Position numbers and translations under genes: made by a program
The notes under the pieces: generated by a model
The model's input: the letters and a program-made list of their open reading frames with translations, nothing else
The model's database searches: none
Told to the model about the DNA's origin: nothing
Shown here: positions 1-64,000 of the stretch, one piece after another
Position numbering within the stretch: the first letter of the stretch is position 1
Layout: each line of letters begins with the position of its first letter
Assembly (NCBI GenBank): GCA_903927345.1
Contig: CAIYMO010000053.1
Span: forward strand, 62,001 to 126,000
Length of the DNA stretch: 64,000 nt
From: an uncultured Armatimonadota bacterium
GTDB taxonomy: Bacteria; Armatimonadota; Fimbriimonadia; Fimbriimonadales; Fimbriimonadaceae
Reading direction: 5' to 3'

Positions 1-314
1 ACACAGATCAAGGTCGTCGGAGCAAATCGGAAAGGCAGTCTGGTGCCACATGTTTTTTGAATAACATGCTCCAACATCTTTAACGTAATGGTGTAATCCG
101 CGATGACCCCGTCCTTCATCGGACGCACAGCGCGGATGTTCGTCGGAGTTCGCCCGAGCATCTCACGCGCATCGTTTCCTACAGCGAGAATCTTGCCGGT
201 GGTAATGCTCTCGGCGACAACAGTAGGCTCGGAAAGCACAATCCCTTTTCCACGCCGGTAGACCAAAAGGTTCGCGGTTCCAAGGTCAATGCCTAACTGG
301 GGAACAAATCTCAA
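1..314 (-). CDS. mreB: MreB rod-shape-determining protein (N-terminal part, cut by window edge)
   Basis: Bacterial actin homologue that organises the elongasome under the inner membrane. The visible 104 codons read [19 protein letters not shown] and continue with [25 protein letters not shown] and [11 protein letters not shown]. These are the phosphate-1 loop (GIDLGTAN) and following MreB signatures at the usual N-terminal positions. The start is TTG at 314; no ATG lies upstream in frame before murA ends. The gene sits 20 bases downstream of murA, so the two are probably co-transcribed, joining precursor synthesis to wall placement. The C-terminal two thirds lie outside the window. Identification is firm; the TTG start is the best available. 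Confidence 0.93.
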
Positions 315-334
315 CTTAACCTAAGGTTACCTTT

Positions 335-1591
335 CTAACTGTCTTGAACTCGCGAGGCATCAGCTCCCAGTTCAGTCAATTTTCGCTCGATCGAGTCATA
401 GCCTCGATCAATCCAATGGATGTTCTGAACAAGAGTTTCGCCCTCGGCAACCAAACCTGCCAAGCAGAGCGCGGCGCCGGCCCGAAGGTCACTCGCCTGC
501 ACCTTTGCACCCCGAAGCTTATCTACGCCAACGATGAACGCAGACCGACCTTCCTGTCGGATGTTCGCTCCCATTCGGCTGAGCTCCGGCAAGTGGCCCG
601 TTCTCGACTCATAAATTGTCTCTTCAACCACCGATGCACCATTTGCAACGCAAAGTGCGGCTGCCATCGGCTGCTGAACATCTGTCGGGAATCCGGGATG
701 AGGCATCGTCTTGATGTTGACCCCGTTCAACCGGTTAGGAGCATTGACGGTCACCGAAGTCTCCGTGGTCTCAACCTCAGCTCCTGCCTCGCGAAGCTTG
801 TTAACAACGGCCGTCTGATCGTCGGCGTTGATTTCCTTAACCGTAACATTCCCACCGGTCATCGCACCCGCAATCAAGAACGTTCCCGCCTGAATTCTGT
901 CGGCCGGAATCTTGTATTCCGAACCACCAAGTTGCTCAACGCCCTCAATTGTGATGAGCGAGGACCCTTGTCCGGAAATCTTCGCCCCCAAAGAAGTGAG
1001 AAACTCGGCCAGAGCGACAATCTCAGGCTCCATAGCCGCATTTTGAATGGTTGTTACGCCCCTCGCCATACTTGCGGCGCACATAATGTGCTGCGTCGCA
1101 CCTGCGCTCGGCATGTCCAAATAAACTTCTGATCCACGAAGCACTCCTGCAGAAGCCTCGTAAACCCCGCCATCTAGCTCAACTTTCGCTCCGAGAGCAT
1201 GAAGTCCTTTCAGGTGAAGGTCAACCGGTCGAGCTCCTATTTTGCACCCGCCAGGAGCCGCCATCCTAAGAGAGCCAACCCGGGCGACGAGTGGTCCAAG
1301 CATGTAAAAAGATGTCCGGATAAGGCGAACCATGTCCTCGTCGGGCTCTGCAGAGTGTAATTCGGAACAGTCGATTCGCAAATCGCTACCCTGCCACTCG
1401 GCCTTTGCGCCAAACGACTCGAGAAGTTGAACTTTGATCTGTGTGTCGCTAATGACCGGAACGTTTCGAATCAAAACCGGTGTCTGAGCCAAAGGAACCG
1501 CTGACAGAACAGCTAGGGCGATATTCTTACTCCCAGCAACCTCAATGACTCCCGAGAGCCGCTTCCCACCCTTTATCAATAATGCATCCAT
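335..1591 (-). CDS. murA: UDP-N-acetylglucosamine 1-carboxyvinyltransferase MurA
   Basis: Cytoplasmic enzyme that transfers enolpyruvate from PEP to UDP-GlcNAc, the first committed step of peptidoglycan synthesis. The 418 residues match the usual length. K22-N23 (GSKN), RTSFYMLGPL at 92-101 and GGCKIGARPVDLH at 114-126 are visible. The PEP-adduct cysteine is C116, so this is the classical Cys form expected to react with fosfomycin (family knowledge), not the Asp variant. The start ATG at 1591 has a purine-rich AAGGAAGGG about 14 bases upstream, and a TAAAAT lies about 45 bases further, so this gene appears to carry a leader. mreB follows on the same strand. Confidence 0.97.
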   Translation of the reverse strand: MDALLIKGGKRLSGVIEVAGSKNIALAVLSAVPLAQTPVLIRNVPVISDTQIKVQLLESFGAKAEWQGSDLRIDCSELHSAEPDEDMVRLIRTSFYMLGPLVARVGSLRMAAPGGCKIGARPVDLHLKGLHALGAKVELDGGVYEASAGVLRGSEVYLDMPSAGATQHIMCAASMARGVTTIQNAAMEPEIVALAEFLTSLGAKISGQGSSLITIEGVEQLGGSEYKIPADRIQAGTFLIAGAMTGGNVTVKEINADDQTAVVNKLREAGAEVETTETSVTVNAPNRLNGVNIKTMPHPGFPTDVQQPMAAALCVANGASVVEETIYESRTGHLPELSRMGANIRQEGRSAFIVGVDKLRGAKVQASDLRAGAALCLAGLVAEGETLVQNIHWIDRGYDSIERKLTELGADASRVQDS

Positions 1592-1672
1592 GAGCTAGAT
1601 CCGACCCTTCCTTGGGGATCATTTAAGCTCCAAATTTTACCCCGGAGCCAGTATCTCTACAAGGAAAACTTA

Positions 1673-2215
1673 TTACGATGCAAGGGGCATGGATTGCAAC
1701 TCGGGGAAATACGGCAGAAAATCTCGCCATTCATCTCGTCCCTGCGCCTTCACATAGGTCGGCAAGGATAGATAAGGGACAAATGAAGGTCGTTTTGGCT
1801 TCCGCGCCAACTTCATATTTGCCTGCTGAGGAGTCTTATCCGCCTTTTTCAAATTACATCGACGGCAACAAGCCACCAAGTTGTCCCAAGTGTGCGGCCC
1901 ACCTACCCAACGAGGCACAACATGATCAATTGTCATTTCTTTAGCTCGAACTCCACAGTACTGGCAAGTGTGGTTATCCCTGGCAAGCACCGCGTGTCTC
2001 GATAACTTCAACTGAGGATGCGGGCGCCGGACCAAATACTTCATGCGCAACACCGCCGGCGAATCAACCTGGCCATGAGTCGTCAAAATCGGCTCATCGC
2101 GTTGAACGAGGACGTCTGCTTTACCAAGCATGAGGAGAGCCATCGCACGACGAGCGTGACAAACATTTAAGGGCTCATAGTTGCTGTTAAGAACAAGGAC
2201 TTCTTGGATTGCCAT
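1673..2215 (-). CDS. HNH endonuclease domain protein
   Basis: A 180-residue protein of the widespread stand-alone bacterial HNH family. The nuclease core is visible at about residues 82-125: CQYCG (first zinc knuckle), TIDHVVPRWVGG (catalytic DHV with the HNH His), then WDNLVACCRRCNLKKAD (second knuckle and terminal N). The first 75 residues (VLVLNSNYEPLNV...) are the typical extra N-terminal region of this family, whose cellular role is not established. It lies between the murA transcript and a 423-base non-coding region, with no restriction or toxin partner beside it. The start ATG at 2215 has no clear Shine-Dalgarno sequence. Confidence 0.85.
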   Translation of the reverse strand: MAIQEVLVLNSNYEPLNVCHARRAMALLMLGKADVLVQRDEPILTTHGQVDSPAVLRMKYLVRRPHPQLKLSRHAVLARDNHTCQYCGVRAKEMTIDHVVPRWVGGPHTWDNLVACCRRCNLKKADKTPQQANMKLARKPKRPSFVPYLSLPTYVKAQGRDEWRDFLPYFPELQSMPLAS

Positions 2216-2638
2216 CTTAATTCACTTTTCGCAAGCTAAAACGCACACAGCCCAGCACGAATCGTGCTGGGCTGTGTTGTTGTTGGTCGAAACAGAACCG
2301 GCGATCCGTATCGCCCTGTCCCGCCATACATGTGGCGGAACCATCACCCTAGTCCCGATAGCTCCCAACATCATCTTGCTACTCTTGTTTGACGGTTCTC
2401 CAAAGGGAAACGGCGCAACAATCCAATGGGTTTTTGGTCTGCTTTAACAACTTCTAAACAATTGAATTTTGGAAACTGCTGCCCTGCTCAAATTCAATCC
2501 GAGCTATCCCTAAACAAATCTAGGGTCCCAATCGGTAAAGACACGTCTCAATTGTCTGTGAGGAATACCGGTTTCAGTTACCAGCTACACTCCTTACTAG
2601 GTAACTAGCCCCACCTCTTAGGGAAAACCAAGAGTGTC
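2216..2638. other. 423-base non-coding region with hairpins
   Basis: No open frame here looks like a protein. Besides the strong hairpin at 2245-2277 there are two smaller inverted repeats: CCGCCA/TGGCGG around a 6-base loop near 2322-2339, and GTTACC/GGTAAC at 2577-2582 and 2600-2605, just before the 91-residue gene. I could not match the stretch to tRNA, tmRNA, SRP RNA, RNase P RNA or a known riboswitch. It probably holds the promoter and leader of the 2639 gene and the terminator of one or both flanking transcripts. Confidence 0.5.
2245..2277. terminator. 16-bp perfect inverted repeat, probable terminator
   Basis: Left arm 2245-2260 and right arm 2262-2277 are perfect complements, giving a very stable GC-rich stem with a minimal loop. 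On the plus strand it is followed by TGTTGTTGG, and on the minus strand by GCGTTTTAG. Neither is an ideal U-tract, so it may act weakly in both directions: ending read-through from folC on the minus strand, or shielding the downstream gene. Confidence 0.55.
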
Positions 2639-2914
2639 ATGGTAGATCAGAACGACTTTCGAGGACAACGAATCGCACGAGCAGAGTTTGCAAGGCGTGG
2701 AATTGATATCTCTCGCTCAGATCTGTATGTCATGCACGGGGTGCTCTATATGCGAGGCGAAGTTAAGCCAATGCCGAATGCCACCTTTGTTGACATGAAC
2801 GCAGAGATGGGCCTTGTAACCAAAATTCTTCGCCAACGACCTGAGATACGCGATCTCGTTCTCGAGGTCAAACACGCCGGCGTCGCTACGGAAGCGATCG
2901 AAGTAGCCGCATGA
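2639..2914 (+). CDS. Small conserved-looking protein of unknown function
   Basis: A 91-residue soluble protein, about 10 kDa, with no signal peptide or membrane segment. The central part (DLYVMHGVLYMRGEV, residues 28-42) followed by an amphipathic helix and RPEIRDLVLEVKH resembles the beta-hairpin/helix arrangement of BON-like or secretion-associated small domains, but similarity is too weak for a family name. Codon use matches neighbouring genes, which supports a real gene. Its last 29 bases overlap the end of folC in convergent orientation. There is no good ribosome-binding site before ATG 2639. Function unknown. Confidence 0.6.
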   Translation: MVDQNDFRGQRIARAEFARRGIDISRSDLYVMHGVLYMRGEVKPMPNATFVDMNAEMGLVTKILRQRPEIRDLVLEVKHAGVATEAIEVAA

Positions 2915-4154
2915 TTTCACCAACCGCATAAAAACTCCCCGAAACGAGGTACCCCTCCGTATCCTCGGCACAGTCGGCCGCCTCTATGGCGGCCGCTGTG
3001 CTGTCAAAGGTTCTCGTTTTCAGCCCCATCGAATCCAACATAGCAGCAAGAGCAGACGGAGTCATTGAGCGAGGATTGTCAACCGGCACGACCCAGAACT
3101 CACGAACAAACTGACTCAGAGTGGGATAGAACTCCTCGGGGCTATGCCCTTGAAGCATTCCGGTAAGACAGATCAAATCCTTCTTTCGGTCCTGTACCAA
3201 CATCTCCGCCAAAACCAGAGCTGAATCTGGGTTATGGGCGCCATCCAAAATCCACTCCTGATCGTGACGGCTAATGCGCTGATAGCGACCCGGGATTGTT
3301 GCCGTCGAAAATCCAAGCTGAACCGCCTGCGGATTCCGCACTGCCCCCGCCAGCTCGAGCGCTGCGTAAGCCACGGCTGCATTGTGCTGTTGAACCAGTC
3401 CAAACAAACTCGGCTCTACCAGAATCTCTGACTGAGGAGTCGTAACTCTCACTTTGCCGCTCGGTTGAACTTCGTAGCGAACCTCAAACCCGACCCGCCA
3501 CAACGGTGCCCCAACCTCCGACGCCCGAGCTTCGATCACACGAAGTACTTCCGGTGAAACCTCGCCCACGATTCCTGGGCGACCCGGTTTCAAGATTCCT
3601 GCCTTTTCAAATGCAATCTCTTCAACCGTGTTCCCAAGAATCTGGACGTGATCGAGACCAATGCTCACAATCGCTGAGCTCACCGGGGTGATGACATTCG
3701 TCGCATCCAGTCGACCACCTAAGCCAACTTCCAGAGCGACATACTCGCACTCCGCCCGCTTCCAGCACTCAAGACCAATCGCAGTCTTAAACTCAAACTC
3801 CGTAACCCCACCAAACTCGGTCTCGCTCAGACTCTCCCCGATAGGTCTCAGATACTCGGTGATCTCGGCCAGCAGCTGTGGAGATATCATCTCCCGCCCA
3901 ATTTGAACTCTCTCCCTTGGATCGACAACATAGGGACTAAAGAAAGACCCTGGACGCAGGCCCTGTTCAGTCAGCGCGCTTTGAATCATCGCCGTGGTTG
4001 AGCCCTTACCATTGGTCCCCGCAACATGGATGAACTTCTGATCCGATGGTAATAGCGAAGCCCTTCGAGCGAACTCCTCCATGCGGTCCAGCCCAAGCCG
4101 CCAACCACGCGGGGCGAGGCTCGAAATATAGTCAAGCGCTTCTTGATATGTCAT
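2886..4154 (-). CDS. folC: Folylpolyglutamate synthase / dihydrofolate synthase FolC
   Basis: Mur-ligase-family enzyme that adds glutamate to dihydropteroate or folate in the cytoplasm. In 422 residues it shows the P-loop HVAGTNGKGSTT near residues 43-54, LEVGLGGRLDATNVI, the SIGLDHVQILGNT strand with its catalytic His, the FEKAGI segment holding the carbamylated-lysine region, and ILDGAHNPDS opening the C-terminal domain. It is the last gene of a four-gene coupled operon: its ATG overlaps the stop of the small membrane protein as ATGA. Whether it is bifunctional (DHFS and FPGS) cannot be told from sequence alone. Confidence 0.95.
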   Translation of the reverse strand: MTYQEALDYISSLAPRGWRLGLDRMEEFARRASLLPSDQKFIHVAGTNGKGSTTAMIQSALTEQGLRPGSFFSPYVVDPRERVQIGREMISPQLLAEITEYLRPIGESLSETEFGGVTEFEFKTAIGLECWKRAECEYVALEVGLGGRLDATNVITPVSSAIVSIGLDHVQILGNTVEEIAFEKAGILKPGRPGIVGEVSPEVLRVIEARASEVGAPLWRVGFEVRYEVQPSGKVRVTTPQSEILVEPSLFGLVQQHNAAVAYAALELAGAVRNPQAVQLGFSTATIPGRYQRISRHDQEWILDGAHNPDSALVLAEMLVQDRKKDLICLTGMLQGHSPEEFYPTLSQFVREFWVVPVDNPRSMTPSALAAMLDSMGLKTRTFDSTAAAIEAADCAEDTEGYLVSGSFYAVGEIMRLLRSLP

Positions 4155-4372
4155 CGACCGCGCCGAGCTTGCTCCTCATCCATCAACTTGTTAAGCCACA
4201 CAAAGCCGCCGACAACCGCTGCCAAGAGCGCCGCCGCAACCAAAACCTCACCAGGCCGAACCATTTGCAAAACTCGACGCCCTTGAGGGGAAAACTGCGC
4301 GAAGATAGCGATAAAGACCCCGAGCGCTGCCATGGATCCGTAGAGCACGCCAAAGAGCTTCCATCCTCTCAA
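4151..4372 (-). CDS. Small two-helix membrane protein
   Basis: A 73-residue protein with two hydrophobic segments, about residues 5-25 (LFGVLYGSMAALGVFIAIFA) and 43-60 (VLVAAALLAAVVGGFVWL), and a charged C-terminal tail (EEQARRGR). It is joined by ATGA overlaps to mnmG upstream and folC downstream, so it is translated with them. I recognise no family. The tight coupling in a conserved-looking operon argues that it is real. Confidence 0.7.
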   Translation of the reverse strand: MRGWKLFGVLYGSMAALGVFIAIFAQFSPQGRRVLQMVRPGEVLVAAALLAAVVGGFVWLNKLMDEEQARRGR

Positions 4373-6252
4373 ACCTTGCCACCTACTCGCCCCCGTAAGT
4401 AGCCAATCAGGAGCGCAATATCCGTCGGACGAACACCAGGAATCCGCGATGCCTGGCCCACCGTTGTCGGCCTAATTCGGCTCAGCTTCTCCTTACTTTC
4501 AAAGCTCAAACTATTCACTGTCTCGTAATCCCAATCACTCGGGATTCGCAGTTCGTCGAGCTTTTGCGCCTTCTCCGCCATCCGCTTCTGCTGAACCACG
4601 TAGCCACTATAAAGTGCCTGGAGTTGAATCTGCTCGCGCGCCTCGCCGGTTGCCGGAATTCCCAAGTCGACTCCCAACTTAGAGGCAATCTCCTCGACCT
4701 TCTCCAGCCCTACTTCCGGACGTCGCATCAAGTCAAACAGAGAAGTCTTCTGCTTTGAGGCGTTAAGCCCCAGCTCGCCAAAAAGCGCCTCATCGGCAAT
4801 CGAAACGAAGTTAGATTCGAGCGCAAACAACCCTTTCTGAATCACTCCCTGCTTCGCCTCAAATCTCTCCCAGCGGGCGTCATCGCATAAACCTACCGTC
4901 CGACTGATTGGCGTCAGGCGCTCGTCCGCATTGTCATGGCGAAGCAACAACCGATGCTCGGCTCGAGCGGTCAACATCCGATAAGGGTCCTCGACTCCCT
5001 TCGTTGTTAAGTCATCCACCATCACGCCGATGAAACTATTCGTGCGCGCAAACTCCACCGGCTCATCCTCACGAGCCCACCGCGCCGCATTGATCCCTGC
5101 AACAATCCCCTGCCCCGCCGCTTCCTCATAGCCGCTCGTTCCATTCAGCTGACCCGCAAGAAACAGTCCCGGGCACAGCTTGGACATCAGTTGTGGCGAT
5201 AGCTGCAACGGATCAGCCATGTCGTACTCCACCGCGTACCCGGGTCGAAGCATCACCATATTCTCAAGCCCCGGCATGGTGCGAAGCAACTCTTCCTGCA
5301 CCCAAGCCGAAAGCGATGTCGAAACACCCTGGACATAAACGTCCTCCCCGTTCCAAGTCTCCTGTTCAAGAAACACTGGGTGCGAGTCTTTGTCTGCAAA
5401 CCGAACGATCTTGTCCTCGATGCTCGGACAATAGCGAGGTCCAATTCCCTCAATCTGCCCGCTAAACATTGCGCTTTCTTGAAGGTTATTCTGGATTACC
5501 TCATGCGTCCGCACATTCGTGTGCGTCTGCCAGCAAGGCAATAGCGCCCGTTCGGGGAACGAATGATCATGCAGGAAACTCATCGCCCCCGCGTCCTCTT
5601 CACTCTCCATCACTTCGGTCTTAGAGAAATCGATTGAAGACAACGCGATTCGAGGTGTGGTCCCCGTCTTGAACCGTCGCAGTCGAACACCCAGTGAAGC
5701 AAGCGATCCTGACAAACCAACCGCCGCCGCATCACCGTGCCGAGCCGCAACCGTCTGCTTCTTTCCTTCGTGACACAAACCATTCAAAAATGTTCCCGTC
5801 GTCAAAACTACCGAACGAGCTTCGATAACCGAACCATCGGACAACTCAACGCCCTTCACTCCGAGGTCGGTCCACAGCACTCGCTCAACCGCGGCCTCCA
5901 TGACTGTCAATCCGTTTTGCCTGGCAAAGACGTCCTGCATCAGAACTGGATACAGATCCTTGCAGACATGGGCTCGCAACGTCTGAACCGCCGGTCCCTT
6001 CCCGGTCCCAACGCGCCGAATATGAGTGAGCGCATAGTCAGTGGTAATCCCCATCTGCCCGCCAAGCGCATCCACCTCCCGAGCGATATGCCCCTTCGCC
6101 GGACCACCGATTGAGCAGTTGCAAGGCAAGTGTCCAATGCGATCCTTACGCATCGTCACACAAAGGGTTGAAAGCCCCATCCGGGCCGAAGCAAGTGCCG
6201 CCTCAATCCCCGCGTGGCCCGCGCCCACAACAATCACATCGAATCGGGTCAT
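4369..6252 (-). CDS. mnmG: tRNA uridine-5-carboxymethylaminomethyl modification enzyme MnmG (GidA)
   Basis: FAD- and folate-dependent half of the MnmE-MnmG complex that makes cmnm5U34 in tRNAs. The N-terminal dinucleotide fold VVGAGHAGIEAALA, the CNCSIGGPAKGHIAREVDALGG signature and LTTGTFLNG are present, and the roughly 627 residues match the family. I place the start at ATG 6252 rather than the in-frame GTG 6258: ATG is preceded by GAGAGG at good spacing, and its ATGA overlaps the stop of the upstream methionine sulfoxide reductase. The C-terminal MnmE-binding region with RIRPTTVGQASRIPG is intact. mnmE is not in the window. The use of methylene-THF by MnmG gives a rationale for sitting with folC. 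Confidence 0.96.
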   Translation of the reverse strand: MTRFDVIVVGAGHAGIEAALASARMGLSTLCVTMRKDRIGHLPCNCSIGGPAKGHIAREVDALGGQMGITTDYALTHIRRVGTGKGPAVQTLRAHVCKDLYPVLMQDVFARQNGLTVMEAAVERVLWTDLGVKGVELSDGSVIEARSVVLTTGTFLNGLCHEGKKQTVAARHGDAAAVGLSGSLASLGVRLRRFKTGTTPRIALSSIDFSKTEVMESEEDAGAMSFLHDHSFPERALLPCWQTHTNVRTHEVIQNNLQESAMFSGQIEGIGPRYCPSIEDKIVRFADKDSHPVFLEQETWNGEDVYVQGVSTSLSAWVQEELLRTMPGLENMVMLRPGYAVEYDMADPLQLSPQLMSKLCPGLFLAGQLNGTSGYEEAAGQGIVAGINAARWAREDEPVEFARTNSFIGVMVDDLTTKGVEDPYRMLTARAEHRLLLRHDNADERLTPISRTVGLCDDARWERFEAKQGVIQKGLFALESNFVSIADEALFGELGLNASKQKTSLFDLMRRPEVGLEKVEEIASKLGVDLGIPATGEAREQIQLQALYSGYVVQQKRMAEKAQKLDELRIPSDWDYETVNSLSFESKEKLSRIRPTTVGQASRIPGVRPTDIALLIGYLRGRVGGKV

Positions 6253-6701
6253 TCCCACCTCTCCGCCAAAATCTCGCCAAGCGAAGTCAAAAGTGCCTCG
6301 TCCGAAGAATCAAACGCACCAACGGTGTGTCCATCGATATCGATCTGGCCCAGTACCTCACCATCGCGTCGAATCAACACAACTATCTCGGATCGGGTCT
6401 GCATAGAGCAAGCCAAATAATTCGACAACTCCCGGACGTCATCAATAACTTGATTGGCATCCTCTGCTACGGCGGTCCCACAAACTCCCCGTCCAACTGG
6501 AATGTGTGTGTGGTCCGTCTCCGCGCCAACATAGGCGTCCAAAACCAACGTATCTCCTTCAAGCCGGTATATCCCGCTCCAGTTGTAAGTCTCCAAGGCG
6601 TCCAGTTGCTGCATCGCAAACATCCGCAACTCGAAGCCCGAACAATCCGAGCCCTTCACCGCATCCAGAATCGAATCTGCAACTTCGTCTAAAACCACCA
6701 C
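6249..6701 (-). CDS. GAF-domain free methionine-(R)-sulfoxide reductase (fRMsr type)
   Basis: A 150-residue single GAF domain. WSGIYRLEGDTLVLDAYVG, IPVGRGVCGTAVAEDA and the segment YLACSMQTRSEIVV match the fRMsr family, in which the cysteine before xxxxSEIV is catalytic and the GVCGTA cysteine helps resolve it; both are present. The enzyme repairs oxidised free methionine with thioredoxin as reductant. It starts at GTG 6701 (or the next GTG, 6698), just behind a CATAAT box, so the transcript is nearly leaderless. First gene of the mnmG-folC operon. Confidence 0.85.
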   Translation of the reverse strand: MVVLDEVADSILDAVKGSDCSGFELRMFAMQQLDALETYNWSGIYRLEGDTLVLDAYVGAETDHTHIPVGRGVCGTAVAEDANQVIDDVRELSNYLACSMQTRSEIVVLIRRDGEVLGQIDIDGHTVGAFDSSDEALLTSLGEILAERWE

Positions 6702-6732
6702 TCTATTATGGCGTCTAGGAAGTTATCCGAAC

Positions 6733-7686
6733 TTAAAGCGTGACCCGCAAGCCAGTCCGCGCACTCTCCAAAGCCGCTTCTGCGACCCGAACCGCAGCTA
6801 CCGCATCCCTGAGTCCTACCGCCGCCGGACGTCCCTCTCGAATCGCCGTTACGAACTCCTTCATCTGCCCGAAGAACGGATCGTCATCCGGCATGAAGTG
6901 TCCATCAACGCGCCCCATCCCCCGGACTGTTCCGGTTGAGCGGGAATCCCACTGCAGCATCCCCTCGGACCCGCAGAACTCAAACGCCATCCCTGGATCG
7001 TCGGCATCCATCCAAGTTGACTCAACATGAGCAACCGCTCCTGAAGCCAGGGTAAGTGTCGCCAAGCCATAATCCGCGCCCGAACCTGTCTTCGCTCCTA
7101 CCGACCGAGCCACAACTTCAACCACCGGTCCAAACGTCCATAACAGGAAGTCGAAATCGTGAACGCCTAGGTCGATAAACACGCCACCAGACTTCGAGTG
7201 ATCCTCAAACCATCCGCGACCCGCGCCCGGAAGTCCGCCACCGCGCGACATCCGCAAAGCCGCTGGCAACCCAATCTCGCCCGCCTTCACGAGTTCATGG
7301 GCTCGCCGGTACATCGGGAACCATCGCAACACCTGACCCACTGTGCAAACCAGCTCGGGTTTTGCCGCCGAAGCCTCCGAAATCGGAACGGCGCCAGCAG
7401 CCGACAATGTGACCGGCTTCTCAACAAAAACGTGCTTGCCGGCCTTCAGCGCCGCAACTGCATACTCGGCGTGGAGATTGCTCGGTGTGACGACCGCGAT
7501 CGCGTCACTCTGATCCAAAAGCTGCTCAAACGACCCACAAGCAACCCCGCCAGACTCTCGAGCCATCGAATCTGCCGCCTCAGCCGACACATCAAAGGTT
7601 GCCACCGAAACATCCGACAACCGTCGCAAATGCCGCGCATGCACCCGCGCCAACCGTCCCGCCCCTACAAACCCAACCCTATTCAT
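6733..7686 (-). CDS. Gfo/Idh/MocA-family NAD(P)-dependent oxidoreductase
   Basis: A 317-residue two-domain dehydrogenase: Rossmann fold starting GFVGAGRLARVHARHL, the HVFVEKPVTLS motif (EKP, catalytic/nicotinamide region) near residues 90-100, and the GGVFIDLGVHDFDFLLW strand of the substrate domain with its conserved His. Such enzymes act on sugars, inositols or related polyols; the substrate cannot be read from this sequence. ATG 7686 lies six bases after a CATAAT box, suggesting a leaderless message. The stop lies 31 bases before the fRMsr gene, so transcription may run into that operon. Confidence 0.88.
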   Translation of the reverse strand: MNRVGFVGAGRLARVHARHLRRLSDVSVATFDVSAEAADSMARESGGVACGSFEQLLDQSDAIAVVTPSNLHAEYAVAALKAGKHVFVEKPVTLSAAGAVPISEASAAKPELVCTVGQVLRWFPMYRRAHELVKAGEIGLPAALRMSRGGGLPGAGRGWFEDHSKSGGVFIDLGVHDFDFLLWTFGPVVEVVARSVGAKTGSGADYGLATLTLASGAVAHVESTWMDADDPGMAFEFCGSEGMLQWDSRSTGTVRGMGRVDGHFMPDDDPFFGQMKEFVTAIREGRPAAVGLRDAVAAVRVAEAALESARTGLRVTL

Positions 7687-7692
7687 TTGCTA

Positions 7693-7698
7693 ATTATG
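7693..7698 (-). promoter_or_regulatory. -10 box six bases before the oxidoreductase start
   Basis: CATAAT on the minus strand, with exactly six bases to ATG 7686. No convincing -35 box. This is the same -10-to-start geometry as the near-consensus promoters at 12036, 43933 and 63516. Confidence 0.55.
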
Positions 7699-7758
7699 AC
7701 GAACTTTGAGCACTAAACGAGAAGACGTCTTTTCTACTCTTTCGTCGGCTCGGATGTG

Positions 7759-7764
7759 TAAAAT
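7759..7764 (+). promoter_or_regulatory. -10 box before the 686-residue gene
   Basis: TAAAAT, eleven bases before ATG 7776, in the divergent gap to the oxidoreductase. No clear -35. It would start transcription about five bases before the ATG and is the main argument for the long N-terminus of the downstream protein. Confidence 0.4.
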
Positions 7765-7775
7765 GCTTCCCAGAA

Positions 7776-9836
7776 ATGACTCCGATGTTGATCTTTGTTT
7801 CTATTATCTTCTGCAGATTAATGGCAGAACTGCTAACTTGGAACGCAGCAAGAAGAACCATCGGGCGACCTAACAAACTCACGTTGCTGAGCTGGGATTC
7901 TGAAAACGAAAGACCTTTCCAGAGTACAGATTGTTTGCCTCAACTAAACTATCGAAGTGGTATGTCCTCAGTGCAGCGTGAGCAAGAACTTAAGCGAAAG
8001 GTCCAGAGTTCTGTTGCAGTATGGGCAGGGTTAGCTGATGGTGTATTTTCTGCCAGTTTAGGGTCGGCCACTGCACACTCATTATCACTAATAAACATTG
8101 ACCAAGTCGATCAAGTTTCGAAAGCTCTCGGCAATCTACAAATAGACGGATCCACGTTTTCACATGCCGTACCGCTTGTATCGCAAGGGTACCAAAACTG
8201 GGTCGCTGGTCAAGTTGGAGAACGTATTGCTGCCTCTACACTGAGCCATAGTGGACACTGGGTTAGATTCGCAGAAACTCCTAACCAAACCGGTTGGGAC
8301 CTGATTGTTGATGGCATTCCCACACAAGTTAAGGTAGGACACTACGCAGTTCAACACGTTGTGGAGCACCTCGAAAAGTATCCGCACATTCCCGTTGTAA
8401 CGGATCTACATACTGCAGCGTTACTTCATCATCCAATGGTTTCAGGACTCGCTGATCTAGCACCGGAACCAATCCATGCGCTCGCCAGCAAAGAAATCGC
8501 GTGGAACGCTGCCTTATCGCCTCAGCATGTATCCGGTGGCCAAGTGCTTACGGAAGGATTTTCTTCAAAGTCGGATGCTGCGCAATTACATGCTTCAACC
8601 TATCACGACTTGACTTTCCACACTGGCCATAAACAAAGCGTCGCAAGTGCACATCACGCCGTAGGAGCACATCATCTCAACAACGTACACCACGCCGGTG
8701 GTGTCCACCTCCCATGGATCACCATTGGCGTTTCAGCATGGCGAGAAGTAAAGCTCTCTGAAAAATATGGTGGTAATTTTGCAGAGTCATTAGGCAGCAT
8801 CGCTGCAGATGCAGTCGGAATCGGAGTGGGAGCAAAAGCGGGGGCACTAGCCGGAGCATTGTTCGGACCCCTTGGAGCCATAGTTGGGGCAGTTGCCGGG
8901 GGAATGATCGGACGAGGGGCAGTGCAATCAGGGCGTAGAGCCAATTATGAAGCAGAATTCGAGACATTCAAGAAGACAATTGCGAAGGATGAGCGCGACA
9001 TTGAGAGCCAGCTTTCAGAGTTTGGCAAATTAGCGAGTGAAATCAATTCCAAGGCACAAGCCAAGCTCAAACCACAGCTTGATGCAATAGCAAATGAATA
9101 CAAAGTTGCTTGTCTTAAACTCCTAAAGCAGAGGCGATCGATTACCGTCACATTTGCTACCAACTGCATCGAGGGGCTTGAGAAAAGCATTACTGAGATC
9201 CAGAGTAGTATAAACGCAGTTGATTCTAAGTATCCAAAGCGTAATCTCGTATTGAGACTGCTGATTCCTTCGCGGAACGATTATATGCGGGTGCCCTACA
9301 TTAAGTCGCTAGAAACTTCGAACCTCCGAGCGACCGAAGCAAAGCTGAAGCTTCAGGCGGCTGTTGCTGATTTAGAATTGCAATCTTCGTCTGATGAAAC
9401 GAGCCTCGTGAATGAACTCCAAAGTGTGTTGGCTCTTTATAAGCATTGGCCAACAAGTTTCATGGAATCCTTCACTGCCAGCCTTTCCGAAGTTAATCAT
9501 CTGGTCAGGTCACTCGAGGACAAACAACAAGAAGCGACAAAGCGATCCATTGACAGAATCCGGGTTTCCGAACGTCATGTCAGATCGAGCATTGAGAAAA
9601 ATTGGGTGGCAACGCTGAACATTTTGAGGGAACAATTCAAGGATGCCGACAGAGCGTACTTCGACCTCGCGCGAAAGGCAAGTCGAGCGGGAGTCCTAAG
9701 TGCGCCATCTCCCAATGAAGTACTAAACCAGCTCAATAAATCAGTTCTGAACGAAATTCAAGCCCGCACATCAGGCTCGATGAAGTATGAAAATTGGACA
9801 AAGCGGCACCACGCTAGGGGGCTCAAGCCAGCGTGA
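7776..9836 (+). CDS. Unknown protein: PD-(D/E)XK-like nuclease motif, His-rich stretch, glycine zipper and coiled coil
   Basis: I do not recognise a named family. In 686 residues I see, in order: a hydrophobic N-terminus (about 4-20); GQVGERIA with E149, then GWDLIVDG with D175 and QVK at 184-186, the E...D-x8-QxK spacing of PD-(D/E)XK-type nucleases; a His-rich stretch with eleven His in 272-311; a glycine zipper at about 348-386 (GAKAGALAGALFG...GAVAGGMIGRG), as found in membrane-inserting proteins; and a long charged helical/coiled-coil region from about 387 to 620. GC is low: 37% in the sixty bases from 9181 against 60% in the sixty from 10141 in carB. The first ATG follows a TAAAAT box by eleven bases; M63 (7962) is an alternative start. 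The last 14 bases overlap the end of carB, convergently. A membrane-associated defence or toxin nuclease is possible but is inference. Confidence 0.75.
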   Translation: MTPMLIFVSIIFCRLMAELLTWNAARRTIGRPNKLTLLSWDSENERPFQSTDCLPQLNYRSGMSSVQREQELKRKVQSSVAVWAGLADGVFSASLGSATAHSLSLINIDQVDQVSKALGNLQIDGSTFSHAVPLVSQGYQNWVAGQVGERIAASTLSHSGHWVRFAETPNQTGWDLIVDGIPTQVKVGHYAVQHVVEHLEKYPHIPVVTDLHTAALLHHPMVSGLADLAPEPIHALASKEIAWNAALSPQHVSGGQVLTEGFSSKSDAAQLHASTYHDLTFHTGHKQSVASAHHAVGAHHLNNVHHAGGVHLPWITIGVSAWREVKLSEKYGGNFAESLGSIAADAVGIGVGAKAGALAGALFGPLGAIVGAVAGGMIGRGAVQSGRRANYEAEFETFKKTIAKDERDIESQLSEFGKLASEINSKAQAKLKPQLDAIANEYKVACLKLLKQRRSITVTFATNCIEGLEKSITEIQSSINAVDSKYPKRNLVLRLLIPSRNDYMRVPYIKSLETSNLRATEAKLKLQAAVADLELQSSSDETSLVNELQSVLALYKHWPTSFMESFTASLSEVNHLVRSLEDKQQEATKRSIDRIRVSERHVRSSIEKNWVATLNILREQFKDADRAYFDLARKASRAGVLSAPSPNEVLNQLNKSVLNEIQARTSGSMKYENWTKRHHARGLKPA

Positions 9837-11478
9837 AGTACTCGTCAAGCCGCTTACAGGTGCTCTGACTTGGATCATCGTAGATCTCCAATGCCCGAAC
9901 CAGCGCCGACGCAGTATCGATCGAAGTCACACAAGGGACACCCGTCTCGATGCAACCACGGCGAATCCGTGCCGCCTCGCTCTCGCTCGTCTCTGTCAAA
10001 GAAGCCGTATTCAGCATCATCGAAACCCCGCCTGACTGAATCAGTTCCAGTAAATTCGGCGAGCCCGCCTGAATCTTCTGGACAACTTCACATTCAACAC
10101 CGCGCTCCGAAAGATAAGCCGCAGTACCTGGAGTAGCGACAACCCGCCGACCAGCCGCAAGCAACCTTCGACCAATGTCCACCGCCTGATCCTTATCCTG
10201 ATCGCGCACAGTCAAACAAACTGCTCCGTCACCCTTAAAGTTGACTCCCGCCGCAACAAATGCCTTGTAAAGCGCCGCTTCATAAGTTGAGTCCACGCCC
10301 AAAATTTCGCCTGTCGACTTCATCTCCGGGCCCAGCGACGGCTCAACCTTGCGCAGTTTCTGGAACGAGAAGACCGGAGCCTTAACTGCATAAACCGAAG
10401 ACGGACCCGAGGGTGCTGAATCCAAAACTCCGCCTTGGAAGATCGGCGCCCACTTAGTACCCTTCTCGCCTGAATATGCTCGCCCGTCAGTGCCCAGCGA
10501 CCACAATCCCGTCGAATAGCCCAACGACTCCAGTGACTGCCCCATCATGCAACGGGTCGCAACGTCCACCATCGGAATGCCCGTCACCTTACTCAGGAAC
10601 GGAACTGTGCGCGAGCCACGAGGATTCACTTCGAGAACATAAGCCTCGCCATCCACGATGACAAATTGAATGTTGACCAGACCTCGAGCCCCTAGTTCAC
10701 GAGCAACGCCGATGCCGATTTTAACCATCTGATCAACTTCAGACTGCGAAAGAGAAACCGGAGGATAGATCGCCATCGAGTCGCCGCTGTGTACACCTGC
10801 ACGCTCGATGTGCTCCATAATTCCCGGCACCAACACATTCGTACCGTCCGAGATCAGGTCAACCTCTGCTTCTTTACCAAGCAGATACTTGTCAACAAGA
10901 ACTGGCTGGCCAGGGTTCGCCGCCTCAGCTTCGTTATAAAACCCTTCGAGCTGAGATTCAGAGAAAACGATCTCCATTGCTCGGCCACCCAACACAAACG
11001 AGGGCCGAACCAAAACCGGATACCCAACCTCGGCAACAACTTCTCGAGCCTCGGCTAGTGATCGAACCGCTCGCCCTTGAGGTCGCTTAACGCCGAGCTT
11101 TTCAAGCAGCGCATCAAACTGTTCGCGGTCCTCGGCCGCCGCAATCGCCTCAGGTGAGGTTCCCAGCACCTTCTGTCCACGCAATGCCAAACCTTCGGCA
11201 AGATTGATCGCAGTTTGACCGCCAAACTGACAGACAACTCCCACAGGCTTCTCGTGGGCAATCACGTCCATCACGTCCTCAAGAGTTACTGGCTCAAAGT
11301 AAAGACCGTTGGATGTGTCAAAGTCGGTCGAAACCGTCTCGGGGTTGTTGTTTACAAGGATCGCCTTGTAACCCATTTCGCGCAAGGTCCAAACGCAGTG
11401 AACGCACGAGTAGTCAAACTCAATTCCCTGTCCAATACGAATCGGGCCGGAGCCAAGGACGAGAACTGTTTCAGCCAT
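9823..11478 (-). CDS. carB: Carbamoyl-phosphate synthase large subunit, C-terminal half (split CarB)
   Basis: This 551-residue protein is the second half only of the usual ~1070-residue CarB. It opens with VLVLGSGPIRIGQGIEFDYSCVH, the start of the carbamate-kinase-like ATP-grasp half. It continues through NNNPETVSTDFDTS, the RPSFVLGGRAMEI ATP-binding segment and VLEVNPRGSRTVPFLSK, and ends in an intact MGS-type regulatory domain (about 430-545). An ATG in good context and a TAAACT box nine bases upstream show a proper gene start, not a random truncation. The bicarbonate-phosphorylating half and carA are not in the window. Split CarB is known in Aquifex and some methanogens. It feeds pyrimidine and arginine synthesis. 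Confidence 0.93.
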   Translation of the reverse strand: MAETVLVLGSGPIRIGQGIEFDYSCVHCVWTLREMGYKAILVNNNPETVSTDFDTSNGLYFEPVTLEDVMDVIAHEKPVGVVCQFGGQTAINLAEGLALRGQKVLGTSPEAIAAAEDREQFDALLEKLGVKRPQGRAVRSLAEAREVVAEVGYPVLVRPSFVLGGRAMEIVFSESQLEGFYNEAEAANPGQPVLVDKYLLGKEAEVDLISDGTNVLVPGIMEHIERAGVHSGDSMAIYPPVSLSQSEVDQMVKIGIGVARELGARGLVNIQFVIVDGEAYVLEVNPRGSRTVPFLSKVTGIPMVDVATRCMMGQSLESLGYSTGLWSLGTDGRAYSGEKGTKWAPIFQGGVLDSAPSGPSSVYAVKAPVFSFQKLRKVEPSLGPEMKSTGEILGVDSTYEAALYKAFVAAGVNFKGDGAVCLTVRDQDKDQAVDIGRRLLAAGRRVVATPGTAAYLSERGVECEVVQKIQAGSPNLLELIQSGGVSMMLNTASLTETSESEAARIRRGCIETGVPCVTSIDTASALVRALEIYDDPSQSTCKRLDEYFTLA

Positions 11479-11516
11479 TAAAAACGTAGTTTACCGCTCA
11501 ACTACTCCGCTCTTGA

Positions 11517-12029
11517 TCAGAATTTCCGTTGTGGGAAAACAGTGGCGGCTGCAGTTCTAAACTGCTCCAGCCAAGATTTACTCGCAAGGCGTTCCATAGG
11601 AAGGGCAAATCGAACTTCGGTCATCGGTGAACGACGTTGGAGTTCAGTCGCAACGCCGCGTGCTTCGACCATCTCGTAAGAAGTCGCCCCCTTCCCAGAG
11701 AAGATGAACACCACCGAATCCTCAAGGGGCTGCACTTCCTTTAAATTGCTCCACTCGGCTTCAAACTCAACCGCCTTCGTCTTGACGTCTGCACGGTAGT
11801 TTGATGTCCCTTCACCAGAAAATGAAGAGTGCTTCGTCGAAACTCTAAAGCAAAAGCCGGTCTTAGTAAATGCCCGTAAAGCCGCCTCTCTTACGATGGA
11901 GGTTGTGTCGCCGCTTTCAGTGATGTCGACGTCAATCCTAAGAGACCGGAAAGCAGTTGCTTGTTCGAGTTCAAGAACGACTGCGGGTTTCTCTGCAACC
12001 ACCAAGGTACTCAACAGCAGCGCGACCAT
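11517..12029 (-). CDS. Exported protein of unknown function
   Basis: A 170-residue protein with a short hydrophobic signal-like start (MVALLLSTLVVAEKP) and a mixed alpha/beta body without Cys pairs or recognisable motifs (FSGEGTSNYRADVKTKAVEFEAEW; ...FSGKGATSYEMVEARG). It has its own near-consensus promoter with the -10 box six bases before ATG, inside the 3' end of the upstream methyltransferase gene, so it is transcribed independently. carB follows 38 bases later with its own -10 box. Confidence 0.7.
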   Translation of the reverse strand: MVALLLSTLVVAEKPAVVLELEQATAFRSLRIDVDITESGDTTSIVREAALRAFTKTGFCFRVSTKHSSFSGEGTSNYRADVKTKAVEFEAEWSNLKEVQPLEDSVVFIFSGKGATSYEMVEARGVATELQRRSPMTEVRFALPMERLASKSWLEQFRTAAATVFPQRKF

Positions 12030-12035
12030 AGTCGC

Positions 12036-12064
12036 ATTATACGACCGTACTAGCCGCCTGTCAA
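12036..12064 (-). promoter_or_regulatory. Near-consensus sigma-70 promoter directly at a start codon
   Basis: On the minus strand TTGACA (12064-12059), a 17-base spacer, TATAAT (12041-12036), six bases, then ATG at 12029. With normal initiation 6-7 bases after the -10 box the mRNA would begin at or next to the A of the ATG, so it is predicted to be leaderless. Confidence 0.88.
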
Positions 12065-12655
12065 CAACCGCGCCGACTCTTCGCGCAACGGTTGAAAACC
12101 GTGTTCATCTGCGTAACACCGCGCAATGTGTTGAACAACAATTCCGGTCGCCGTTGCCACGTTAAGCGACGCCATCACCCCAAACATCGGAATCGCCACA
12201 ACCCCATCACACTGGGAAGCCAACTCCTCAGGCATTCCCATCATCTCCGACCCCACCACCAGCGTGCAGGGCCAGCTGTAGTCGAACTCGTCAAACGCCA
12301 CCGCGCGATCATTCAACGTGAGAGCTACTACTTGCCGTCCTGATGCCTTTGCTGACGCAACCGCCTCAAACTCGTTCGCCCAGTTCCAGGGTTGCCACTG
12401 ATCCGCTCCCCGGTGACCCGAGAAATCTTCTGCCTCATCAGACTCCTTCGAAAACGTCACACGTTCGAGCATAAATGCTTCCGCCAAACGCAAAATCCCT
12501 CCGTGGTTGACCTCTTTGCCCAGCGGACATATGATCAGTTCAATTGGCATCCTCGGGCGTTCGTGATAACCCTCCCGCAATGAACTAGCCTGCTCCCAAG
12601 CCCAAGTGTTCAAAGCGCGCATCCGTCGGACGCGCTCACGGTAATTGATGCGCAT
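12050..12655 (-). CDS. TrmH/SpoU-family RNA 2'-O-methyltransferase
   Basis: SPOUT-fold methyltransferase. All three family motifs are visible: NHGGILRLAEAF (motif 1, N and R), LVVGSEMMGMPEEL (motif 2) and IPMFGVMASLNVATATGIV (motif 3, SAM knot). I choose ATG 12655 (MRINYRERVRRMRAL), which follows CACAAT by six bases; an in-frame ATG 26 codons upstream gives an unlikely extension. About 201 residues, short for TrmH because there is little N-terminal substrate-binding domain. Whether tRNA Gm18 or another site is modified cannot be decided here. Confidence 0.88.
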   Translation of the reverse strand: MRINYRERVRRMRALNTWAWEQASSLREGYHERPRMPIELIICPLGKEVNHGGILRLAEAFMLERVTFSKESDEAEDFSGHRGADQWQPWNWANEFEAVASAKASGRQVVALTLNDRAVAFDEFDYSWPCTLVVGSEMMGMPEELASQCDGVVAIPMFGVMASLNVATATGIVVQHIARCYADEHGFQPLREESARLLTGG

Positions 12656-12768
12656 GACTCTATTGTGAACGGTGCGTTGAGACCCGTCGCGGCAACCTCC
12701 GCCCCAAAACCTGTCAATCCTACCGTGCCACATTCTTGCGAGGTAGGGAAATTGCTAGGTGAGCTGAG

Positions 12769-13011
12769 ATGGCGCAGGATGCGAACCAAGGAAGCCGGGT
12801 GATATGGATGTCACGACGAAACATGAAGGTTGTCAAACTGCTCGAACCAGAAATGTGCCTGCAATGCAGGTTTGCACAGATCGCGGATGTCGAAACAGAA
12901 ACCGCCGGAAAGCAGAGGATGATCTACTGCCGAAGGTTGGATTGTGACAATTGGGATATGAGTAGTGCCGAACACGCCACGGATGTCCAGGTTCAGGACG
13001 ACGCCGCATAG
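12769..13011 (+). CDS. Small Cys-rich (zinc-ribbon-like) protein
   Basis: An 80-residue protein with CLQC at about residues 30-33 and CRRLDC at about 54-59, a four-cysteine arrangement typical of a small zinc or metal site. The start is well supported: AGGTGAG lies at good spacing before ATG 12769. The C-terminal tail is acidic (VQVQDDAA). Two hairpin terminators follow directly, so this is a compact stand-alone transcription unit. No family recognised. Confidence 0.7.
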   Translation: MAQDANQGSRVIWMSRRNMKVVKLLEPEMCLQCRFAQIADVETETAGKQRMIYCRRLDCDNWDMSSAEHATDVQVQDDAA

Positions 13012-13019
13012 ACTCGGTC

Positions 13020-13039
13020 AACTCCCTCCGGGGAGTTTT
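13020..13039 (+). terminator. Hairpin after the Cys-rich small gene
   Basis: AACTCCC (13020-13026), a 4-base loop, GGGAGTT (13031-13037), then TT. A short stem with a short U run, nine bases after the stop codon. Confidence 0.6.
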
Positions 13040-13084
13040 GGCCAAAAGAACAAAGCTTAATCACAACAAGGGGTTAGTGTTTTG

Positions 13085-13120
13085 GGGACGCGAATGGAGG
13101 GTTCGCGTCCCACTTTTTTT
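13085..13120 (+). terminator. Strong rho-independent terminator
   Basis: GGGACGCGAA (13085-13094), a 7-base loop, TTCGCGTCCC (13102-13111), then AC followed by seven T. It is the best intrinsic terminator in the window and lies about 45 bases after the weaker hairpin, so the small Cys-rich gene ends in a tandem terminator. Confidence 0.92.
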
Positions 13121-13168
13121 ATCAGAACCTCGCCAACCATCGTAGCGCAGGTTACACTCGCCTTGATA

Positions 13169-13603
13169 ATGTCGGATTCTCCTCCCGGGCCCACGAAGGT
13201 CCGCATGCTCAGAACCAAAGGGCAAAAGCCTCTGACGCTAGGAGTCCTTTTCCTGCTCCTTGTAGTTGCAGTGCTCGTCTTAACACCAAAGCAGCAAGAG
13301 AACCACCTCCGCATTCTCGCCCGAGTGCCCCTCGGCTCGCCAGCCACCGCCCTGGTGCCCTTGCTTCAAGAGAAATCTGTAGATGGGTCCGCAGTCCACG
13401 CCCGGGTGTTGAGAAATGGAAAACCGTACACAGACGACCTCGGTACGTTCGACGCCAGCCTTGCCGAACAACTCGATGGGATGGAATACGACTGCGACGT
13501 CACCCTGTACGTTAAAGGACCATGGTTTGAACACAGAGCCCTTGTCTTCACGTTCAAAAATGGTCGCTTGGTTGCTAAAGATTGGGGCCACCTCCCCGGC
13601 TAG
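13169..13603 (+). CDS. Membrane-anchored protein of unknown function
   Basis: About 144 residues: a basic N-terminus, one hydrophobic segment (LTLGVLFLLLVVAVLVLTP) and an exported C-terminal part ending in LVFTFKNGRLVAKDWGHLPG, reminiscent of SmpA/OmlA-like small folds but not assignable. Start choice: ATG 13169 lies ten bases after TACACT; ATG 13205 has a better ribosome-binding site (GAAGG, five bases). Upstream in-frame ATGs overlap the strong terminator and are unlikely. Confidence 0.62.
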   Translation: MSDSPPGPTKVRMLRTKGQKPLTLGVLFLLLVVAVLVLTPKQQENHLRILARVPLGSPATALVPLLQEKSVDGSAVHARVLRNGKPYTDDLGTFDASLAEQLDGMEYDCDVTLYVKGPWFEHRALVFTFKNGRLVAKDWGHLPG

Positions 13604-13767
13604 CCGCGGATCCATCTATTGGAAGGTTGACTTTGCCCTAGTAGCGTCGATGATCTAGTGGGAGACTAATTTAAAGACGACATTTGGAGACAGGCGGTAC
13701 TTCCCCCTTCTGCCCCACCCTCGTTCACCTTCAACTTACGTGCACAAAACCGTCAGGGAACCTCAGG

Positions 13768-13773
13768 TATAAT
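13768..13773 (+). promoter_or_regulatory. -10 box of rplK
   Basis: Perfect TATAAT, 62 bases before the rplK ATG, without a good -35 at normal distance. Unlike many genes here, rplK thus has a real leader with an AAAGGTG ribosome-binding site, where feedback control could act. Confidence 0.65.
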
Positions 13774-13835
13774 GCAACCTCGCGACAAAGCAAACGCTTC
13801 CCTTGCTGCGCCGCAACCACCCAAAAGGTGAAACC

Positions 13836-14261
13836 ATGCCGAAGAAAATTACAGGAAATATCAAACTGAACATCCCGGCGGGTAAGGGAACCCCGTCGCC
13901 CCCCGTTGGACCTGCGCTTGGACAAGCCGGTATCAACATGATGGAGTTCTTGAAGAAGTTCAACGAGCAAACCGCTCCGCAAATGGGCTTCGTTCTCCCC
14001 GTCGAAATCACCGTCTACGAAGATCGCTCCTACAGCTTCGTGGTCAAGCAGCCTCTGGCAACTGACCTCATCAAGCGAGCAATCGGCATCGAGCGCGGCG
14101 CAGCTAACCCTAAGACCGATAAGGCTGGCGTTATCACCCGCGAAAAGCTCCGCGAAGTCGCGAAGCTCAAGATGGCCGACCTTAACACCGACGACGAAGA
14201 GATGGCGATGAACATCATCGCTGGCTCGGCACGCTCCATGGGCGTCCGCGTCGAAGGCTAA
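13836..14261 (+). CDS. rplK: 50S ribosomal protein L11 (uL11)
   Basis: Component of the ribosomal stalk base that binds 23S rRNA helices 43/44 and the GTPase factors. In 141 residues: ITGNIKLNIPAGKGTPSPPVGPALGQAGINMMEF, the proline-rich N-terminal domain with linker; FVVKQPLATDLIKRA; and the C-terminal RNA-binding domain ending MNIIAGSARSMGVRVEG. ATG 13836 has AAAGGTGAAACC in front; in-frame upstream codons are leader. nusG, rplA, rplJ and rplL, its usual neighbours, are absent and a terminator follows at once. It is relevant to RelA function, since L11 is needed for stringent activation. Confidence 0.97.
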   Translation: MPKKITGNIKLNIPAGKGTPSPPVGPALGQAGINMMEFLKKFNEQTAPQMGFVLPVEITVYEDRSYSFVVKQPLATDLIKRAIGIERGAANPKTDKAGVITREKLREVAKLKMADLNTDDEEMAMNIIAGSARSMGVRVEG

Positions 14262-14285
14262 AACCCTTATCCAATCACGGCAAAG

Positions 14286-14323
14286 AAGCCAAAATCGGAA
14301 CCTTCCGATTTTGGCTTTCGTGT
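14286..14323 (+). terminator. Rho-independent terminator of rplK
   Basis: AAGCCAAAATCGGAA (14286-14300), a 2-base loop, TTCCGATTTTGGCTT (14303-14317), then TCGTGTTTTAT. Fifteen perfect base pairs. Confidence 0.85.
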
Positions 14324-14366
14324 TTTATGGAACACATATTGTAACGAAACGTCAAGTAAGAACCAA

Positions 14367-14954
14367 ATGAACCTGGTGAAGAGTCTGGTAGCCCTAATCT
14401 TTGTTGTCCTCGCGGCGACAGGATTCGGCACGGATTCAAACGTCGGCCAATCCATCGCCGATCTTCTCAACCGAGAATCTGGAACTGACATTACGCTTCT
14501 CGCCGATGGCCTCATCAAAGACTCCGGCGACAAAAAGGATCTTGCCAACAGTCTGAGCTACCAAGGCGACGAACTCTGGCAAGTCGAGTTGACCGGTAAG
14601 CAACTCAAAGAAGCATTCGAAAAGAGCGTGAGTTTCTACCCGTCACCGTTCAGCAGTTTCCTACAAGTCAGCGCTGCTCAAATCACGTTCGATCCCAGCA
14701 AGCCGATAGGCTCGAGAATTCAGTCAATCACAATCGGAGAATCAAGCACGCCGCTTGATCCGGACCGCAAGTACAAAGTGGCAATGCCAGCAAGTTTGGC
14801 AAAAGGCGGATTCGGCTACTACAGCATCTGGGAATTCAAAACCCCCAGCCGAGTTGTTCGTCAGACCATTGGAGAAGTTGTTCGCGGAAAAGGCGTACAC
14901 TCACAAGCATTCCGATGGTCATCCAAACCCTCATTCTTGGCTACCTCTCGCTGA
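14367..14954 (+). CDS. Exported 5'-nucleotidase C-terminal-domain protein
   Basis: 195 residues: a signal peptide (LVALIFVVLAATGFG) and then only the substrate-binding C-terminal domain of UshA-type 5'-nucleotidases: DELWQVELTGKQLKEAFEKS, FLQVSAAQITFDPSKP and DPDRKYKVAMPASLAKGGFGY. The metallophosphatase domain that carries the catalytic metals is absent and is not encoded nearby. It may bind nucleotides or sugars or act with a separate catalytic chain; this is inference. Its end overlaps the start of the next gene by 40 bases in another frame. Confidence 0.78.
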   Translation: MNLVKSLVALIFVVLAATGFGTDSNVGQSIADLLNRESGTDITLLADGLIKDSGDKKDLANSLSYQGDELWQVELTGKQLKEAFEKSVSFYPSPFSSFLQVSAAQITFDPSKPIGSRIQSITIGESSTPLDPDRKYKVAMPASLAKGGFGYYSIWEFKTPSRVVRQTIGEVVRGKGVHSQAFRWSSKPSFLATSR

Positions 14955-15814
14955 CCGCCCAAGCGACAGAACACTTTGACCAAGCCCGCGCTTGGAACTG
15001 GCTTACCAAGCAGTGCGACCTGGGTCCAAGAACCCCGGGATCCGCCGCCCACATCAAATGCCGAGACATGATTCTCGAGCAAGCCAAAAAGACGTGCGAC
15101 CGAGCCGAGCTGCAGCCATTCCGACACGAGTGGAGCAAGACCAAGCAGTTCGTCGAAATGTGGAACGTAGTAGCCTTTCATAACTGGGAGAAGGCCAAAG
15201 TCAGAGTCGTTCTCGCCGCCCATTGGGATACTCGACCTTCGGCCGACCAAGAATACGACTCCAAACGAGCAGCAAAGCCGATCCTAGGAGCGAACGACGG
15301 CGCCTCGGGTGCTGCTGTCCTGCTCGAACTCATGCAACTCAACAAGACGTTGCCTGAAGACATCGGCATCTGCTACGCCTTCTTCGACGGCGAAGACCTC
15401 GGACCGGGACTTGATGAAATGTTCCTCGGAGCCGTCTACTACTCCGGTCACCTCAAAGCGCCGAAGCCCGACTACGGCATCCTTCTGGACATGATCGGCG
15501 ACAGGGATCTCAAGGTTCCCGTCGAACCGAACAGCTACAAACGCGCCCAGAAGGTAACGGTAGCCCTCTATCGACACGCAAAGAAGGTCGGCTTGGAAAA
15601 GACGTTCCCAATGGAATACGGCCCAGAAATTCTCGACGACCACCTTTCGATGAATTCAAGCGGAATTCCGACGGTCGATTTGATCGATTTTGACTACGAG
15701 CCCTGGCACACTTTGGATGACACCGTCGACAAGTGCTCAGCTGAATCCCTCGGTAAAGTTGGGAAGCTCCTCGAAACCTGGTGCCGAGTCACCCCGGTTT
15801 GGAGCCCCAAGTAA
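14915..15814 (+). CDS. Exported M28-family enzyme of the glutaminyl-peptide cyclotransferase type
   Basis: A 299-residue zinc hydrolase/transferase with a signal peptide (LILGYLSLTAQA). Motifs in order: DLGPRTPGSAAH, AAHWDTRP, GANDGASGAAVLLEL (Zn-ligand Asp), AFFDGEDLG (Zn-ligand Glu), LLDMIGD, ILDDHLSMNSSGIPTVDL and EPWHTLDD (Zn-ligand His). The LLDMIGD, DDH and WHTLDD blocks resemble animal and bacterial glutaminyl cyclases more than ordinary aminopeptidases. Probable activity: pyroglutamate formation at exported N-terminal Gln, or aminopeptidase. The translated start is GTG or ATG near 14915, inside the previous gene. Confidence 0.85.
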   Translation: MVIQTLILGYLSLTAQATEHFDQARAWNWLTKQCDLGPRTPGSAAHIKCRDMILEQAKKTCDRAELQPFRHEWSKTKQFVEMWNVVAFHNWEKAKVRVVLAAHWDTRPSADQEYDSKRAAKPILGANDGASGAAVLLELMQLNKTLPEDIGICYAFFDGEDLGPGLDEMFLGAVYYSGHLKAPKPDYGILLDMIGDRDLKVPVEPNSYKRAQKVTVALYRHAKKVGLEKTFPMEYGPEILDDHLSMNSSGIPTVDLIDFDYEPWHTLDDTVDKCSAESLGKVGKLLETWCRVTPVWSPK

Positions 15815-15824
15815 TCGAGACATC

Positions 15825-17015
15825 TCAACCAAGGTTCTGAATCGCCCGCACCGGATCCTTCCTCGCTGCTTTCATCGAGGGAGCGATCCCGCTCAGCACC
15901 CCAGTCACAAATGACGCACCCAAAGTGCCGGCAACCGTTTGCCACGTCACGATCGGATTTATGGGTGAGAACTGAGCCAGCAGGAAGCAACAGAATCCGC
16001 TGAACAGCAATCCCACAAGAGAACCCAGCAAGCAGATTCCAACACTCTCCGCCAGGAACTGCCGAAAGATCGAAGCGTGCGTCGCCCCAAGCGCCTTTCG
16101 GATGCCAATTTCAGAGGTGCGCTCGCCCACAGAGAGCATCATGACGTTCAGAATTCCAATCCCGCCGACGAATAAGGCGATTCCAGTGAGACCGACTAAT
16201 AGCCACTGGAGAATATCAGTGAACTTATAAACCACCTTCAAAAGGTCCTTCTGGGTGAGGATTTCAAACTGCTCTTCGTCAAGAGTCTTCCTGAGTTCCG
16301 CCTTCAGAGTTCCTAGGAGTGCCTCGGGCTCAACTTTGGAGTCAAGCTGAATGAGCAGCCGATCCGTCTGCGAAGTTGGCACCCTTTTGTGAAGTCCAGC
16401 ATAGGGGATGTAAATCAGGTTCTGGAAGCTGCCCATTGACATCAATGAGTCATCCTTTGAGTCGTCCTTAGTTACTCCGACGACTTCAAAGAATCGACCA
16501 TTGATTTTGATCTTCTTCCCAAGAGCTGGTTTCTCTCCAAAGAGCCCCTGCTTCGCAATCGAACCAATCACAACAACATCCTTCGTGTCGTCGTCGGCAG
16601 TCAAGAGCCGTCCGGCCTCGAGGTCGAACCGCTTCATCCGAAACCAACTAGGGGTCGTCGCAACCAAGAAACTTGCCGCCTCGTTCCCCTCGAATGTCGC
16701 GCCACCACCCACAAACGTCCAAGCTCCAGTACTCTGAACGCCCTTGACCTTCGCGACTCTCTGCGCATCGGCATATTTCAAATAAGAGGCCCCGCCAAGG
16801 TTAAAGTTGAATCCTCCGCTGAGCTTGCCAGGAATCACGATGAGCGTATTAACGCCCAAATCTTGAACCTGCTCCGTAAAGTCTTTACGAACCCCGATCG
16901 CGATGCTGGCGAGAAGGACGACCGCGATCGTCGCCGCCATCACCCCGCTGGAGGTGAGGATTGTGCGCCGAAAATTCTCGCGCATGCTCGTGAAGGCTTC
17001 TAGGAATTCATTCAA
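15825..17015 (-). CDS. MacB/FtsX-type ABC transporter permease
   Basis: 396 residues with the MacB layout: a short cytoplasmic start (MNEFLEAFTSMRENFRRTILTSSGV), TM1 (AATIAVVLLASIAIGV), a large periplasmic domain (about 45-270), then three C-terminal TM segments with the FtsX signature GERTSEIGIRKALGATHASIFRQFLAES. Such permeases work with a cytoplasmic ATPase and often a membrane-fusion protein in tripartite efflux or lipoprotein handling; neither is encoded nearby. Last gene of the greA-relA run, 16 bases after relA. Confidence 0.87.
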   Translation of the reverse strand: MNEFLEAFTSMRENFRRTILTSSGVMAATIAVVLLASIAIGVRKDFTEQVQDLGVNTLIVIPGKLSGGFNFNLGGASYLKYADAQRVAKVKGVQSTGAWTFVGGGATFEGNEAASFLVATTPSWFRMKRFDLEAGRLLTADDDTKDVVVIGSIAKQGLFGEKPALGKKIKINGRFFEVVGVTKDDSKDDSLMSMGSFQNLIYIPYAGLHKRVPTSQTDRLLIQLDSKVEPEALLGTLKAELRKTLDEEQFEILTQKDLLKVVYKFTDILQWLLVGLTGIALFVGGIGILNVMMLSVGERTSEIGIRKALGATHASIFRQFLAESVGICLLGSLVGLLFSGFCCFLLAQFSPINPIVTWQTVAGTLGASFVTGVLSGIAPSMKAARKDPVRAIQNLG

Positions 17016-17031
17016 CTATGTGTCCTACGAA

Positions 17032-19278
17032 CTAACGAAGCCGACTATTGATGCGAAGCACCGAAATAACATCGCTGAAGCTCGCGATTTTGGCCATGAC
17101 CAGTGCCAACTGCCCTGTATCCGTGACTTCAATGGTCGCCTCAATCTCTGCTGTATTGTTGGTCGAAGTTCGAATATTGGCCGCCGAAACGTTCGTTTTG
17201 GATTCTCCAAAGATCGTCGAGACTTCCATCAACAAACCCTGCCTGTTGATCGCGACGACCTTTATCGTGACGCTATAAACGGCACCATCTGCTGGCCAGT
17301 GGAATCGAAGGAGGCGCTCTGGCTCCGTCTCTTCCATTTTAATGGCGTGCGGGCAGTAGCGTCGGTGAATCATGATGCCCCGGCCGCGAGAAACGTATCC
17401 AACGATCTCATCTCCCGGAATCGGAGCGCAACACTTCGCCCGAGCCAGGAGCACATCCTTCATCCCCGAAGCGTGGAGCTGGAGCCGACCTTCGCGGGTC
17501 TTCGAGACCTCGATTCGGTCCCCAGCCGGTGCAGCCCCGGTTTCACCCTTGATTTTGCTGACGACCTTCTGAACGGTCAGCAGTCCGCTACCAATCTTTG
17601 CCAGCAAATCCTGTCCATTTTCAGTCGAATCAAACTCCTTGGCAAGCTTCTCCAGCTTGTCATCTCCGACGTACTGCTTCGGCTCTAGCCCCTGAGCCTT
17701 GAGCTCTCCGATGAGCGCTTCCCTTCCCCGCGCCGCATCCTGTTCTCGACTCTGCTTCCGGAAGTACGCCTTGATCTTGCTCCGCGCGTGGGCGGAGCGA
17801 ACAAACTCAAGCCAGTCTAGCGATGGTGTTGCGTTAGATCGGTTAACAATCTCCACGACGTCGCCGTTCTGGAGCTTGGTTGAAAGCGGCGCGATTACTC
17901 CGTTCAGCTTCGCTCCAACCAGCGTCATTCCAACCTGAGTGTGAACTCGAAAGGCGAAATCAACGGGAGTAGATCCCAATGGCATGTCGATGACATCCCC
18001 GCCTGGAGTGAAGACGAATACTTGCTCCGCAAAAAGATCTGTCGACAGCGACCGCAAGAAGTCCGACGACAATCGAGCATCGCTCGACCAGTCAAAGAGC
18101 TGCTGGCGCAGATTCGAGAACGTGGAAATCTCCTTCTCCGCCTTCTCACCTTCCTTGTACGTCCAGTGTGCAGCGACGCCAAACTCAGCGATTTCATGCA
18201 TCCGAGTCGTGCGGATCTGGATCTCCAAGGGACTACCGCTTGGACCGAGCACCTTCGTGTGCAAACTCTGATAACCGTTCGGCTTCGGGTTTCCGATGTA
18301 GTCGTAGAACAACGACATTAGCGGGACAAACATCTCGTGGACGATGCCAAGCGCCACATAACAATCCGACACCTCTTCCAGGATGATTCGGATCGCGAGG
18401 AGGTCGTAGATCTCTTCGAACTCCACTCCTTGTTTGACGATCTTGTTGTAAATCGAATAGAGGTGCTTGGGCCTCCCTCGAATTTCCACAACGCGAATGC
18501 CTCGTTCCTGCATCCGCTCCTTGATCATGACAATGGCCTGCTCGATGTCAGTCAGTCGCTCATTACGGCTTCGATTGACCTTAGCCGAGATGTCGTCATA
18601 CTCTGCTGGATGCAGATACTTGAAGCTAAGGTCCTCTAGCTGCCACTTCATCTGCCAGATTCCCAGGCGAGCAGCGAGTGGGGCGTATACATCCAAAGTC
18701 TCGGCGGCGATGCGAACTTGCTTCGCCGGTTCCATCGCGTCCAATGTCAACATGTTATGCAGGCGATCCGCCAGCTTAATGACCATGACCCGGAAGTCTT
18801 TAGCCATCGCCAAAAGCATCTTCCTGAGCGTCTCGGCGGTGCGGGTGGTCTCTGCCGCTTTCCTCTGACGAACTGTGGCATTTTCCAGCGGCTTCAAAGC
18901 GAGCTTTGTCACACCATCAATCAAATGGCCAACTTCGTCGCCAAAGAGATCACGCATCTGCTCGAGCGACATCTCTGAATCCTCAACCACGTCGTGCAAC
19001 AGCGCTGCACAAACCGTGTTGTCATCCATGCCGAGATCAACAAGAATCTCTGCGACCGCTACGGGATGGAGAATATAGGGTAGCCCCGACTTCCGGACCT
19101 GGCCTGAGTGGGCCTTCTCCGCGACATAGTACGCATACCGGATCTTTTTGATGTCCGCGTCAGGTCGAGTGTCGCGCAGCTTCTGAAACAGACGATGTAA
19201 GTCGTCGGTATCTTCCCAGTCGTGCGGAATTTCGAGGTGAGGGCGCATCTTGGCGTCGTGCCGCGGCGACCGCGCCAT
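17032..19278 (-). CDS. rel: Bifunctional (p)ppGpp synthetase/hydrolase (RelA/SpoT family)
   Basis: Long RSH enzyme that makes and degrades the stringent alarmone. From M1 at 19278: HD hydrolase domain about 48-200 with H71, HDVVED at 95-100 and LADRLHNM (D171), all intact; synthetase about 255-375 (RGRPKHLYSIYNK, YDLLAIRII, GYQSLH); TGS about 415-475 (VFTPGGDVIDMP); a zinc-finger/helical region with AKCCAPIPGDEIVGYVSRGRG; C-terminal ACT about 670-745. Hydrolase residues are complete, so it is bifunctional. I start at ATG 19278; an upstream in-frame ATG would overlap kdsB. In an operon with greA and kdsB. Confidence 0.95.
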   Translation of the reverse strand: MARSPRHDAKMRPHLEIPHDWEDTDDLHRLFQKLRDTRPDADIKKIRYAYYVAEKAHSGQVRKSGLPYILHPVAVAEILVDLGMDDNTVCAALLHDVVEDSEMSLEQMRDLFGDEVGHLIDGVTKLALKPLENATVRQRKAAETTRTAETLRKMLLAMAKDFRVMVIKLADRLHNMLTLDAMEPAKQVRIAAETLDVYAPLAARLGIWQMKWQLEDLSFKYLHPAEYDDISAKVNRSRNERLTDIEQAIVMIKERMQERGIRVVEIRGRPKHLYSIYNKIVKQGVEFEEIYDLLAIRIILEEVSDCYVALGIVHEMFVPLMSLFYDYIGNPKPNGYQSLHTKVLGPSGSPLEIQIRTTRMHEIAEFGVAAHWTYKEGEKAEKEISTFSNLRQQLFDWSSDARLSSDFLRSLSTDLFAEQVFVFTPGGDVIDMPLGSTPVDFAFRVHTQVGMTLVGAKLNGVIAPLSTKLQNGDVVEIVNRSNATPSLDWLEFVRSAHARSKIKAYFRKQSREQDAARGREALIGELKAQGLEPKQYVGDDKLEKLAKEFDSTENGQDLLAKIGSGLLTVQKVVSKIKGETGAAPAGDRIEVSKTREGRLQLHASGMKDVLLARAKCCAPIPGDEIVGYVSRGRGIMIHRRYCPHAIKMEETEPERLLRFHWPADGAVYSVTIKVVAINRQGLLMEVSTIFGESKTNVSAANIRTSTNNTAEIEATIEVTDTGQLALVMAKIASFSDVISVLRINSRLR

Positions 19279-19306
19279 TGCGTCGCCCCAGATTAATAAG
19301 TATAGG

Positions 19307-20026
19307 TTATTGGAGCAACATTTCGCGCACTTCTGCAGCCTGTTCAGGAGTATCAATTCCGGGCCCCGATGGTGTCACTTCGACCATTCGAATCCGAACC
19401 CCGTTCTCCATGAATCGTAGCTGTTCCAAACTCTCCGCTAGCTCCAGGGGAGTCTGATTCCAGTTTGGATAGGTCAGCAACACATCCCGACGATAGCCAT
19501 AGATACCGATGTGCCCTTTGAGGGGTTGGCTCCTTGAACTCCGAGGAAATGGAATTCCATGCCGGCTGAAATAGAGCGCATTACCCTGCAAGTCGGTGAC
19601 GACTTTCACGATCGCGGGGTTAGCCTCAGCCGCTTCAGGGAGCGGGGCGAAGGCCGACACCATTGAAACATCACTCTCGTCAAACGGGGCAGATACAGCG
19701 CGAATCGTATTGGGATCAATCAGTGGCTCGTCGCCTTGCACATTGATATAAACATCAGACTCAACCTTAAGAGCGACTTCCGCAATCCGGTCTGTTCCGG
19801 TAGGGTGATCGTTTCTGGTCAAAATGGCTTCTGCGCCGAAAGCGTTGGCTGCGTCCAAGATCTCCTGATCTGGCGTGGCAATAATCACCCGATCTGCCGC
19901 GCCCGAAATCAATGCCTTCTCGTAAACCCACTGCACCATCGGCTTGCCGCAAAGATCGATCAGCGGTTTCCCAGGAAACCGAGTGGAGGCCATCCGAGCA
20001 GGAATGACGATTAATCTACTTGGCAA
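19307..20026 (-). CDS. kdsB: 3-deoxy-manno-octulosonate cytidylyltransferase KdsB
   Basis: Activates KDO as CMP-KDO for lipid A-core synthesis. The 239 residues show VIPARMASTRFPGKPLIDLCGKPMVQWVYEKA at the N-terminus, TRNDHPTGTDRIAE and NVQGDEPLIDP, the nucleotide-binding motifs of the family. It implies an LPS-bearing outer membrane. It overlaps the upstream lipoprotein gene by 11 bases and is followed by relA/spoT after 28 bases. Confidence 0.95.
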   Translation of the reverse strand: MPSRLIVIPARMASTRFPGKPLIDLCGKPMVQWVYEKALISGAADRVIIATPDQEILDAANAFGAEAILTRNDHPTGTDRIAEVALKVESDVYINVQGDEPLIDPNTIRAVSAPFDESDVSMVSAFAPLPEAAEANPAIVKVVTDLQGNALYFSRHGIPFPRSSRSQPLKGHIGIYGYRRDVLLTYPNWNQTPLELAESLEQLRFMENGVRIRMVEVTPSGPGIDTPEQAAEVREMLLQ

Positions 20027-20624
20027 TGCTCGAGACCTCCCCGGCTGGAGGAATAAGATTCATTGCCCCCATCAAGTGAGATTCTCCGAGCGTAACAGTG
20101 ACCTGATAGGCCTTCGACTTCGTCGGAATTCTGGAGATTACGAGAGTTGTCATCGCATCCGCGCCGAACCAATAATCAACGCCGCTCGCAGTACGCATTT
20201 CATACTTCAACGTAGAGTTCGCAGACTGAACTGACTCCAACAACTGAGCAAACTGCTCGGTATCCAATGCCTCAAACTGGCGCATCAAGAGCACAAGTTG
20301 ATTCTCAAAGACGACGGCTCCAAAACCATCGGTGTTCGACTCCCAACCCAGCGACTTGAAACCTTCGGGCAATCCCGGAACGACTTCCTCGATAGGAAAA
20401 CCTCTTGAGGGTCGTGGAAAAACGAGCAGGGCGCGATCCGCAGACTCGCCGAGCGAAAGGCGACGACGCCCGTTCACAAGACACGTCTGCGACGGAGCCA
20501 AAAACTCAGCCATCTGGCTGGCAATCTGCCGGTTGACCGGCTTCTCGGCAATCACTCCGGCTTCGCCACCGCTACACCCTACCAAGAGCAAGCCTGCGAG
20601 TAGTCCGGCATGGTGGAGTTTCAT
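20016..20624 (-). CDS. Lipoprotein of unknown function
   Basis: 202 residues with a type II signal: KLHHAGLLAGLLLVGCSGG, lipobox LVGC with Cys at about 17. The mature part has no metal or catalytic motif I recognise (...LVFPRPSRGFPIEEVVPGLPEGFKSLGW; MRQFEALDTEQFAQLLES). It lies one base after greA and overlaps kdsB, so it is co-expressed. Membrane-attached; role unknown. Confidence 0.75.
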   Translation of the reverse strand: MKLHHAGLLAGLLLVGCSGGEAGVIAEKPVNRQIASQMAEFLAPSQTCLVNGRRRLSLGESADRALLVFPRPSRGFPIEEVVPGLPEGFKSLGWESNTDGFGAVVFENQLVLLMRQFEALDTEQFAQLLESVQSANSTLKYEMRTASGVDYWFGADAMTTLVISRIPTKSKAYQVTVTLGESHLMGAMNLIPPAGEVSSIAK

Positions 20625-20625
20625 A

Positions 20626-21099
20626 TCAACTTTTAATGTGGAGAATCTTATACCGAGTAGTTCCGGCAGGAGCCGCTACTTCAACAATATCACCCACGAT
20701 CTTTCCGAGGAGTGCCTCACCGAGAGGAGACCCAATAGAAACCATATCTTGCGAAGGATCAGCTTCAAACGATCCAACCAAGGTGATTGCAATTTCATCC
20801 CCGAACTCTTCATCCAGCACTTTAACGACTGATCCGAGTTGAGCGATCACGCCGCCATCATCTTTTCGTTCAACAATCTTGGCGTACATCAGCGCCTTTT
20901 CAAGATCATTGATGCGACTCTCGAGTCGAGTTTGGTTGAGCTTTGCCTCGTGGTACGCAGCGTTCTCACGAAGGTCGCCATGCGACTTCGCTTCTCGAAT
21001 CGCCTCAGCGACTCGCATTCGCACCGGACCCTGAAGTTCCTCAAGTTCTTTCTTGAGTTTATCAAAGCCCTCTTGGGTCACTTGAATTGCGTTTGCCAT
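20626..21099 (-). CDS. greA: Transcription elongation factor GreA
   Basis: Rescues backtracked RNA polymerase by stimulating transcript cleavage. In 157 residues: an N-terminal coiled coil (GFDKLKKELEEL...) with the tip GDLRENAAYHEAK carrying the acidic residues that enter the polymerase channel, and a C-terminal globular domain with SPLGEALLGKIVGDIVEV. ATG 21099 is nine bases after TACAAT, with AGAGGA between them, so a very short leader. First gene of the greA-lipoprotein-kdsB-rel-permease operon. Confidence 0.96.
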   Translation of the reverse strand: MANAIQVTQEGFDKLKKELEELQGPVRMRVAEAIREAKSHGDLRENAAYHEAKLNQTRLESRINDLEKALMYAKIVERKDDGGVIAQLGSVVKVLDEEFGDEIAITLVGSFEADPSQDMVSIGSPLGEALLGKIVGDIVEVAAPAGTTRYKILHIKS

Positions 21100-21108
21100 G
21101 AATCCTCT

Positions 21109-21114
21109 ATTGTA
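21109..21114 (-). promoter_or_regulatory. -10 box of the greA-rel operon
   Basis: TACAAT on the minus strand, nine bases before ATG 21099; weak -35. Predicted leader of two or three bases. Confidence 0.55.
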
Positions 21115-21141
21115 GCTTGTTCACCGTTTTAATGTACGCTT

Positions 21142-22107
21142 GTGGAGTTGCAACATGTTTCGCCAACTGTAACCGTTATCATCGTGAGCTACAACACTCG
21201 CGAACAACTACGACGTTGCCTAGAAGCCTTGGTCGACCAAGCTGTATCCCAGGTGATTGTTGTGGATAACGCTTCCACTGATGGCTCAGTCGAGATGCTA
21301 CGCGATTTGATGCCCAAGCTGTTTCCTGGTTCAATCACTCTGGCTTCCTCGAAGAACTTGGGCTTTGGGCGTGCCAACAACCTCGGCCTTGCTCAAGCCA
21401 CCGGTGATTTGGTCCTCTATCTTAACTCTGACGCGTACGCCCACCCCGGGTCAATTGCTCAGTTAGCGAAACACTTTGACCATCCGTCTGTAATCGCAGC
21501 AGGTGGCCGGTTGCTCAATCCCGATGGTTCACTCCAGGAGTCTGTAGCCGGACGGCTCACACTAGGCGCGGTGCTCCGCGAGCAATTCTTCCTAGACGGC
21601 ATCGCACGGCGATTGGGTCGTTCCTATTGGCGCACCCAGCTTCTGCCCACAAATACACCAAGCGATGTTGATCAGGTGATGGGGGCGTGTCTGATGGTTC
21701 GCCGCGAGGCTGATCCTCGATTCGATGAACGTTTCTTCCTGTATTGCGAGGACACGGAACTCTGCCACCGATTGAAGCAAAAGGGGCGGATTATCTACGA
21801 TCCCAGAGCCGACTTCACCCACGAGCTAGGATCAAGCTCTCAGACTAATCGTTGGAGAGCCGTTGCGAGATACAACACCGGTAAGTGTCTCTACTTTTCG
21901 ATCACTAAGGGTAGCCTGGCCGCCTACCTATGCTGGATTCTCAACCGCCTCGGCGCGCTATTGCGAGTGATTGCAGGCATCCTCGCGTCAGTACCTATCC
22001 TGATGCCACACGAAAAGTTGACGACGTTCATTCGTGTGCTTTTCGCAACGAGAGCCGACGTGTTACCAAACGGCTTTGATCAGGACGCTACTCAAGCTCA
22101 ATCGTAG
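21142..22107 (+). CDS. Family 2 glycosyltransferase (rhamnosyltransferase-like)
   Basis: 321 residues, GT-A fold: TVIIVSYNTREQLRRCLEAL, VVDNASTDGS, KNLGFGRANNLGL, LYLNSDA (DxD-equivalent NSD), MGACLMVRREA and FFLYCEDTELCHRL. The last block is typical of WbbL-like transferases that extend surface polysaccharide. Two weakly hydrophobic C-terminal segments (SLAAYLCWILNRLGALLRVIAGILASVPIL) suggest membrane association. The start is GTG 21142, with TTTAAT about eight bases upstream. It overlaps guaA by 20 bases, convergently. Confidence 0.88.
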   Translation: MELQHVSPTVTVIIVSYNTREQLRRCLEALVDQAVSQVIVVDNASTDGSVEMLRDLMPKLFPGSITLASSKNLGFGRANNLGLAQATGDLVLYLNSDAYAHPGSIAQLAKHFDHPSVIAAGGRLLNPDGSLQESVAGRLTLGAVLREQFFLDGIARRLGRSYWRTQLLPTNTPSDVDQVMGACLMVRREADPRFDERFFLYCEDTELCHRLKQKGRIIYDPRADFTHELGSSSQTNRWRAVARYNTGKCLYFSITKGSLAAYLCWILNRLGALLRVIAGILASVPILMPHEKLTTFIRVLFATRADVLPNGFDQDATQAQS

Positions 22108-23614
22108 CTGGAGGCTTACTTGTGAGATCGTAGAACACTCGGTTGACGCCGTCAACTTCATTCACGATTCGGCTTGCCACAAGCTCAAGAACATCAAACG
22201 GAATATGAACCGCTCGAGCGGTCATCGCGTCCTCGCTCTCAACCGCTCTGAGAACGATTGGTTGCTCGTAAGTTCTCTCGTCACCCATGACCCCGACGCT
22301 CTTGACGTCCAACAGCGCGGCATAGGATTGCCAAATTCCCTTATGCAAGTCTCGCTTTCGTAGTTCCGATCGGAAAATCCAGTCGGCTTCTTGAACCATT
22401 CGAACCCGCTCTGGAGTGACTTCGCCAAGGATACGAACGCCAAGCCCAGGTCCGGGAAACGGCTCGCGATCGACCATTTCATCGGGAAGACCCAGAAGTC
22501 GCCCAACGGCTCGAACTTCATCTTTAAACAACCAACGAAGAGGCTCAATCAGCTTCATCCGCATCCAATCAGGCAATCCACCAACGTTGTGGTGAGTCTT
22601 GATCTTTGCAGCGGTCGGAGATCCACTCTCGATGACATCCGGATACAAAGTGCCTTGCGCAAGCCAATCGCAACCTTGCAACTCGTTGGCATGATCTTCG
22701 AAGACGCGGACAAACTGCTCGCCAATCGTCTTTCGCTTAACCTCAGGATCCTTCTTCCCGGCAAGCGCGCCGAAGAATCGGTCGTGTTCATAGTAAGCCT
22801 TCAGGTTCGCGTGGAAGTGTCCACCGAAAGTTTCAATGACTTGCTCCGCCTCTCGGTACCGGAGAAGCCCGTGGTCTACAAAGACACAAACCGCTCGATC
22901 CCCAATCGCCCGGATCAAGAGCGCAGCCATAACAGAAGAATCCACTCCGCCTGAAACGGCGCAGAGAACCTTCTCCTCAGCTCCAACCATTGCCCGAATC
23001 TTGGCAATTTCCTCTTCAACAAAATTCTCGGTGGTCCAATCTCCAACTAAACCGGCTTCGTCCAAGAACGCCTTCAGCAAATCCTTTCCTGAAGTCGTAT
23101 GTGTGACTTCGGGATGGAACTGAACACCAAACCGTCGCTGAGCAGCGTTTTCCATCGCCGCCACAGGGCACGAGTCAGTTGAGGACGTGACAGTGAATCC
23201 TTCAGGAACCGATGTCACCTGATCCCCGTGCGACATCCACACCTGATCGTGATCCATCACTCCAACAATTCCCGACTTCGAAGTCAGGTTCCGCAGACCG
23301 TACTCTTTGTGAGATGCATTTTCTACGGACCCTCCCAGCTTCTTAGCCATCAACTGCTGGCCATAGCAAATTCCCAGAACAGGAATGCCGTCGAGGCAAG
23401 AAAAATCTAAATCCGGAGCACCTGGTTCCAGCGTGGAACGAGGGCCACCACTAAGAATGACGGCGGTCGGACGCTCTGCGGAGATTCGCTCGAACGCGGT
23501 CGTCCAGGGAACCATTTCGCTATACACCCCTTGCTCGCGCACACGGCGAACGATGAGCTGGGTGTACTGCCCGCCAAAATCAACAACGAGCACTTTCTGA
23601 TGGGTTCCGGTCAT
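22088..23614 (-). CDS. guaA: GMP synthase (glutamine-hydrolysing) GuaA
   Basis: Converts XMP to GMP with ammonia from glutamine. In 508 residues: class I glutaminase with GICYGQQ (nucleophile C83) and VQFHPEVTHT (His/Glu); ATP-PPase with AVSGGVDSSVMAALL; C-terminal dimerisation domain ending ATIELE. Last gene of the long minus-strand run starting at the VKOR-DsbA gene; its ATG overlaps the M28 peptidase stop by four bases. Confidence 0.97.
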   Translation of the reverse strand: MTGTHQKVLVVDFGGQYTQLIVRRVREQGVYSEMVPWTTAFERISAERPTAVILSGGPRSTLEPGAPDLDFSCLDGIPVLGICYGQQLMAKKLGGSVENASHKEYGLRNLTSKSGIVGVMDHDQVWMSHGDQVTSVPEGFTVTSSTDSCPVAAMENAAQRRFGVQFHPEVTHTTSGKDLLKAFLDEAGLVGDWTTENFVEEEIAKIRAMVGAEEKVLCAVSGGVDSSVMAALLIRAIGDRAVCVFVDHGLLRYREAEQVIETFGGHFHANLKAYYEHDRFFGALAGKKDPEVKRKTIGEQFVRVFEDHANELQGCDWLAQGTLYPDVIESGSPTAAKIKTHHNVGGLPDWMRMKLIEPLRWLFKDEVRAVGRLLGLPDEMVDREPFPGPGLGVRILGEVTPERVRMVQEADWIFRSELRKRDLHKGIWQSYAALLDVKSVGVMGDERTYEQPIVLRAVESEDAMTARAVHIPFDVLELVASRIVNEVDGVNRVFYDLTSKPPATIELE

Positions 23615-24624
23615 GAACCCCTATTAGTTTGGCTTACCGGCGGCTTCCCCTGCAACTTTTCATAAGCCTCAATGTAGCGAGCGACTCTCTTTTGATATTT
23701 GTTCCAGCTCGGAACGGACCCCGAATTTGCGATCTGCAACGTGCAAGCGGCGATCATTCCCGTGATCTTCGCCATGTTGTTGTAGTCAAGCTTATCAGCG
23801 TGATCGCCAACGCGGTGGTAGTCAGAAAACTCGTACGCCACGCTAAAGGTATGGGCCGGGACGCCCGCCGCTGCAAAAGCCGCGTTATCACTGGCCATAA
23901 AGTAGGGGGCCGAAAACTGTGGATGCTCGATGACCGGAACCCCGACTTCCTTCCCGACCTTAGCACAGGTCGGTCCAATCGTTGAGAAATTGAACCCGGT
24001 CAGGTTGCACTGGCCCACTCTTGGACCTTCGCTGTCATCTGTTCGGCCGATCTGCTCAATATTGAGCATAGCCACTGTGTTCTTCAAAGGGAAGACTGGA
24101 TTCTTCGCGTAGAACGAAGACCCAACCAGGCCGCGCTCTTCACCGTAAAAGGCCATAAAGATGATCGATCGCTTCGGCTTCGACTTAGCGATCGCGGCCG
24201 CAACTCCAAGTACTCCAGCAACCCCGCTCGCGTCATCGTTCGCGCCGTTAAAAATCTTGTCCTCGCCCTCTTTTGCCTCGCCAAGATGATCGTAGTGAGC
24301 GGAAACCACAACGTACTCCTTACTGAGAACTGGGTCCGAACCAGGCAAGAGACCAATGACGTTTCGAACTTCCTCGCCAGCACCTCGACCGCGCTCCCAC
24401 TTGGTGGATTGGAAGAATGACTGCCCTACGCCAGGTTGAACTCCCAACTTGGTGAGTTCAGCAGCGATGTACTCGCTCGCTTTAATCAGCTCCGGAGACG
24501 GCGTTCCCCGCCCCTTCAATTCATCAGATGCAAGATACGATACATACCTCTTCAGCTCATCTGCCTTAACTACAGGCAGCCCCTGGGGCTGGAATAATGC
24601 CGAAACGAGAAGAGATGTGATCAT
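23611..24624 (-). CDS. Exported M28 aminopeptidase-like metallopeptidase
   Basis: 337 residues with a short signal (MITSLLVSALFQPQG). Two-zinc site residues are all visible: VVSAHYDHLGE (His, Asp), NGANDDASGVAG (bridging Asp), YGEERGLVGS (general base Glu and zinc Glu), MLNIEQIGR and a C-terminal HRVGDHADK. Likely cleaves N-terminal residues from peptides in the periplasm or outside. Joined by four-base overlaps to guaA and to the unknown exported protein upstream. Confidence 0.88.
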   Translation of the reverse strand: MITSLLVSALFQPQGLPVVKADELKRYVSYLASDELKGRGTPSPELIKASEYIAAELTKLGVQPGVGQSFFQSTKWERGRGAGEEVRNVIGLLPGSDPVLSKEYVVVSAHYDHLGEAKEGEDKIFNGANDDASGVAGVLGVAAAIAKSKPKRSIIFMAFYGEERGLVGSSFYAKNPVFPLKNTVAMLNIEQIGRTDDSEGPRVGQCNLTGFNFSTIGPTCAKVGKEVGVPVIEHPQFSAPYFMASDNAAFAAAGVPAHTFSVAYEFSDYHRVGDHADKLDYNNMAKITGMIAACTLQIANSGSVPSWNKYQKRVARYIEAYEKLQGKPPVSQTNRGS

Positions 24625-25370
24625 GAGGTTTTTCGCTTTATTTTGAGTAGAGTCTTGAGTTTCTTTGTGGCGGTAGCTCCGCCATTGAGAGGCTCAGTGG
24701 TTGTGGTTTCGTTTGTCTCGACCTCAACCAAGTCGAAGCATCCTGAAGTCTTTGAGAACTTCGCTTTTCCAGTTCCATTGAGCACGGCGTGGAGCGTTTT
24801 CTTGGCGCCCTTTTTCGAATCAATCGGGTTACCATATGCATCCTCAAATCCATCTCTGACGGATGTGAGCTTGATGCTGAAGTCGGCCTCAGTTGGAGTC
24901 TCAGAAGCCAATGTCACGACGTATTTGAACTCTTGCCCACCGTATGTCTTGACGAATGGATAAGACTCGCCCGGTTTGATCTGAGTCTTTGGGAGTTCCA
25001 GCGGGAGAAAACTAATCTCAGGCAGTCGCTGTGAATCCAGGCCAGGGAGCTTTGCCGGCATCTTTATCGCAGGAGCGGTGTTGCTTTTCACCGAGCCGAA
25101 GGTGTCAATTGTTGCAACCGCTTTGGGAAAAAACTGATCCACGTTGCTACTGTTCAACGGCAGTTGAACTCCAAATGCTTCGGCATCAATTTTCGGAATG
25201 AACGACTCGATTTCATCGGTCTTTACAGCAGTGGCAACCACGGTCATGTTGACCGTTGCCTTACCCTCTCGTCCTCCGAAAATCGGAATCCACCCCTGAA
25301 ACTGAACGTTCACGTCGAACGAAACCGGTTGACCAACGACGAAGGCGTAGGCGAGAATTGTTGCGGTCAT
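24621..25370 (-). CDS. Exported protein of unknown function
   Basis: 249 residues with a weak signal-like start (MTATILAYAFVVGQPVSFDV) and an extended beta-rich body. Repeated Thr/Lys-rich C-terminus (ETTTTEPLNG...KLKTLLKIKRK). The motif layout (FDVNVQFQGWIPIFGGREGKA near the start) resembles outer-membrane-associated beta proteins, but I know no family. Coupled by ATGA overlaps to the AI-2E-type transporter and the M28 peptidase. Confidence 0.65.
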   Translation of the reverse strand: MTATILAYAFVVGQPVSFDVNVQFQGWIPIFGGREGKATVNMTVVATAVKTDEIESFIPKIDAEAFGVQLPLNSSNVDQFFPKAVATIDTFGSVKSNTAPAIKMPAKLPGLDSQRLPEISFLPLELPKTQIKPGESYPFVKTYGGQEFKYVVTLASETPTEADFSIKLTSVRDGFEDAYGNPIDSKKGAKKTLHAVLNGTGKAKFSKTSGCFDLVEVETNETTTTEPLNGGATATKKLKTLLKIKRKTS

Positions 25371-26584
25371 GAGATCACTTCTCTATGCCTCAACGGAACT
25401 TCGGGAAGAATCAGTTCCCCATCAGTCTTGTTCGTGAATCCGATAACTCGATCCAACAGCACCTTAATCGAACCCGCGACTGGAAACGCCAGCACCATCC
25501 CGGGCAGGCCAAACAGTGCTCCGCCGGAGAAGATGACGAACATAGACAAGATAGGATGCAGCCCGACCGCGTTTCCGACGAATCTCGGATAAACGATGCT
25601 GTCAAAAACAAAATGGCAAACCATGTAGATGCCAACGAGAACCCCAGCATAAATCCAGCTAGAACTGAAGTGGATCATCAGCCAATCTGTCTTCCCGCTT
25701 AGGCCGGTCAATACGAACAGGGTCGTTGCCGCAATAGCGACGTTCAAATAAGGAATCAGATAAAGCGCACCGAACAGTACTCCCAACAGCAACCCGTAAG
25801 GAGCACCTAAGATGCTCAACAGAGCACCCATAAACGCCATGTACCCAAACACGGCGATTGCAACTCCTCTGAGGTAGTTGCTAAAAACGTCACCAATATC
25901 TTCGGAGATGCCTTCAGCCGAAGTGCGTAACTGAGGAGGGATCAATCCGAACAAGCGCTTCCGAATATCCTCCGCATTGGGCAAGATCAACCCGACCAAC
26001 AGCGGCACAAAGATGAGCATCAACCCCTGGGAAACAAGCCCGCTGGCAATGCTAACACTCGCCTTGAGCGCACCCTGAACGGTTTTCTGAATCTGACCCC
26101 GCTGGGGTTCGATGTACTGGGCAATGATCGCTCGCTTAGTCGTCGGTAGATTTGCCTGAGACAGTACATCCGAGTAACGTCCCAGGAAGCTATCGACCGG
26201 GTCCTTGCGAGCTGCATTGGCAACCCGAACCGAAGGAACACCACGCATGAAGAAGTTGTCGTTTGGATTTGGCTGAGCGACGTTTCTCGCCAACATCTCA
26301 GCTCGGTCTTTGAATCCTCCAATCTGCTGGCTAACAACCGGCGTCAGGAGAACCAAAAGAGCAACGATGGAGCCGAAGAACAGCAACATCAGCGAAACCG
26401 AGGCACTCCCTCGCTTCCACCCTTTAGAAACCAGCCGATTGACGCCCGGTTGCAGAATCGCCGAAATCAGGAAGGCGAGGATGAACGGCGAGAGGATTCC
26501 TCGCACCGCATACAAAAACGCCAGGGTAGCGATTGCAATCACTACCCATAGCGCAATTCTCCAGCCGGCGAGACCCGACGACAT
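25367..26584 (-). CDS. AI-2E/PerM family membrane transporter
   Basis: 405 residues with about eight transmembrane segments in the family pattern: two near the N-terminus (IALWVVIAIATLAFLYAV, FILAFLISAILQPGVN with LxPxVN-like motif), a soluble stretch to about 150, then the conserved block VFSNYLRGVAIAVFGYMAFMGALL and YLIPYLNVAIAA, ending FPVAGSIKVLLDRVIG. Family members export small molecules or act in ion homeostasis; the substrate is unknown. Within the long guaA operon. Confidence 0.88.
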   Translation of the reverse strand: MSSGLAGWRIALWVVIAIATLAFLYAVRGILSPFILAFLISAILQPGVNRLVSKGWKRGSASVSLMLLFFGSIVALLVLLTPVVSQQIGGFKDRAEMLARNVAQPNPNDNFFMRGVPSVRVANAARKDPVDSFLGRYSDVLSQANLPTTKRAIIAQYIEPQRGQIQKTVQGALKASVSIASGLVSQGLMLIFVPLLVGLILPNAEDIRKRLFGLIPPQLRTSAEGISEDIGDVFSNYLRGVAIAVFGYMAFMGALLSILGAPYGLLLGVLFGALYLIPYLNVAIAATTLFVLTGLSGKTDWLMIHFSSSWIYAGVLVGIYMVCHFVFDSIVYPRFVGNAVGLHPILSMFVIFSGGALFGLPGMVLAFPVAGSIKVLLDRVIGFTNKTDGELILPEVPLRHREVIS

Positions 26585-26592
26585 AATTCTTG

Positions 26593-26829
26593 TTAAACGC
26601 CGAGCTCTTCAGGAGCGTCGCTAACAGCCTTCTTAGCCTTTTGCTCGTTGATCCACTCTTCGGTCTTGGTCTTAAGCTCTTTGAACTTGTCGTTCAGCTC
26701 GTCACGGGTTTCGTTGCCTGCCTTAGGCGCAAAAAGCATTCCCGCGGCCGCGCCGATGATCGCCCCAAGGCCAACACCAGCCAAAAGGTAAAGAACTGCA
26801 CTGGAATCGCTATCGTTGTTGTTGCTCAT
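26593..26829 (-). CDS. YtxH-domain small membrane protein
   Basis: 78 residues: an Asn/Ser-rich start, one glycine-rich TM segment with the YtxH signature (YLLAGVGLGAIIGAAAGMLFAPKAGNETR), then a charged helix (DKFKELKTKTEEWINEQKAKK). Usually linked to envelope stress. ATG 26829 is preferred to GTG 26832 because AGGAG stands five bases before it. Nine bases from the downstream transporter gene. Confidence 0.85.
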   Translation of the reverse strand: MSNNNDSDSSAVLYLLAGVGLGAIIGAAAGMLFAPKAGNETRDELNDKFKELKTKTEEWINEQKAKKAVSDAPEELGV

Positions 26830-26885
26830 CACTACTCCTAGATTGGATATTTTACGCCTAAGTTAAGGGTTGGGTTACGCTTTTC

Positions 26886-27386
26886 TCATTTCTCTGCAAG
26901 CAACTTGATGACGACGTCCCGGATTTTATCTTCACCGTTCTGTCCATTGAAGTTCAGCTCACCCCGCCAACCGGCACGAAATCGACCTTTCTTGTCAATA
27001 ACAAAAAGCGTCGGCCAGCAGTCAAGTTTCCACGAGTTCCAGTTTTCGAGCTTCCCGTCGAACAAGACCGGATACTCAATCCCTAGTTTCTTCGTTTGCT
27101 CAGTAACCCGATTGAAGTCCTTTTCAATTTCAATCTCAGGCGTGTGCACTCCGATGGTGATCACATCGTCCTTCTTGAACCTCTCGGTGAGCCTCTTCAC
27201 TGCAGGAAGATTGTTCTTGCAGTTGTAGCAAGCAAACGTCCAGAAGTGCACAAGCGTGACCTTTCCTTTCCGATCGGCAAGCTTTATTGGCTTTTCGGTA
27301 TTCAGCCACTGATCACCTTGAAGTTCAGGGACAAGGTGATCGATCTTGAGTTGACCCAGCAGAACGGCGCAGAGAGTTGTGACCAT
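26886..27386 (-). CDS. Exported thioredoxin-fold protein (TlpA/DipZ-like)
   Basis: 166 residues: a short hydrophobic start (MVTTLCAVLLG), then a thioredoxin fold with VTLVHFWTFACYNCKNNLP. The CYNC redox pair sits in the WTFxCxNC context seen in DipZ/TlpA-type proteins, and the cis-Pro is in CWPTLFVIDKKGR. A further Cys (LDC) lies just before the cis-Pro. Probably a periplasmic disulfide reductase, fitting the VKOR-DsbA gene two places upstream. Confidence 0.83.
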   Translation of the reverse strand: MVTTLCAVLLGQLKIDHLVPELQGDQWLNTEKPIKLADRKGKVTLVHFWTFACYNCKNNLPAVKRLTERFKKDDVITIGVHTPEIEIEKDFNRVTEQTKKLGIEYPVLFDGKLENWNSWKLDCWPTLFVIDKKGRFRAGWRGELNFNGQNGEDKIRDVVIKLLAEK

Positions 27387-27426
27387 ATCGGCACCTATGC
27401 TTCAAAGGGGAATCTAGTTCCAATTT

Positions 27427-28545
27427 TTACGCGGTAACAAGTTCTGGAACAATTCGTTCCATGCGAGCCGTTCGGTTCTCGTCTGCGATTAGTCCGCCAC
27501 CGACAACCGTCGCCCCTCGATAAGCTACCATCATCTGCCCCGGAGTGACTGCCTTCACAGGCTCATCGAAGACCAGCTTTCCATCCGGGTACAAGGTCGC
27601 AGGAACCGCAATCATGTTGTAACGAATCTTTGCCTGAACCCGGAGCGGCGCACTTGCAGCTTCTGCCCAGTACATATCCTCGCAAAGCACTTCGCTTTGC
27701 AACAAGTCCTTTTCAGAGCCAAGAATTACCGTGTTCGTTTTCGGCTGAAGATCGATGACATACATCGGCTTTCCGTCCTTCGAAGCGACCTTAACCCCCC
27801 TTCTTTGCCCGATCGTGTAGTCCGCCGTCCCGTCATGAACTCCGAGCTGAGTACCGTCGGCAAGCTTGATCGCTCCCGGACCAAACAGTTCTGGTCGAGC
27901 CTTTCTTAGAAACTCCTTGTAACCGCCGGCTTCCGAAACAAAGCATATTTCTTGAGAATCAGGTTTGTCCGCCAGGTGAAGTCCAAGCTGTCGCGCCATC
28001 TCCCGCACGGTGTCCTTCGAGCGAATCTCCCCCATTGGGAACATCACATGCTGAAGCTGATCATGCCCCAACATATAAAGCACATAGCTTTGGTCCTTCT
28101 CCTTCCCGACCGCCTTAAGAAGGCGGTAGCGACCGTCACGTCGCCGAATTCGCGCATAGTGCCCCGTAACCAGCTTGTCGCAGCCCAGTTCACGCATCTT
28201 CTGCATCAGTATTTCGAACTTAACATGGCGGTTGCATTGGACACACGGATTAGGAGTTCGGCCCTTCGCGTACTCATCGACGAAATTATCGATAACCGAC
28301 TTTCGAAACTCTTCCTTAAAGTTCAAAACGTAATGCGGAATATCCAAGACCCGTGCTACTCGACGGGCATCTTCTACCGCGCCAAGCGAACAACATCCAG
28401 CGTGTCGAGGATCGCACTGGCTCTCCTGCCAAATCTGCATCGTGAGTCCGACAACGTCGTAACCCCGAGCCTTCATCAAGCCTGCGGCGACGGAGCTATC
28501 AACTCCGCCGGACATCGCAACGAGGACAGTTGGTTTCTTAGCCAT
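27427..28545 (-). CDS. mnmA: tRNA-specific 2-thiouridylase MnmA
   Basis: Inserts sulfur at position 2 of U34 in Lys, Glu and Gln tRNAs. In 372 residues: PP-loop SGGVDSS at 12-18, NPCVQCN with catalytic C101, SQEICF with C201 (the disulfide partner), and a C-terminal beta-barrel (YRGATVVGGGLI). With mnmG at 4.4 kb and miaB at 29.7 kb, three tRNA anticodon-loop enzymes lie in this window. Stop and start of the neighbouring VKOR-DsbA gene share the A of TAATG. Confidence 0.97.
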   Translation of the reverse strand: MAKKPTVLVAMSGGVDSSVAAGLMKARGYDVVGLTMQIWQESQCDPRHAGCCSLGAVEDARRVARVLDIPHYVLNFKEEFRKSVIDNFVDEYAKGRTPNPCVQCNRHVKFEILMQKMRELGCDKLVTGHYARIRRRDGRYRLLKAVGKEKDQSYVLYMLGHDQLQHVMFPMGEIRSKDTVREMARQLGLHLADKPDSQEICFVSEAGGYKEFLRKARPELFGPGAIKLADGTQLGVHDGTADYTIGQRRGVKVASKDGKPMYVIDLQPKTNTVILGSEKDLLQSEVLCEDMYWAEAASAPLRVQAKIRYNMIAVPATLYPDGKLVFDEPVKAVTPGQMMVAYRGATVVGGGLIADENRTARMERIVPELVTA

Positions 28546-29702
28546 TACTTGAGCAGTTCTTGAACCTCAGGGTCGCTCATTTCGGTTTGGAGACCAGCGC
28601 CATCAAGCATCTTGGTCTTTCCACCATATTGAAGGAAGTAGGTAGGAGTTCCTTTCACCTTCAGCGTTTCGATTGCACAATCCTGATCTCGCACGACTCG
28701 AAGGGCGGCGGGGGATTGAGGATTCTTTGCCGCAGCTTCGATCGAAGCTCGCGAGACTCCAACACCTTCTGCAATCGCGAATACTTCTTCAGGGGTTTTT
28801 GCCGCCTCTTCCGTCGAAGTGAATGCGCTCGCAAACTGCCAGAACTTTCCACTTTCAGCCGCAACTTCCGAAGCTACGGTTGCCAAAGGACTCATCTCGT
28901 GGCCTGGAAGTCGGAAGAGTGGGAAGTGGCGATACACAACGCGAATCTTGTTGCCGTACTTCTGCTTGAACTCCATCAACTTCGGGAAGCCCTTGCGGCA
29001 AGCAGGGCAACACAGGTCAGCAAACTCGACGAGAGTGACCTTGGCGCTCGCGTCACCGAGAATGTTCCCTGGCTGAGCAACGAGCTCACCTGACTGCTTT
29101 TCGGAAACGACCTCGTTTACCGCGAACAACTTGTTCTGGGTGCTGATGAGTCCGGCGCTTGCGATGATCGCAACCGCGGCTCCACCTGCCGCCAAAATCG
29201 AATCGGGTCGAAACTGAATCTCTCCGGCACTGCTCGAGTTGACCTGCGAGTACAGCTTAACGTGCAGTCCAAAGAGAACCGACATCAAGATCGCCGACGT
29301 AAAGCACCAAGGGCAGAAAGCACCGATCTCGGTCTTCGAAATGTATTGCAAGTACCAGCTGGCGAGGAACCCAAACGCGCTCATTCCAAAGCCTGCTGCA
29401 GTGAGAGCAGTCTTGAGCGTGTTGCCAAGACTTGCCCGGAGAGCACCGAGGGCCAAAATTGCAAAGTAGCCCGCTGCACCAAAGTAGGCGACCGGAATTC
29501 CGCGAATATAGGAGGAAGGGTGGCTGGCAACGAGCGTACAACCCTTTCCTGCCAAACAAGGAATTTCCTTCATAAATGCGTGTTGGAACGAAAGAACCAA
29601 CGCGACAAACATCCCGAGCGCAGCGCACAGAATGATTCCTCGATTGAGCTTCGATAATGACATGCCCTGAGTATACGTTTTTGAAGAGTCAGACATGCCC
29701 AT
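28545..29702 (-). CDS. VKOR-DsbA-like fusion (disulfide generation)
   Basis: 385 residues. N-terminal VKOR domain with membrane helices between about 20 and 150 and four diagnostic cysteines: C49 and C55 (PCLAGKGC) and C130-P-W-C133. After a TM linker (about 169-187) comes a DsbA-type thioredoxin domain with CPAC at 232-235 in VEFADLCCPACRKGFP, followed by YRHFPLFRLPGHEMS. VKOR re-oxidises the attached DsbA with quinone, giving oxidative folding in the periplasm in one polypeptide. ATG 29702 has AGG five to eight bases upstream. First gene of the eight-gene run ending in guaA. Confidence 0.92.
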   Translation of the reverse strand: MGMSDSSKTYTQGMSLSKLNRGIILCAALGMFVALVLSFQHAFMKEIPCLAGKGCTLVASHPSSYIRGIPVAYFGAAGYFAILALGALRASLGNTLKTALTAAGFGMSAFGFLASWYLQYISKTEIGAFCPWCFTSAILMSVLFGLHVKLYSQVNSSSAGEIQFRPDSILAAGGAAVAIIASAGLISTQNKLFAVNEVVSEKQSGELVAQPGNILGDASAKVTLVEFADLCCPACRKGFPKLMEFKQKYGNKIRVVYRHFPLFRLPGHEMSPLATVASEVAAESGKFWQFASAFTSTEEAAKTPEEVFAIAEGVGVSRASIEAAAKNPQSPAALRVVRDQDCAIETLKVKGTPTYFLQYGGKTKMLDGAGLQTEMSDPEVQELLK

Positions 29703-29745
29703 TTGAACCTGACAGGTATCCTAGAAGTTCCAGCATATTCCTGCC

Positions 29746-31149
29746 GTGAGCAAACTTCTTTCCCCGACGAGTCTTCTGAAACAACCCGCATCATTGCGTC
29801 AAACAGGGACGTACATCATCCAAACGTGGGGATGCCAGATGAACGAAGAGGACAGCGAGCAGATGGCTCTTTATCTCGAGCAAATCGGCTTTCGAGAAGT
29901 GAAAGCGCTTCGGGAAGCACAAGTCGTTCTGCTCAACACGTGCTCGGTCAGGCAAAAGCCTGAAGACAAAGCATTCTCAATGCTCGGCGATCTGAGGTTC
30001 CTCAAGGAACGCTTCCCAGATACCGTGATCGGCGTGTGCGGCTGCATGGCGCAACTAAGGGCCGACGAGATCCGCCAGCGCGCACCACATGTCGATTTCG
30101 TCGTCGGAACCGGCAACCTCGCCGAAATCCCCGCTCTGGTGACCGAAGCTCTCCAGGGCGCTCGCTTTACATCAAGAGTCGCGCTGCCCGAACGCAAGGG
30201 TGCGGTTGTCACCGAACTGCCCACACGACATGTCGGCCGCCAAGGCAAACTCAAGGCGCATGTTCCGATTCAGTACGGCTGCGACAAGTTCTGTACGTTC
30301 TGCATCGTGCCCACCACAAGAGGAAGGGAACGCTCCCGACCCACGGAGGAGATTCTTGACGAAGTCAAGCGACTTGCAGATCTGGGCACCAAAGAGGTTT
30401 GCCTACTCGGACAAACGGTGAATTCATACGGCAAAAACCTCCTCGAAGGCAAAGTACCGTTTTCCGAACTGCTCGTCAAGGTTGCTGAAATCCCCGGCAT
30501 CGAACGCATACGCTTTACTTCGCCGTACCCACGTGACTTCAAACGCGATCTTATCGAAGTAATCCGCGATGTTCCACAAGTCATGGAGCAAGTGCACATG
30601 CCACTGCAAGCAGGATCAAACTCTGAGCTCTCACGCATGAAGAGGCTCTACACCCTCGAATCATTCCGCGAGATCATGGGCGAAATTCGTTCGCTGATTC
30701 CCCGGGTCGGAATCACCACAGACCTCATCGTAGGCTTCCCCGACGAAACCGAGGAGGAATTCCAAGCCACCCTAGCGGCAGTCGAAGAATTTCGATTCGA
30801 TTGGGCATTCATGTTCGCGTACTCCCCTCGTCCCGGAACACCAGCTGCCGAGTGGAGCGGCCAGCTCGATGAGAAAACCAAGCGGGCTCGGCTGAACGAA
30901 CTGATCGCAGTTCAAAATGCGGTCACCGTCTCGGTGAACGAATCTCGAGTTGGTCAAGAATACGAAGTGCTCGTCGAAGGAGCCTCTGACCGAAATCCGA
31001 ACATGATGCGGGGCTACTCCAGAGAGTTTTCGATGATGCACTTCGAAGCATCTCCTGATCGCATCGGGCGCACAGCAAAGGTCGTGGCCACTGCAGGACA
31101 CCATTGGGGACTCAGCGGTGAGCTTGTTGCTTCAAAGTCTGCGGACTAG
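29746..31149 (+). CDS. miaB: tRNA-2-methylthio-N6-dimethylallyladenosine synthase MiaB
   Basis: Radical-SAM methylthiotransferase acting on i6A37. In 467 residues: UPF0004 domain with TWGCQMNEEDSEQM (C30), C66 and C100 holding the auxiliary 4Fe-4S cluster; radical-SAM CDKFCTFC with C179, C183, C186; TRAM domain at the end (EYEVLVEGAS...). Start is GTG 29746, 43 bases from the divergent VKOR-DsbA start. The SerTxxxRG block IVPTTRGRERSR is intact. miaA is not in the window. Confidence 0.96.
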   Translation: MSKLLSPTSLLKQPASLRQTGTYIIQTWGCQMNEEDSEQMALYLEQIGFREVKALREAQVVLLNTCSVRQKPEDKAFSMLGDLRFLKERFPDTVIGVCGCMAQLRADEIRQRAPHVDFVVGTGNLAEIPALVTEALQGARFTSRVALPERKGAVVTELPTRHVGRQGKLKAHVPIQYGCDKFCTFCIVPTTRGRERSRPTEEILDEVKRLADLGTKEVCLLGQTVNSYGKNLLEGKVPFSELLVKVAEIPGIERIRFTSPYPRDFKRDLIEVIRDVPQVMEQVHMPLQAGSNSELSRMKRLYTLESFREIMGEIRSLIPRVGITTDLIVGFPDETEEEFQATLAAVEEFRFDWAFMFAYSPRPGTPAAEWSGQLDEKTKRARLNELIAVQNAVTVSVNESRVGQEYEVLVEGASDRNPNMMRGYSREFSMMHFEASPDRIGRTAKVVATAGHHWGLSGELVASKSAD

Positions 31150-31200
31150 ACTCATTCAAGCACTTCAATTCGACCCTGATTGGGGCATACTTTGGAGATC

Positions 31201-33039
31201 GTGACCCCACGCTTCTTCCTCACCATCGGATTGCTAACACTCACCGGATCGATTTACGCTCAATCGATCAAGGCCATGCCGATGTTCGCCGATGGCATGG
31301 CCGAAGTTGTTCCCGCCTTCTCAGAACAGAAGGAGTGGATTCGGGAGCATCTCTGGGTAGAAACTGAGTTCGATTCAGACAAGGACGGCAAGCGAGACCG
31401 TGTTCACGTTGACGTCACTCGTCAGCGTCAGACTGAAACCGAAGGACTCAAAGTACCGGTCATCTACCAGTCCTCGCCATATTTCGCCGGAACAGGCGAC
31501 GGAGGTTCGATTCTCTGGGACGTCAAGCACGAACTCGGAGCAGTTCCCCCAGCCCGAACCAAGCATCCGATCGTGAGCTACGACCCCAACCGAACAGTCA
31601 TCTCAAACTCACTGATTCGCGAATGGGTCCCCAGAGGGTTTGCGATCGTTCACTCCGAAGCTCCCGGCACGGGACGTTCTACCGGAGCTGTAACGGTGGG
31701 CGGTGTCCCCGAGCGATTTGCTCCAAAGGCCGTAATCGACTGGCTATGCGGCCGAGCTAAGGGTTTCACCACGGTCGATGGTTCCGAGCAAGTCTTCGCA
31801 AAGTGGTGCACCGGCAAAGTTGGAATGACGGGAACCTCATATGAAGGCACCCTCCCCGTCGCCGCTGCAACAACCGGCGTCAAGGGTCTCGAAGCAATCA
31901 TCCCCGTTGCTCCAAACACGTCTTACTACCACTATTACCGGTCGAACGGATTGGTCCGGCACCCCGGTGGGTGGCTCGGCGAAGACGTCGACTCTTTGTT
32001 CGACTTCATCAATAGCGGTGATCCAAAGAACCGTTTCCGAGGCGAGCAACTCTACCGAGATGGCGAATTCGCCAAGAACCAAGACCGCATGAGCGGAGAT
32101 TACAACGCCTTCTGGGCCGAGCGCGATCTTCTCCCGTACGCCAAGAACATTAAGTGCGCCGTACTCATGGCTCATGCCTTCAATGACTGGAACGTCGTTC
32201 CAGAGCACAGCGTCCGCATCAGCGAAGCTGTACGAGGAAAGGTGCCGCTAGTCCAGTACTTCCACCAAGGTGGCCACGGAGGCGACCCTCCCTTTGAGTT
32301 GATGAACAAGTGGTTCACTCGGTTCCTCTATGGTGTCGACAACGGCGTGGAGCGCGGACCCAAGGCGTTCATCGTGCGCGAAACCGCAGGTCGCCGAGGT
32401 GCCCCAACGCCATATGCTGACTATCCGAATCCGGAATCAAAGTCGGTCGTTCTCTTCCCCACTCAGGGAGGAACTCTGTCCCTAACCAACCCACTGGCGT
32501 CAGTCAAACAAGAGATCACAGACGACGTCGCTTTTGGCCCAGCCGACCTGGCAAAAGCCACAACCTCCAAAAACCGACTCATCTTCTCGACTCCCGAACT
32601 AAAGGCTCCCCTTCATCTTTCGGGGACTGCGCAAATCTCGTTGAGGCTATCAAGTAGCACGCCTGCGGCAAACCTGACGGCCTACCTCGTGCAGCTTCCC
32701 TGGGTCGATGGCGCTCCGATCACGACCAACATCGTTACGCGCGGCTGGGCCGATCCCCAGAACGCAAGCGCCCTGAAGAAGCCCGGTGATTTTCACTCCT
32801 TACTTCGCGGAACCCCGCTCAAGCAGGACCAGTTCGTCGAAGTGACCTTCAATCTTCAACCGGACGACCAAATCATCCCAGCCGGCAGGAAACTCGGTCT
32901 GATGATCTTCTCGAGCGACCGAGAGTTCACCCTTTGGCCCAAAGCTGGAACAAAACTGACCGTCGACCTCGCCGGAACAAAGCTGACTCTTCCCGTTGTT
33001 GGAGGAGCCAGTTCCTTCGTCAAAGCGACGTCAATCTAA
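31201..33039 (+). CDS. Exported X-Pro dipeptidyl-peptidase / CocE-type S15 hydrolase
   Basis: About 613 residues. Signal peptide FFLTIGLLTLTGSIYAQ; alpha/beta-hydrolase domain with nucleophile elbow GTSYEG, acid in AHAFNDWNV and His in HQGGHGG; C-terminal jelly-roll (LSGTAQISLRLSSS ... LWPKAGTKLTVDL). The substrate may be X-Pro peptides or esters/amides. Start: GTG 31201 gives a clean signal peptide and lies nine bases after CATACT; an upstream TTG is also in frame. Follows miaB by about 50 bases. Confidence 0.88.
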   Translation: MTPRFFLTIGLLTLTGSIYAQSIKAMPMFADGMAEVVPAFSEQKEWIREHLWVETEFDSDKDGKRDRVHVDVTRQRQTETEGLKVPVIYQSSPYFAGTGDGGSILWDVKHELGAVPPARTKHPIVSYDPNRTVISNSLIREWVPRGFAIVHSEAPGTGRSTGAVTVGGVPERFAPKAVIDWLCGRAKGFTTVDGSEQVFAKWCTGKVGMTGTSYEGTLPVAAATTGVKGLEAIIPVAPNTSYYHYYRSNGLVRHPGGWLGEDVDSLFDFINSGDPKNRFRGEQLYRDGEFAKNQDRMSGDYNAFWAERDLLPYAKNIKCAVLMAHAFNDWNVVPEHSVRISEAVRGKVPLVQYFHQGGHGGDPPFELMNKWFTRFLYGVDNGVERGPKAFIVRETAGRRGAPTPYADYPNPESKSVVLFPTQGGTLSLTNPLASVKQEITDDVAFGPADLAKATTSKNRLIFSTPELKAPLHLSGTAQISLRLSSSTPAANLTAYLVQLPWVDGAPITTNIVTRGWADPQNASALKKPGDFHSLLRGTPLKQDQFVEVTFNLQPDDQIIPAGRKLGLMIFSSDREFTLWPKAGTKLTVDLAGTKLTLPVVGGASSFVKATSI

Positions 33040-33366
33040 GTTCCAAATCTGTTTACGCTGCGGATCCAATGCCATCCAGTCCGTCAGTTCTGGGTGGCTA
33101 TCAACCGGGGCTGGGTTGTCAATAAAGTAGTCAACTTCGTGCCCACCGATGTAGCCGGAAGTGATGCAGTCCTCGCCGAACATCATCCACATACTTTTGA
33201 TAACCGCATGGTCAGTTTGCTTCCCACGCTGTTCCTCAACCGCTGCCCTGGTGCGACGACGTGCGTACTCGGTCGCTAGCTCCTGAGTCTCGAAGCCATC
33301 GACAACCGAGTTCGCTTCGTCGTTCATGTAGTCGTACATGTCGAGAACCAAAACGGAATAGCTCAT
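33031..33366 (-). CDS. Small acidic protein of unknown function
   Basis: 111 residues, soluble, rich in Asp/Glu and aromatic residues (LVLDMYDYMNDEANSVVDGF; SGYIGGHEVDYFIDNPAP). An N-terminal helix with RRRTRAAVEEQRGK. No signal peptide and no family I recognise. Overlaps the S15 gene end by nine bases in convergent orientation. Codon use is like the neighbours, so probably genuine. Confidence 0.6.
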   Translation of the reverse strand: MSYSVLVLDMYDYMNDEANSVVDGFETQELATEYARRRTRAAVEEQRGKQTDHAVIKSMWMMFGEDCITSGYIGGHEVDYFIDNPAPVDSHPELTDWMALDPQRKQIWNLD

Positions 33367-33417
33367 CTATGTAGAAACGGTGATGAGCCCATTTTGATCA
33401 GTAGCGCCTGAGCGCGC

Positions 33418-35103
33418 TTACTTAGTCAACTCTTGCCGAGTCGCGATAGGAACATAACCGATTTCAAACCCTTTAGGCGGGCGAACAATCTGAGCGGGGT
33501 CAAGCTCAGCCAATTCGCCAGATTTAGGTGGGGCAAGATAATTTCGATCCTTCTTCCAATTTCGGTGGATCATCTCCACTTTCTTTTGCATCGCCTCGCG
33601 CTCTCCATCGGAGAGGTCTGCATTGAGCAACGCAGGCTGATCAGCAAACCGGTACCACGAGTAAGTGACCGTACTCCCATCGCCAAGTTTGATCTTGAAC
33701 GGTCCCGCAACAGGCCCGGGTTTCTTGAACGAACTCTTCGGTTGCTCAGGAGTTGTATAGGGAGGTTCTGGCTTCTCCTTTGGAGTTGACCAGACAATCT
33801 TTTGAAGCTCTGTCTCGGTGGGAACCATGTCCCCGGTGATTGGGCGCCAAATTGGCTTTCCGCCTGGCTTCGCTGGTTCCAACCGGAAGTACTCGGGAAG
33901 AGTCACCAAACTTCCAAATGGTGTTTGGGTCTTCGTCACGAACCTGTAGTCCCACTGATAGCCGTAAGTGCTTGAAGTAGGAGCGACGGGAGTCGCAAAC
34001 GCTTTCCACTCAATCGGCACGCGCTCCTCTTTTCCATCGGCACCTGGAGTGTGAAACTCCCAAGTTGCATAGCCTCCCTTTTCAAACTTCCTGACCGCCG
34101 CCCCTTTTGCGTCAACGAGCCCAGAACTTGGAGGTCCGCCTTTGAACCAGCTGGCAACCGAGTTGGTGAGCGCATCTGCATTGTAAACAGTGTCTTGTTC
34201 AATGAGTGTAGAGTTTCCGTCCGCCCCGCGCGGGAATGCGGTTGGAGCAATGCGAGCATAGGAATTGCCGTTCGCATCCTTAGCGATCCTGCAAGGAATA
34301 TATTGCGTCTCCATCTGCACCGCGCGGTTGGGTTCAGAGGGCCGCGTATCCAACAGCATGCTCGCAAGACGAGGTTGCTGAACCGCACCGTGTGACCAGA
34401 AGTTCGGCAAGAAAAACGCAACCGGACCCTTAAAGGTCTTTGAGTTGATGAAAAGCGTCCAGCAGTTGCCACCGGTGGGAATGTTGGTTCCTTCTGTCAT
34501 CGGCTTCGGATCATTGAGCGGCAGGTTCAAGTAGCCATAACCAAACAACTGCCCACATGTTCCCTGCTTCAGATTCAACCCGTCGATCGGAAAGACCAAC
34601 CAAGGACTGAGCTGAGCGACGCCGTAAACTCCGGCAGGCTTTTCCCACGATCCCCATCCGTGCGAAGGTCCGTTTGCGACCGAAGAGAACTCTTGTCCCA
34701 CTCCCCCCATGATGAACTTCGGAGTAGTTGTCGGGAACCGTGTATCGCGCCACCAGCCCAATCCACCCTCGACATCTGAATACGCTTTCTTGGGAGCTTC
34801 GCCGTCGTACTGGGCAAACATCCACGTGCCCGGCAGTCCAGTCTGAAACTGATGCCCTGGGTAGTTCCGCAAGAGGGGCCAAGCGGCAACGTACATCGAA
34901 AATCCAGAGTTGAAGCTCCGATCCACTCGGCTTATCGGAACAATCAAATACCCCGCCAAGTACTCGCCTCTCTGAGCGATCGCAACTGCCGAGATCAGGG
35001 CACATGTAGGCAGGAAAACTCTGACCAACGATTTGAGCTTCATCCGTTGAAGGCGCATCACAATTCGTCTACCGTACCGCATCGGAGGCACAACTGAAAC
35101 CAC
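33418..35103 (-). CDS. Large exported protein of unknown function next to GH95
   Basis: 561 residues. Start GTG 35103 is supported by GAGGA seven bases upstream; it gives a long basic n-region and a hydrophobic core (VFLPTCALISAVAIAQ). The mature part is rich in Trp, Tyr, Gly and Pro (GPSHGWGSWEKPAGVYG; GNCWTLFINSKTFKGPVAFFLPNFWSHGA), as in secreted carbohydrate-active or binding proteins, and lacks cysteine pairs. No catalytic motif is recognisable. It lies 22 bases after the GH95 gene, so the two are co-transcribed and may act on the same glycan; this is inference from context. Confidence 0.7.
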   Translation of the reverse strand: MVSVVPPMRYGRRIVMRLQRMKLKSLVRVFLPTCALISAVAIAQRGEYLAGYLIVPISRVDRSFNSGFSMYVAAWPLLRNYPGHQFQTGLPGTWMFAQYDGEAPKKAYSDVEGGLGWWRDTRFPTTTPKFIMGGVGQEFSSVANGPSHGWGSWEKPAGVYGVAQLSPWLVFPIDGLNLKQGTCGQLFGYGYLNLPLNDPKPMTEGTNIPTGGNCWTLFINSKTFKGPVAFFLPNFWSHGAVQQPRLASMLLDTRPSEPNRAVQMETQYIPCRIAKDANGNSYARIAPTAFPRGADGNSTLIEQDTVYNADALTNSVASWFKGGPPSSGLVDAKGAAVRKFEKGGYATWEFHTPGADGKEERVPIEWKAFATPVAPTSSTYGYQWDYRFVTKTQTPFGSLVTLPEYFRLEPAKPGGKPIWRPITGDMVPTETELQKIVWSTPKEKPEPPYTTPEQPKSSFKKPGPVAGPFKIKLGDGSTVTYSWYRFADQPALLNADLSDGEREAMQKKVEMIHRNWKKDRNYLAPPKSGELAELDPAQIVRPPKGFEIGYVPIATRQELTK

Positions 35104-35125
35104 GTTTTGTCCTCACAATTGCAAT

Positions 35126-37480
35126 TTAGAACTTGAGCAATTTCATCTCGCCACGCTTCAACCTGAACTCTTGCTCGGCTCCATTAGCGATAAGCACAAA
35201 TTGAGTTGCAAACGAAGCTTTGATCTCGACCGTTGAAACACGGCGATTCTCCCACGCAAACCGCAATTCCAGACCACCTCGAGCCTTTATTCCGCGTACT
35301 GAACCGTATGCCCACGTCGTCGGGAGGGCAGGCAAGATTCGTACAATCCGAACTCCGTCCGTAGTAGATTCGTGACTCTGCACCAAAGCCTCGGCAATAC
35401 CGGCCGTTGCGCCAAAATTTCCATCGATCTGGAACGGCGGATGCGAATCCAACAAATTGTTCTGAGTGCTCTTGATAAAGAGCAGGTCAAGATGCTCCTG
35501 AACTCCCCTGGCATCGGCGAGGCGAGCGAAGAAGTTCACGAGCCAAGCTCGGCTCCAGCCAGTTCCACCGCCTCCGTTCGCGAGACGATGTTCCAACGAT
35601 TTTCGAGCAGCTTCAAGCATCGCTGGATTCGAAGAAGCGGTGATCTGAGTCCCTGGGTGCAGTCCGAACAGGTGCGACATGTGTCGGTGCCCGGGTTCAG
35701 GTTCGTCATAGTCTTCAATCCATTCCTGCAGTCGACCAGTTTTGGGACTAATCTGCACCGGCATGAGCTTGGCAAGCTTTTGTTGCGCCTCCTCCTCAAA
35801 TGCGCCGGGCTTAAGCTTTAACTCGTTGGACGCCGCCAAGCAGCTTTGAAGAATCTCTCGGCAGATCTGAAGGTCCATCGTCGCACCATAGGTGAACTGC
35901 GAACGAGTGCCGTCTGCCTTAATAAATGCATTCTCTGGAGAGTGTGAAGGATTGGTCACCAGCTTCCCTTCCGCCTTCGAACCCGTCGGTCCGTAAGTCA
36001 GGAAGTCAAGAACAAATTCAGCCGCCCCTTTCATTTGGGGGTAGCCAGTTTCGCGCAGAAACTTCTTGTCACCAGTGAACAAAAAATGCTCCCAACTATG
36101 GAGCGCGAGCCATGCAGAACCCATCGGCCACACTCCCCAAACCCCGTCAACCGGCGCCGCACCGCGCCAGAGGTCTGTGTTGTGGTGCAGCACCCACCCC
36201 TTCGCTTGATAATAGTCCCGGGCAGCCTTACCGCCCGTCACCTGAAGATCATCAATCAAGCCGAACAGTGGTGCCGTTGTTTCGGAAAGGTTTGCAACCT
36301 CCGCCGGCCAATAGTTCATCTGCAAATTGATATTCGTTGTGTATTTACTTCCCCACGCCGGCCCCGTGTCCTTGTTCCAGATGCCCTGTAGATTGGCGGG
36401 CTGCCCGCCCGGTCGACTTGAGGAAAGGAGCAAGTATCGACCATAGTTGAAGTACAGCGATGCAAGCGCCGGGTCGTTGCGGTTCTTTCGGAAGGCTGCG
36501 AGTCGTTCTGGCGTGGCAAGGTCTGAGTCTCCGCTTCCCGGTAGGTCAAGCGTCACCCGATCCAGGAACTTGGCAATATCCTTGATGTGGCGCGCCCGTA
36601 GCTCCTCGAAACTCTTCTTTGACGCCCGGACAACCCTTTTGGAAACCTTAGGTTCAGGAATTCCTTCGATGTCTTGAAAGTTGACGTGGCTCGTATCCGT
36701 GGCAAGAATCAGGATTACTTCGGTTGCGCCGACGATCTGACAGCCCTGAGCAGTCTCGGTGATCGAACCTCCCTTTATCTTCGGCTGAAGACGCACCGCG
36801 TACTTGATACCCGGCTTCTCCCAATTTGCGGTCCAAGCTCGTTTCTGCCCGTCGTCCTTCCACTGACCGCGCGCCATTAGGCCCTGATCATCATGAGTCA
36901 AAGACGTCTGATATGGACCGACAAGTCGAATGCTGGTCGAGATTGCCTTGGGTTGATCCGCCGAAAGCCGAATCACTAAGACCCCATCCGGGGCGCTGAT
37001 GAAAGACTCTCGACGAAACGTCGTCTCGCCCACTCGATAGGAAACTGTCGAGATTCCAGTTTTGACGTCCAAAGACCGGACGTACTCTGTCACCTCCGTG
37101 TGGCCGGCGTCGACGAGTAAATCGCCGATCGGCTGGTACGCCGCCTGGAATGGTGGCGAACCCATAAAAGAAGCCGATGCAAGTGCAGTCGCCTCACTTT
37201 CCTTTCCCGCGAAAATCAGTCTCTGGATTTCGGCCAGATTCTTATGCGCCTCAGGATTGCTGTAATCATGGGGATGCCCTGCCCAAAAAGTGGAATCGTT
37301 GAGCTGAATCTTCTCGTTGGCTGTTCCGAAAACCATCGCTCCGGTCTTTCCGTTCCCGAGCGGAAGAGCTTCGTTCCAATCTTTGGCGGGTGCGTGGAAC
37401 CAGATATGACGTTGAGGATCAAACGAAGGGTTGACTGTCGACATGATTGCTAATCCCGCGAGCGCAACGAGCAAGGGCAT
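35126..37480 (-). CDS. Exported glycoside hydrolase family 95 (alpha-L-fucosidase/galactosidase type)
   Basis: About 784 residues. Signal peptide (MPLLVALAGLAIMSTV). The N-terminal beta-domain starts RHIWFHAPAKDWNEALPLGNGKTGAMVFG, the family hallmark, with FWAGHPHDY. The (alpha/alpha)6 barrel has NLQGIWNKD, NINLQMNYWPAEVANL, the GTGWSRAWLVNFFARL block and SHPPFQIDGNFGATAGIAEAL; the C-terminal domain carries the LPALPTTWAYGSVRGIKARGG-like end. GH95 members remove terminal alpha-1,2-fucose (some alpha-galactose) by inversion. Start: ATG 37480, nine bases after TAAAGT; a TTG three codons earlier is possible. Leads an operon with the unknown exported protein. Confidence 0.93.
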   Translation of the reverse strand: MPLLVALAGLAIMSTVNPSFDPQRHIWFHAPAKDWNEALPLGNGKTGAMVFGTANEKIQLNDSTFWAGHPHDYSNPEAHKNLAEIQRLIFAGKESEATALASASFMGSPPFQAAYQPIGDLLVDAGHTEVTEYVRSLDVKTGISTVSYRVGETTFRRESFISAPDGVLVIRLSADQPKAISTSIRLVGPYQTSLTHDDQGLMARGQWKDDGQKRAWTANWEKPGIKYAVRLQPKIKGGSITETAQGCQIVGATEVILILATDTSHVNFQDIEGIPEPKVSKRVVRASKKSFEELRARHIKDIAKFLDRVTLDLPGSGDSDLATPERLAAFRKNRNDPALASLYFNYGRYLLLSSSRPGGQPANLQGIWNKDTGPAWGSKYTTNINLQMNYWPAEVANLSETTAPLFGLIDDLQVTGGKAARDYYQAKGWVLHHNTDLWRGAAPVDGVWGVWPMGSAWLALHSWEHFLFTGDKKFLRETGYPQMKGAAEFVLDFLTYGPTGSKAEGKLVTNPSHSPENAFIKADGTRSQFTYGATMDLQICREILQSCLAASNELKLKPGAFEEEAQQKLAKLMPVQISPKTGRLQEWIEDYDEPEPGHRHMSHLFGLHPGTQITASSNPAMLEAARKSLEHRLANGGGGTGWSRAWLVNFFARLADARGVQEHLDLLFIKSTQNNLLDSHPPFQIDGNFGATAGIAEALVQSHESTTDGVRIVRILPALPTTWAYGSVRGIKARGGLELRFAWENRRVSTVEIKASFATQFVLIANGAEQEFRLKRGEMKLLKF

Positions 37481-37521
37481 TTGGTGCAAACTTTACCCTT
37501 CTGCGATGGGTTCTATCAGGG

Positions 37522-38418
37522 CTATTTGTTGAACCAAGACAGGTTGTTCAGCACCATGTCCGGGTGCCAGTCGTGACCATGATCATATTCGATCAGATTT
37601 CGCTCGCCACATAAAGCTTGATATGCCGCGCGCACCGTATCCGGCCGACAGGCAGGGTCTTTCAGTCCCAGACTAATCTGAGTGGGAATTGTGCAGTGCT
37701 CGGCCTGAAACGCCGTATCGAAATAGCTAAGAGTGTGCAAAACCCGAGCTTCACCGACCGGAATCGTATCCATGAAATCCTTCAACTCCTTCAGCGGATA
37801 ACGGTAAACACTGTTCAGCAACGTGTTCCCAATAGTGCTAAGGAACGGCATGTCGGCACATACGCGCTTGATGATTGGATTCCAAGCGCCCTGCCATATG
37901 CTGAGACCACCGCCTTGAGACATTCCGGAAACCGAGATGCGGTTCGCGTCAACCTGAACTTGGGCCTGAAGAATTCGGCTCGCTATAACCGCGTCTTGGA
38001 ACATCCGTCGAAACACCCAGGTTTCGGGTTCATCCGCTCCGGATGCAAAGTAGCCTCGCTCAATGGCGTACGCCTCCTGATGGAACGGACTTTCGCCGTG
38101 AAAATTAAAGCTCAGCGATACCATTCCCTCGCGCGTTCCGTAAGCGTCTGGAAGTTTGGACTCCCGGCCATAAGGAGGCAACCAAAGGAATGCCGCCGCA
38201 CCGCGAGCACCCTCGGGGTAGGCAAGCCAGCCGTACTTCAACGTCCCGTCAATCCCTTCAAACGCAAAAGTATCGACCTCATGCGTCGCAGTCCGCGTGG
38301 TCTTGAATTGCCAGTCAACCACCTTTAGCGGGTGGTGCAACGCCTCATGCGTTGCTTGGTGCCAAAAAGCTTCAAAGTCCTCGGGCTTTTCGTAGGGAAG
38401 TTCTATCATTGGACACAT
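37522..38418 (-). CDS. CE7-like acetyl esterase / cephalosporin-C deacetylase family
   Basis: 298 residues, alpha/beta hydrolase of the AXE1 family: N-terminal PEDFEAFWHQATHEAL, LPPYGRE, the nucleophile elbow GMSQGGG, SYFDTAFQAEHCTIPTQISLGLKDPACRPDT (acid D in GLKDP) and HGHDWHPD with the catalytic His. Family members deacetylate acetylated oligosaccharides in the cytoplasm; no signal peptide is present here. ATG at 38418 or 38409. Stands 32 bases before the GH95 TTG/ATG region, so a polysaccharide-use unit with GH95 is likely. Confidence 0.87.
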   Translation of the reverse strand: MCPMIELPYEKPEDFEAFWHQATHEALHHPLKVVDWQFKTTRTATHEVDTFAFEGIDGTLKYGWLAYPEGARGAAAFLWLPPYGRESKLPDAYGTREGMVSLSFNFHGESPFHQEAYAIERGYFASGADEPETWVFRRMFQDAVIASRILQAQVQVDANRISVSGMSQGGGLSIWQGAWNPIIKRVCADMPFLSTIGNTLLNSVYRYPLKELKDFMDTIPVGEARVLHTLSYFDTAFQAEHCTIPTQISLGLKDPACRPDTVRAAYQALCGERNLIEYDHGHDWHPDMVLNNLSWFNK

Positions 38419-38491
38419 CCGCGAATCTAGTTCTGATCACTACGATCCAACCCGTCGCAGGACCATTTCACTGGTAACGACGAAGCAGACC

Positions 38492-38731
38492 TTAGGCTCC
38501 AACGGCGCGGCTGAGAGCTTCAACATGGAGGCCAGTCGTCATCAACCAGGCGATCGTACGTTGAATATCTTCAACTTCTCCGCTCAATTCGACTTGCATA
38601 TAACCGAAATCAGCGTCAATGTTCGCCTTGACGATGCTCACTTTGACGTTGAAGTCACGGCTGACGCGCCAGATCCAAGGTTCGGCGACTTGGTCTTTGT
38701 TCGCGGAAAGGTTCACCAGCACGGAGGTCAT
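38492..38731 (-). CDS. Stand-alone NIL-domain protein
   Basis: 79 residues forming one ferredoxin-like NIL/ACT-type domain (VLVNLSANKDQVAEPWIWRVSRDFNVKVSIVKANID...VELSGEVEDIQRTIAWLM), the same domain that binds methionine at the C-terminus of MetN. Here it stands alone, divergent from leuA, with the two -10 boxes only 12 bases apart. It may sense an amino acid or be a partner of a transporter encoded elsewhere; the ligand is unknown. Confidence 0.8.
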   Translation of the reverse strand: MTSVLVNLSANKDQVAEPWIWRVSRDFNVKVSIVKANIDADFGYMQVELSGEVEDIQRTIAWLMTTGLHVEALSRAVGA

Positions 38732-38741
38732 ATTGAACGGA

Positions 38742-38747
38742 ATTGTA
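38742..38747 (-). promoter_or_regulatory. -10 box of the NIL-domain gene
   Basis: TACAAT on the minus strand, ten bases before ATG 38731; mirrors the leuA box on the other strand at exactly the same distance from its start. Confidence 0.6.
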
Positions 38748-38756
38748 CCCGTCGCC

Positions 38757-38765
38757 TGTTATAAT
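38757..38765 (+). promoter_or_regulatory. Extended -10 promoter of leuA
   Basis: TGTTATAAT: a perfect -10 with the TGn extension, so no -35 is needed. Ten bases to ATG 38776 gives an expected leader of about four bases. Polymerases on this and the NIL promoter cannot bind at the same time. Confidence 0.75.
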
Positions 38766-38775
38766 CCAGATAGAT

Positions 38776-39921
38776 ATGAACCAGAGGCTTTTTGTCTTCG
38801 ACACAACCCTTCGCGACGGCGAGCAGAGCCCGGGGGTTCGGCTATCGCTGGATCAAAAGCTCGAGATCGGACATCAGCTCGTTCGGCTTGGGGTGGACAT
38901 CATCGAGGCGGGCTTCCCTATTTCTTCTCCTGGCGACTTTGAGAGCGTCAACACTCTCGCCCGCGAACTGAAAGGCGTCACCATCTGCGGTCTAACCCGC
39001 GCTCGGCAAAAAGATATTGAAGTCGCAGCCGAAGCCCTTGCACCCGCCGAGCGACGACGAATTCACACCGGTCTCGGAGTTTCGCAAAACCACCTCGACA
39101 ATAAGCTGCGGATGACCAAGGAGCAAGCTCTTGAGACTGGCGTAAACGCCGTCAAATGCGCACGGCAGTTCACCGACGACATCGAGTATTTCATGGAAGA
39201 CTCCGGTCGAGCCGATCGGGATTACGTCTACAAGGTCGTCGAAGAAGTTATCAAAGCCGGCGCGACAACCATCAACGTTCCCGACACCACCGGTTACGCC
39301 TATCCTGACGAGTACCGCGACCTCATGGCTGGGATTCTCAACAACGTTCCGAACGCCGACAAAGCAATTCTCTCCTGCCACTGTCACAACGATCTTGGAA
39401 TGGCAACTGCGAACACGGTCGCGGGAGTCATGGGTGGTGCACGCCAGGTCGAAGTCACGATCAACGGAATCGGAGAGCGAGCAGGAAATACCGCCCTTGA
39501 AGAAGTCGTAATGGCTCTGTACGTCCGCCGCGACGTCCTCGACATCGCAACCCGAATCGACACCACGCAACTTCTGGCCACCTCCCGCCTCGTTTCCCAA
39601 CTAACAGGGATGCTCGTTCAGCGCAACAAGGCGGTCGTTGGGGCAAACGCCTATGCACACAGCTCAGGGATTCACCAAGACGGCGTTTTGAAGGAGCGAT
39701 CAACGTACGAGATTATCGATCCATCCCTTGTTGGTGCAGCGAAGAGCGAAATCATTCTCACCGCCCGCTCGGGTCGGCATGGTCTTAAGCACCGTCTGCA
39801 AGAACTCGGCTACGAGTTCACCCCAGAACGGTTCGAGCAAATCTACTCCAAGTTCCTTGAAATGGCCGACACCCTTTCAGAAGTCGGAGATGAGCACCTC
39901 CGGGAACTCGTAGCCATTTGA
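38776..39921 (+). CDS. leuA: 2-isopropylmalate synthase, short form lacking the regulatory domain
   Basis: Condenses acetyl-CoA with 2-oxoisovalerate, first step of leucine synthesis. 381 residues: FDTTLRDGEQSPGVRLS (metal-binding D and catalytic R), the substrate block ISSPGDFESV, SCHCHNDLGMATAN with the HxH metal ligands, NGIGERAGNTALEEVVMAL and HSSGIHQDGVLK. The protein ends at the (beta/alpha)8-linker region: the C-terminal LeuA dimer/leucine-sensing domain of the ~515-residue enzyme is absent. It may be insensitive to leucine or may be regulated otherwise. ATG 38776 is fixed by the extended -10 ten bases upstream. A homocitrate or methylthioalkylmalate-type role is not excluded. Confidence 0.88.
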   Translation: MNQRLFVFDTTLRDGEQSPGVRLSLDQKLEIGHQLVRLGVDIIEAGFPISSPGDFESVNTLARELKGVTICGLTRARQKDIEVAAEALAPAERRRIHTGLGVSQNHLDNKLRMTKEQALETGVNAVKCARQFTDDIEYFMEDSGRADRDYVYKVVEEVIKAGATTINVPDTTGYAYPDEYRDLMAGILNNVPNADKAILSCHCHNDLGMATANTVAGVMGGARQVEVTINGIGERAGNTALEEVVMALYVRRDVLDIATRIDTTQLLATSRLVSQLTGMLVQRNKAVVGANAYAHSSGIHQDGVLKERSTYEIIDPSLVGAAKSEIILTARSGRHGLKHRLQELGYEFTPERFEQIYSKFLEMADTLSEVGDEHLRELVAI

Positions 39922-39924
39922 GCC

Positions 39925-40491
39925 CTATACGATGATGCTGATGGCGCTCGCCGCTAGTTCATAAATTACGAGCGTGGCGCCACCGAATCTCGTCGTCAGT
40001 CCCAGGTTTTTCATCCCAAGCCTTTCCGCAACGGAACGGGAGGCTCGATGGCTCGGACGACAACGAGCGATCACTCGAACCACTGCGGGGTTTGAAGCGC
40101 AGCCGTATTCAATAGCGCCGCGTGCCGCCTCAGTAGCGTAGCCAAATCCCCAAAACTGTTTCCCAAGTGCCCAAGTGACTTCGATCTCTGGACCGTTGTC
40201 TTCGGAATCGGTTGGCACACGATCAAAACTAACTCCTCCGATTACATGGTCCAGCGCCTTATGCACGATCGCCCAGTTCCCCCTTCCTGTCACCCAATCG
40301 GAGCGCGACTGAATCTCCTCTCCGAGAATTTGCGCCATCTCGGTCAAGTCTCTCACCGTCTTGCCGTCATCTCGAAGTGTGCGCTGAACAATGGGGTCGC
40401 CGTAGATCACAAACGCGTCTTCAACATCGGTATCCTTCCAATGTCGAATTCTCAGTCGCTCGGTCTCAAAGAGGTAATGCGGAGATTCCAT
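39925..40491 (-). CDS. RimJ/RimL-type GNAT acetyltransferase
   Basis: 188 residues: FETERLRIRHWKDTDVEDAF, EIEVTWALGKQFWGFGYATEAARGAIEYG (acetyl-CoA pyrophosphate loop QFWGFGYATEA) and NPAVVRVIARCRPSHRASRSVAERLGM, the N-S-R motif of the RimJ/RimL/MDD1 branch. Substrate unknown: protein N-terminus, amine or drug. TATAAG lies six bases before ATG 40491. Confidence 0.85.
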   Translation of the reverse strand: MESPHYLFETERLRIRHWKDTDVEDAFVIYGDPIVQRTLRDDGKTVRDLTEMAQILGEEIQSRSDWVTGRGNWAIVHKALDHVIGGVSFDRVPTDSEDNGPEIEVTWALGKQFWGFGYATEAARGAIEYGCASNPAVVRVIARCRPSHRASRSVAERLGMKNLGLTTRFGGATLVIYELAASAISIIV

Positions 40492-40537
40492 TTACTTCTT
40501 ATATCTAGGATCAACACTCAGAACTTTAAGGTCGAAA

Positions 40538-40963
40538 ATGGCGGAAACAATCGCAAAAATCAGAGTGCGCTACGGCGAGACGGACCAAATGGGTCACGCC
40601 TACTACGCCAACTACCTATTCTGGTTCGAACAGGCCCGGGGAGAGTGGTGCCGTGATCGAGGATTCGCCTACCTAGACCTCGAAAAACTGGGCTACTTCT
40701 TGCCCGTTGTCGAGGTGCATGCCCGCTATAAGGGCGAAGTCAAATACGATGACTGGATCCAAGTCGAAGTGCGGGTCACAGAGATCAAACGAGCCGCCAT
40801 TCGCTTCGACTATGTCGTGACCAACGAGTCAACCGGTGCAATATCCACCGAAGGCTACACCTGGCATGTACTCATGGGTTCAGAGAGGAAAGCCGTTTCA
40901 ATTCCCGCATCAATTCGAGAAATGCTGGACCGCCAACCCGGCGATGTGCCTCGGCTGGACTAA
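40538..40963 (+). CDS. YbgC/FadM-type acyl-CoA thioesterase (4HBT hotdog)
   Basis: 141 residues, single hotdog domain: RVRYGETDQMGHAYYANYLFWFEQARGEW, where the D-x2-G-x3-Y pattern carries the catalytic Asp, followed by FLPVVEVHARYKGEVKYDD. YbgC-type enzymes cleave acyl-CoA; the natural acyl group is unknown. AAGG stands about six bases before ATG 40538. Divergent from the GNAT gene. Confidence 0.86.
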   Translation: MAETIAKIRVRYGETDQMGHAYYANYLFWFEQARGEWCRDRGFAYLDLEKLGYFLPVVEVHARYKGEVKYDDWIQVEVRVTEIKRAAIRFDYVVTNESTGAISTEGYTWHVLMGSERKAVSIPASIREMLDRQPGDVPRLD

Positions 40964-40966
40964 GGA

Positions 40967-40989
40967 TAGAGGTTGGAAACCAACCTCTA
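40967..40989. terminator. Hairpin between convergent thioesterase and rho genes
   Basis: TAGAGGTTGG / CCAACCTCTA, ten pairs around a 3-base loop. No U-tract on either strand, so a bidirectional weak terminator or RNA 3'-end stabiliser. Confidence 0.5.
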
Positions 40990-41003
40990 ACACTACAGGC
41001 CGC

Positions 41004-42410
41004 TTAAACAGCGGCGCTGGTTCGCTGAATAACGCTTTCGATAAACGCTGCGTTGTTCGGAGTTCGCTTGATCAGCTTAATGAACTGCTCGGTAGCTTCC
41101 ATCGAGTTCTGCTCTTTTGCCATAAGTCGTCGAAGCTGAACAACTCCTTGGTAAATCCCAGGATTGAACAACAACTGCTCTTGTCGTGTCGACGATCGTC
41201 GCACATCAATCGCGGGCCAGATGCGGCGCTCAGAGAGTTCGCGGTCAAGGATGATTTCACTGTTACCAGTTCCCTTAAGCTCTTCAAAGATCGACTCGTC
41301 CATCTTCGAACCCGTATCAACCAGAACCGATGCGATGATCGTGAGCGATCCACCCTCTTCAATGTTTCGCGCAGCACCAAAGAATCGGCGGGGGCGATAC
41401 AAAGCGGAAGGATCAAGACCACCCGTTAGGGTTCGTCCCGAAGGGTTAATGGTCAAGTTCGAAGCGCGCGAAAGTCGCGTGAGCGAGTCGAGCATAATCA
41501 CGACATCTCGTCCGCTTTCGACCAATCGCTTTGCTTGCTCCATACAAAGTTCAGCAACGCGCATGTGGTTCTCAGCTGGTTCGTCGAAGGTCGACGAAAT
41601 CACCTGACCTCGAACAGATCGGCGCATATCGGTAACTTCTTCCGGTCGCTCGTCAACGAGAAGAACCATCAGAAACACTTCAGGGTGATTCGCGGCGATC
41701 GCGTTAGCGATCGACTTCATCATCGTCGTCTTACCCGCCTTTGGCGGAGAAACGATAAGTGCTCGCTGACCCTTACCAATCGGAGAAATCAAGTCTACGA
41801 TTCGCGTCGGAATGTTGTCGCCGCTGGTTTCCATGACGAGTCGCTCATCAGGGAACAGCGGAGTCAGCTCATCAAAGTTCTTTCGTGGCTTAGCTGTAAA
41901 GGTGGTCAAGCCCTGGTTGTTTACCGATTCAACTCGGAACAGCCCTCGGTACTTCTCGCCTTCCTTCTGCGGCTTGCAAAGTCCAAAAACGATGTCTCCG
42001 CCTCGCAGACCAAGCTTCTTGATCAGAGTCTGGCCAACGTAGGTGTCTTCAGGAGAGGGCTGATAGGTTTCCTTGCGCAGGAATCCCCAACCGTCATTCA
42101 TAACCTCAAGGATGCCCTTTGCATAAACGGCTTCCTTCTCGGCATTAACCTTCGCAAGTAGAGCTTCGATGACCTCGTACTTGAGGAGATCTGCAGAAAT
42201 CTTGTGTTTTTTGGCGAGCTTCAGAAGCTCAGCCGGGGGCATATCGTCGTAATGGCTGAAATCAGTCTCCGGTAACAGTTCCGGATCGATTTGCGTATCG
42301 CCCTTTGGCAGGCCCTCAGTAGAGTTTCCGCGAGGTCCGCGACGGCGACGATTTTGATTGTTTCCGCCAGCGGCACCTGCGCCCTGGCGTTGTCGAAATG
42401 TAGGGTTCAT
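41004..42410 (-). CDS. rho: Transcription termination factor Rho
   Basis: Hexameric RNA helicase. In 468 residues: an extra Arg/Gly/Asn-rich N-terminus (1-45, NNQNRRRRGPRG), Rho N-terminal helix domain (about 57-95), cold-shock-like RNA-binding domain (GILEVMNDGWGFLRK...), and RecA-type ATPase with SPPKAGKTTM (Walker A, about 221-230), DERPEEVTDMRRSV and VIMLDSLTRLSRA, then the Q/R-loop region. Length is slightly above average because of the disordered head. The 5' neighbour on the minus strand is hpt, 62 bases away. Confidence 0.97.
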   Translation of the reverse strand: MNPTFRQRQGAGAAGGNNQNRRRRGPRGNSTEGLPKGDTQIDPELLPETDFSHYDDMPPAELLKLAKKHKISADLLKYEVIEALLAKVNAEKEAVYAKGILEVMNDGWGFLRKETYQPSPEDTYVGQTLIKKLGLRGGDIVFGLCKPQKEGEKYRGLFRVESVNNQGLTTFTAKPRKNFDELTPLFPDERLVMETSGDNIPTRIVDLISPIGKGQRALIVSPPKAGKTTMMKSIANAIAANHPEVFLMVLLVDERPEEVTDMRRSVRGQVISSTFDEPAENHMRVAELCMEQAKRLVESGRDVVIMLDSLTRLSRASNLTINPSGRTLTGGLDPSALYRPRRFFGAARNIEEGGSLTIIASVLVDTGSKMDESIFEELKGTGNSEIILDRELSERRIWPAIDVRRSSTRQEQLLFNPGIYQGVVQLRRLMAKEQNSMEATEQFIKLIKRTPNNAAFIESVIQRTSAAV

Positions 42411-42472
42411 AGACGTATATCAGTCCGTTGAGTGAGATAAGGGGGGATTCACCGAGTGACTGATCAAACTGA

Positions 42473-43006
42473 TTAGTCTTGGTGATAGACGGCGATGTAA
42501 GGCAAGTTGCGATACCGCTCGTCGTAATCTAACCCATATCCTACCACAAATTTATCTGGAATCTCGAAGCCAAGCATCTCAGCTTCAACTTCAACGATTC
42601 GAGCCTCCGGCTTGCTGAGCAATGTACAAATCTGAAGCGACCGAGGACGGCGCACCGCGAGCAGTTCCTTCAGGTGGGAAAGAGTTCGGCCCGTATCCAA
42701 AATGTCTTCCACGATCACGACGTCGCGATCCTCAATCGAACTGTCCAAATCCTTCTTGATCTGAACAATTCCCGAACTTGCCATTTCGCCGTGCCAGCTG
42801 CTGACTTGCATGAACTCCAATTGACACTCCCGATCCAAAGCCCAGAGCGCGCGCGATAGATCAGATAGAAAGTGGACGGACCCCTTAAGAATCCCGAGGA
42901 GCATAATCGGCTGATCTGAAACAGGAATGGAAGCTGAGATTTCGGCTGCTAGCTCCTTGGTACGGCGGGCAACATCGGCTTCGGAGATCAGGACCTCAAG
43001 ACTCAC
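42473..43006 (-). CDS. hpt: Hypoxanthine phosphoribosyltransferase
   Basis: Purine-salvage enzyme, 177 residues. VVIVEDILDTGRTLSHL is the PRPP-binding loop; ILGVLKGSVHFLSDL-like segment (MLLGILKGSVHFLSDLSR) and the C-terminal DKFVVGYGLDYDERYRNLPYI hood with the base-contacting Asp/Tyr are complete. Start is GTG 43006 placed six bases after TAAATT, a leaderless arrangement. Confidence 0.95.
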   Translation of the reverse strand: MSLEVLISEADVARRTKELAAEISASIPVSDQPIMLLGILKGSVHFLSDLSRALWALDRECQLEFMQVSSWHGEMASSGIVQIKKDLDSSIEDRDVVIVEDILDTGRTLSHLKELLAVRRPRSLQICTLLSKPEARIVEVEAEMLGFEIPDKFVVGYGLDYDERYRNLPYIAVYHQD

Positions 43007-43012
43007 CTATTC

Positions 43013-43018
43013 AATTTA
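43013..43018 (-). promoter_or_regulatory. -10 box of hpt
   Basis: TAAATT on the minus strand, six bases before GTG 43006. -35 weak. Confidence 0.55.
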
Positions 43019-43057
43019 CCTGGGAACTCTTCAGCGTAAGCAGGTACTAATATAGGG

Positions 43058-43900
43058 ATGGGTTGCTTGTTCTCGATAATGATCGCTACCCAAACGTGGG
43101 CTTCCTACGGGAAGTTTCCACCCCCAGTCGCTCCATACACGAACGCGCGCCTGCCTTCCGGGATGGCAAAGGTGAAGATGTGCTTTCCCGTTATTGGAAA
43201 GGTCGACTGGCGAGACAACTACAACGAGGGACGGGGCACGTTCCGACACACTGGCGTCGACATCCGGGCCAAAAAGATGACACCAGTAATCGCGCCGTTC
43301 GACGGAGTGTTCGGTAAAAAGGTCAACTCGTTCTGGATCTACGGCGACAACGGCTGGCGGTGCCTCGGGACACATCTCAACAACGACACGCCGGGCACAG
43401 GTGATAACGCCGCTAACCCGGATTTCATGTTCTCCCCAGTGCTTCGCCACGGTGACCGCATCCTGACGGGCCAACTGATCGGGTACGTCGGAGACTCTGG
43501 AAAGGCGACTGGACCTCATCTGCACTTTGAACTCCACTCCGAGCGAGGCCTAAGGAATCCAACCCGAGCCCTTCAAGGGGCGTTCAAAGTGATCACCCCA
43601 CTCAGCGAGATTCCCCGCCAAGAGGATAAGCCCGACACAAAGCAAGAACGATTCGAAGTATGCCGCCGGAACTGGGTGGCCGAGACTGGAGTCTTCTACG
43701 GAGTCCTTTACGCTAAGCAGTTTGATACCGGCCGAGTGATCATCAACACGGTCCCCCGATATGTCACGTTCAAGTTCACAAAGGAGCTTATCAACCTAAC
43801 CGATCCAGGAGCTTGGCCGAAAGATCGAGCGGCTTCCGTCTACTTTGCACGCGAGGGCGACAACATCCGAATTACGCGCATCGTTCCTCCAGTCGAATAG
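43058..43900 (+). CDS. Exported M23-family (LytM-like) peptidase domain protein
   Basis: 280 residues. Hydrophobic start (MGCLFSIMIATQTW). The LytM domain has RHTGVDIRAKKMTPVIAPFDG (zinc ligands H and D) and GPHLHFEL (HxH), with GQLIGYVGDSGKATG between. An extra C-terminal beta domain (about 200-280) is unassigned. Members cleave peptide cross-links in peptidoglycan or act as scaffold. In-frame ATG 43079 is an alternative start. Confidence 0.85.
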   Translation: MGCLFSIMIATQTWASYGKFPPPVAPYTNARLPSGMAKVKMCFPVIGKVDWRDNYNEGRGTFRHTGVDIRAKKMTPVIAPFDGVFGKKVNSFWIYGDNGWRCLGTHLNNDTPGTGDNAANPDFMFSPVLRHGDRILTGQLIGYVGDSGKATGPHLHFELHSERGLRNPTRALQGAFKVITPLSEIPRQEDKPDTKQERFEVCRRNWVAETGVFYGVLYAKQFDTGRVIINTVPRYVTFKFTKELINLTDPGAWPKDRAASVYFAREGDNIRITRIVPPVE

Positions 43901-43909
43901 CTTGCGACA

Positions 43910-43938
43910 TTGACACCGCTTGATGATCCGGGCATAAT
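43910..43938 (+). promoter_or_regulatory. Near-consensus promoter directly at a GTG start
   Basis: TTGACA (43910-43915), 17-base spacer, CATAAT (43933-43938), six bases, GTG 43945. Five of six -10 positions match. Predicted leaderless transcript. Confidence 0.88.
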
Positions 43939-43944
43939 GACTCC

Positions 43945-44460
43945 GTGCAATACTTTGTAACTGGTACAGACGGTAACGAATATGGGCCCGTTGATTTGGC
44001 TACTCTCCAGGATTGGGTTCGTGATAACCGAGTCGTTCCGACGTCAAAGGTGCGCAACGCTACGAACGGGATGGTTCTCCAAGCAAGCACGATGCCCGAA
44101 GTATCGAATCTATTTCCACCGGCACCAGTTCCAACCATGGGCACCGTAGCTCCCATGGCAGGCTACGAGAGTCGCCCCAGCTATGCGCAGCCCGACATGA
44201 CGGCACAAATGATGCGCAACTATAACGACCAAGGCTGGAAGCCGTTCGGCATCGCACTCGCGCTCTCTCTAGCAACCCTCGCCGTTGGCGTTACAATCGG
44301 ATTTCTATCAATTTTCATTGGCTCCTATGCGATCCAAATGGGATGGAAGGCGAAAGAGGAGGATCAGCAAGGTGGTTGGGCTGCCCTAATCATCGCCGTG
44401 GTCTGCACAATCGCTGCCCTCGCCTTCCGATTCACCGTGGGTCCAATCTGGCGCCAATAA
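43945..44460 (+). CDS. GYF_2-like domain membrane protein (first of a tandem pair)
   Basis: 171 residues. The N-terminal 55 residues (MQYFVTGTDGNEYGPVDLATLQDWV...VVPTSKVRNATNG) have the YxxDGxExGPV...L..W signature of the GYF_2/DUF4339 fold. A Pro-rich linker follows, then a C-terminal region with two TM segments (IALALSLATLAVGVTIGFLSIFIGSYAI and ALIIAVVCTIAALAFRF). Possibly binds proline-rich partners at the membrane. Start GTG from the promoter geometry. Only three bases separate it from the paralogue at 44464. Confidence 0.8.
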   Translation: MQYFVTGTDGNEYGPVDLATLQDWVRDNRVVPTSKVRNATNGMVLQASTMPEVSNLFPPAPVPTMGTVAPMAGYESRPSYAQPDMTAQMMRNYNDQGWKPFGIALALSLATLAVGVTIGFLSIFIGSYAIQMGWKAKEEDQQGGWAALIIAVVCTIAALAFRFTVGPIWRQ

Positions 44461-44463
44461 TCC

Positions 44464-44925
44464 ATGCCCTATATTCTTTTGGCGAGGGATGGTAACGAGT
44501 ACGGCCCGGTCGAACTCGAAACCCTGGTCACCTGGGCAGAGCAAGGTCGTGTTCTCCCGAGGTCGTCAATCCGGATCACACCACAAGGCGAAACCGTCCT
44601 TGCCCACACCATCCCTGAACTAAATCTCTTTGACCAACCGCCGAAAGTCGTTGCTCCGCCGGTAGCGGAGTATGTCGAGTATCCAAGGGCAGACGGACCG
44701 CAGAACCCCAGGCCGTCGAAAGCCGGGCTTGTCTCCATCACATTCTGGAGTGTCTTATCGGTATCGCTTACCCTGTTCGGTTACCGATACGGCTCCTTTA
44801 TGGCATTCCTCGGCCTGATGGATATGTTCCAGGCGTGGAAGCGAAAGGACCCTTATATGACGGCAATATTCACCATCGGTGGGATTGCAATTGTCGTTGG
44901 AATCGCCGGATTGATCCTGCGCTGA
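44464..44925 (+). CDS. GYF_2-like domain membrane protein (second of a tandem pair)
   Basis: 153 residues, same layout as the gene before: MPYILLARDGNEYGPVELETLVTWAEQGRVLPRSSIR, a Pro-rich linker (QPPKVVAPPVAEYV), and two hydrophobic segments (ISVFWSVLSVSLTLFGYRYG-like and FTIGGIAIVVGIAGLILR). The domain starts share DGNEYGPV, so the pair arose by duplication. Ends two bases before the pdxH stop, convergently. Confidence 0.8.
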   Translation: MPYILLARDGNEYGPVELETLVTWAEQGRVLPRSSIRITPQGETVLAHTIPELNLFDQPPKVVAPPVAEYVEYPRADGPQNPRPSKAGLVSITFWSVLSVSLTLFGYRYGSFMAFLGLMDMFQAWKRKDPYMTAIFTIGGIAIVVGIAGLILR

Positions 44926-44926
44926 T

Positions 44927-45526
44927 TTAAGGCGCAAGGCGCTCAATCAACCATCCATTCTCGACCTTTGTGAATCGAAAGCGATCATGCAACCTCGAAG
45001 GGCGACCTTGCCAAAACTCAAAGGCGGTAGGGACCAATCGATAACCTCCCCAATGATCGGGGCGGTCGGTTCCCTCTGCCGCTACCCGCTCTTCGAGCTC
45101 GTCGCGCCCAGAAACAACCTGGCTCTGGGGACTCGCCGCACTCGCTTGTCGGCTGCTGGCGGGACGTGAGGCGAAATAGGCGTCCGACTCTTCGGCTGTG
45201 ACTTGGTGCACTTCCCCCTCGATACGCACTTGTCGCTCCAAGTCTCCCCACCAAAAAGTCATCGCGGCAAACGGGTTCTCCGTTAACTCCCGCCCCTTAC
45301 GAGATAAGTAATTCGTGTAGAACAGCAACCCATGATCTACTCCGCGAAGCAGCAACATTCGAGCCGATGGTCGACCGTCGGCCGTGGCAGTGCTCAGGCA
45401 GAATGCCTCAGGCTCAACCACGTTCTCATCCCGAGCCGTCCCGAGCCACTCTCGAAACATCAAGAATGGGTCTCGCAACACATCGCCTTCCATCAGTTCT
45501 CCTTTTGTGTAGTCGCTTCGTTGCAT
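44927..45526 (-). CDS. pdxH: Pyridoxamine/pyridoxine 5'-phosphate oxidase PdxH
   Basis: FMN enzyme making pyridoxal phosphate. 199 residues: SDYTKGELMEGDVLRDPFLMFREWL, AFCLSTATADGRPSARMLLLRG (FMN-binding), FYTNYLSRKGRELTENPFAAM, and GGYRLVPTAFEFWQGRPSRLHDR with the closing RLAP. ATG 45526 is right because the YTKGxL block at residues 6-11 is conserved in the family; a strong AAAGGAG before an internal ATG at 45493 is only coding sequence. PLP is the cofactor of glyA nearby. Confidence 0.94.
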   Translation of the reverse strand: MQRSDYTKGELMEGDVLRDPFLMFREWLGTARDENVVEPEAFCLSTATADGRPSARMLLLRGVDHGLLFYTNYLSRKGRELTENPFAAMTFWWGDLERQVRIEGEVHQVTAEESDAYFASRPASSRQASAASPQSQVVSGRDELEERVAAEGTDRPDHWGGYRLVPTAFEFWQGRPSRLHDRFRFTKVENGWLIERLAP

Positions 45527-45536
45527 CAGTCTCCAG

Positions 45537-45542
45537 TATCCT
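45537..45542 (+). promoter_or_regulatory. -10 box of the Fpg gene
   Basis: TATCCT, six bases before GTG 45549; the divergent pdxH start is only 22 bases away. -35 weak. Confidence 0.55.
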
Positions 45543-45548
45543 TATACG

Positions 45549-46391
45549 GTGCCCGAGCTACCAGAAGTTGAGACTGTTCGCAGAGTTTTTGATCGTGTTT
45601 TGACGGGAAAGAAGATCGTTGAGGCCGAAATCGCAGAGGATTCCATAGTCCTAAAAAAGACTCCTGCAGAAGTCGTGAGACAATCCATAGTCGGCCGAAC
45701 CGTTACCGCAACCGGCAGAATCGGAAAATACTTCTGGCTCGAACTCGATTCGAAGCCTTGGCTCTTCGGTCACCTCGGAATGGCGGGATGGGTGCGAGAA
45801 ATTGGAGCCTCCACGATCCGGCTCCGCGAGCATGGTCAGGCGCCCATGGAAGATGCTGAGGGTCGCCCGAAGTTCCTCAAAATGCTGCTCACAGCTGAAG
45901 ACGGCAGGCAGGTCGTAATGACCGATGGTAGGCGCCTCGCTAGAATCTGGCTTTGCTCATCGCCTTCCGAAGACGTCGCGATCTCAAAACTAGGTCCAGA
46001 CTGCTACTCCGCACTTCCCTCTCCAGCGCAAATCCGTGACTCAGTCGCCCGGCGTTCCGCACCGATCAAAGCGCTCTTGCTCGATCAATCTCTCTTCTGT
46101 GGAGTCGGAAACTGGATCGCAGATGAAGTGCTCTACTTGGCTGGGATTCGCCCTTCTCGCCACGGCAAAGATCTGTCACTAGAGGACTGTGCAAGGCTTC
46201 ACGCTGCACTCGAACGTGTCATTTCTCTCGCCGTCGAAGTCGGAGCCGACAAAGAGAAGTTCCCCACCGAATGGCTATTCCACTATCGATGGGGCGGAGC
46301 AAAGGGCGACGAGTTGATCGATGGACAGACCATCATCCGAGAGCAGATCGGCGGTCGTACGACCGCCTGGGTTCCCTCGCGACAAGTCTAA
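45549..46391 (+). CDS. mutM: Formamidopyrimidine-DNA glycosylase with plant/fungal-like zincless C-terminus
   Basis: Base-excision repair enzyme for oxidised purines (8-oxoG, Fapy). 280 residues: MPELPEVETVRR with catalytic P2 and E3, RIGKYFW with K60, GHLGMAGW, and the H2TH block GVGNWIADEVLYLAGIRPSR. The C-terminus EWLFHYRWGGAKGDEL...GGRTTAWVPSRQV has no cysteines: instead of the bacterial four-Cys zinc finger it resembles the zincless finger of plant and fungal Fpg. GTG 45549 follows TATCCT by six bases. Confidence 0.92.
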   Translation: MPELPEVETVRRVFDRVLTGKKIVEAEIAEDSIVLKKTPAEVVRQSIVGRTVTATGRIGKYFWLELDSKPWLFGHLGMAGWVREIGASTIRLREHGQAPMEDAEGRPKFLKMLLTAEDGRQVVMTDGRRLARIWLCSSPSEDVAISKLGPDCYSALPSPAQIRDSVARRSAPIKALLLDQSLFCGVGNWIADEVLYLAGIRPSRHGKDLSLEDCARLHAALERVISLAVEVGADKEKFPTEWLFHYRWGGAKGDELIDGQTIIREQIGGRTTAWVPSRQV

Positions 46392-46396
46392 ACCGA

Positions 46397-47653
46397 TTAG
46401 AACAAGTGAATCGGGAATCTCTTGGTGAGTTCGAGGGTCTTCGCTCGAACTGCCTTGAGCCCTTCCTCGTTATCATGAACCCTTAGAGTCTGTGCGATCA
46501 GAGAAGCGATCTCGGCCATTTCACCCTCTTTCATTCCACGAGTCGTAACTGCAGGAGTTCCGAGACGGATGCCACTCGTCACAAAGGGCTTCTCTGGATC
46601 GAACGGAATCGAGTTCTTATTGGTCGTGATCGCGGCTTCATCGAGAGCGATCTGAGCAATTTTTCCGGTAACGCCGAATGGTCGAAGATCGATCAGCATC
46701 AGGTGCGAATCGGTTCCTCCAGAGACGACTCTGAAGCCTTCTTGTTCCATCGCAACCGCGAGTGCCTTTGCGTTCGAAGCGATCTGCTTCTGATACTCCT
46801 TAAACGAAGGTTGGAGTGCTTCGCCAAACGCAATCGCCTTCGCCGCAATGACGTGCATCAACGGTCCACCTTGGATACCTGGGAAGACCGACTTATCAAT
46901 CTCCTTGGCATACTGCTCCTTACAAAGAATCATTCCTCCTCGGGGGCCACGGATGGACTTGTGGGTCGTACTAGTCACGAAATCGCAGTGTGGAACCGGG
47001 GAATCGTAGATCCCGCCGGCGATCAATCCAGAGTAGTGCGACATGTCGCACATGTGCAGGGCACCAACCTCATCAGCAATCTCCCGGATCTTAGCAAAAT
47101 CAAACTGACGTGAGTACGCAGTCGCACCGCTGACGATCATCTTTGGCTTGGTCTCAAGCGCGGACTTGCGGAAGGCATCGTAATCAATGACCTCAGTTCC
47201 CTCAGCGACCCCGTAAGGAACGATGTTGTAAAACATGCCGCTAAAGTTCACGTGAGAACCGTGTGTCAAGTGCCCACCGTGTGCCAGGTTCATAGCCATT
47301 AGCGTGTCGCCGGGCTTTAGGAAGGCGAAATACACGGCCATATTGGCTTGCGCTCCGCTGTGTGGCTGGACATTTGCGTGCTCCGCGCCATAAAGCTCTT
47401 TTACGCGGTCAATAGCGAGTTGCTCGATCTCATCGACGACTTCGCATCCACCGTAGTAGCGCTTGCCAGGGTAACCCTCAGCGTACTTGTCGGTGAGGAC
47501 CGAACTCATCGCTTGGCGAACGGCCAAGGATGCGATGTTCTCAGAAGCGATCAGCTCAATATTCTCCTCCTGCCGCTTCTCTTCCTTGTTAATCAGGCCG
47601 AAGATGGTTGGGTCGGCTTGCTCGAGAGGGATGCGGTGAGGATGCTGAGGCAT
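46397..47653 (-). CDS. glyA: Serine hydroxymethyltransferase GlyA
   Basis: PLP enzyme interconverting serine and glycine with THF, main source of methylene-THF. 418 residues: [52 protein letters not shown] and [13 protein letters not shown] with the Schiff-base K232. Fifteen bases after the polysaccharide deacetylase gene; CATAAT four bases before ATG is suggestive but the operon from rpmE is the likely source of transcription. Supplies folate units used by MnmG. Confidence 0.97.
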
Positions 47654-47668
47654 TCCTTATTATGGCGA

Positions 47669-48553
47669 CTAATGAGCCTTGGCGACTATGTTCCCGGCTC
47701 CAGGATTAACGTCAACATAGACCGGATTAGGCAAGTTTTTCATCATGTCAGCCACCGACTCAAACTCATATCCCTGGGCACGAACTGCGTCAATCATAGG
47801 CCCCAGAGCCTCCGCGGTAATCGGATTGTCGTGAAGCAAAATGATCATCCCAGGCTTCAACTGCTTGGTTACGTACTCAACAATCAACTTAGGAGTCGTC
47901 TTCGGGAGCTTCTTCAACTCAGGCGTGAGCTCATAGTCTGGAACCGTTCCGACAAAATCCTTAGCCCCGATTCCCCAGTGCACCATAACGTCGCCCTGTT
48001 GTTTAACCACGTCGAGAACCGTTTCCGAAAATCGCATTCCGGGAGGTCGGAATAGAGTCATCTTCTTTCCAATCGCATTTTCAACTGCGACGTCGCACTC
48101 GTGAATCTGGTTAAAAACCTTTTCCCGATCTAACTTATCGAGTCGGATGTGGTCGTAAGTGTGGTTACAGATCTCATGACCGTCCTGCTCCATCATACGA
48201 ACCAAATCAGGATTTCCGTCAACCTGCTTTCCAACGAGGAAGAAGGAGGCTATCACCTTCTTCTCCTTCAACACTTGCAGAAACTTCTGGCAGGAAAGCG
48301 GATGTGGACCATCGTCGATGGTGAGTGAAACCGTCTTACGCTCGCGATTTCCACGATAAAAGATCCGACGATCAGGATTGAAATAGTCCTTCCCGGTGAA
48401 CCGCTCGGCCCAATAAACTGGCGAAACTGCGGTAGAAAGCGCCACGCCTTCGCGCTGCCGGACGCGGAATGCATTCAAAACATAAACAGCCACAACGAGT
48501 CCGAAGACCGTTGCGGCTGTAACATAGATTCCCTTTCTCTGCATCTGGCGCAT
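47669..48553 (-). CDS. Membrane-anchored polysaccharide deacetylase (NodB family)
   Basis: 294 residues: N-terminal TM (GIYVTAATVFGLVVAVYVLNAF), then a NodB domain with TIDDGPHP (metal Asp), EICNHTYDH (His-rich metal motif), RPPGMRFSE and IILLHDN. Removes N- or O-acetyl groups from envelope glycans, perhaps peptidoglycan or poly-GlcNAc. Between rpmE (21 bases upstream) and glyA on one transcript. Confidence 0.9.
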   Translation of the reverse strand: MRQMQRKGIYVTAATVFGLVVAVYVLNAFRVRQREGVALSTAVSPVYWAERFTGKDYFNPDRRIFYRGNRERKTVSLTIDDGPHPLSCQKFLQVLKEKKVIASFFLVGKQVDGNPDLVRMMEQDGHEICNHTYDHIRLDKLDREKVFNQIHECDVAVENAIGKKMTLFRPPGMRFSETVLDVVKQQGDVMVHWGIGAKDFVGTVPDYELTPELKKLPKTTPKLIVEYVTKQLKPGMIILLHDNPITAEALGPMIDAVRAQGYEFESVADMMKNLPNPVYVDVNPGAGNIVAKAH

Positions 48554-48574
48554 GAGCAGGTGGGACTCCGGTGT

Positions 48575-48820
48575 TTACTTCTTGGCTTGGTTGCCGTAGC
48601 GTCGCATGAACTTCTCGACGCGACCTGCGGTATCCACCAGCTTCTTCTGACCCGTATAGAATGGGTGGCTGAATGCGCTGATTTCGCAGTTGATAACGTA
48701 GTGATCCACACCGTTGACTGAACGCACGTTTGCGGTCTTGGTGGTTGATGTGCCCGTCCACTCGTGCTCGCCATCTACAAAAATGACCGGATAGAGTGTT
48801 GGGTGAATTCCTTCCTTCAT
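48575..48820 (-). CDS. rpmE: 50S ribosomal protein L31 (zinc-free form)
   Basis: 81 residues: MKEGIHPTLYPVIFVDGEHEW and the diagnostic EISAFSHPFYTGQKKLVDTAGRVEKF (this block starts after a single Cys). It lacks the CxxC pairs of zinc-binding L31, so it is the zinc-free, type-B-like form. ATG 48820 has GAGGTTAAC as binding site and TATCAT 18 bases upstream. First gene of rpmE-deacetylase-glyA. Confidence 0.93.
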   Translation of the reverse strand: MKEGIHPTLYPVIFVDGEHEWTGTSTTKTANVRSVNGVDHYVINCEISAFSHPFYTGQKKLVDTAGRVEKFMRRYGNQAKK

Positions 48821-48915
48821 GTTAACCTCGAATCTCCTATGATACCTTAATTCAAAAACAGTGTGGTTTCCCGGGCGGGTTCCCGAAACTATTATTGTGG
48901 TGCGATTTGCACCTG

Positions 48916-48921
48916 TAAAGA
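48916..48921 (+). promoter_or_regulatory. -10-like box of the HDOD-like gene
   Basis: TAAAGA, six bases before ATG 48928. Weak match but the right distance. Confidence 0.4.
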
Positions 48922-48927
48922 TTGCCG

Positions 48928-49734
48928 ATGAACTCGTTGCACGCGACCCCGCTCCCGCCTACTGCGGCGATGCTGCTGATTCAGCAGGAGCAACATGATG
49001 CGCGCACCTTGCTCACAGTTCTGGCATCAGACGTCATCGTTAGCCGCACAACCCGCATCATCTGCGAGTTCCTCGGCTTCGAGAGCAATATGCCGCTGAT
49101 CATCCAGCGCGCCGGTCCTTCAGCACTCGCCCAGCTCGCGATTGCCTCAGACCTTTGGATTTCCGGTTCTCGCGCCAAGAGCTCCGTGATCAGCAGCGCC
49201 CAGATGTCTCTCGGTTGCCTTGTCATTGGATGTATGGCTCCAATGGCCCTCGAGCAAGATCTTACGCTCACCGATGCCGAGCTTCAGCTTCGCGCGGCAT
49301 CTTTTGCAATGTTTTCTTCACTCGCAACCGCTTTGGTTGCCCGTCAGTATCCCGAGGAGTTCGATGCAGCCGCAGCCGTGGCGAGAATGCGCCAGATTCC
49401 AATCGACAGCGCCTACCAGACCGTTAACGGAGAATCGATTCACGACGCTGCAGGCAGACTCGCATCGGCGTGGGGTCTCACCAGAGAGCTCTCAATAGCC
49501 CTCCGTGGACCAAGAGATTTCGATTTGACTGACAAAGAAAGACTGATCATCGGTGCCACCGAGATCGCGACAATGGCCGCTCAAAGCGCCGGAGTAAGCG
49601 TCGAACCATGGCCCTACATCGTTCCTTCGGAGAGCATCGAGCAAATCGCTCTAATCCAGGCGATGGGAATGCGCGCAAAGCGCGTTGCAGGTCGCCTCAC
49701 CGAGGAGCTTGAACAGCTCCGCGGTGTGGCCTGA
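48928..49734 (+). CDS. HDOD-like domain protein
   Basis: 268 residues. The first half (LPPTAAMLLIQQEQHDARTLLTVLASDVIVSRTTRIICEF...GPSALAQLAIASDLWI) follows the HDOD pattern: PP start, a helix pair with a D-x-xxSRxTRI step and the all-alpha run. The second half (about 150-268) is helical with no HD metal residues I can point to. HDOD proteins act in signalling and are usually non-catalytic. ATG 48928 is preferred to TTG 48922 by promoter spacing. Confidence 0.6.
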   Translation: MNSLHATPLPPTAAMLLIQQEQHDARTLLTVLASDVIVSRTTRIICEFLGFESNMPLIIQRAGPSALAQLAIASDLWISGSRAKSSVISSAQMSLGCLVIGCMAPMALEQDLTLTDAELQLRAASFAMFSSLATALVARQYPEEFDAAAAVARMRQIPIDSAYQTVNGESIHDAAGRLASAWGLTRELSIALRGPRDFDLTDKERLIIGATEIATMAAQSAGVSVEPWPYIVPSESIEQIALIQAMGMRAKRVAGRLTEELEQLRGVA

Positions 49735-49745
49735 CTGCAATCAGT

Positions 49746-50729
49746 TTAGTCTCGAGCCCAGAACATTGGGCCAGCAGATTCTTGGATCACGGACTGCTTA
49801 AGCACATCCAGAGCCTTTCGAAGTCCTTCCATCGGTGACATCAGACCATCTTCGTGCTCAATCGAAAGCACGTAATCGTAGCCACCCATTCGGAGTTCGG
49901 AGCAGAATTGCTTCCACCACTCGACTCCGTGGCCGTAACCGACCGATCGGAACACCCAGCTTCGGCCATTGATATCGCCGTAAGACTTCGCATCCAGATT
50001 TCCGTTCAAAGTTGACGTGTAATCGTTGATCTTAGTGTCCTTTGCGTGGACGTGATACAGAGCGCCTTCTTGTGCGAGCTGACGGACCGCCGCAATCGGA
50101 TCGATTCCCTGCCACCAAAGGTGACTCGGGTCGAAGTTTGCGCCGATCCATTCGCCGTCGGCACCGATTCCGTTTCGCAGCTTCAAAAGGGTGTCGTTAG
50201 AGTAGCAAACGAAACCAGGGTGCATCTCGATCGCGAACTTAACGTTGTGCTGCTTCAAGAAAGCAGCCTGCTCCTTCCAGTATGGGAAGACAACGTCGTT
50301 CCACTGATACTCGAGAATGTCGCGGAACTCATCGGGCCAAGCACAGGTAACCCAGTTCGGATTCTTGGAACCAGGAGCGTCACCAGGGCATCCACTGAAG
50401 CCGTTGACAACCGGAACACCGAGCATCGACGCCAACTTGACACCGTTAACAAACGCCTTGTGATGCTCGTCTGCGATGCTCTTCACCGGGTGCAAAGCGT
50501 TTCCGTGGCAGCTCAGGGCAGAGAGCATAAGACCCCGACTTTCAATCTTGTTGAGCAAGGCATCTCGTTCTGCCTTGCTCTCAAGAAGCTTCTCTACGTC
50601 AAGGTGTGCAGAGCCAGGATAGGCACCACAGCCGATTTCAACCGACTGAATGCCCTCGGCAACACAGGTATCGAGGGCGTCGTCCAGTGACTTGTCGCCG
50701 AAAAGCGCGATAAACAATCCGATCTTCAT
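49746..50729 (-). CDS. Sugar-phosphate isomerase/epimerase-like TIM barrel (AP_endonuc_2 family)
   Basis: 327 residues: MKIGLFIALFGDKSLDDALDTCVAEGIQSVEIGCG, LSALSCHGNALHP, FAIEMHPGFVCYS (metal Glu/His), GANFDPSHLWWQGIDP (Asp/His), YHVHAKDT (HxH) and VLSIEHEDG (Glu). The metal-binding set is complete. Enzymes of this COG1082 family act on sugars such as inositol, xylose or hexuloses; substrate unknown. TAAACT lies eleven bases before ATG 50729. Confidence 0.9.
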   Translation of the reverse strand: MKIGLFIALFGDKSLDDALDTCVAEGIQSVEIGCGAYPGSAHLDVEKLLESKAERDALLNKIESRGLMLSALSCHGNALHPVKSIADEHHKAFVNGVKLASMLGVPVVNGFSGCPGDAPGSKNPNWVTCAWPDEFRDILEYQWNDVVFPYWKEQAAFLKQHNVKFAIEMHPGFVCYSNDTLLKLRNGIGADGEWIGANFDPSHLWWQGIDPIAAVRQLAQEGALYHVHAKDTKINDYTSTLNGNLDAKSYGDINGRSWVFRSVGYGHGVEWWKQFCSELRMGGYDYVLSIEHEDGLMSPMEGLRKALDVLKQSVIQESAGPMFWARD

Positions 50730-50777
50730 CTTCGCCCGTGAGTTTATTCTCTTTCGGACGAAGATTGAAGCAACAAA

Positions 50778-51247
50778 TCAGAGGGATTGCAAAACTTCGA
50801 CAATCGCGGCGAAGTTCGGTAGCTCGCCAGGAGTTGGCGTCTCTTTTGAATAGCGGATGATGCCTTCTTTGTCAATCACAAACGCAGCTCGTTTAGAAGC
50901 TGGTCCGAGTCCCGCCAAATCAGGCAGAACAACGTCATACGCTTCTGTCACCGAGTGCGCAAAGTCGCTCAGAAGCGTTACCGAAATCCCGGCCGATTTA
51001 GCCGACCCTCTTGTGCAAAAGCCGTGTCGCAAGATATTCCGTAGACTTGCGCTCCAGGGAGGTTGTGAACGCCTCCGCTGAGATCACAGAATTCCTGGGT
51101 GCAAACTCCAGTGAAGGCTGCAGGGAACCAAAGAAGAACGACATTGCCCTTCCCCTTGTGAGCAGAAAGAGTGACGTCGTGAAGCACTGAGTCGTTCTTC
51201 ATTTAATGGTTCAAATCGGGAGCGGCGGAGCCGACCGCGAGTGCCAT
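50778..51247 (-). pseudogene. AhpE/BCP-type peroxiredoxin, broken by a stop codon and a frameshift
   Basis: Read from ATG 51247 the frame gives MALAVGSAAPDLNH then TAA (51205-51203), exactly where APDF is expected in peroxiredoxins. It continues in the same frame with KNDSVLHDVTLSAHKGKG, LLWFPAAFTGVCT (peroxidatic Cys) and GISCDTAFAQ. Near 51000-51015 the frame is lost; the rest (SAGISVTLLSDFAHSVTEAY ... FVIDKEGIIRYSKETPTPGEL) continues one frame away to 50778. Two lesions in a well-preserved gene suggest recent inactivation, or errors in the sequence. Confidence 0.82.
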
Positions 51248-51282
51248 CCCCGCAGAATGTACGATTGAAATCTACCGGCCGT

Positions 51283-51317
51283 CGCAAACAAAAACGCCAC
51301 CTCAACGAGGTGGCGTT
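51283..51317 (-). terminator. Rho-independent terminator of the PEP-CTERM gene
   Basis: Stem AACGCCACCTC/GAGGTGGCGTT (51293-51303 and 51307-51317), 3-base loop; on the minus strand it is followed by TTTTGTTTG. Also lies just upstream of the broken peroxiredoxin. Confidence 0.88.
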
Positions 51318-51338
51318 CTGAGTACCGAGTCTAAACGC

Positions 51339-52049
51339 TTACTTGTTTCGGCGACGTCGTGCCAAACCAAGGATTCCGAGTCCGAGAGCAGCCATCGTAG
51401 CAGGCTCTGGAACCGCGCCGAGTTGACCTCGAGTTGGGTCAAACACGAAGGTAACGAAGCCCCAGTTTGCTTGTGGAGTGAACTGAACGTTACCATCCAA
51501 GTTACCGAGACCGTTTCCGTAAGCCACGCCCCAATCTCCTACCTTTCGAATCTTGAACTCGTAGTTCTGACCGATGGTGAACTGCGAGAGAGGAAGGATC
51601 GCACTGTTGTACTTCTTCGTCGTTGCGTCGTAAGTAAGAGCGAGAGGAGTTCCGAAGTTATCTCCTCCCGGGAAGTTGCCCATGACTTCAAAATTCATGG
51701 AGTTGTTGTTATCAAACCCTGCTCGGAAAGTCGTGTTTGGCGACATCAAAGGATCTGGCGCATTGGTATTGAGCGTAATCTTGAGATTGCCACTCGCATC
51801 CGACTGAGTTTTGATGTTATCTCCGCTCGGTGAGATCGTTCCGTTCGTCCACGCAGAGTCTGCAACCTTAAAGTCGTAGTTGACTCCTGGAGTGAGACCG
51901 GTAATAACCGTCTCGTACAAGCCGCCACCAAGGCTGGTCAGCGGATTACTCAAATCGTATCCGTTGAACGTGCCCCGTGCGTAGTAAGTCTGCGCATTGC
52001 CCGCAGCAACCATTGCCACGAAAAGCCCACCAATTAAAAATCGCTTCAT
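51339..52049 (-). CDS. PEP-CTERM sorting-domain protein
   Basis: 236 residues: signal peptide (MKRFLIGGLFVAMVAAGNAQ), a Gly/Asn/Thr-rich beta-sandwich body with few charged residues, and a C-terminal sorting tag VPEPATMAALGLGILGLA ending in a basic tail RRRRNK. Such tags are processed by exosortase, placing the protein on the cell surface or into exopolysaccharide. No exosortase gene is in the window. ATG 52049 has AAGGTGA about seven bases upstream; own extended -10 promoter. Confidence 0.92.
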   Translation of the reverse strand: MKRFLIGGLFVAMVAAGNAQTYYARGTFNGYDLSNPLTSLGGGLYETVITGLTPGVNYDFKVADSAWTNGTISPSGDNIKTQSDASGNLKITLNTNAPDPLMSPNTTFRAGFDNNNSMNFEVMGNFPGGDNFGTPLALTYDATTKKYNSAILPLSQFTIGQNYEFKIRKVGDWGVAYGNGLGNLDGNVQFTPQANWGFVTFVFDPTRGQLGAVPEPATMAALGLGILGLARRRRNK

Positions 52050-52094
52050 TGCAAATCACCTTCGCTGAATCCGAGAATACGAATTCACAAAACT

Positions 52095-52103
52095 ATTATA
52101 TCA
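52095..52103 (-). promoter_or_regulatory. Extended -10 promoter of the PEP-CTERM gene
   Basis: TGATATAAT on the minus strand, about 45 bases before the ATG; leader carries AAGGTGA. One of the clearly leadered genes. Confidence 0.65.
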
Positions 52104-52187
52104 TGAATCTAAGAAACTGCTTTAGGTTTTTTCCAGGTAATTCAAACAGGTTTTCGCATCTGAGTATTGACACTTTTTGGTAGACAT

Positions 52188-52661
52188 ATGTATAGTTGCG
52201 TTGCTATAAACGTCATCGACTTCATCATCCAAGACACCGAGCGCAATTTCGCAAACTTTTTCCACACCTGCAGACAGGTTCCAGCCGACAAGCAAGACTG
52301 GAGACCGCTTGATAACGGCCGATCCACCCTCGACCAGGCTCAAGAAGTAGCAATCTGCCCACTTTGGGTCCCGGGACTACTGCAAGCAAAGGGATTCGAT
52401 CCGTCGATCTTTGGTGACTTCGAAACCGCAAAGGCTTCCCTTCCCGACCTCGATGCTTGCGAAGCGGCAGCCAAAGAAAACTTGGTGAAGCTGATCGAGG
52501 CCTGCAAGGCCTTTCCTGAGGCGGACTACCAGACCGAAGTTGAATTTCCGTGGGGCAAATACACTTTCCTCCAAACGATGACCTTCGCAAGCTGGAACGC
52601 TAACTACCACATGGGCCAGGTGAGCTATATCCAGACTCTGTACGGCGATCAGTCGATGTAA
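52188..52661 (+). CDS. DinB-superfamily protein
   Basis: 157 residues, four-helix DinB fold: DFIIQDTERNFANFFHTCRQVPADKQDWRPLDNGRS (helix 1 and the early loop), WVPGLLQAKGFDP, and WNANYHMGQVSYIQTLYGD near the end, the usual H-xx-GQ-x-xx-L helix with a metal His. Members are metal-dependent thiol transferases or hydrolases of mostly unknown role. ATG 52188 is the only plausible start; upstream TTG is in frame but embedded in TTGACA. Three bases before the MerC stop, convergently. Confidence 0.78.
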   Translation: MYSCVAINVIDFIIQDTERNFANFFHTCRQVPADKQDWRPLDNGRSTLDQAQEVAICPLWVPGLLQAKGFDPSIFGDFETAKASLPDLDACEAAAKENLVKLIEACKAFPEADYQTEVEFPWGKYTFLQTMTFASWNANYHMGQVSYIQTLYGDQSM

Positions 52662-52663
52662 AC

Positions 52664-53023
52664 CTAAGCGGCACATCTGGAAGTGAGGCGCTGGTTAGTC
52701 CAGTGGAACGCAATCAGCACTGCACCGCCAGTTACCGAAAACATCCATCCTGGTTCATTCAAGTGGGCCAGGATAATCATCGACAATCCAGCAAGAAACA
52801 AGAGCAATGGATTCCAGGAATGGTGAATCCGGAAGCCTCGTACGACGGCCCAAATCCCCAACGACACAGTCGAACCTATAAACAAGACTTCAAGTACCGG
52901 ATGACCGATAAATCCGAGCCCTACCGAAGACAAAACTCCAAGAGCAACTCCCGATACGGCACAGTGAATCGCACAAGCAAAGCTCGCAACAGAACCCAGT
53001 TGGTCAACATTGGGTTTATTCAC
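52664..53023 (-). CDS. MerC-domain membrane protein
   Basis: 119 residues: VDQLGSVASFACAIHCAVSGVALGVLSSVGLGF with CAxHC as MerC motif, and four TM segments (VLEVLFIGSTVSLGIWAVV, LLLFLAGLSMIILAHL, VTGGAVLIAFHW). Short MerC-like proteins bring in or export a metal; there is no mer operon here. I start at GTG 53023, six bases after TATCAT; the longer open frame runs through the tRNA and cannot be right. Confidence 0.8.
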   Translation of the reverse strand: MNKPNVDQLGSVASFACAIHCAVSGVALGVLSSVGLGFIGHPVLEVLFIGSTVSLGIWAVVRGFRIHHSWNPLLLFLAGLSMIILAHLNEPGWMFSVTGGAVLIAFHWTNQRLTSRCAA

Positions 53024-53029
53024 GCTTAC

Positions 53030-53035
53030 ATGATA
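53030..53035 (-). promoter_or_regulatory. -10 box of the MerC-like gene
   Basis: TATCAT on the minus strand, six bases before GTG 53023, in the 30-base gap after the tRNA. Confidence 0.5.
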
Positions 53036-53065
53036 CCCTAAGGGGGTAGGTGAACAAAGAGAATT

Positions 53066-53141
53066 TGGCGCGCTCGAGAGGACTCGAACCTCCGACCCCC
53101 AGCTCCGCAAGCTGATGCTCTATCCACTGAGCTACGAGCGC
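53066..53141 (-). tRNA. tRNA-Arg, anticodon GCG, CCA encoded
   Basis: 76 bases, complete cloverleaf: acceptor GCGCTCG/CGAGCGC, D-arm GCTC-AGTGGATA-GAGC with G18-G19-A20, anticodon arm TCAGC-TTGCGGA-GCTGG (anticodon GCG at 53108-53106), 5-base variable loop, T-arm GGAGG-TTCGAGT-CCTCT, discriminator G and genomic CCA. A20 and C35 are arginine identity elements. GCG (reading CGC, CGU) is unusual in bacteria, where inosine from ACG normally reads this box. Confidence 0.93.
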
Positions 53142-53168
53142 GTTAGGTGAAAGAGAATACCTCAAACG

Positions 53169-55742
53169 CTATGCCGCGAGTTCATTGCCGTTCTGTGCAA
53201 CAACAACCAAGTCCTCGAGTGGCAGAGGTTTGCTAAAGAAGTAGCCCTGGCTGAATTCAACATCCTTAGCTGCCAAGAAATCAAACTGCTCTTCAGACTC
53301 AATGCCCTCAGCAACAATCTGGAGATTCAACGCGCGAGCGAGTCGGATGATGGTGCCAATGACCTCCTCCTGCTTCTTATCTACTGCGATTCCATCAACG
53401 AACCGCTTGTCGATCTTCAGGATGTCGAACGGCAGACTTGCCAGAGTGGCCAGCGACGAGTAGCCGGTTCCGAAGTCATCAATGGCGAGGCTAAATCCTC
53501 GATCTTGAAGTTGAACCAGCATCGCCAAGCACTCGCCAGCATCGTGCATGATCGAAGATTCCGTGACCTCGATGATCAGATTCTTCGAAGTGATGCCCCA
53601 TCGATCTACCGCAGTGTTGAAGGCGCTCAAGGTCGAACTGTTCTTCAACTGTCGCAACGACAAATTCATGCTGATCGCAAACTGGGGATTTTGAGTCAGG
53701 TCGATGACCTTCCGAATCGCCTTAGCCGTCTCATCAAGGACGTAGTTTCCAAGGTCATTGATAATGTCAGATTCTTCAGCAATCGGAATAAACGTCGACG
53801 GCGACACTTGCCCAAACCGGCTTGAGTTCCACCGCAAAAGGGCCTCAGCTTTAACAAGTCTCTTCGACTTATTACAGTAGATCGGCTGGAAGACCAGATG
53901 GAATTCTCCATCGGTCAGTGCCTGTCGCATCGCCGTCTCGAGTTCAACCCGCATCTTCGCTCGGAAGCTCATCTCGGGCTTATAGATCACGGGATGGATG
54001 GACTGGTTCTTTCGAGCATTCTCCAGAGCAAGGTTCGTCTTTCTGAGAATCCCAGTTGCTGTCTCTGCCTCCTCCGCCTGAACATAGCCGATGCGGCACA
54101 TCTTCGCAATCTCGACTCCGTCAACATAAATCGGCTTACGGCAGACTTCGTCGATCTTTCCGACGATCCAGGACATTGCATGTGGATCAGGAACGATTAC
54201 AACAAAGTCATCGCCGGCAATCCGTCCAACGATCCCTGCAGCTGCCACGCCCTCAGAAAGGGTCGATCCAAACGCCTTCAGAAGCTTGTCGCCAATCTCC
54301 GCACCCCAGGACTCATTGATGTTTCTAAAGTTGCTGATCTCGATTCCCACCACACCCAGGCGTGGAGATTCGGTCAGCAACAACGCAATGACTTCATGAA
54401 TCTTAGTGCGGTTGATAAGCCCGGTGACCGTGTCGAAGAATGCAAGTCTGCGAACCTCTTCTCCCCGTGCTCTAGTCTCGGAAATATCATTAACAAATGC
54501 TTCAAGCGATATCGTACCGTCGTTGTTATAAGCCAAGGAGAGCTGCTCAGAGAACCAGAATGATTCGCCATTTTCTCGGCAGATTCGATACTCTGTGCTC
54601 ACGAATTCCTGTTTTCGAAGGATCGCGTCTTTAACAGCCCGTTGCCACAGATGGTCATCCTCAGGATCTCTCAGAGTTTCCCACAGGTAGTCAAATGAGT
54701 CGCCCGAAGCAATTTGGTTATCCACCCATGCAAACGGAGATTCATGCTTCAACTTTCCAGACCAGCTAAACTTCGAGTCGTGGAGTTTCGCGCTTCCCTG
54801 CCAAATCAAGCAACCTGCGGCATTCAGCGTGCGGACGAGCGAATCATTTAACGCTTTGGCCTCCTGTGCGGTGGCGGCCAAGTTTTCCTCGGTTTTGCCA
54901 AGTTTAGAGCTTTGCTCCGTAACCGTAGCTCGGAGCCGACGGACGATCATGCCTGAAATGACTGCTAGCACAAGGCTAAATGCAAAGGCGCAAAACATTC
55001 CAACATCGAAGGAATCTTCGAGGTCTTCGAGATCGTGAGCCATGGGAGCACTCTTTACGTCAAGACAAAGCGCTGCAACGACTTTTCCGTCAGACCCCAG
55101 AATTGGAACATAGCTTCGAAGCACGTCGCCATCAGGCTCCTTTTGAACTCCGTCTTCAAGCGAGGGTCGCCCCATCCTGAGTGCGGCCAACAATTTGCTG
55201 CTCGGATTTCCGATCGGTTGGCCAACCTTAGCTTGCAAAATCTGCCGACCATTAATAATCCGACTAGCTGGACCCGGATCAACCACATAGGTCACGTTCT
55301 TCTTGATCGTTCTGTAGATGTACGCGTTGGATAGGCGAGGGTCTCGGGCAATAAACCGGCGAATTGCGATCAGAGTTTGCTCATAGGCAGGCGTCTTCTT
55401 GTCAGATTCAACCCAAATCTTCTTGAGCTTCGAAGCGCTAATGTTTTTGACCAACAACCCGCCGGTCAACGTACGCATCTCGTTGTAGCTGGTGACTACG
55501 CGCTGACGAGCCGCTCTTTTCACTCCGTAACCGGCAATGAATCCACTGGCGAGGCTGACGGCAAAAACGAGCAGTCCGAATCGGATCGCCGTTCCTAGAG
55601 CACTTCGATCGCTAGCCATCTTGGAAGACAACGAGACCCCAGGCGAGTCAGTGTGCTTACCTTGCCCCCGTTTCAGATTCATAATGCCTAGCCGTCCCAA
55701 ACCCGGAGCGAACGAATCCACTCCTTGAATAATTTCTTCCAC
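53169..55742 (-). CDS. Membrane PAS-GGDEF-EAL protein with degenerate GGDEF
   Basis: Up to 857 residues. TM at about 48-70, an extracytoplasmic sensor region to about 245 (double-Cache-like), TM about 246-268, PAS/PAC about 310-430 (FWFSEQLSL..), GGDEF about 430-590 with RIAGDDF at the active site (AGDDF, so cyclase activity doubtful), EAL about 605-850 with EALLRW, the conserved NLS, DDFGTGYSS and AEGIES, so c-di-GMP phosphodiesterase is likely. GTG 55742 is the widest start; ATG 55682 is a good alternative. Confidence 0.92.
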   Translation of the reverse strand: MEEIIQGVDSFAPGLGRLGIMNLKRGQGKHTDSPGVSLSSKMASDRSALGTAIRFGLLVFAVSLASGFIAGYGVKRAARQRVVTSYNEMRTLTGGLLVKNISASKLKKIWVESDKKTPAYEQTLIAIRRFIARDPRLSNAYIYRTIKKNVTYVVDPGPASRIINGRQILQAKVGQPIGNPSSKLLAALRMGRPSLEDGVQKEPDGDVLRSYVPILGSDGKVVAALCLDVKSAPMAHDLEDLEDSFDVGMFCAFAFSLVLAVISGMIVRRLRATVTEQSSKLGKTEENLAATAQEAKALNDSLVRTLNAAGCLIWQGSAKLHDSKFSWSGKLKHESPFAWVDNQIASGDSFDYLWETLRDPEDDHLWQRAVKDAILRKQEFVSTEYRICRENGESFWFSEQLSLAYNNDGTISLEAFVNDISETRARGEEVRRLAFFDTVTGLINRTKIHEVIALLLTESPRLGVVGIEISNFRNINESWGAEIGDKLLKAFGSTLSEGVAAAGIVGRIAGDDFVVIVPDPHAMSWIVGKIDEVCRKPIYVDGVEIAKMCRIGYVQAEEAETATGILRKTNLALENARKNQSIHPVIYKPEMSFRAKMRVELETAMRQALTDGEFHLVFQPIYCNKSKRLVKAEALLRWNSSRFGQVSPSTFIPIAEESDIINDLGNYVLDETAKAIRKVIDLTQNPQFAISMNLSLRQLKNSSTLSAFNTAVDRWGITSKNLIIEVTESSIMHDAGECLAMLVQLQDRGFSLAIDDFGTGYSSLATLASLPFDILKIDKRFVDGIAVDKKQEEVIGTIIRLARALNLQIVAEGIESEEQFDFLAAKDVEFSQGYFFSKPLPLEDLVVVAQNGNELAA

Positions 55743-55912
55743 ACTTCAATGCCGAAGTCTAAACATTTGTCAAAAATTCTCTCAGTTCAAGCCCTCGCCC
55801 AGATTCCCTGGGCCCTTAGATTAGGCATCTTTGGCACATTTGCTAGGTTCTCCTTCAAAAAGTGGGCAAACCCTCCGATAACTCCAATACGGCCCATTTG
55901 TGCCTCATTGCA

Positions 55913-57976
55913 ATGCAAACTGTCGCAAAGATTCTGAAACATACCGATATCCTCGCTGGAATCGGTCTCCTTGTCATCGTTGCGATGCTCATGTTGCCCA
56001 TGCCGGGCTGGATGCTTGATCTAGGTCTGGTTGTTGCCCTCGGAACCTCGGTCATGATTCTGCTGACCACGGTCAACATCACAGACCCACTCCAGTTCAG
56101 CTCCTTCCCTCCCCTGCTGGTCATTACCACGCTGTTTCGACTCGCACTCTCTGTCGCAGCAACCAAATTGATCTTAGGTTCGGGTCAAGCCGGCCACGTC
56201 ATCGAGACGTTTGGCAACTTCGTGATGGGTGGAGACTTTGTCGTCGGCTTTGTCGTCTTCCTCATCCTCATGATCGTCCAGTTCGTGGTTATCACGAACG
56301 GTGCCGGACGAGTCTCAGAAGTTGTCGCCCGATTCACCTTGGATGCAATGCCGGGTAAGCAGATGGCGATCGACGCCGACCTTGCCGCCGGTCTCATCGA
56401 CGAAGACACAGCCAAACTTCGCAGAAAAGGCGTCAAGCAGGAAGCCGACTTCTATGGAGCTATGGATGGTGCTTCCAAGTTCGTTAAAGGCGACGCGGTA
56501 GCTTCGCTACTGATCATCGCGATCAACATCATCGGTGGATTCGGTGTTGGGCTCTTCAAGGGTCAAAGCGACGCGATGACCATCTTGAAGACATATGCCT
56601 TGCTCTCGGTCGGTGAAGGTCTCACATCGCAAATTCCAGCCCTCCTCATTTCCTCCGCAAGCGCTCTTCTCGTCACCCGCGCAGGACAAGAGCGAACGAT
56701 GGGTGGACAAGTCGCCGCTCAGTTCTTCGCCCAGCCCAAGGCTCTTGCCGTCAGCGGTGGCGCGTTAGCTGCCTTCGGTCTGATTCCCGGATTCCCGGCC
56801 ACGCTCTTCATGACCGCCGGTGGATTCCTTTACGGTCTCTCATGGCTGTTGAAAAAGAACCCTTCACTCGTCAATGCATTCGACGCTCCGAAAGAAGAAG
56901 CTCCTGCCCCTGCACCTGTTCCAGTTCCCACGGGACCCGAAGCCGTATTGCCGTTGCTTCACGTTGATCCGATTGAGATCGAGATCGGTTACGGCCTAAC
57001 AAAACTTGCCGACCCTAAATCTGGCGGTGACCTCAGCGAGCGCGTCGGGGCCACTCGGCGTCAAATCGCCTCCGAACTTGGCTACGTTATGCCATCAGTT
57101 CGAATTCGTGACTCGATCCAGCTTGAGTCCAATAACTACGTTCTCAAGATTCGCGGCGAAGAAGTCGCACTCGCAACGGTTATGCCTAACCTGAAGCTCG
57201 CTGTGAATAGCGGTGGCGCCGTCGAGTCCATCGCCGGCATACCCGGCAAAGACCCAGTCTTTGGTCTGGAAGCTCTCTGGATTGAGCCTGATCAAGCAGA
57301 ACTTGCAGAGCGTGTTGGCTACACGGTCATCGACCCATCTTCGGTCATCACGACTCACCTCTGCGAAGTCATCAAGCAGCACTGCCCTGAACTCCTTAAC
57401 CGACAAGACGTCCAAACCCTTGTAGATGAAGTCCGCAAGTCGAACCCGACCGCTGTCGACGAGCTCATGCCCGACATGCTCACGATTTCCGATGTCCAAA
57501 AGGTTCTTCAGCATCTTCTCGCAGAGCGCATTCCCATCCGAGATATGGTCACGATCATCGAGACTCTCGCTGACTTTGCTCGAAAGACCAAAGATGTCGA
57601 ACAACTCGGGGAGATTGTCCGCTCCTCCATTGCGCGCACGATCACCCGCCAATACTTGGATCACGAAGACAAGCTTCTCTGCCTCACACTAGAACCAACC
57701 CTCGAGCGCACCTTGTCCGAAAAGGTCAGCCTGACAGGCAGCGGTTCCATGCTCGTCCTTGATCCCGAACTGCAAGGGATGGTCATCCAGTCGCTCAAAC
57801 TCGAGTACGACCGCGCAACGATGCAGGGCCACCAGCCGGTTCTTCTGTGCGGTGCACAACTTCGGCTTTCCATGCGGCGATTCCTTGATCGACACCTTCC
57901 AAACCTACCGGTTCTCGCCTACAGCGAAATCTCGGCAAAAGCAGAAGTGGAGTTCATCGGACAGATTGCAGCGTAA
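55913..57976 (+). CDS. flhA: Flagellar biosynthesis protein FlhA
   Basis: Central gate of the flagellar type III export apparatus. 687 residues from ATG 55913: eight TM segments in the first 320 with KHTDILAGIGLLVIVAMLML, PPLLVITTLFRLALSVAATKLIL, the FHIPEP block VVITNGAGRVSEVVARFTLDAMPGKQMAID, QEADFYGAMDGASKFVKGD; soluble domain (about 340-687) with VRIRDSIQLESNNYVLKIRG and QYLDHEDKLLCLTLEPTLE. All complete. No other flagellar gene lies within the window. An earlier GTG at 55862 is in frame; homologues start near M18. Confidence 0.94.
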   Translation: MQTVAKILKHTDILAGIGLLVIVAMLMLPMPGWMLDLGLVVALGTSVMILLTTVNITDPLQFSSFPPLLVITTLFRLALSVAATKLILGSGQAGHVIETFGNFVMGGDFVVGFVVFLILMIVQFVVITNGAGRVSEVVARFTLDAMPGKQMAIDADLAAGLIDEDTAKLRRKGVKQEADFYGAMDGASKFVKGDAVASLLIIAINIIGGFGVGLFKGQSDAMTILKTYALLSVGEGLTSQIPALLISSASALLVTRAGQERTMGGQVAAQFFAQPKALAVSGGALAAFGLIPGFPATLFMTAGGFLYGLSWLLKKNPSLVNAFDAPKEEAPAPAPVPVPTGPEAVLPLLHVDPIEIEIGYGLTKLADPKSGGDLSERVGATRRQIASELGYVMPSVRIRDSIQLESNNYVLKIRGEEVALATVMPNLKLAVNSGGAVESIAGIPGKDPVFGLEALWIEPDQAELAERVGYTVIDPSSVITTHLCEVIKQHCPELLNRQDVQTLVDEVRKSNPTAVDELMPDMLTISDVQKVLQHLLAERIPIRDMVTIIETLADFARKTKDVEQLGEIVRSSIARTITRQYLDHEDKLLCLTLEPTLERTLSEKVSLTGSGSMLVLDPELQGMVIQSLKLEYDRATMQGHQPVLLCGAQLRLSMRRFLDRHLPNLPVLAYSEISAKAEVEFIGQIAA

Positions 57977-57996
57977 GACTGGCTACAGCCAGTCTT
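57975..57996. terminator. Hairpin spanning the flhA and corA stop codons
   Basis: AAGACTGGC/GCCAGTCTT, nine pairs and a 4-base loop, in the convergent gap; no U-tract. Probably separates the two transcripts in both directions. Confidence 0.45.
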
Positions 57997-58951
57997 GCCG
58001 TTTGAACTGCCAGATGATTCCACCGCTGAGGACGATCATGATGAGCAGCGCAAACGGATAGCCGACATACCACTCAAGCTCCGGCATGTACTTAAAGTTC
58101 ATCCCGTAGATCCCGGCTACAAGCGCGCAAGTCATCAGCACAGTCGAGATCACCGTCATCTTCTTCATCACCATGTTCAAGTTGTTTGAAACAGTTGAGA
58201 GGTGGATGTCCAGAAGTCCGGTTAAAGCTTCGCGGTTCGTATCAACCAACTCCGTCAACCGCAGCGTATTGTCAAAAAGATCATGGAAGTAAGGATCCAG
58301 ATGGTCCGAGACGAACTCAAGCTCTCGCCTCAATAGCGAGTTCATCACGTCACGGAAGGGTCCCAGCTGACGCCGCATGTGCAACATCCGGCGCTTGACG
58401 ATTAACAACTCGTGGAGCTTGTCTGTCTTCCCGGTGTAGATCTCATCTGAGATTCGGTCGACCTCATCCTCCATGGCGTCAAGCCGAGGGAAGTAGTCAT
58501 CGAGAATCGAGTCCAGCAACGCAAACAGGATGTAACCCACTTCAGCGTGCCCGAGCGAGAGCTTGGCCTTCCAACGATTAGCCATCGTCTTCACGCAAGG
58601 AATCTCGACGTGGGAAACCGTCACCAACGTTTGACCGTGAACAAAGAAGCCAATCTCATCGAACGCCTCCTCACCATCGGTAAGCCCAACGACGGCTGGC
58701 GCGACCAAAAACACATGGTCCTCAAACTCTTTCAACTCGGGACGCTCGTCCCGACCGACAGCATCCTCAATCGCAACCGGATGGAATCCGAAGTCCCGAT
58801 CTAATAAGATGCTCGTTGCCTCGGGGTCACTATCAAAGATATGAATCCAAGTGATTTCTTCGCCGGTCTTAAACCGCCGAACACCCTCGTCGTAGCTAAT
58901 CTCCTTAACAGACTTGTCGGCGGAGACGGCGAGGACGAGGGTGGTGGTCAT
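57983..58951 (-). CDS. corA: Magnesium/cobalt transporter CorA
   Basis: 322 residues: a soluble funnel domain (HDSDPEATSI..., LDSILDDYFPRLDAMEDEVDRI long helix) and the two C-terminal TM helices with the YGMNFKYMPELEW signature (GMN) and a basic tail WQFKRQDWL. Pentameric channel for Mg2+ or Co2+. ATG 58951 immediately follows the stop of the large secreted protein gene. Confidence 0.96.
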   Translation of the reverse strand: MTTTLVLAVSADKSVKEISYDEGVRRFKTGEEITWIHIFDSDPEATSILLDRDFGFHPVAIEDAVGRDERPELKEFEDHVFLVAPAVVGLTDGEEAFDEIGFFVHGQTLVTVSHVEIPCVKTMANRWKAKLSLGHAEVGYILFALLDSILDDYFPRLDAMEDEVDRISDEIYTGKTDKLHELLIVKRRMLHMRRQLGPFRDVMNSLLRRELEFVSDHLDPYFHDLFDNTLRLTELVDTNREALTGLLDIHLSTVSNNLNMVMKKMTVISTVLMTCALVAGIYGMNFKYMPELEWYVGYPFALLIMIVLSGGIIWQFKRQDWL

Positions 58952-61900
58952 TTAGAGCTTCCGGATGCGAATGTTCTTGTAAGCCACGAGATTTCCGTGG
59001 TCTTGCAATACGATGTGTCCGGAATTGTACTTTGCATACTCAGGCCAGCCATTGAACTTACTCTTCTTCAGCCGCTCCAAGAAGTCAGCAGAACCGATCT
59101 CGTATTCAACGATTTTCACTCCGTTGAGCCAGTGCTCGACATGCGCACCTTTGTAGATCACCCGCAGGTGATTCCAGGTGTTCGCTGGGTTCACCATCTT
59201 CTTGGCAGGCGCATACAATCCATATGCAGATCCTGCTGAAGTCAGCGGATTCTTTCCATCAGGATGCTTTGCATCGTCAAGAACCTGACACTCTGTTGCC
59301 GTCTCGTAGGAAGCCCCGCGAGTCTCCCGCGAACGCAACATGATTCCGCTATTTCCGCCCGCCTGAACTCTCCAGTCCAGTCGAAGCTCGAAGTCGCCAT
59401 ACTGCTCCTTCGTCGCCAGGTCGCCGCCGTCGAGTCCAGGAATGAATACGAGCGCTTGATCAGCAACCTGCCACCCCTTAGGAACTCCCTCGCCCCGATA
59501 CTTGCGCCACTTCGTGATGTTCTTTCCATCAAAGAGCAACTCAAAGCCGGCCGCCTTTTCCTCTGCGCTAAGGCTGTTTGTCTCAGTCGCAGCCTCGCTC
59601 GGCTGAACCGTGCCAACTCGGTTCGGAATCACGTTGACCGTACTCCAAGCCTCGTTTGCCCACATCATCTGACCGTCTGCACCTCGTAGAGACATCGGTA
59701 ATCGGAAGTAAACAACATCCTCCGGCTTCACTCCAGCGAACTCAAGGAAGACTTTTGTCCGCGTCTTGTTCCAAGTCACCGACTTCAACGGAAGGCGCTC
59801 CTCGCCAACCTTCGGTCCACCGTACTCAATCGTCGGAACATAGTGCCAATGTCGGACTTCCCACTCGCTCAGAACTTCTGGCAAGAGGTTGGCCTGAACC
59901 GGCTCGGTGAACTCAATCTCCGCTCCGTTCTGGGCAGGAAGAACCTTTAGCATTTCAAACGTCGTCTTGCCGTTATAAGCAAGTCGTTGAAGTCCGTAAC
60001 GCTCCTTCCCTTCCTGACCCCAGTTACCCGTAGAGCCAATTCCGCCGACGTACATCGCCTTATCAGGACCCACGATCACTCGGTTGATTCCCGCCTCAAG
60101 CCCCTGAGTCAAACGGAAGACGGTGCCCTGATACCGACCGTTCACCTTCTCCAAAAAGATTCGGCGAAGACCGCCGTAGGTGACGTCTCCGGCCATCATC
60201 TGACCCTTATACGGACCGTATTCAAACGGCCCCGGCTGGCTCACAGAGTTTCCGATTTCTCCCTGCGGGAACCAGACTGCAGGAGCCAACTCCTTGATGC
60301 CTTTCAGCGCCTCAAACTCAACGGAACGGTTCCCATAAAACGCGCCAGGAATCACTTCGAGCAGCTTGCACGAAGGCAACCAGTCGCCCTGGTTGTCGGT
60401 GATGAACAACTCACCTTTGCCGTTCATCCCGGTTCCGTTCGGGGTCCGAAGACCGCGAGCGATGAACTCGTAGTCTCCCGTCTTGATGTTGGTTTTCATC
60501 ACCCGACCGCGATCAATGTTCTGACCATCCGTACTCCTTCCACCGGTGTTGATTCCAAGAGCAAGGTTCGTATAAAGGTAGTCACCTTTGCGGTTAAAGC
60601 CGAAGGTGAATTCATGGAAGTTCGGCGTCACGCCAAACCCGCTACTCAGAGCGTAATACTCGTCGATAATGCCATCTTTATCTGTATCACGAAGCCGCGT
60701 GATCTCCTGCTTTTGAGCAACAAAGATGTCGTTTCCGACCACTTCAATGCCAAGTGGCTCAGACAATCCAGCAGCAATTCGCTTCACGACAACCTTCGAA
60801 GGATCACCAGTCTGAACACCTTCAATGTCATACACCGCGCCGTCCGGATCCCAGGTGCAGAGCACCAGATGTCCGTTCGGACGGAACGACATGCCGCCAA
60901 CCCGAGGGTTGAAATCCGCCGGGCGTGGAGTCGTCAAATCAAACGAAGGGTGAACGCTCACTTCTGGCCGCCCGTCTCCCGGTCGCTGAGGGAAGATTGC
61001 ATCCATCACCTTCTTAAATCCAGGCGCCACGACCCCGACCTCGTCGGCAACCGTCTCCAGGTTCTTATTGGTGATCCGCTTCCAGTCGGTCTCTTCGGCA
61101 AGCTTCCAATCCAGCGTCAACAGAGCCGGTCCTTCGTTCTGGAAGTAGTCGATAAGTAGAGGGTAAAGCCCTGGCTCGAGGTCCATCGAACCCGTCGCCT
61201 GCTCACCCAGGTGCATCCCGTCAAAGTTTATGATCCGCTCACCATTCACAAACAGCCGAGCCCCATCATCAACATTCATCCGGAACTCGTACAGCGCACC
61301 CTCTTCGACTTTTAGCCATCCTGTAATCGAAACCAAGAAGTGCTCCTTAAGCCCAAACTGCTCGTTCTTGAGGTCAACGTTGGGAATCTGACGGCTCACG
61401 TTTGGAGTCTGGTTAGGAACTAGGCTCGGGATCTTCTCAAACGGAAATTCGATCTGATAAGCGCGATAAGAAAGCCCGGGCGCATGAACATCGCCCTTCT
61501 GAATGTTCCCTTGTCCTTGAGGGGCATCAGTGGTCGCGAACAGCTCTTCTTCTGCTGGCTGGCTAAGCGCCGGGTTGAACAGGACGGACCACGTGGTATT
61601 CGCACCGATGCCATTCCACGCCTCTCGGTCGCCTTCGGGTCGGGCCTGCCCGTTCACATAGAAGTTGCTAAAGCTCGCTGCGCGACCGTAGGTTAGGACT
61701 TGAATGTCTGCCGTAGGAGCCGACGACTTAAACGTTCGAGTCAACCCAACTGGTTTCTGTCCGCGCCAAAGCAACTGAGGCTCTTCAGTGACCGTGACCC
61801 ACTTACCGGCGACCGGAACTTCAAAAACGAACTCAACCCGGCTGTCCTTCAGCAGCCGATGCCCACGGTAACGAGGCTTTACTTCTTTACCGTCAACCTT

Positions 61901-62212
61901 CCAGACCGAGGCGTCAACCTTTCCACCTAAAATCTCGCCGCCCTTCGAAGTCGGCTGAGGCCCGTGGACCGTCGTGTAAACCGCACCCTCGAAGTTAACG
62001 TCGCCCTTCCAAAACTTGTACAGCCCGCAGTTGGTCGCATCATAAGCGATCCAGAAATCCTTGGCGAGCGCTACTGTAGCGATACGGGCGCGGTTATCAA
62101 GCACCGATCGAAACGCCCAAACATCCCGGGGAGGAACGTTCTTTGGCGTAACGTCAGACTGAATTCGGCCGGAGCTGAGGGCAAGAGCAATCAGCGAAGC
62201 AAGCACGGGCAT
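58952..62212 (-). CDS. Very large exported protein: PA14, dehydrogenase-like and DUF1080 domains
   Basis: 1086 residues, signal peptide (MPVLASLIALALSSG). In order: an N-terminal region with VWAFRSVLDN...(about 30-240); PA14 carbohydrate-binding domain about 285-375 (VNGERIINF, GLYPLLIDYFQNEGPALLTLDWKL); a PVC-type glucose/sorbosone dehydrogenase-like beta-propeller about 430-790 (MSFRPNGHLVLCTWDPDGAVYDIEG; GLRTPNGTGMNGKGELFITDNQGD); DUF1080/3-keto-disaccharide hydrolase domain about 895-1086 (LLFDGKNITKWRKYRGE; FELRLDWRVQAGGNSGIMLRS). It may oxidise and cleave glycosides outside the cell. Its stop abuts corA. Confidence 0.88.
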   Translation of the reverse strand: MPVLASLIALALSSGRIQSDVTPKNVPPRDVWAFRSVLDNRARIATVALAKDFWIAYDATNCGLYKFWKGDVNFEGAVYTTVHGPQPTSKGGEILGGKVDASVWKVDGKEVKPRYRGHRLLKDSRVEFVFEVPVAGKWVTVTEEPQLLWRGQKPVGLTRTFKSSAPTADIQVLTYGRAASFSNFYVNGQARPEGDREAWNGIGANTTWSVLFNPALSQPAEEELFATTDAPQGQGNIQKGDVHAPGLSYRAYQIEFPFEKIPSLVPNQTPNVSRQIPNVDLKNEQFGLKEHFLVSITGWLKVEEGALYEFRMNVDDGARLFVNGERIINFDGMHLGEQATGSMDLEPGLYPLLIDYFQNEGPALLTLDWKLAEETDWKRITNKNLETVADEVGVVAPGFKKVMDAIFPQRPGDGRPEVSVHPSFDLTTPRPADFNPRVGGMSFRPNGHLVLCTWDPDGAVYDIEGVQTGDPSKVVVKRIAAGLSEPLGIEVVGNDIFVAQKQEITRLRDTDKDGIIDEYYALSSGFGVTPNFHEFTFGFNRKGDYLYTNLALGINTGGRSTDGQNIDRGRVMKTNIKTGDYEFIARGLRTPNGTGMNGKGELFITDNQGDWLPSCKLLEVIPGAFYGNRSVEFEALKGIKELAPAVWFPQGEIGNSVSQPGPFEYGPYKGQMMAGDVTYGGLRRIFLEKVNGRYQGTVFRLTQGLEAGINRVIVGPDKAMYVGGIGSTGNWGQEGKERYGLQRLAYNGKTTFEMLKVLPAQNGAEIEFTEPVQANLLPEVLSEWEVRHWHYVPTIEYGGPKVGEERLPLKSVTWNKTRTKVFLEFAGVKPEDVVYFRLPMSLRGADGQMMWANEAWSTVNVIPNRVGTVQPSEAATETNSLSAEEKAAGFELLFDGKNITKWRKYRGEGVPKGWQVADQALVFIPGLDGGDLATKEQYGDFELRLDWRVQAGGNSGIMLRSRETRGASYETATECQVLDDAKHPDGKNPLTSAGSAYGLYAPAKKMVNPANTWNHLRVIYKGAHVEHWLNGVKIVEYEIGSADFLERLKKSKFNGWPEYAKYNSGHIVLQDHGNLVAYKNIRIRKL

Positions 62213-62283
62213 GAGTCAATTTTCGCACACCCAACCCAGCGAATTCGCGGGTGCTTCGACATGTCGGCTAAAGTTGCGACAAA

Positions 62284-63057
62284 TTACGGCAAAGTGCCAG
62301 CAAGAAGCTGATCGACGATCTCGTCTTGATCGTACTGACGCGGAACCGGCTTCAGACCCGTCACCAAGCAGTCTCGGTTATCAAAGATGAAGCAACCACC
62401 TTCCCACAGCGATTCCTCTTCGGGAACCTCTTCGAGGTACTTGAGGATGCCTCCCTTCAGGTGATAAACCTCTTCAAACCCTTTCGCAAGCATAAATGCG
62501 GTCGTCTTTTCGCACCGAATGCCGCCGGTACAGAACATCGCAACCTTCTTGTTCTTGGAAGGATCTAGGTTCTTTTCAACCCACTCCGGGAACTCACCGA
62601 ACGAAACCAAGCGAGGGTCAACTGCACCCTTGAAGGTTCCTTCGATGTACTCATAGACGTTGCGAGTGTCGAGCACCATAACGTCCGGATCAGAAATGAG
62701 ATCATTCCAATCCTTAGGCTCAACATAACGACCGACCATCTCGCCCGGATTGGCGAGCGGGTTACGCATCGTAATGATCTCCTTCTTGAACTTCACCTTG
62801 AGCTTTTGGAACGGCACTTCCTCGTGCGCAGAGTCCTTGAACTCAATATCCGCAAAGCGCGAATCAGCCGTTAGGAATGACCAATAAGCGGCAATGCCCT
62901 CAGGAGTACCGCTGATCGTGCTGTTGATCCCCTCGGGAGCAATCAGGACGATGCCTTTGAGGCCGTTGGCATCAGCGACCTCAAAGATTTGATCACGCAA
63001 AGCCTCGCCGTCGGTGACTTCGACAAACTTGTAGTAGGCACGAACAACGAACTGCAT
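62284..63057 (-). CDS. trhO: tRNA uridine(34) hydroxylase TrhO (rhodanese-fold)
   Basis: Oxygen-dependent hydroxylase making ho5U34 (YceA family). 257 residues: an N-terminal alpha/beta region (YYKFVEVTDGEALRDQIFE; GIVLIAPEGINSTISG), then rhodanese domain with VLDTRNVYEYIEGTFKGAVDP and active-site MFCTGGIRCEKTTAFML (Cys), and the C-terminal FDNR block. TATAAT lies nine bases before ATG 63057. Confidence 0.92.
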   Translation of the reverse strand: MQFVVRAYYKFVEVTDGEALRDQIFEVADANGLKGIVLIAPEGINSTISGTPEGIAAYWSFLTADSRFADIEFKDSAHEEVPFQKLKVKFKKEIITMRNPLANPGEMVGRYVEPKDWNDLISDPDVMVLDTRNVYEYIEGTFKGAVDPRLVSFGEFPEWVEKNLDPSKNKKVAMFCTGGIRCEKTTAFMLAKGFEEVYHLKGGILKYLEEVPEEESLWEGGCFIFDNRDCLVTGLKPVPRQYDQDEIVDQLLAGTLP

Positions 63058-63066
63058 GATCCCTCT

Positions 63067-63072
63067 ATTATA
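63067..63072 (-). promoter_or_regulatory. -10 box of trhO
   Basis: Perfect TATAAT on the minus strand, nine bases before ATG 63057. Predicted leader of two or three bases. Confidence 0.65.
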
Positions 63073-63080
63073 ACTTGCGA

Positions 63081-63470
63081 TTAGCTAACCGCTTCAATCC
63101 AGCCTTTCAGACTGTAGTAGCTGGTCACCCGCTTGATCTTGTCACCCTCGACTTCAAAGAACGCTGCCGCAGGAATCGCATACGTCTGCCCCTTCGCTTC
63201 GACCAAAGGACCATCAGTCTTCAGATAAGTCCCCGAGCAGGTGAATTCAGCCGCGCCCCGGTTTCCAGAAACCATGACGCAAAGATCGCTGATGTGCTCA
63301 CGGTAGCAGTCATCCATGTGCGCCTTAAACGCTCGGAACTTGTCGATCCCCACCTCAGTTGGTCCCTCGTTGATGACGTGAACCACGTCGTCGCTCAAAG
63401 TCGCGAGCATCGCGTCGGCATTGTGGGAGTTAAAAGCGTCGAAGTAAGCGCGAATAAGCTGTTCGGTCAC
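63081..63470 (-). CDS. SnoaL-like/NTF2-fold protein
   Basis: 129 residues: LIRAYFDAFNSHNADAMLATLSDDVVHVINEG, then KFRAFKAHM, SGNRGAAEFTCSGTYLKTDGPLVEAKGQTYAIPAAAFFEVEGDKIKRVTSYY, the conical NTF2-like pattern of ketosteroid-isomerase-related proteins. Substrate unknown. GTG 63470 follows TAAACT by seven bases. Twenty-three bases before trhO, so possibly shared transcription. Confidence 0.82.
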   Translation of the reverse strand: MTEQLIRAYFDAFNSHNADAMLATLSDDVVHVINEGPTEVGIDKFRAFKAHMDDCYREHISDLCVMVSGNRGAAEFTCSGTYLKTDGPLVEAKGQTYAIPAAAFFEVEGDKIKRVTSYYSLKGWIEAVS

Positions 63471-63492
63471 TGAAGAGAGTTTACCGGCTGGG

Positions 63493-63521
63493 TTGACAAT
63501 TGGCCCCGACCAGACTAGAAT
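63493..63521 (+). promoter_or_regulatory. Near-consensus promoter directly at the last gene
   Basis: TTGACA (63493-63498), 17-base spacer, TAGAAT (63516-63521), six bases, ATG 63528. Predicted leaderless message. Confidence 0.9.
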
Positions 63522-63527
63522 CCCGGT

Positions 63528-64000
63528 ATGAGCCTCACGCTCGCTGTCTTTCTAACCGTTGCCGGCTCCAAACCCAACTGGGTTCCTAACAACTTGGCGG
63601 GCTATGCCATTGGATTTGGATCGGAAGCCTCCCAAATTCGGAGGAAGGATCGAGAAACTGGCTACTGGATCGGTCGCAGCATCGATTGCGATGGCGCCCA
63701 CGTTAGTGTGATCCTTACGAGAGACACCAAGATGTTTCGCAACTTCTACCCTCTCCAGCCTGGGGATGTCCCCATTTCGAAGCTTCGCAATCTCGGAACA
63801 GATAGAGGAGTCGCGATCGGAATGACCGAGAACCAAGTGTCAACAAAGATTGGCAAGCCCCAAAAGCGCAAGTTGGACGGTCCCTACGTTCGAACTTCGT
63901 ACGAGTGGAAGAACATCAAAAACGGCGAGGGGCATATCTACAGCCAAGAACTGGTTTTCAAGAAGGGCAAACTGATCGAGATCTCAGTGGGGCGAGAGGC
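63528..64000 (+). CDS. Exported protein of unknown function, cut by window edge
   Basis: 157 codons are visible. A short signal-like start (MSLTLAVFLTVAGS) leads into GYAIGFGSEASQIRRKDRETGYWIGRSIDCDGAHVSVIL, TKMFRNFYPLQPGDVPISKLRNLGT and VAIGMTENQVSTKIGKPQKRKLDG; that last block (GMTxxQVxxxIGKP) resembles the SmpA/OmlA-type short domain. No family is certain. The start is fixed by a near-consensus promoter six bases upstream. Confidence 0.7.
   Translation, partial: MSLTLAVFLTVAGSKPNWVPNNLAGYAIGFGSEASQIRRKDRETGYWIGRSIDCDGAHVSVILTRDTKMFRNFYPLQPGDVPISKLRNLGTDRGVAIGMTENQVSTKIGKPQKRKLDGPYVRTSYEWKNIKNGEGHIYSQELVFKKGKLIEISVGRE

Follow-up and report, generated by a model that had tools for sequence, protein, structure and literature searches.

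The window is a stretch of 64,000 nucleotides from an uncultured bacterium of the Fimbriimonadaceae (Armatimonadota). It contains, between pdxH and a serine hydroxymethyltransferase gene, a gene for a protein with the domains of the Fpg/Nei DNA glycosylases. The features of the locus are as follows.

45549..46391, + strand: zincless Fpg gene, 280 aa, GTG start, stop included
45549..45947, + strand: N-terminal Fapy_DNA_glyco domain, residues 1-133, with P2, E3 and K60 (Pfam PF01149, 101.8 bits)
45990..46253, + strand: H2TH domain, residues 148-235, with K174 and N188 (Pfam PF06831, 74.1 bits)
46230..46280, + strand: shortened capping (αF-β9/10) loop region, residues 228-244 (17 residues, from alignment counts)
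46278..46388, + strand: zincless finger, residues 244-280, with R270 at 46356-46358 (from the alignment; predicted β hairpin with strands 263-267 and 270-274)
44927..45526, - strand: pdxH, pyridoxamine 5'-phosphate oxidase, divergent neighbour, context only (TIGR00558, 228.8 bits)
46397..47653, - strand: serine hydroxymethyltransferase, convergent neighbour, context only (NF000586, 639.1 bits)

Both the Fapy_DNA_glyco and the H2TH domain of the window Fpg score over their Pfam cut-offs, and residues P2, E3, K60, K174 and N188 and the conserved finger Arg, R270, are each identical in every one of the 51 zincless rows from bacteria in the alignment used for the trees. The catalytic P2, E3 and K60 and the H2TH domain, which a preliminary description had assigned to 45549-46391 from the letters of the DNA, are thereby borne out. 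Full-length relatives with 89% and 88% identity are present in two genomes of the same genus. The stop codon of the gene lies 5 bases from the end of the convergent serine hydroxymethyltransferase gene. The gene neighbourhood is uninformative, the neighbours being common to six of 113 loci, one of which is the window's own. Beside pdxH, at 43945-44925, two small membrane-like proteins are encoded side by side. Their starts are similar, and the first one gives a sub-threshold match to GYF_2 (20.7 versus 25.8 bits).

Zinc-free finger, capping loop and predicted fold

In a MAFFT alignment the four Cys columns of E. coli MutM are occupied by E255, D258, V275 and R278 in the window Fpg, and a Pfam search up to E 1 reveals no zinc-finger model in the protein. 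With none of the four cysteines at the MutM columns, the replacement of the MutM zinc finger by a Cys-free segment, as proposed in the preliminary description, is confirmed. The finger segment of the window Fpg (GGRTTAWVPSRQ) aligns with that of Arabidopsis FPG (GGRTTAYVPELQ), and the motif GGRTTA is common to both. Among the best 80 of 216 loci, the complete zincless motif with a Cys-free finger segment is found in 77, including one (L072) that is split upstream of the finger. Of the remaining three loci, L040 and L048 leave the contig end and L043 has its frame broken at the finger. Outside these 80 loci, L106 and L165 have a single Cys left, at the third cysteine position. A broken zincless fpg frame is observed in two genomes of the window's family (L043, in G166:C1, and G011:C19:105765-106599), and represents either an assembly error or a pseudogene.

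That the window gene is an ordinary zinc-finger MutM, whose cysteines escape notice because of a frameshift or assembly error past 46391, can be dismissed as practically impossible, since the alignment of the frame with Arabidopsis FPG continues as far as residue 279, the convergent gene follows 5 bases on and 77 of the 80 loci have the same Cys-free finger, with nothing speaking in favour of such an error.

The length of the capping loop region was counted in the alignment as the residues from the A228 column to the F244 column. All 51 bacterial zincless rows have 17 residues here, and so have Arabidopsis FPG and all seven rows of a group of short-loop proteins with a complete four-Cys finger (L126, L127, L172, L174, L177, L184 and L185). 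Canonical MutM has 23-30 residues in this region (15/15 rows), a second Fpg/Nei paralogue 26-28 (9/9 rows), E. coli Nei 22 and L178 18. The window loop region is 11 residues below the commonest MutM length, which is the same difference as that between the specificity loops of most bacterial Fpg (23 residues) and of the plant and fungal enzymes (12 residues) in excerpts of an earlier study (PMC3188539).

L178 (G377:C154, phylum of G293) combines a short loop with a Cys at the first finger position only, the other positions being occupied by S, S and V. Judged from these residues, its finger looks like a step between the zinc and zincless states, or like the product of an independent loss; its tree position, on a long branch, is unsure. 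Position 130 corresponds to the intercalating Phe of MutM. It is Leu in the window Fpg and in 43 of the 51 zincless rows, with Phe absent from 44 of the 51, whereas Arabidopsis FPG has Phe. As a consequence, the specificity of the window Fpg need not match that of the plant enzyme.

A sequence search against the PDB gives chains of Arabidopsis FPG as the best matches (199 bits, residues 1-279); the best bacterial MutM reaches 81.5 bits and is aligned to residue 233 only, that is, up to the capping loop and finger. The AlphaFold2 model of the window Fpg, built with 37 homologues, has a mean pLDDT of 94.0 and a pTM of 0.90. Residues 241-280 have block pLDDT values of 82-95 and form a C-terminal hairpin with strands 263-267 and 270-274. 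In Foldseek, Arabidopsis FPG ranks first (3TWK, 1.6e-32), with MutM behind (7.2e-23). Superposition with VIA-align gives Z 33.7 and an rmsd of 1.4 over 259 residues for 3TWM (42% identity), versus Z 27.9 and an rmsd of 2.5 over 256 residues for the best MutM (28% identity). The preliminary description had suggested a structure prediction of the last 45 residues; the model of the whole protein has a Cys-free β hairpin there and superposes best on Arabidopsis FPG.

The window Fpg obtains 165.8 bits with TIGR00577, the NCBIfam MutM equivalog, under the cut-off of 203.3, and 13.5 bits with the Pfam family Fpg-like_C (PF21218), under the cut-off of 27.1. Four other bacterial zincless proteins score 16.6-25.5 bits with PF21218, and Arabidopsis FPG 87.5. 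The PF21218 matches span the full length of the model, which was not used as a family definition.

Phylogeny and distribution among bacteria

The main tree was built from 83 rows and 229 columns, with the finger columns removed and E. coli Nei and L178 dropped; zincless and paralogue rows had been thinned before the first tree. Arabidopsis FPG is the sole eukaryotic sequence in the trees, and no fungal sequence is among those used. The 51 bacterial zincless rows form one clade (support 100/94), to which Arabidopsis FPG is sister (100/96). The branch after that carries the seven short-loop zinc-finger rows (99/95), and outside all these groups fall both canonical MutM and the second paralogue. 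The arrangement is the same in a second tree of 60 rows with all columns, from which 23 of the 51 zincless rows were dropped and in which the bootstrap had not settled; the support values listed for this second tree do not include the node joining Arabidopsis FPG.

The preliminary description had named grouping with ordinary zinc-finger MutM as an outcome that would speak against a plant-like enzyme. The AU test rejects such a grouping of the window clade when all columns but fewer rows are used (ΔlnL 80.8, p-AU 0.0018), but without the finger columns it is not rejected at 0.05 (ΔlnL 44.2, p-AU 0.081). For the latter test and the two that follow, E. coli Nei and L178 had again been dropped. 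Exclusion of Arabidopsis FPG from the group of bacterial zincless and short-loop zinc-finger proteins gives p 0.027, and nesting of Arabidopsis FPG inside one bacterial subset is not rejected (ΔlnL 11.4, p 0.29). The sister position of Arabidopsis FPG, a single eukaryotic sequence of odd composition, is therefore tentative, and transfer may have gone in either direction. Sequence, predicted fold and phylogeny (clade support 100/96) uphold the plant-like character of the finger, and its homology to the zincless finger found in plant Fpg is supported.

Because the short-loop zinc-finger clade sits next to the zincless clade and Arabidopsis FPG, the loop would have been shortened before zinc was lost, and this order, loop first and zinc second, is apparently the simplest reading of the sequences. 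The presence of zinc-finger forms in related bacteria means that the steps of zinc loss may be visible.

To describe the distribution of the family, strong relatives were defined as matches of at least 170 bits with the window protein, and 291 genomes of the phylum were searched. Of the 85 genomes in the window's family, 66 have a strong relative; among the 206 remaining genomes of the phylum there is none. The zincless motif was confirmed in all 33 sequences inspected from the 66 family genomes. A further family genome (G009) contains a 70-residue fragment with 56% identity, which was left out of the 66. Near relatives are annotated as Fimbriimonas and as Fimbriimonadaceae, Armatimonadetes. 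Matches of at least 160 bits occur in 12 of 246 genomes in the phylum of G293 (L088, labelled Phycisphaerales) and in 4 of 199 genomes in the phylum of G294 (L064, labelled Acidobacteria). The fingers inspected in seven of those 12 and two of those four are all zincless, one of them with a lone Cys. Other labels among the best 80 of 216 loci are Rokuibacteriota, Verrucomicrobia, Bdellovibrionales, Oligoflexia, Sandaracinaceae, Nannocystaceae, Krumholzibacteriota and Thiotrichales. Since 79 of the 80 loci are labelled MAG (L043 being the exception), misbinning is possible. One sequence that falls in the window's group, L039, comes from a record labelled as an archaeon.

The best solved relative of the window Fpg is a plant protein, as might be expected if the gene had recently been acquired from a plant or fungus, or came from contamination. 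This origin is highly improbable and is rejected on the grounds of distribution and tree: the 66 family genomes with strong relatives are joined by loci labelled as several other phyla, Arabidopsis FPG lies outside all 51 bacterial rows, and near relatives share neighbours. The zincless Fpg is a bacterial family that is sparse in other phyla, and the label 'plant/fungal-like', used in the preliminary description, needs widening. This bacterial family, the plant-type capping loop and the zinc-finger intermediates had all been missed in that description.

Repair genes of the host and proposed function

The window's own genome, with a stated completeness of 100%, contains one Fpg/Nei gene, and no Nei was found in it. 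Nth was not found in this genome either, the Nth model matching the MutY and OGG1-like genes only. MutY scores 270.4 bits with TIGR01084, just under the cut-off of 286.5, and endonuclease IV is present with 285 bits (cut-off 129.65). A HhH-GPD search shows an AlkA-like protein with 30.4 bits for NF007641 (cut-off 229). One further repair gene candidate was located in the same genome.

L189:1486-2385 (G000:C33:56705-57601): OGG1-like protein gene (TIGR00588, 158.2 bits, cut-off 397.85)

The OGG1-like protein scores 20.7 bits with OGG_N (cut-off 23); in the genome search the score is 22.3, counted over the cut-off together with its neighbours. With mammalian OGG1 it scores 107 bits, and LPGVGPKLADCICL...VPIDTHIW is aligned to the segment with the catalytic Lys and Asp of the mammalian enzyme. 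An ORF adjoining the OGG1-like gene looks like NAD ligase. The second Fpg/Nei paralogue (L117-L125), which occurs in the same family and order, has a start of the PELPD or PEYPD type, a zinc finger and, in eight of nine cases, a C-terminal extension around GR.LADR.LSRLLK..WP. The search of the window's own genome showed no copy of it.

Sequence, tree and model agree on a complete catalytic set, a Cys-free hairpin finger that keeps R270, and a short loop. A degenerate, non-catalytic DNA-binding relative of MutM might be suspected from the lost zinc site and from the loss of Phe at position 130 in 44 of the 51 rows; the identity of P2, E3, K60, N188 and R270 in all 51 zincless rows and the high confidence of the predicted fold make this very unlikely. 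The window Fpg is probably a working bifunctional DNA glycosylase/AP lyase with the Fpg/Nei fold, from a bacterial family that goes back to a common ancestor with plant Fpg. By analogy with the plant enzyme, it would act on Fapy lesions, hydantoins and AP sites in preference to 8-oxoguanine.

Following the established chemistry of Fpg, the N-terminal proline would attack C1' of the damaged nucleoside, after which β,δ-elimination would leave a 3' phosphate that could be cleared by the endonuclease IV present in the genome. If the plant enzyme is a valid guide, formamidopyrimidines and further-oxidised guanines (hydantoins) would be excised and AP sites cut, and action on 8-oxoguanine would be minor only. 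In the window's cell 8-oxoguanine would then mainly be left to the OGG1-like enzyme and MutY. Because Nth and Nei were not found, the zincless Fpg would be the only candidate seen in this genome for oxidised pyrimidines.

The literature on plant Fpg is not uniform with respect to these substrates. Weak 8-oxoG excision by the plant enzyme is attributed to its short loop in excerpts of two papers (PMC10573277, PMC6264785). The former, in the passages concerned, also refers to early work in which Arabidopsis MMH-1 excised 8-oxoG, to fewer mutations in E. coli strains deficient in fpg, or in both fpg and mutY, when they carry MMH-1 or its sugarcane homologues, and to knockout extracts in which loss of MMH-1 or of OGG1 reduced 8-oxoG repair about equally (PMC10573277). 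The plant rule of no 8-oxoG activity is thus not clean, which counts against the substrate assignment made here. The same passages mention two Nth homologues in plants (PMC10573277), so that the toolkit of the window's cell is only partly like that of plants.

An OGG1-like match with E ≤1.3e-37 is found in 63 of the 66 family genomes with a strong zincless relative; one of the others gives 6e-21 and two give none. OGG1 is also present in 16 of the 19 family genomes without a strong zincless match, and in two of the seven genomes with a short-loop zinc-finger Fpg (G240 and G241), and thus tracks neither the zincless gene nor the short loop. At E ≤1e-3, OGG1-like matches occur in 251 of the 291 genomes of the phylum, with the strongest in the window's family, and the weak ones among the 251 may be other HhH glycosylases. 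The search for ogg outside the phylum covered 60 genomes, comprising the window's own, 27 zincless genomes of other phyla and 32 others of those phyla. None of the 27 has a match above 33 bits (best 32.4); the best of the 32 comparison genomes has 47.9 bits and the window's own 157.4. Co-occurrence of zincless Fpg with OGG1 holds in the window's family (63/66) and fails elsewhere (0/27), and was rejected as a general rule.

Of 13 other-phylum genomes searched, seven have the zincless gene as the sole Fpg/Nei found. Together with the result for the 27 genomes, this would leave 8-oxoG:C without a glycosylase, unless the zincless enzyme removes 8-oxoG or the MAGs are incomplete. Such cells either manage with MutY and MutT alone, or are represented by incomplete bins, or have an enzyme that retains useful 8-oxoG activity. 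The last of these connects to a wider alternative, namely that the zincless, plant-related enzyme still serves as an 8-oxoguanine glycosylase of the cell, with other means of capping, and replaces MutM functionally. Both observations on the other phyla favour it, as does the ability of plant Fpg to lower mutations in fpg-deficient E. coli reporter strains, recorded in excerpts of one paper (PMC10573277). Against it stand the OGG1-like enzyme in the window's genome and a loop region as short as that of Arabidopsis FPG, the feature blamed for weak 8-oxoG excision in vitro, and on balance the alternative seems unlikely.

Returning to the preference for Fapy lesions, hydantoins and AP sites, a more comprehensive scenario may tentatively be put forward, which is possible but somewhat doubtful as a whole. 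Plant (and fungal) Fpg would derive from the bacterial family, in which the capping loop would have been lost before zinc, in zinc-finger enzymes that persist in present-day bacteria. In the family genomes the enzyme would have a plant-like role beside OGG1-type and MutY enzymes and, where Nth and Nei are missing, would alone start the repair of Fapy lesions, hydantoins and oxidised pyrimidines.

Comparison with known Fpg enzymes

Excerpts of the literature list plants and fungi as the members of the zincless PFNei group (PMC3188539), cite Arabidopsis MMH and human NEIL1 for zincless fingers (PMC9266487), or distinguish plant or eukaryotic Fpg, with its short loop, from bacterial Fpg (PMC10573277, PMC6264785). 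Bacterial Fpg figures in the same excerpts as the 8-oxoG enzyme (PMC3188539, PMC9266487, PMC10573277, PMC6264785), and a further paper mentions zincless fingers, in the part available, without naming their holders (PMC8307549). Term counts in the main text of the Fimbriimonas ginsengisoli genome paper show that base excision repair is mentioned and that 'glycosylase' and 'mutM' are absent. No report of a bacterial zincless Fpg was found in the open-access literature, as represented by excerpts, and most subscription papers lie outside this search. NCBI's CDD lists uncharacterised bacterial Fpg/Nei subgroups, which may include these proteins. What was known, then, are the fold and probable chemistry of plant Fpg; what seems new is a bacterial branch, undescribed in the literature searched, with zinc-finger intermediates. 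The family is a possible source of the eukaryotic gene. It is also a caution that behind an automatic 'MutM' label there can be an enzyme whose removal of 8-oxoguanine may be poor.

Human NEIL1 resembles the window Fpg in its zinc-free hairpin finger (PMC9266487, in excerpt), but a separate origin is argued for this finger in the relevant passages of PMC3188539. No chain named NEIL1 is among the 42 PDB sequence matches of the window Fpg or among the 50 structure-comparison matches listed, which excludes nothing. Bacterial MutM/Fpg, as known from E. coli, G. stearothermophilus and L. lactis, shares the fold, the catalytic residues and the H2TH domain with the window Fpg, but its zinc finger carries four Cys and its loop region comprises 23-30 residues, neither of which is true of the window protein. 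Arabidopsis FPG/MMH (3TWK, 3TWL, 3TWM) is similar in its catalytic residues, H2TH domain, Cys-free hairpin finger, loop-region length and fold; the window Fpg differs in being only 42% identical, in having Leu at position 130 and in its bacterial host. With 280 residues it also lacks a long C-terminal extension, unlike the PFNei reference of 390 residues in excerpts of PMC3188539. The short-loop zinc-finger Fpg proteins have the same 17-residue loop region and form a sister clade in the trees, but retain all four finger cysteines in seven of seven cases. Together, the zincless family and these short-loop zinc-finger relatives constitute a natural series in which it may be asked which change altered the specificity.
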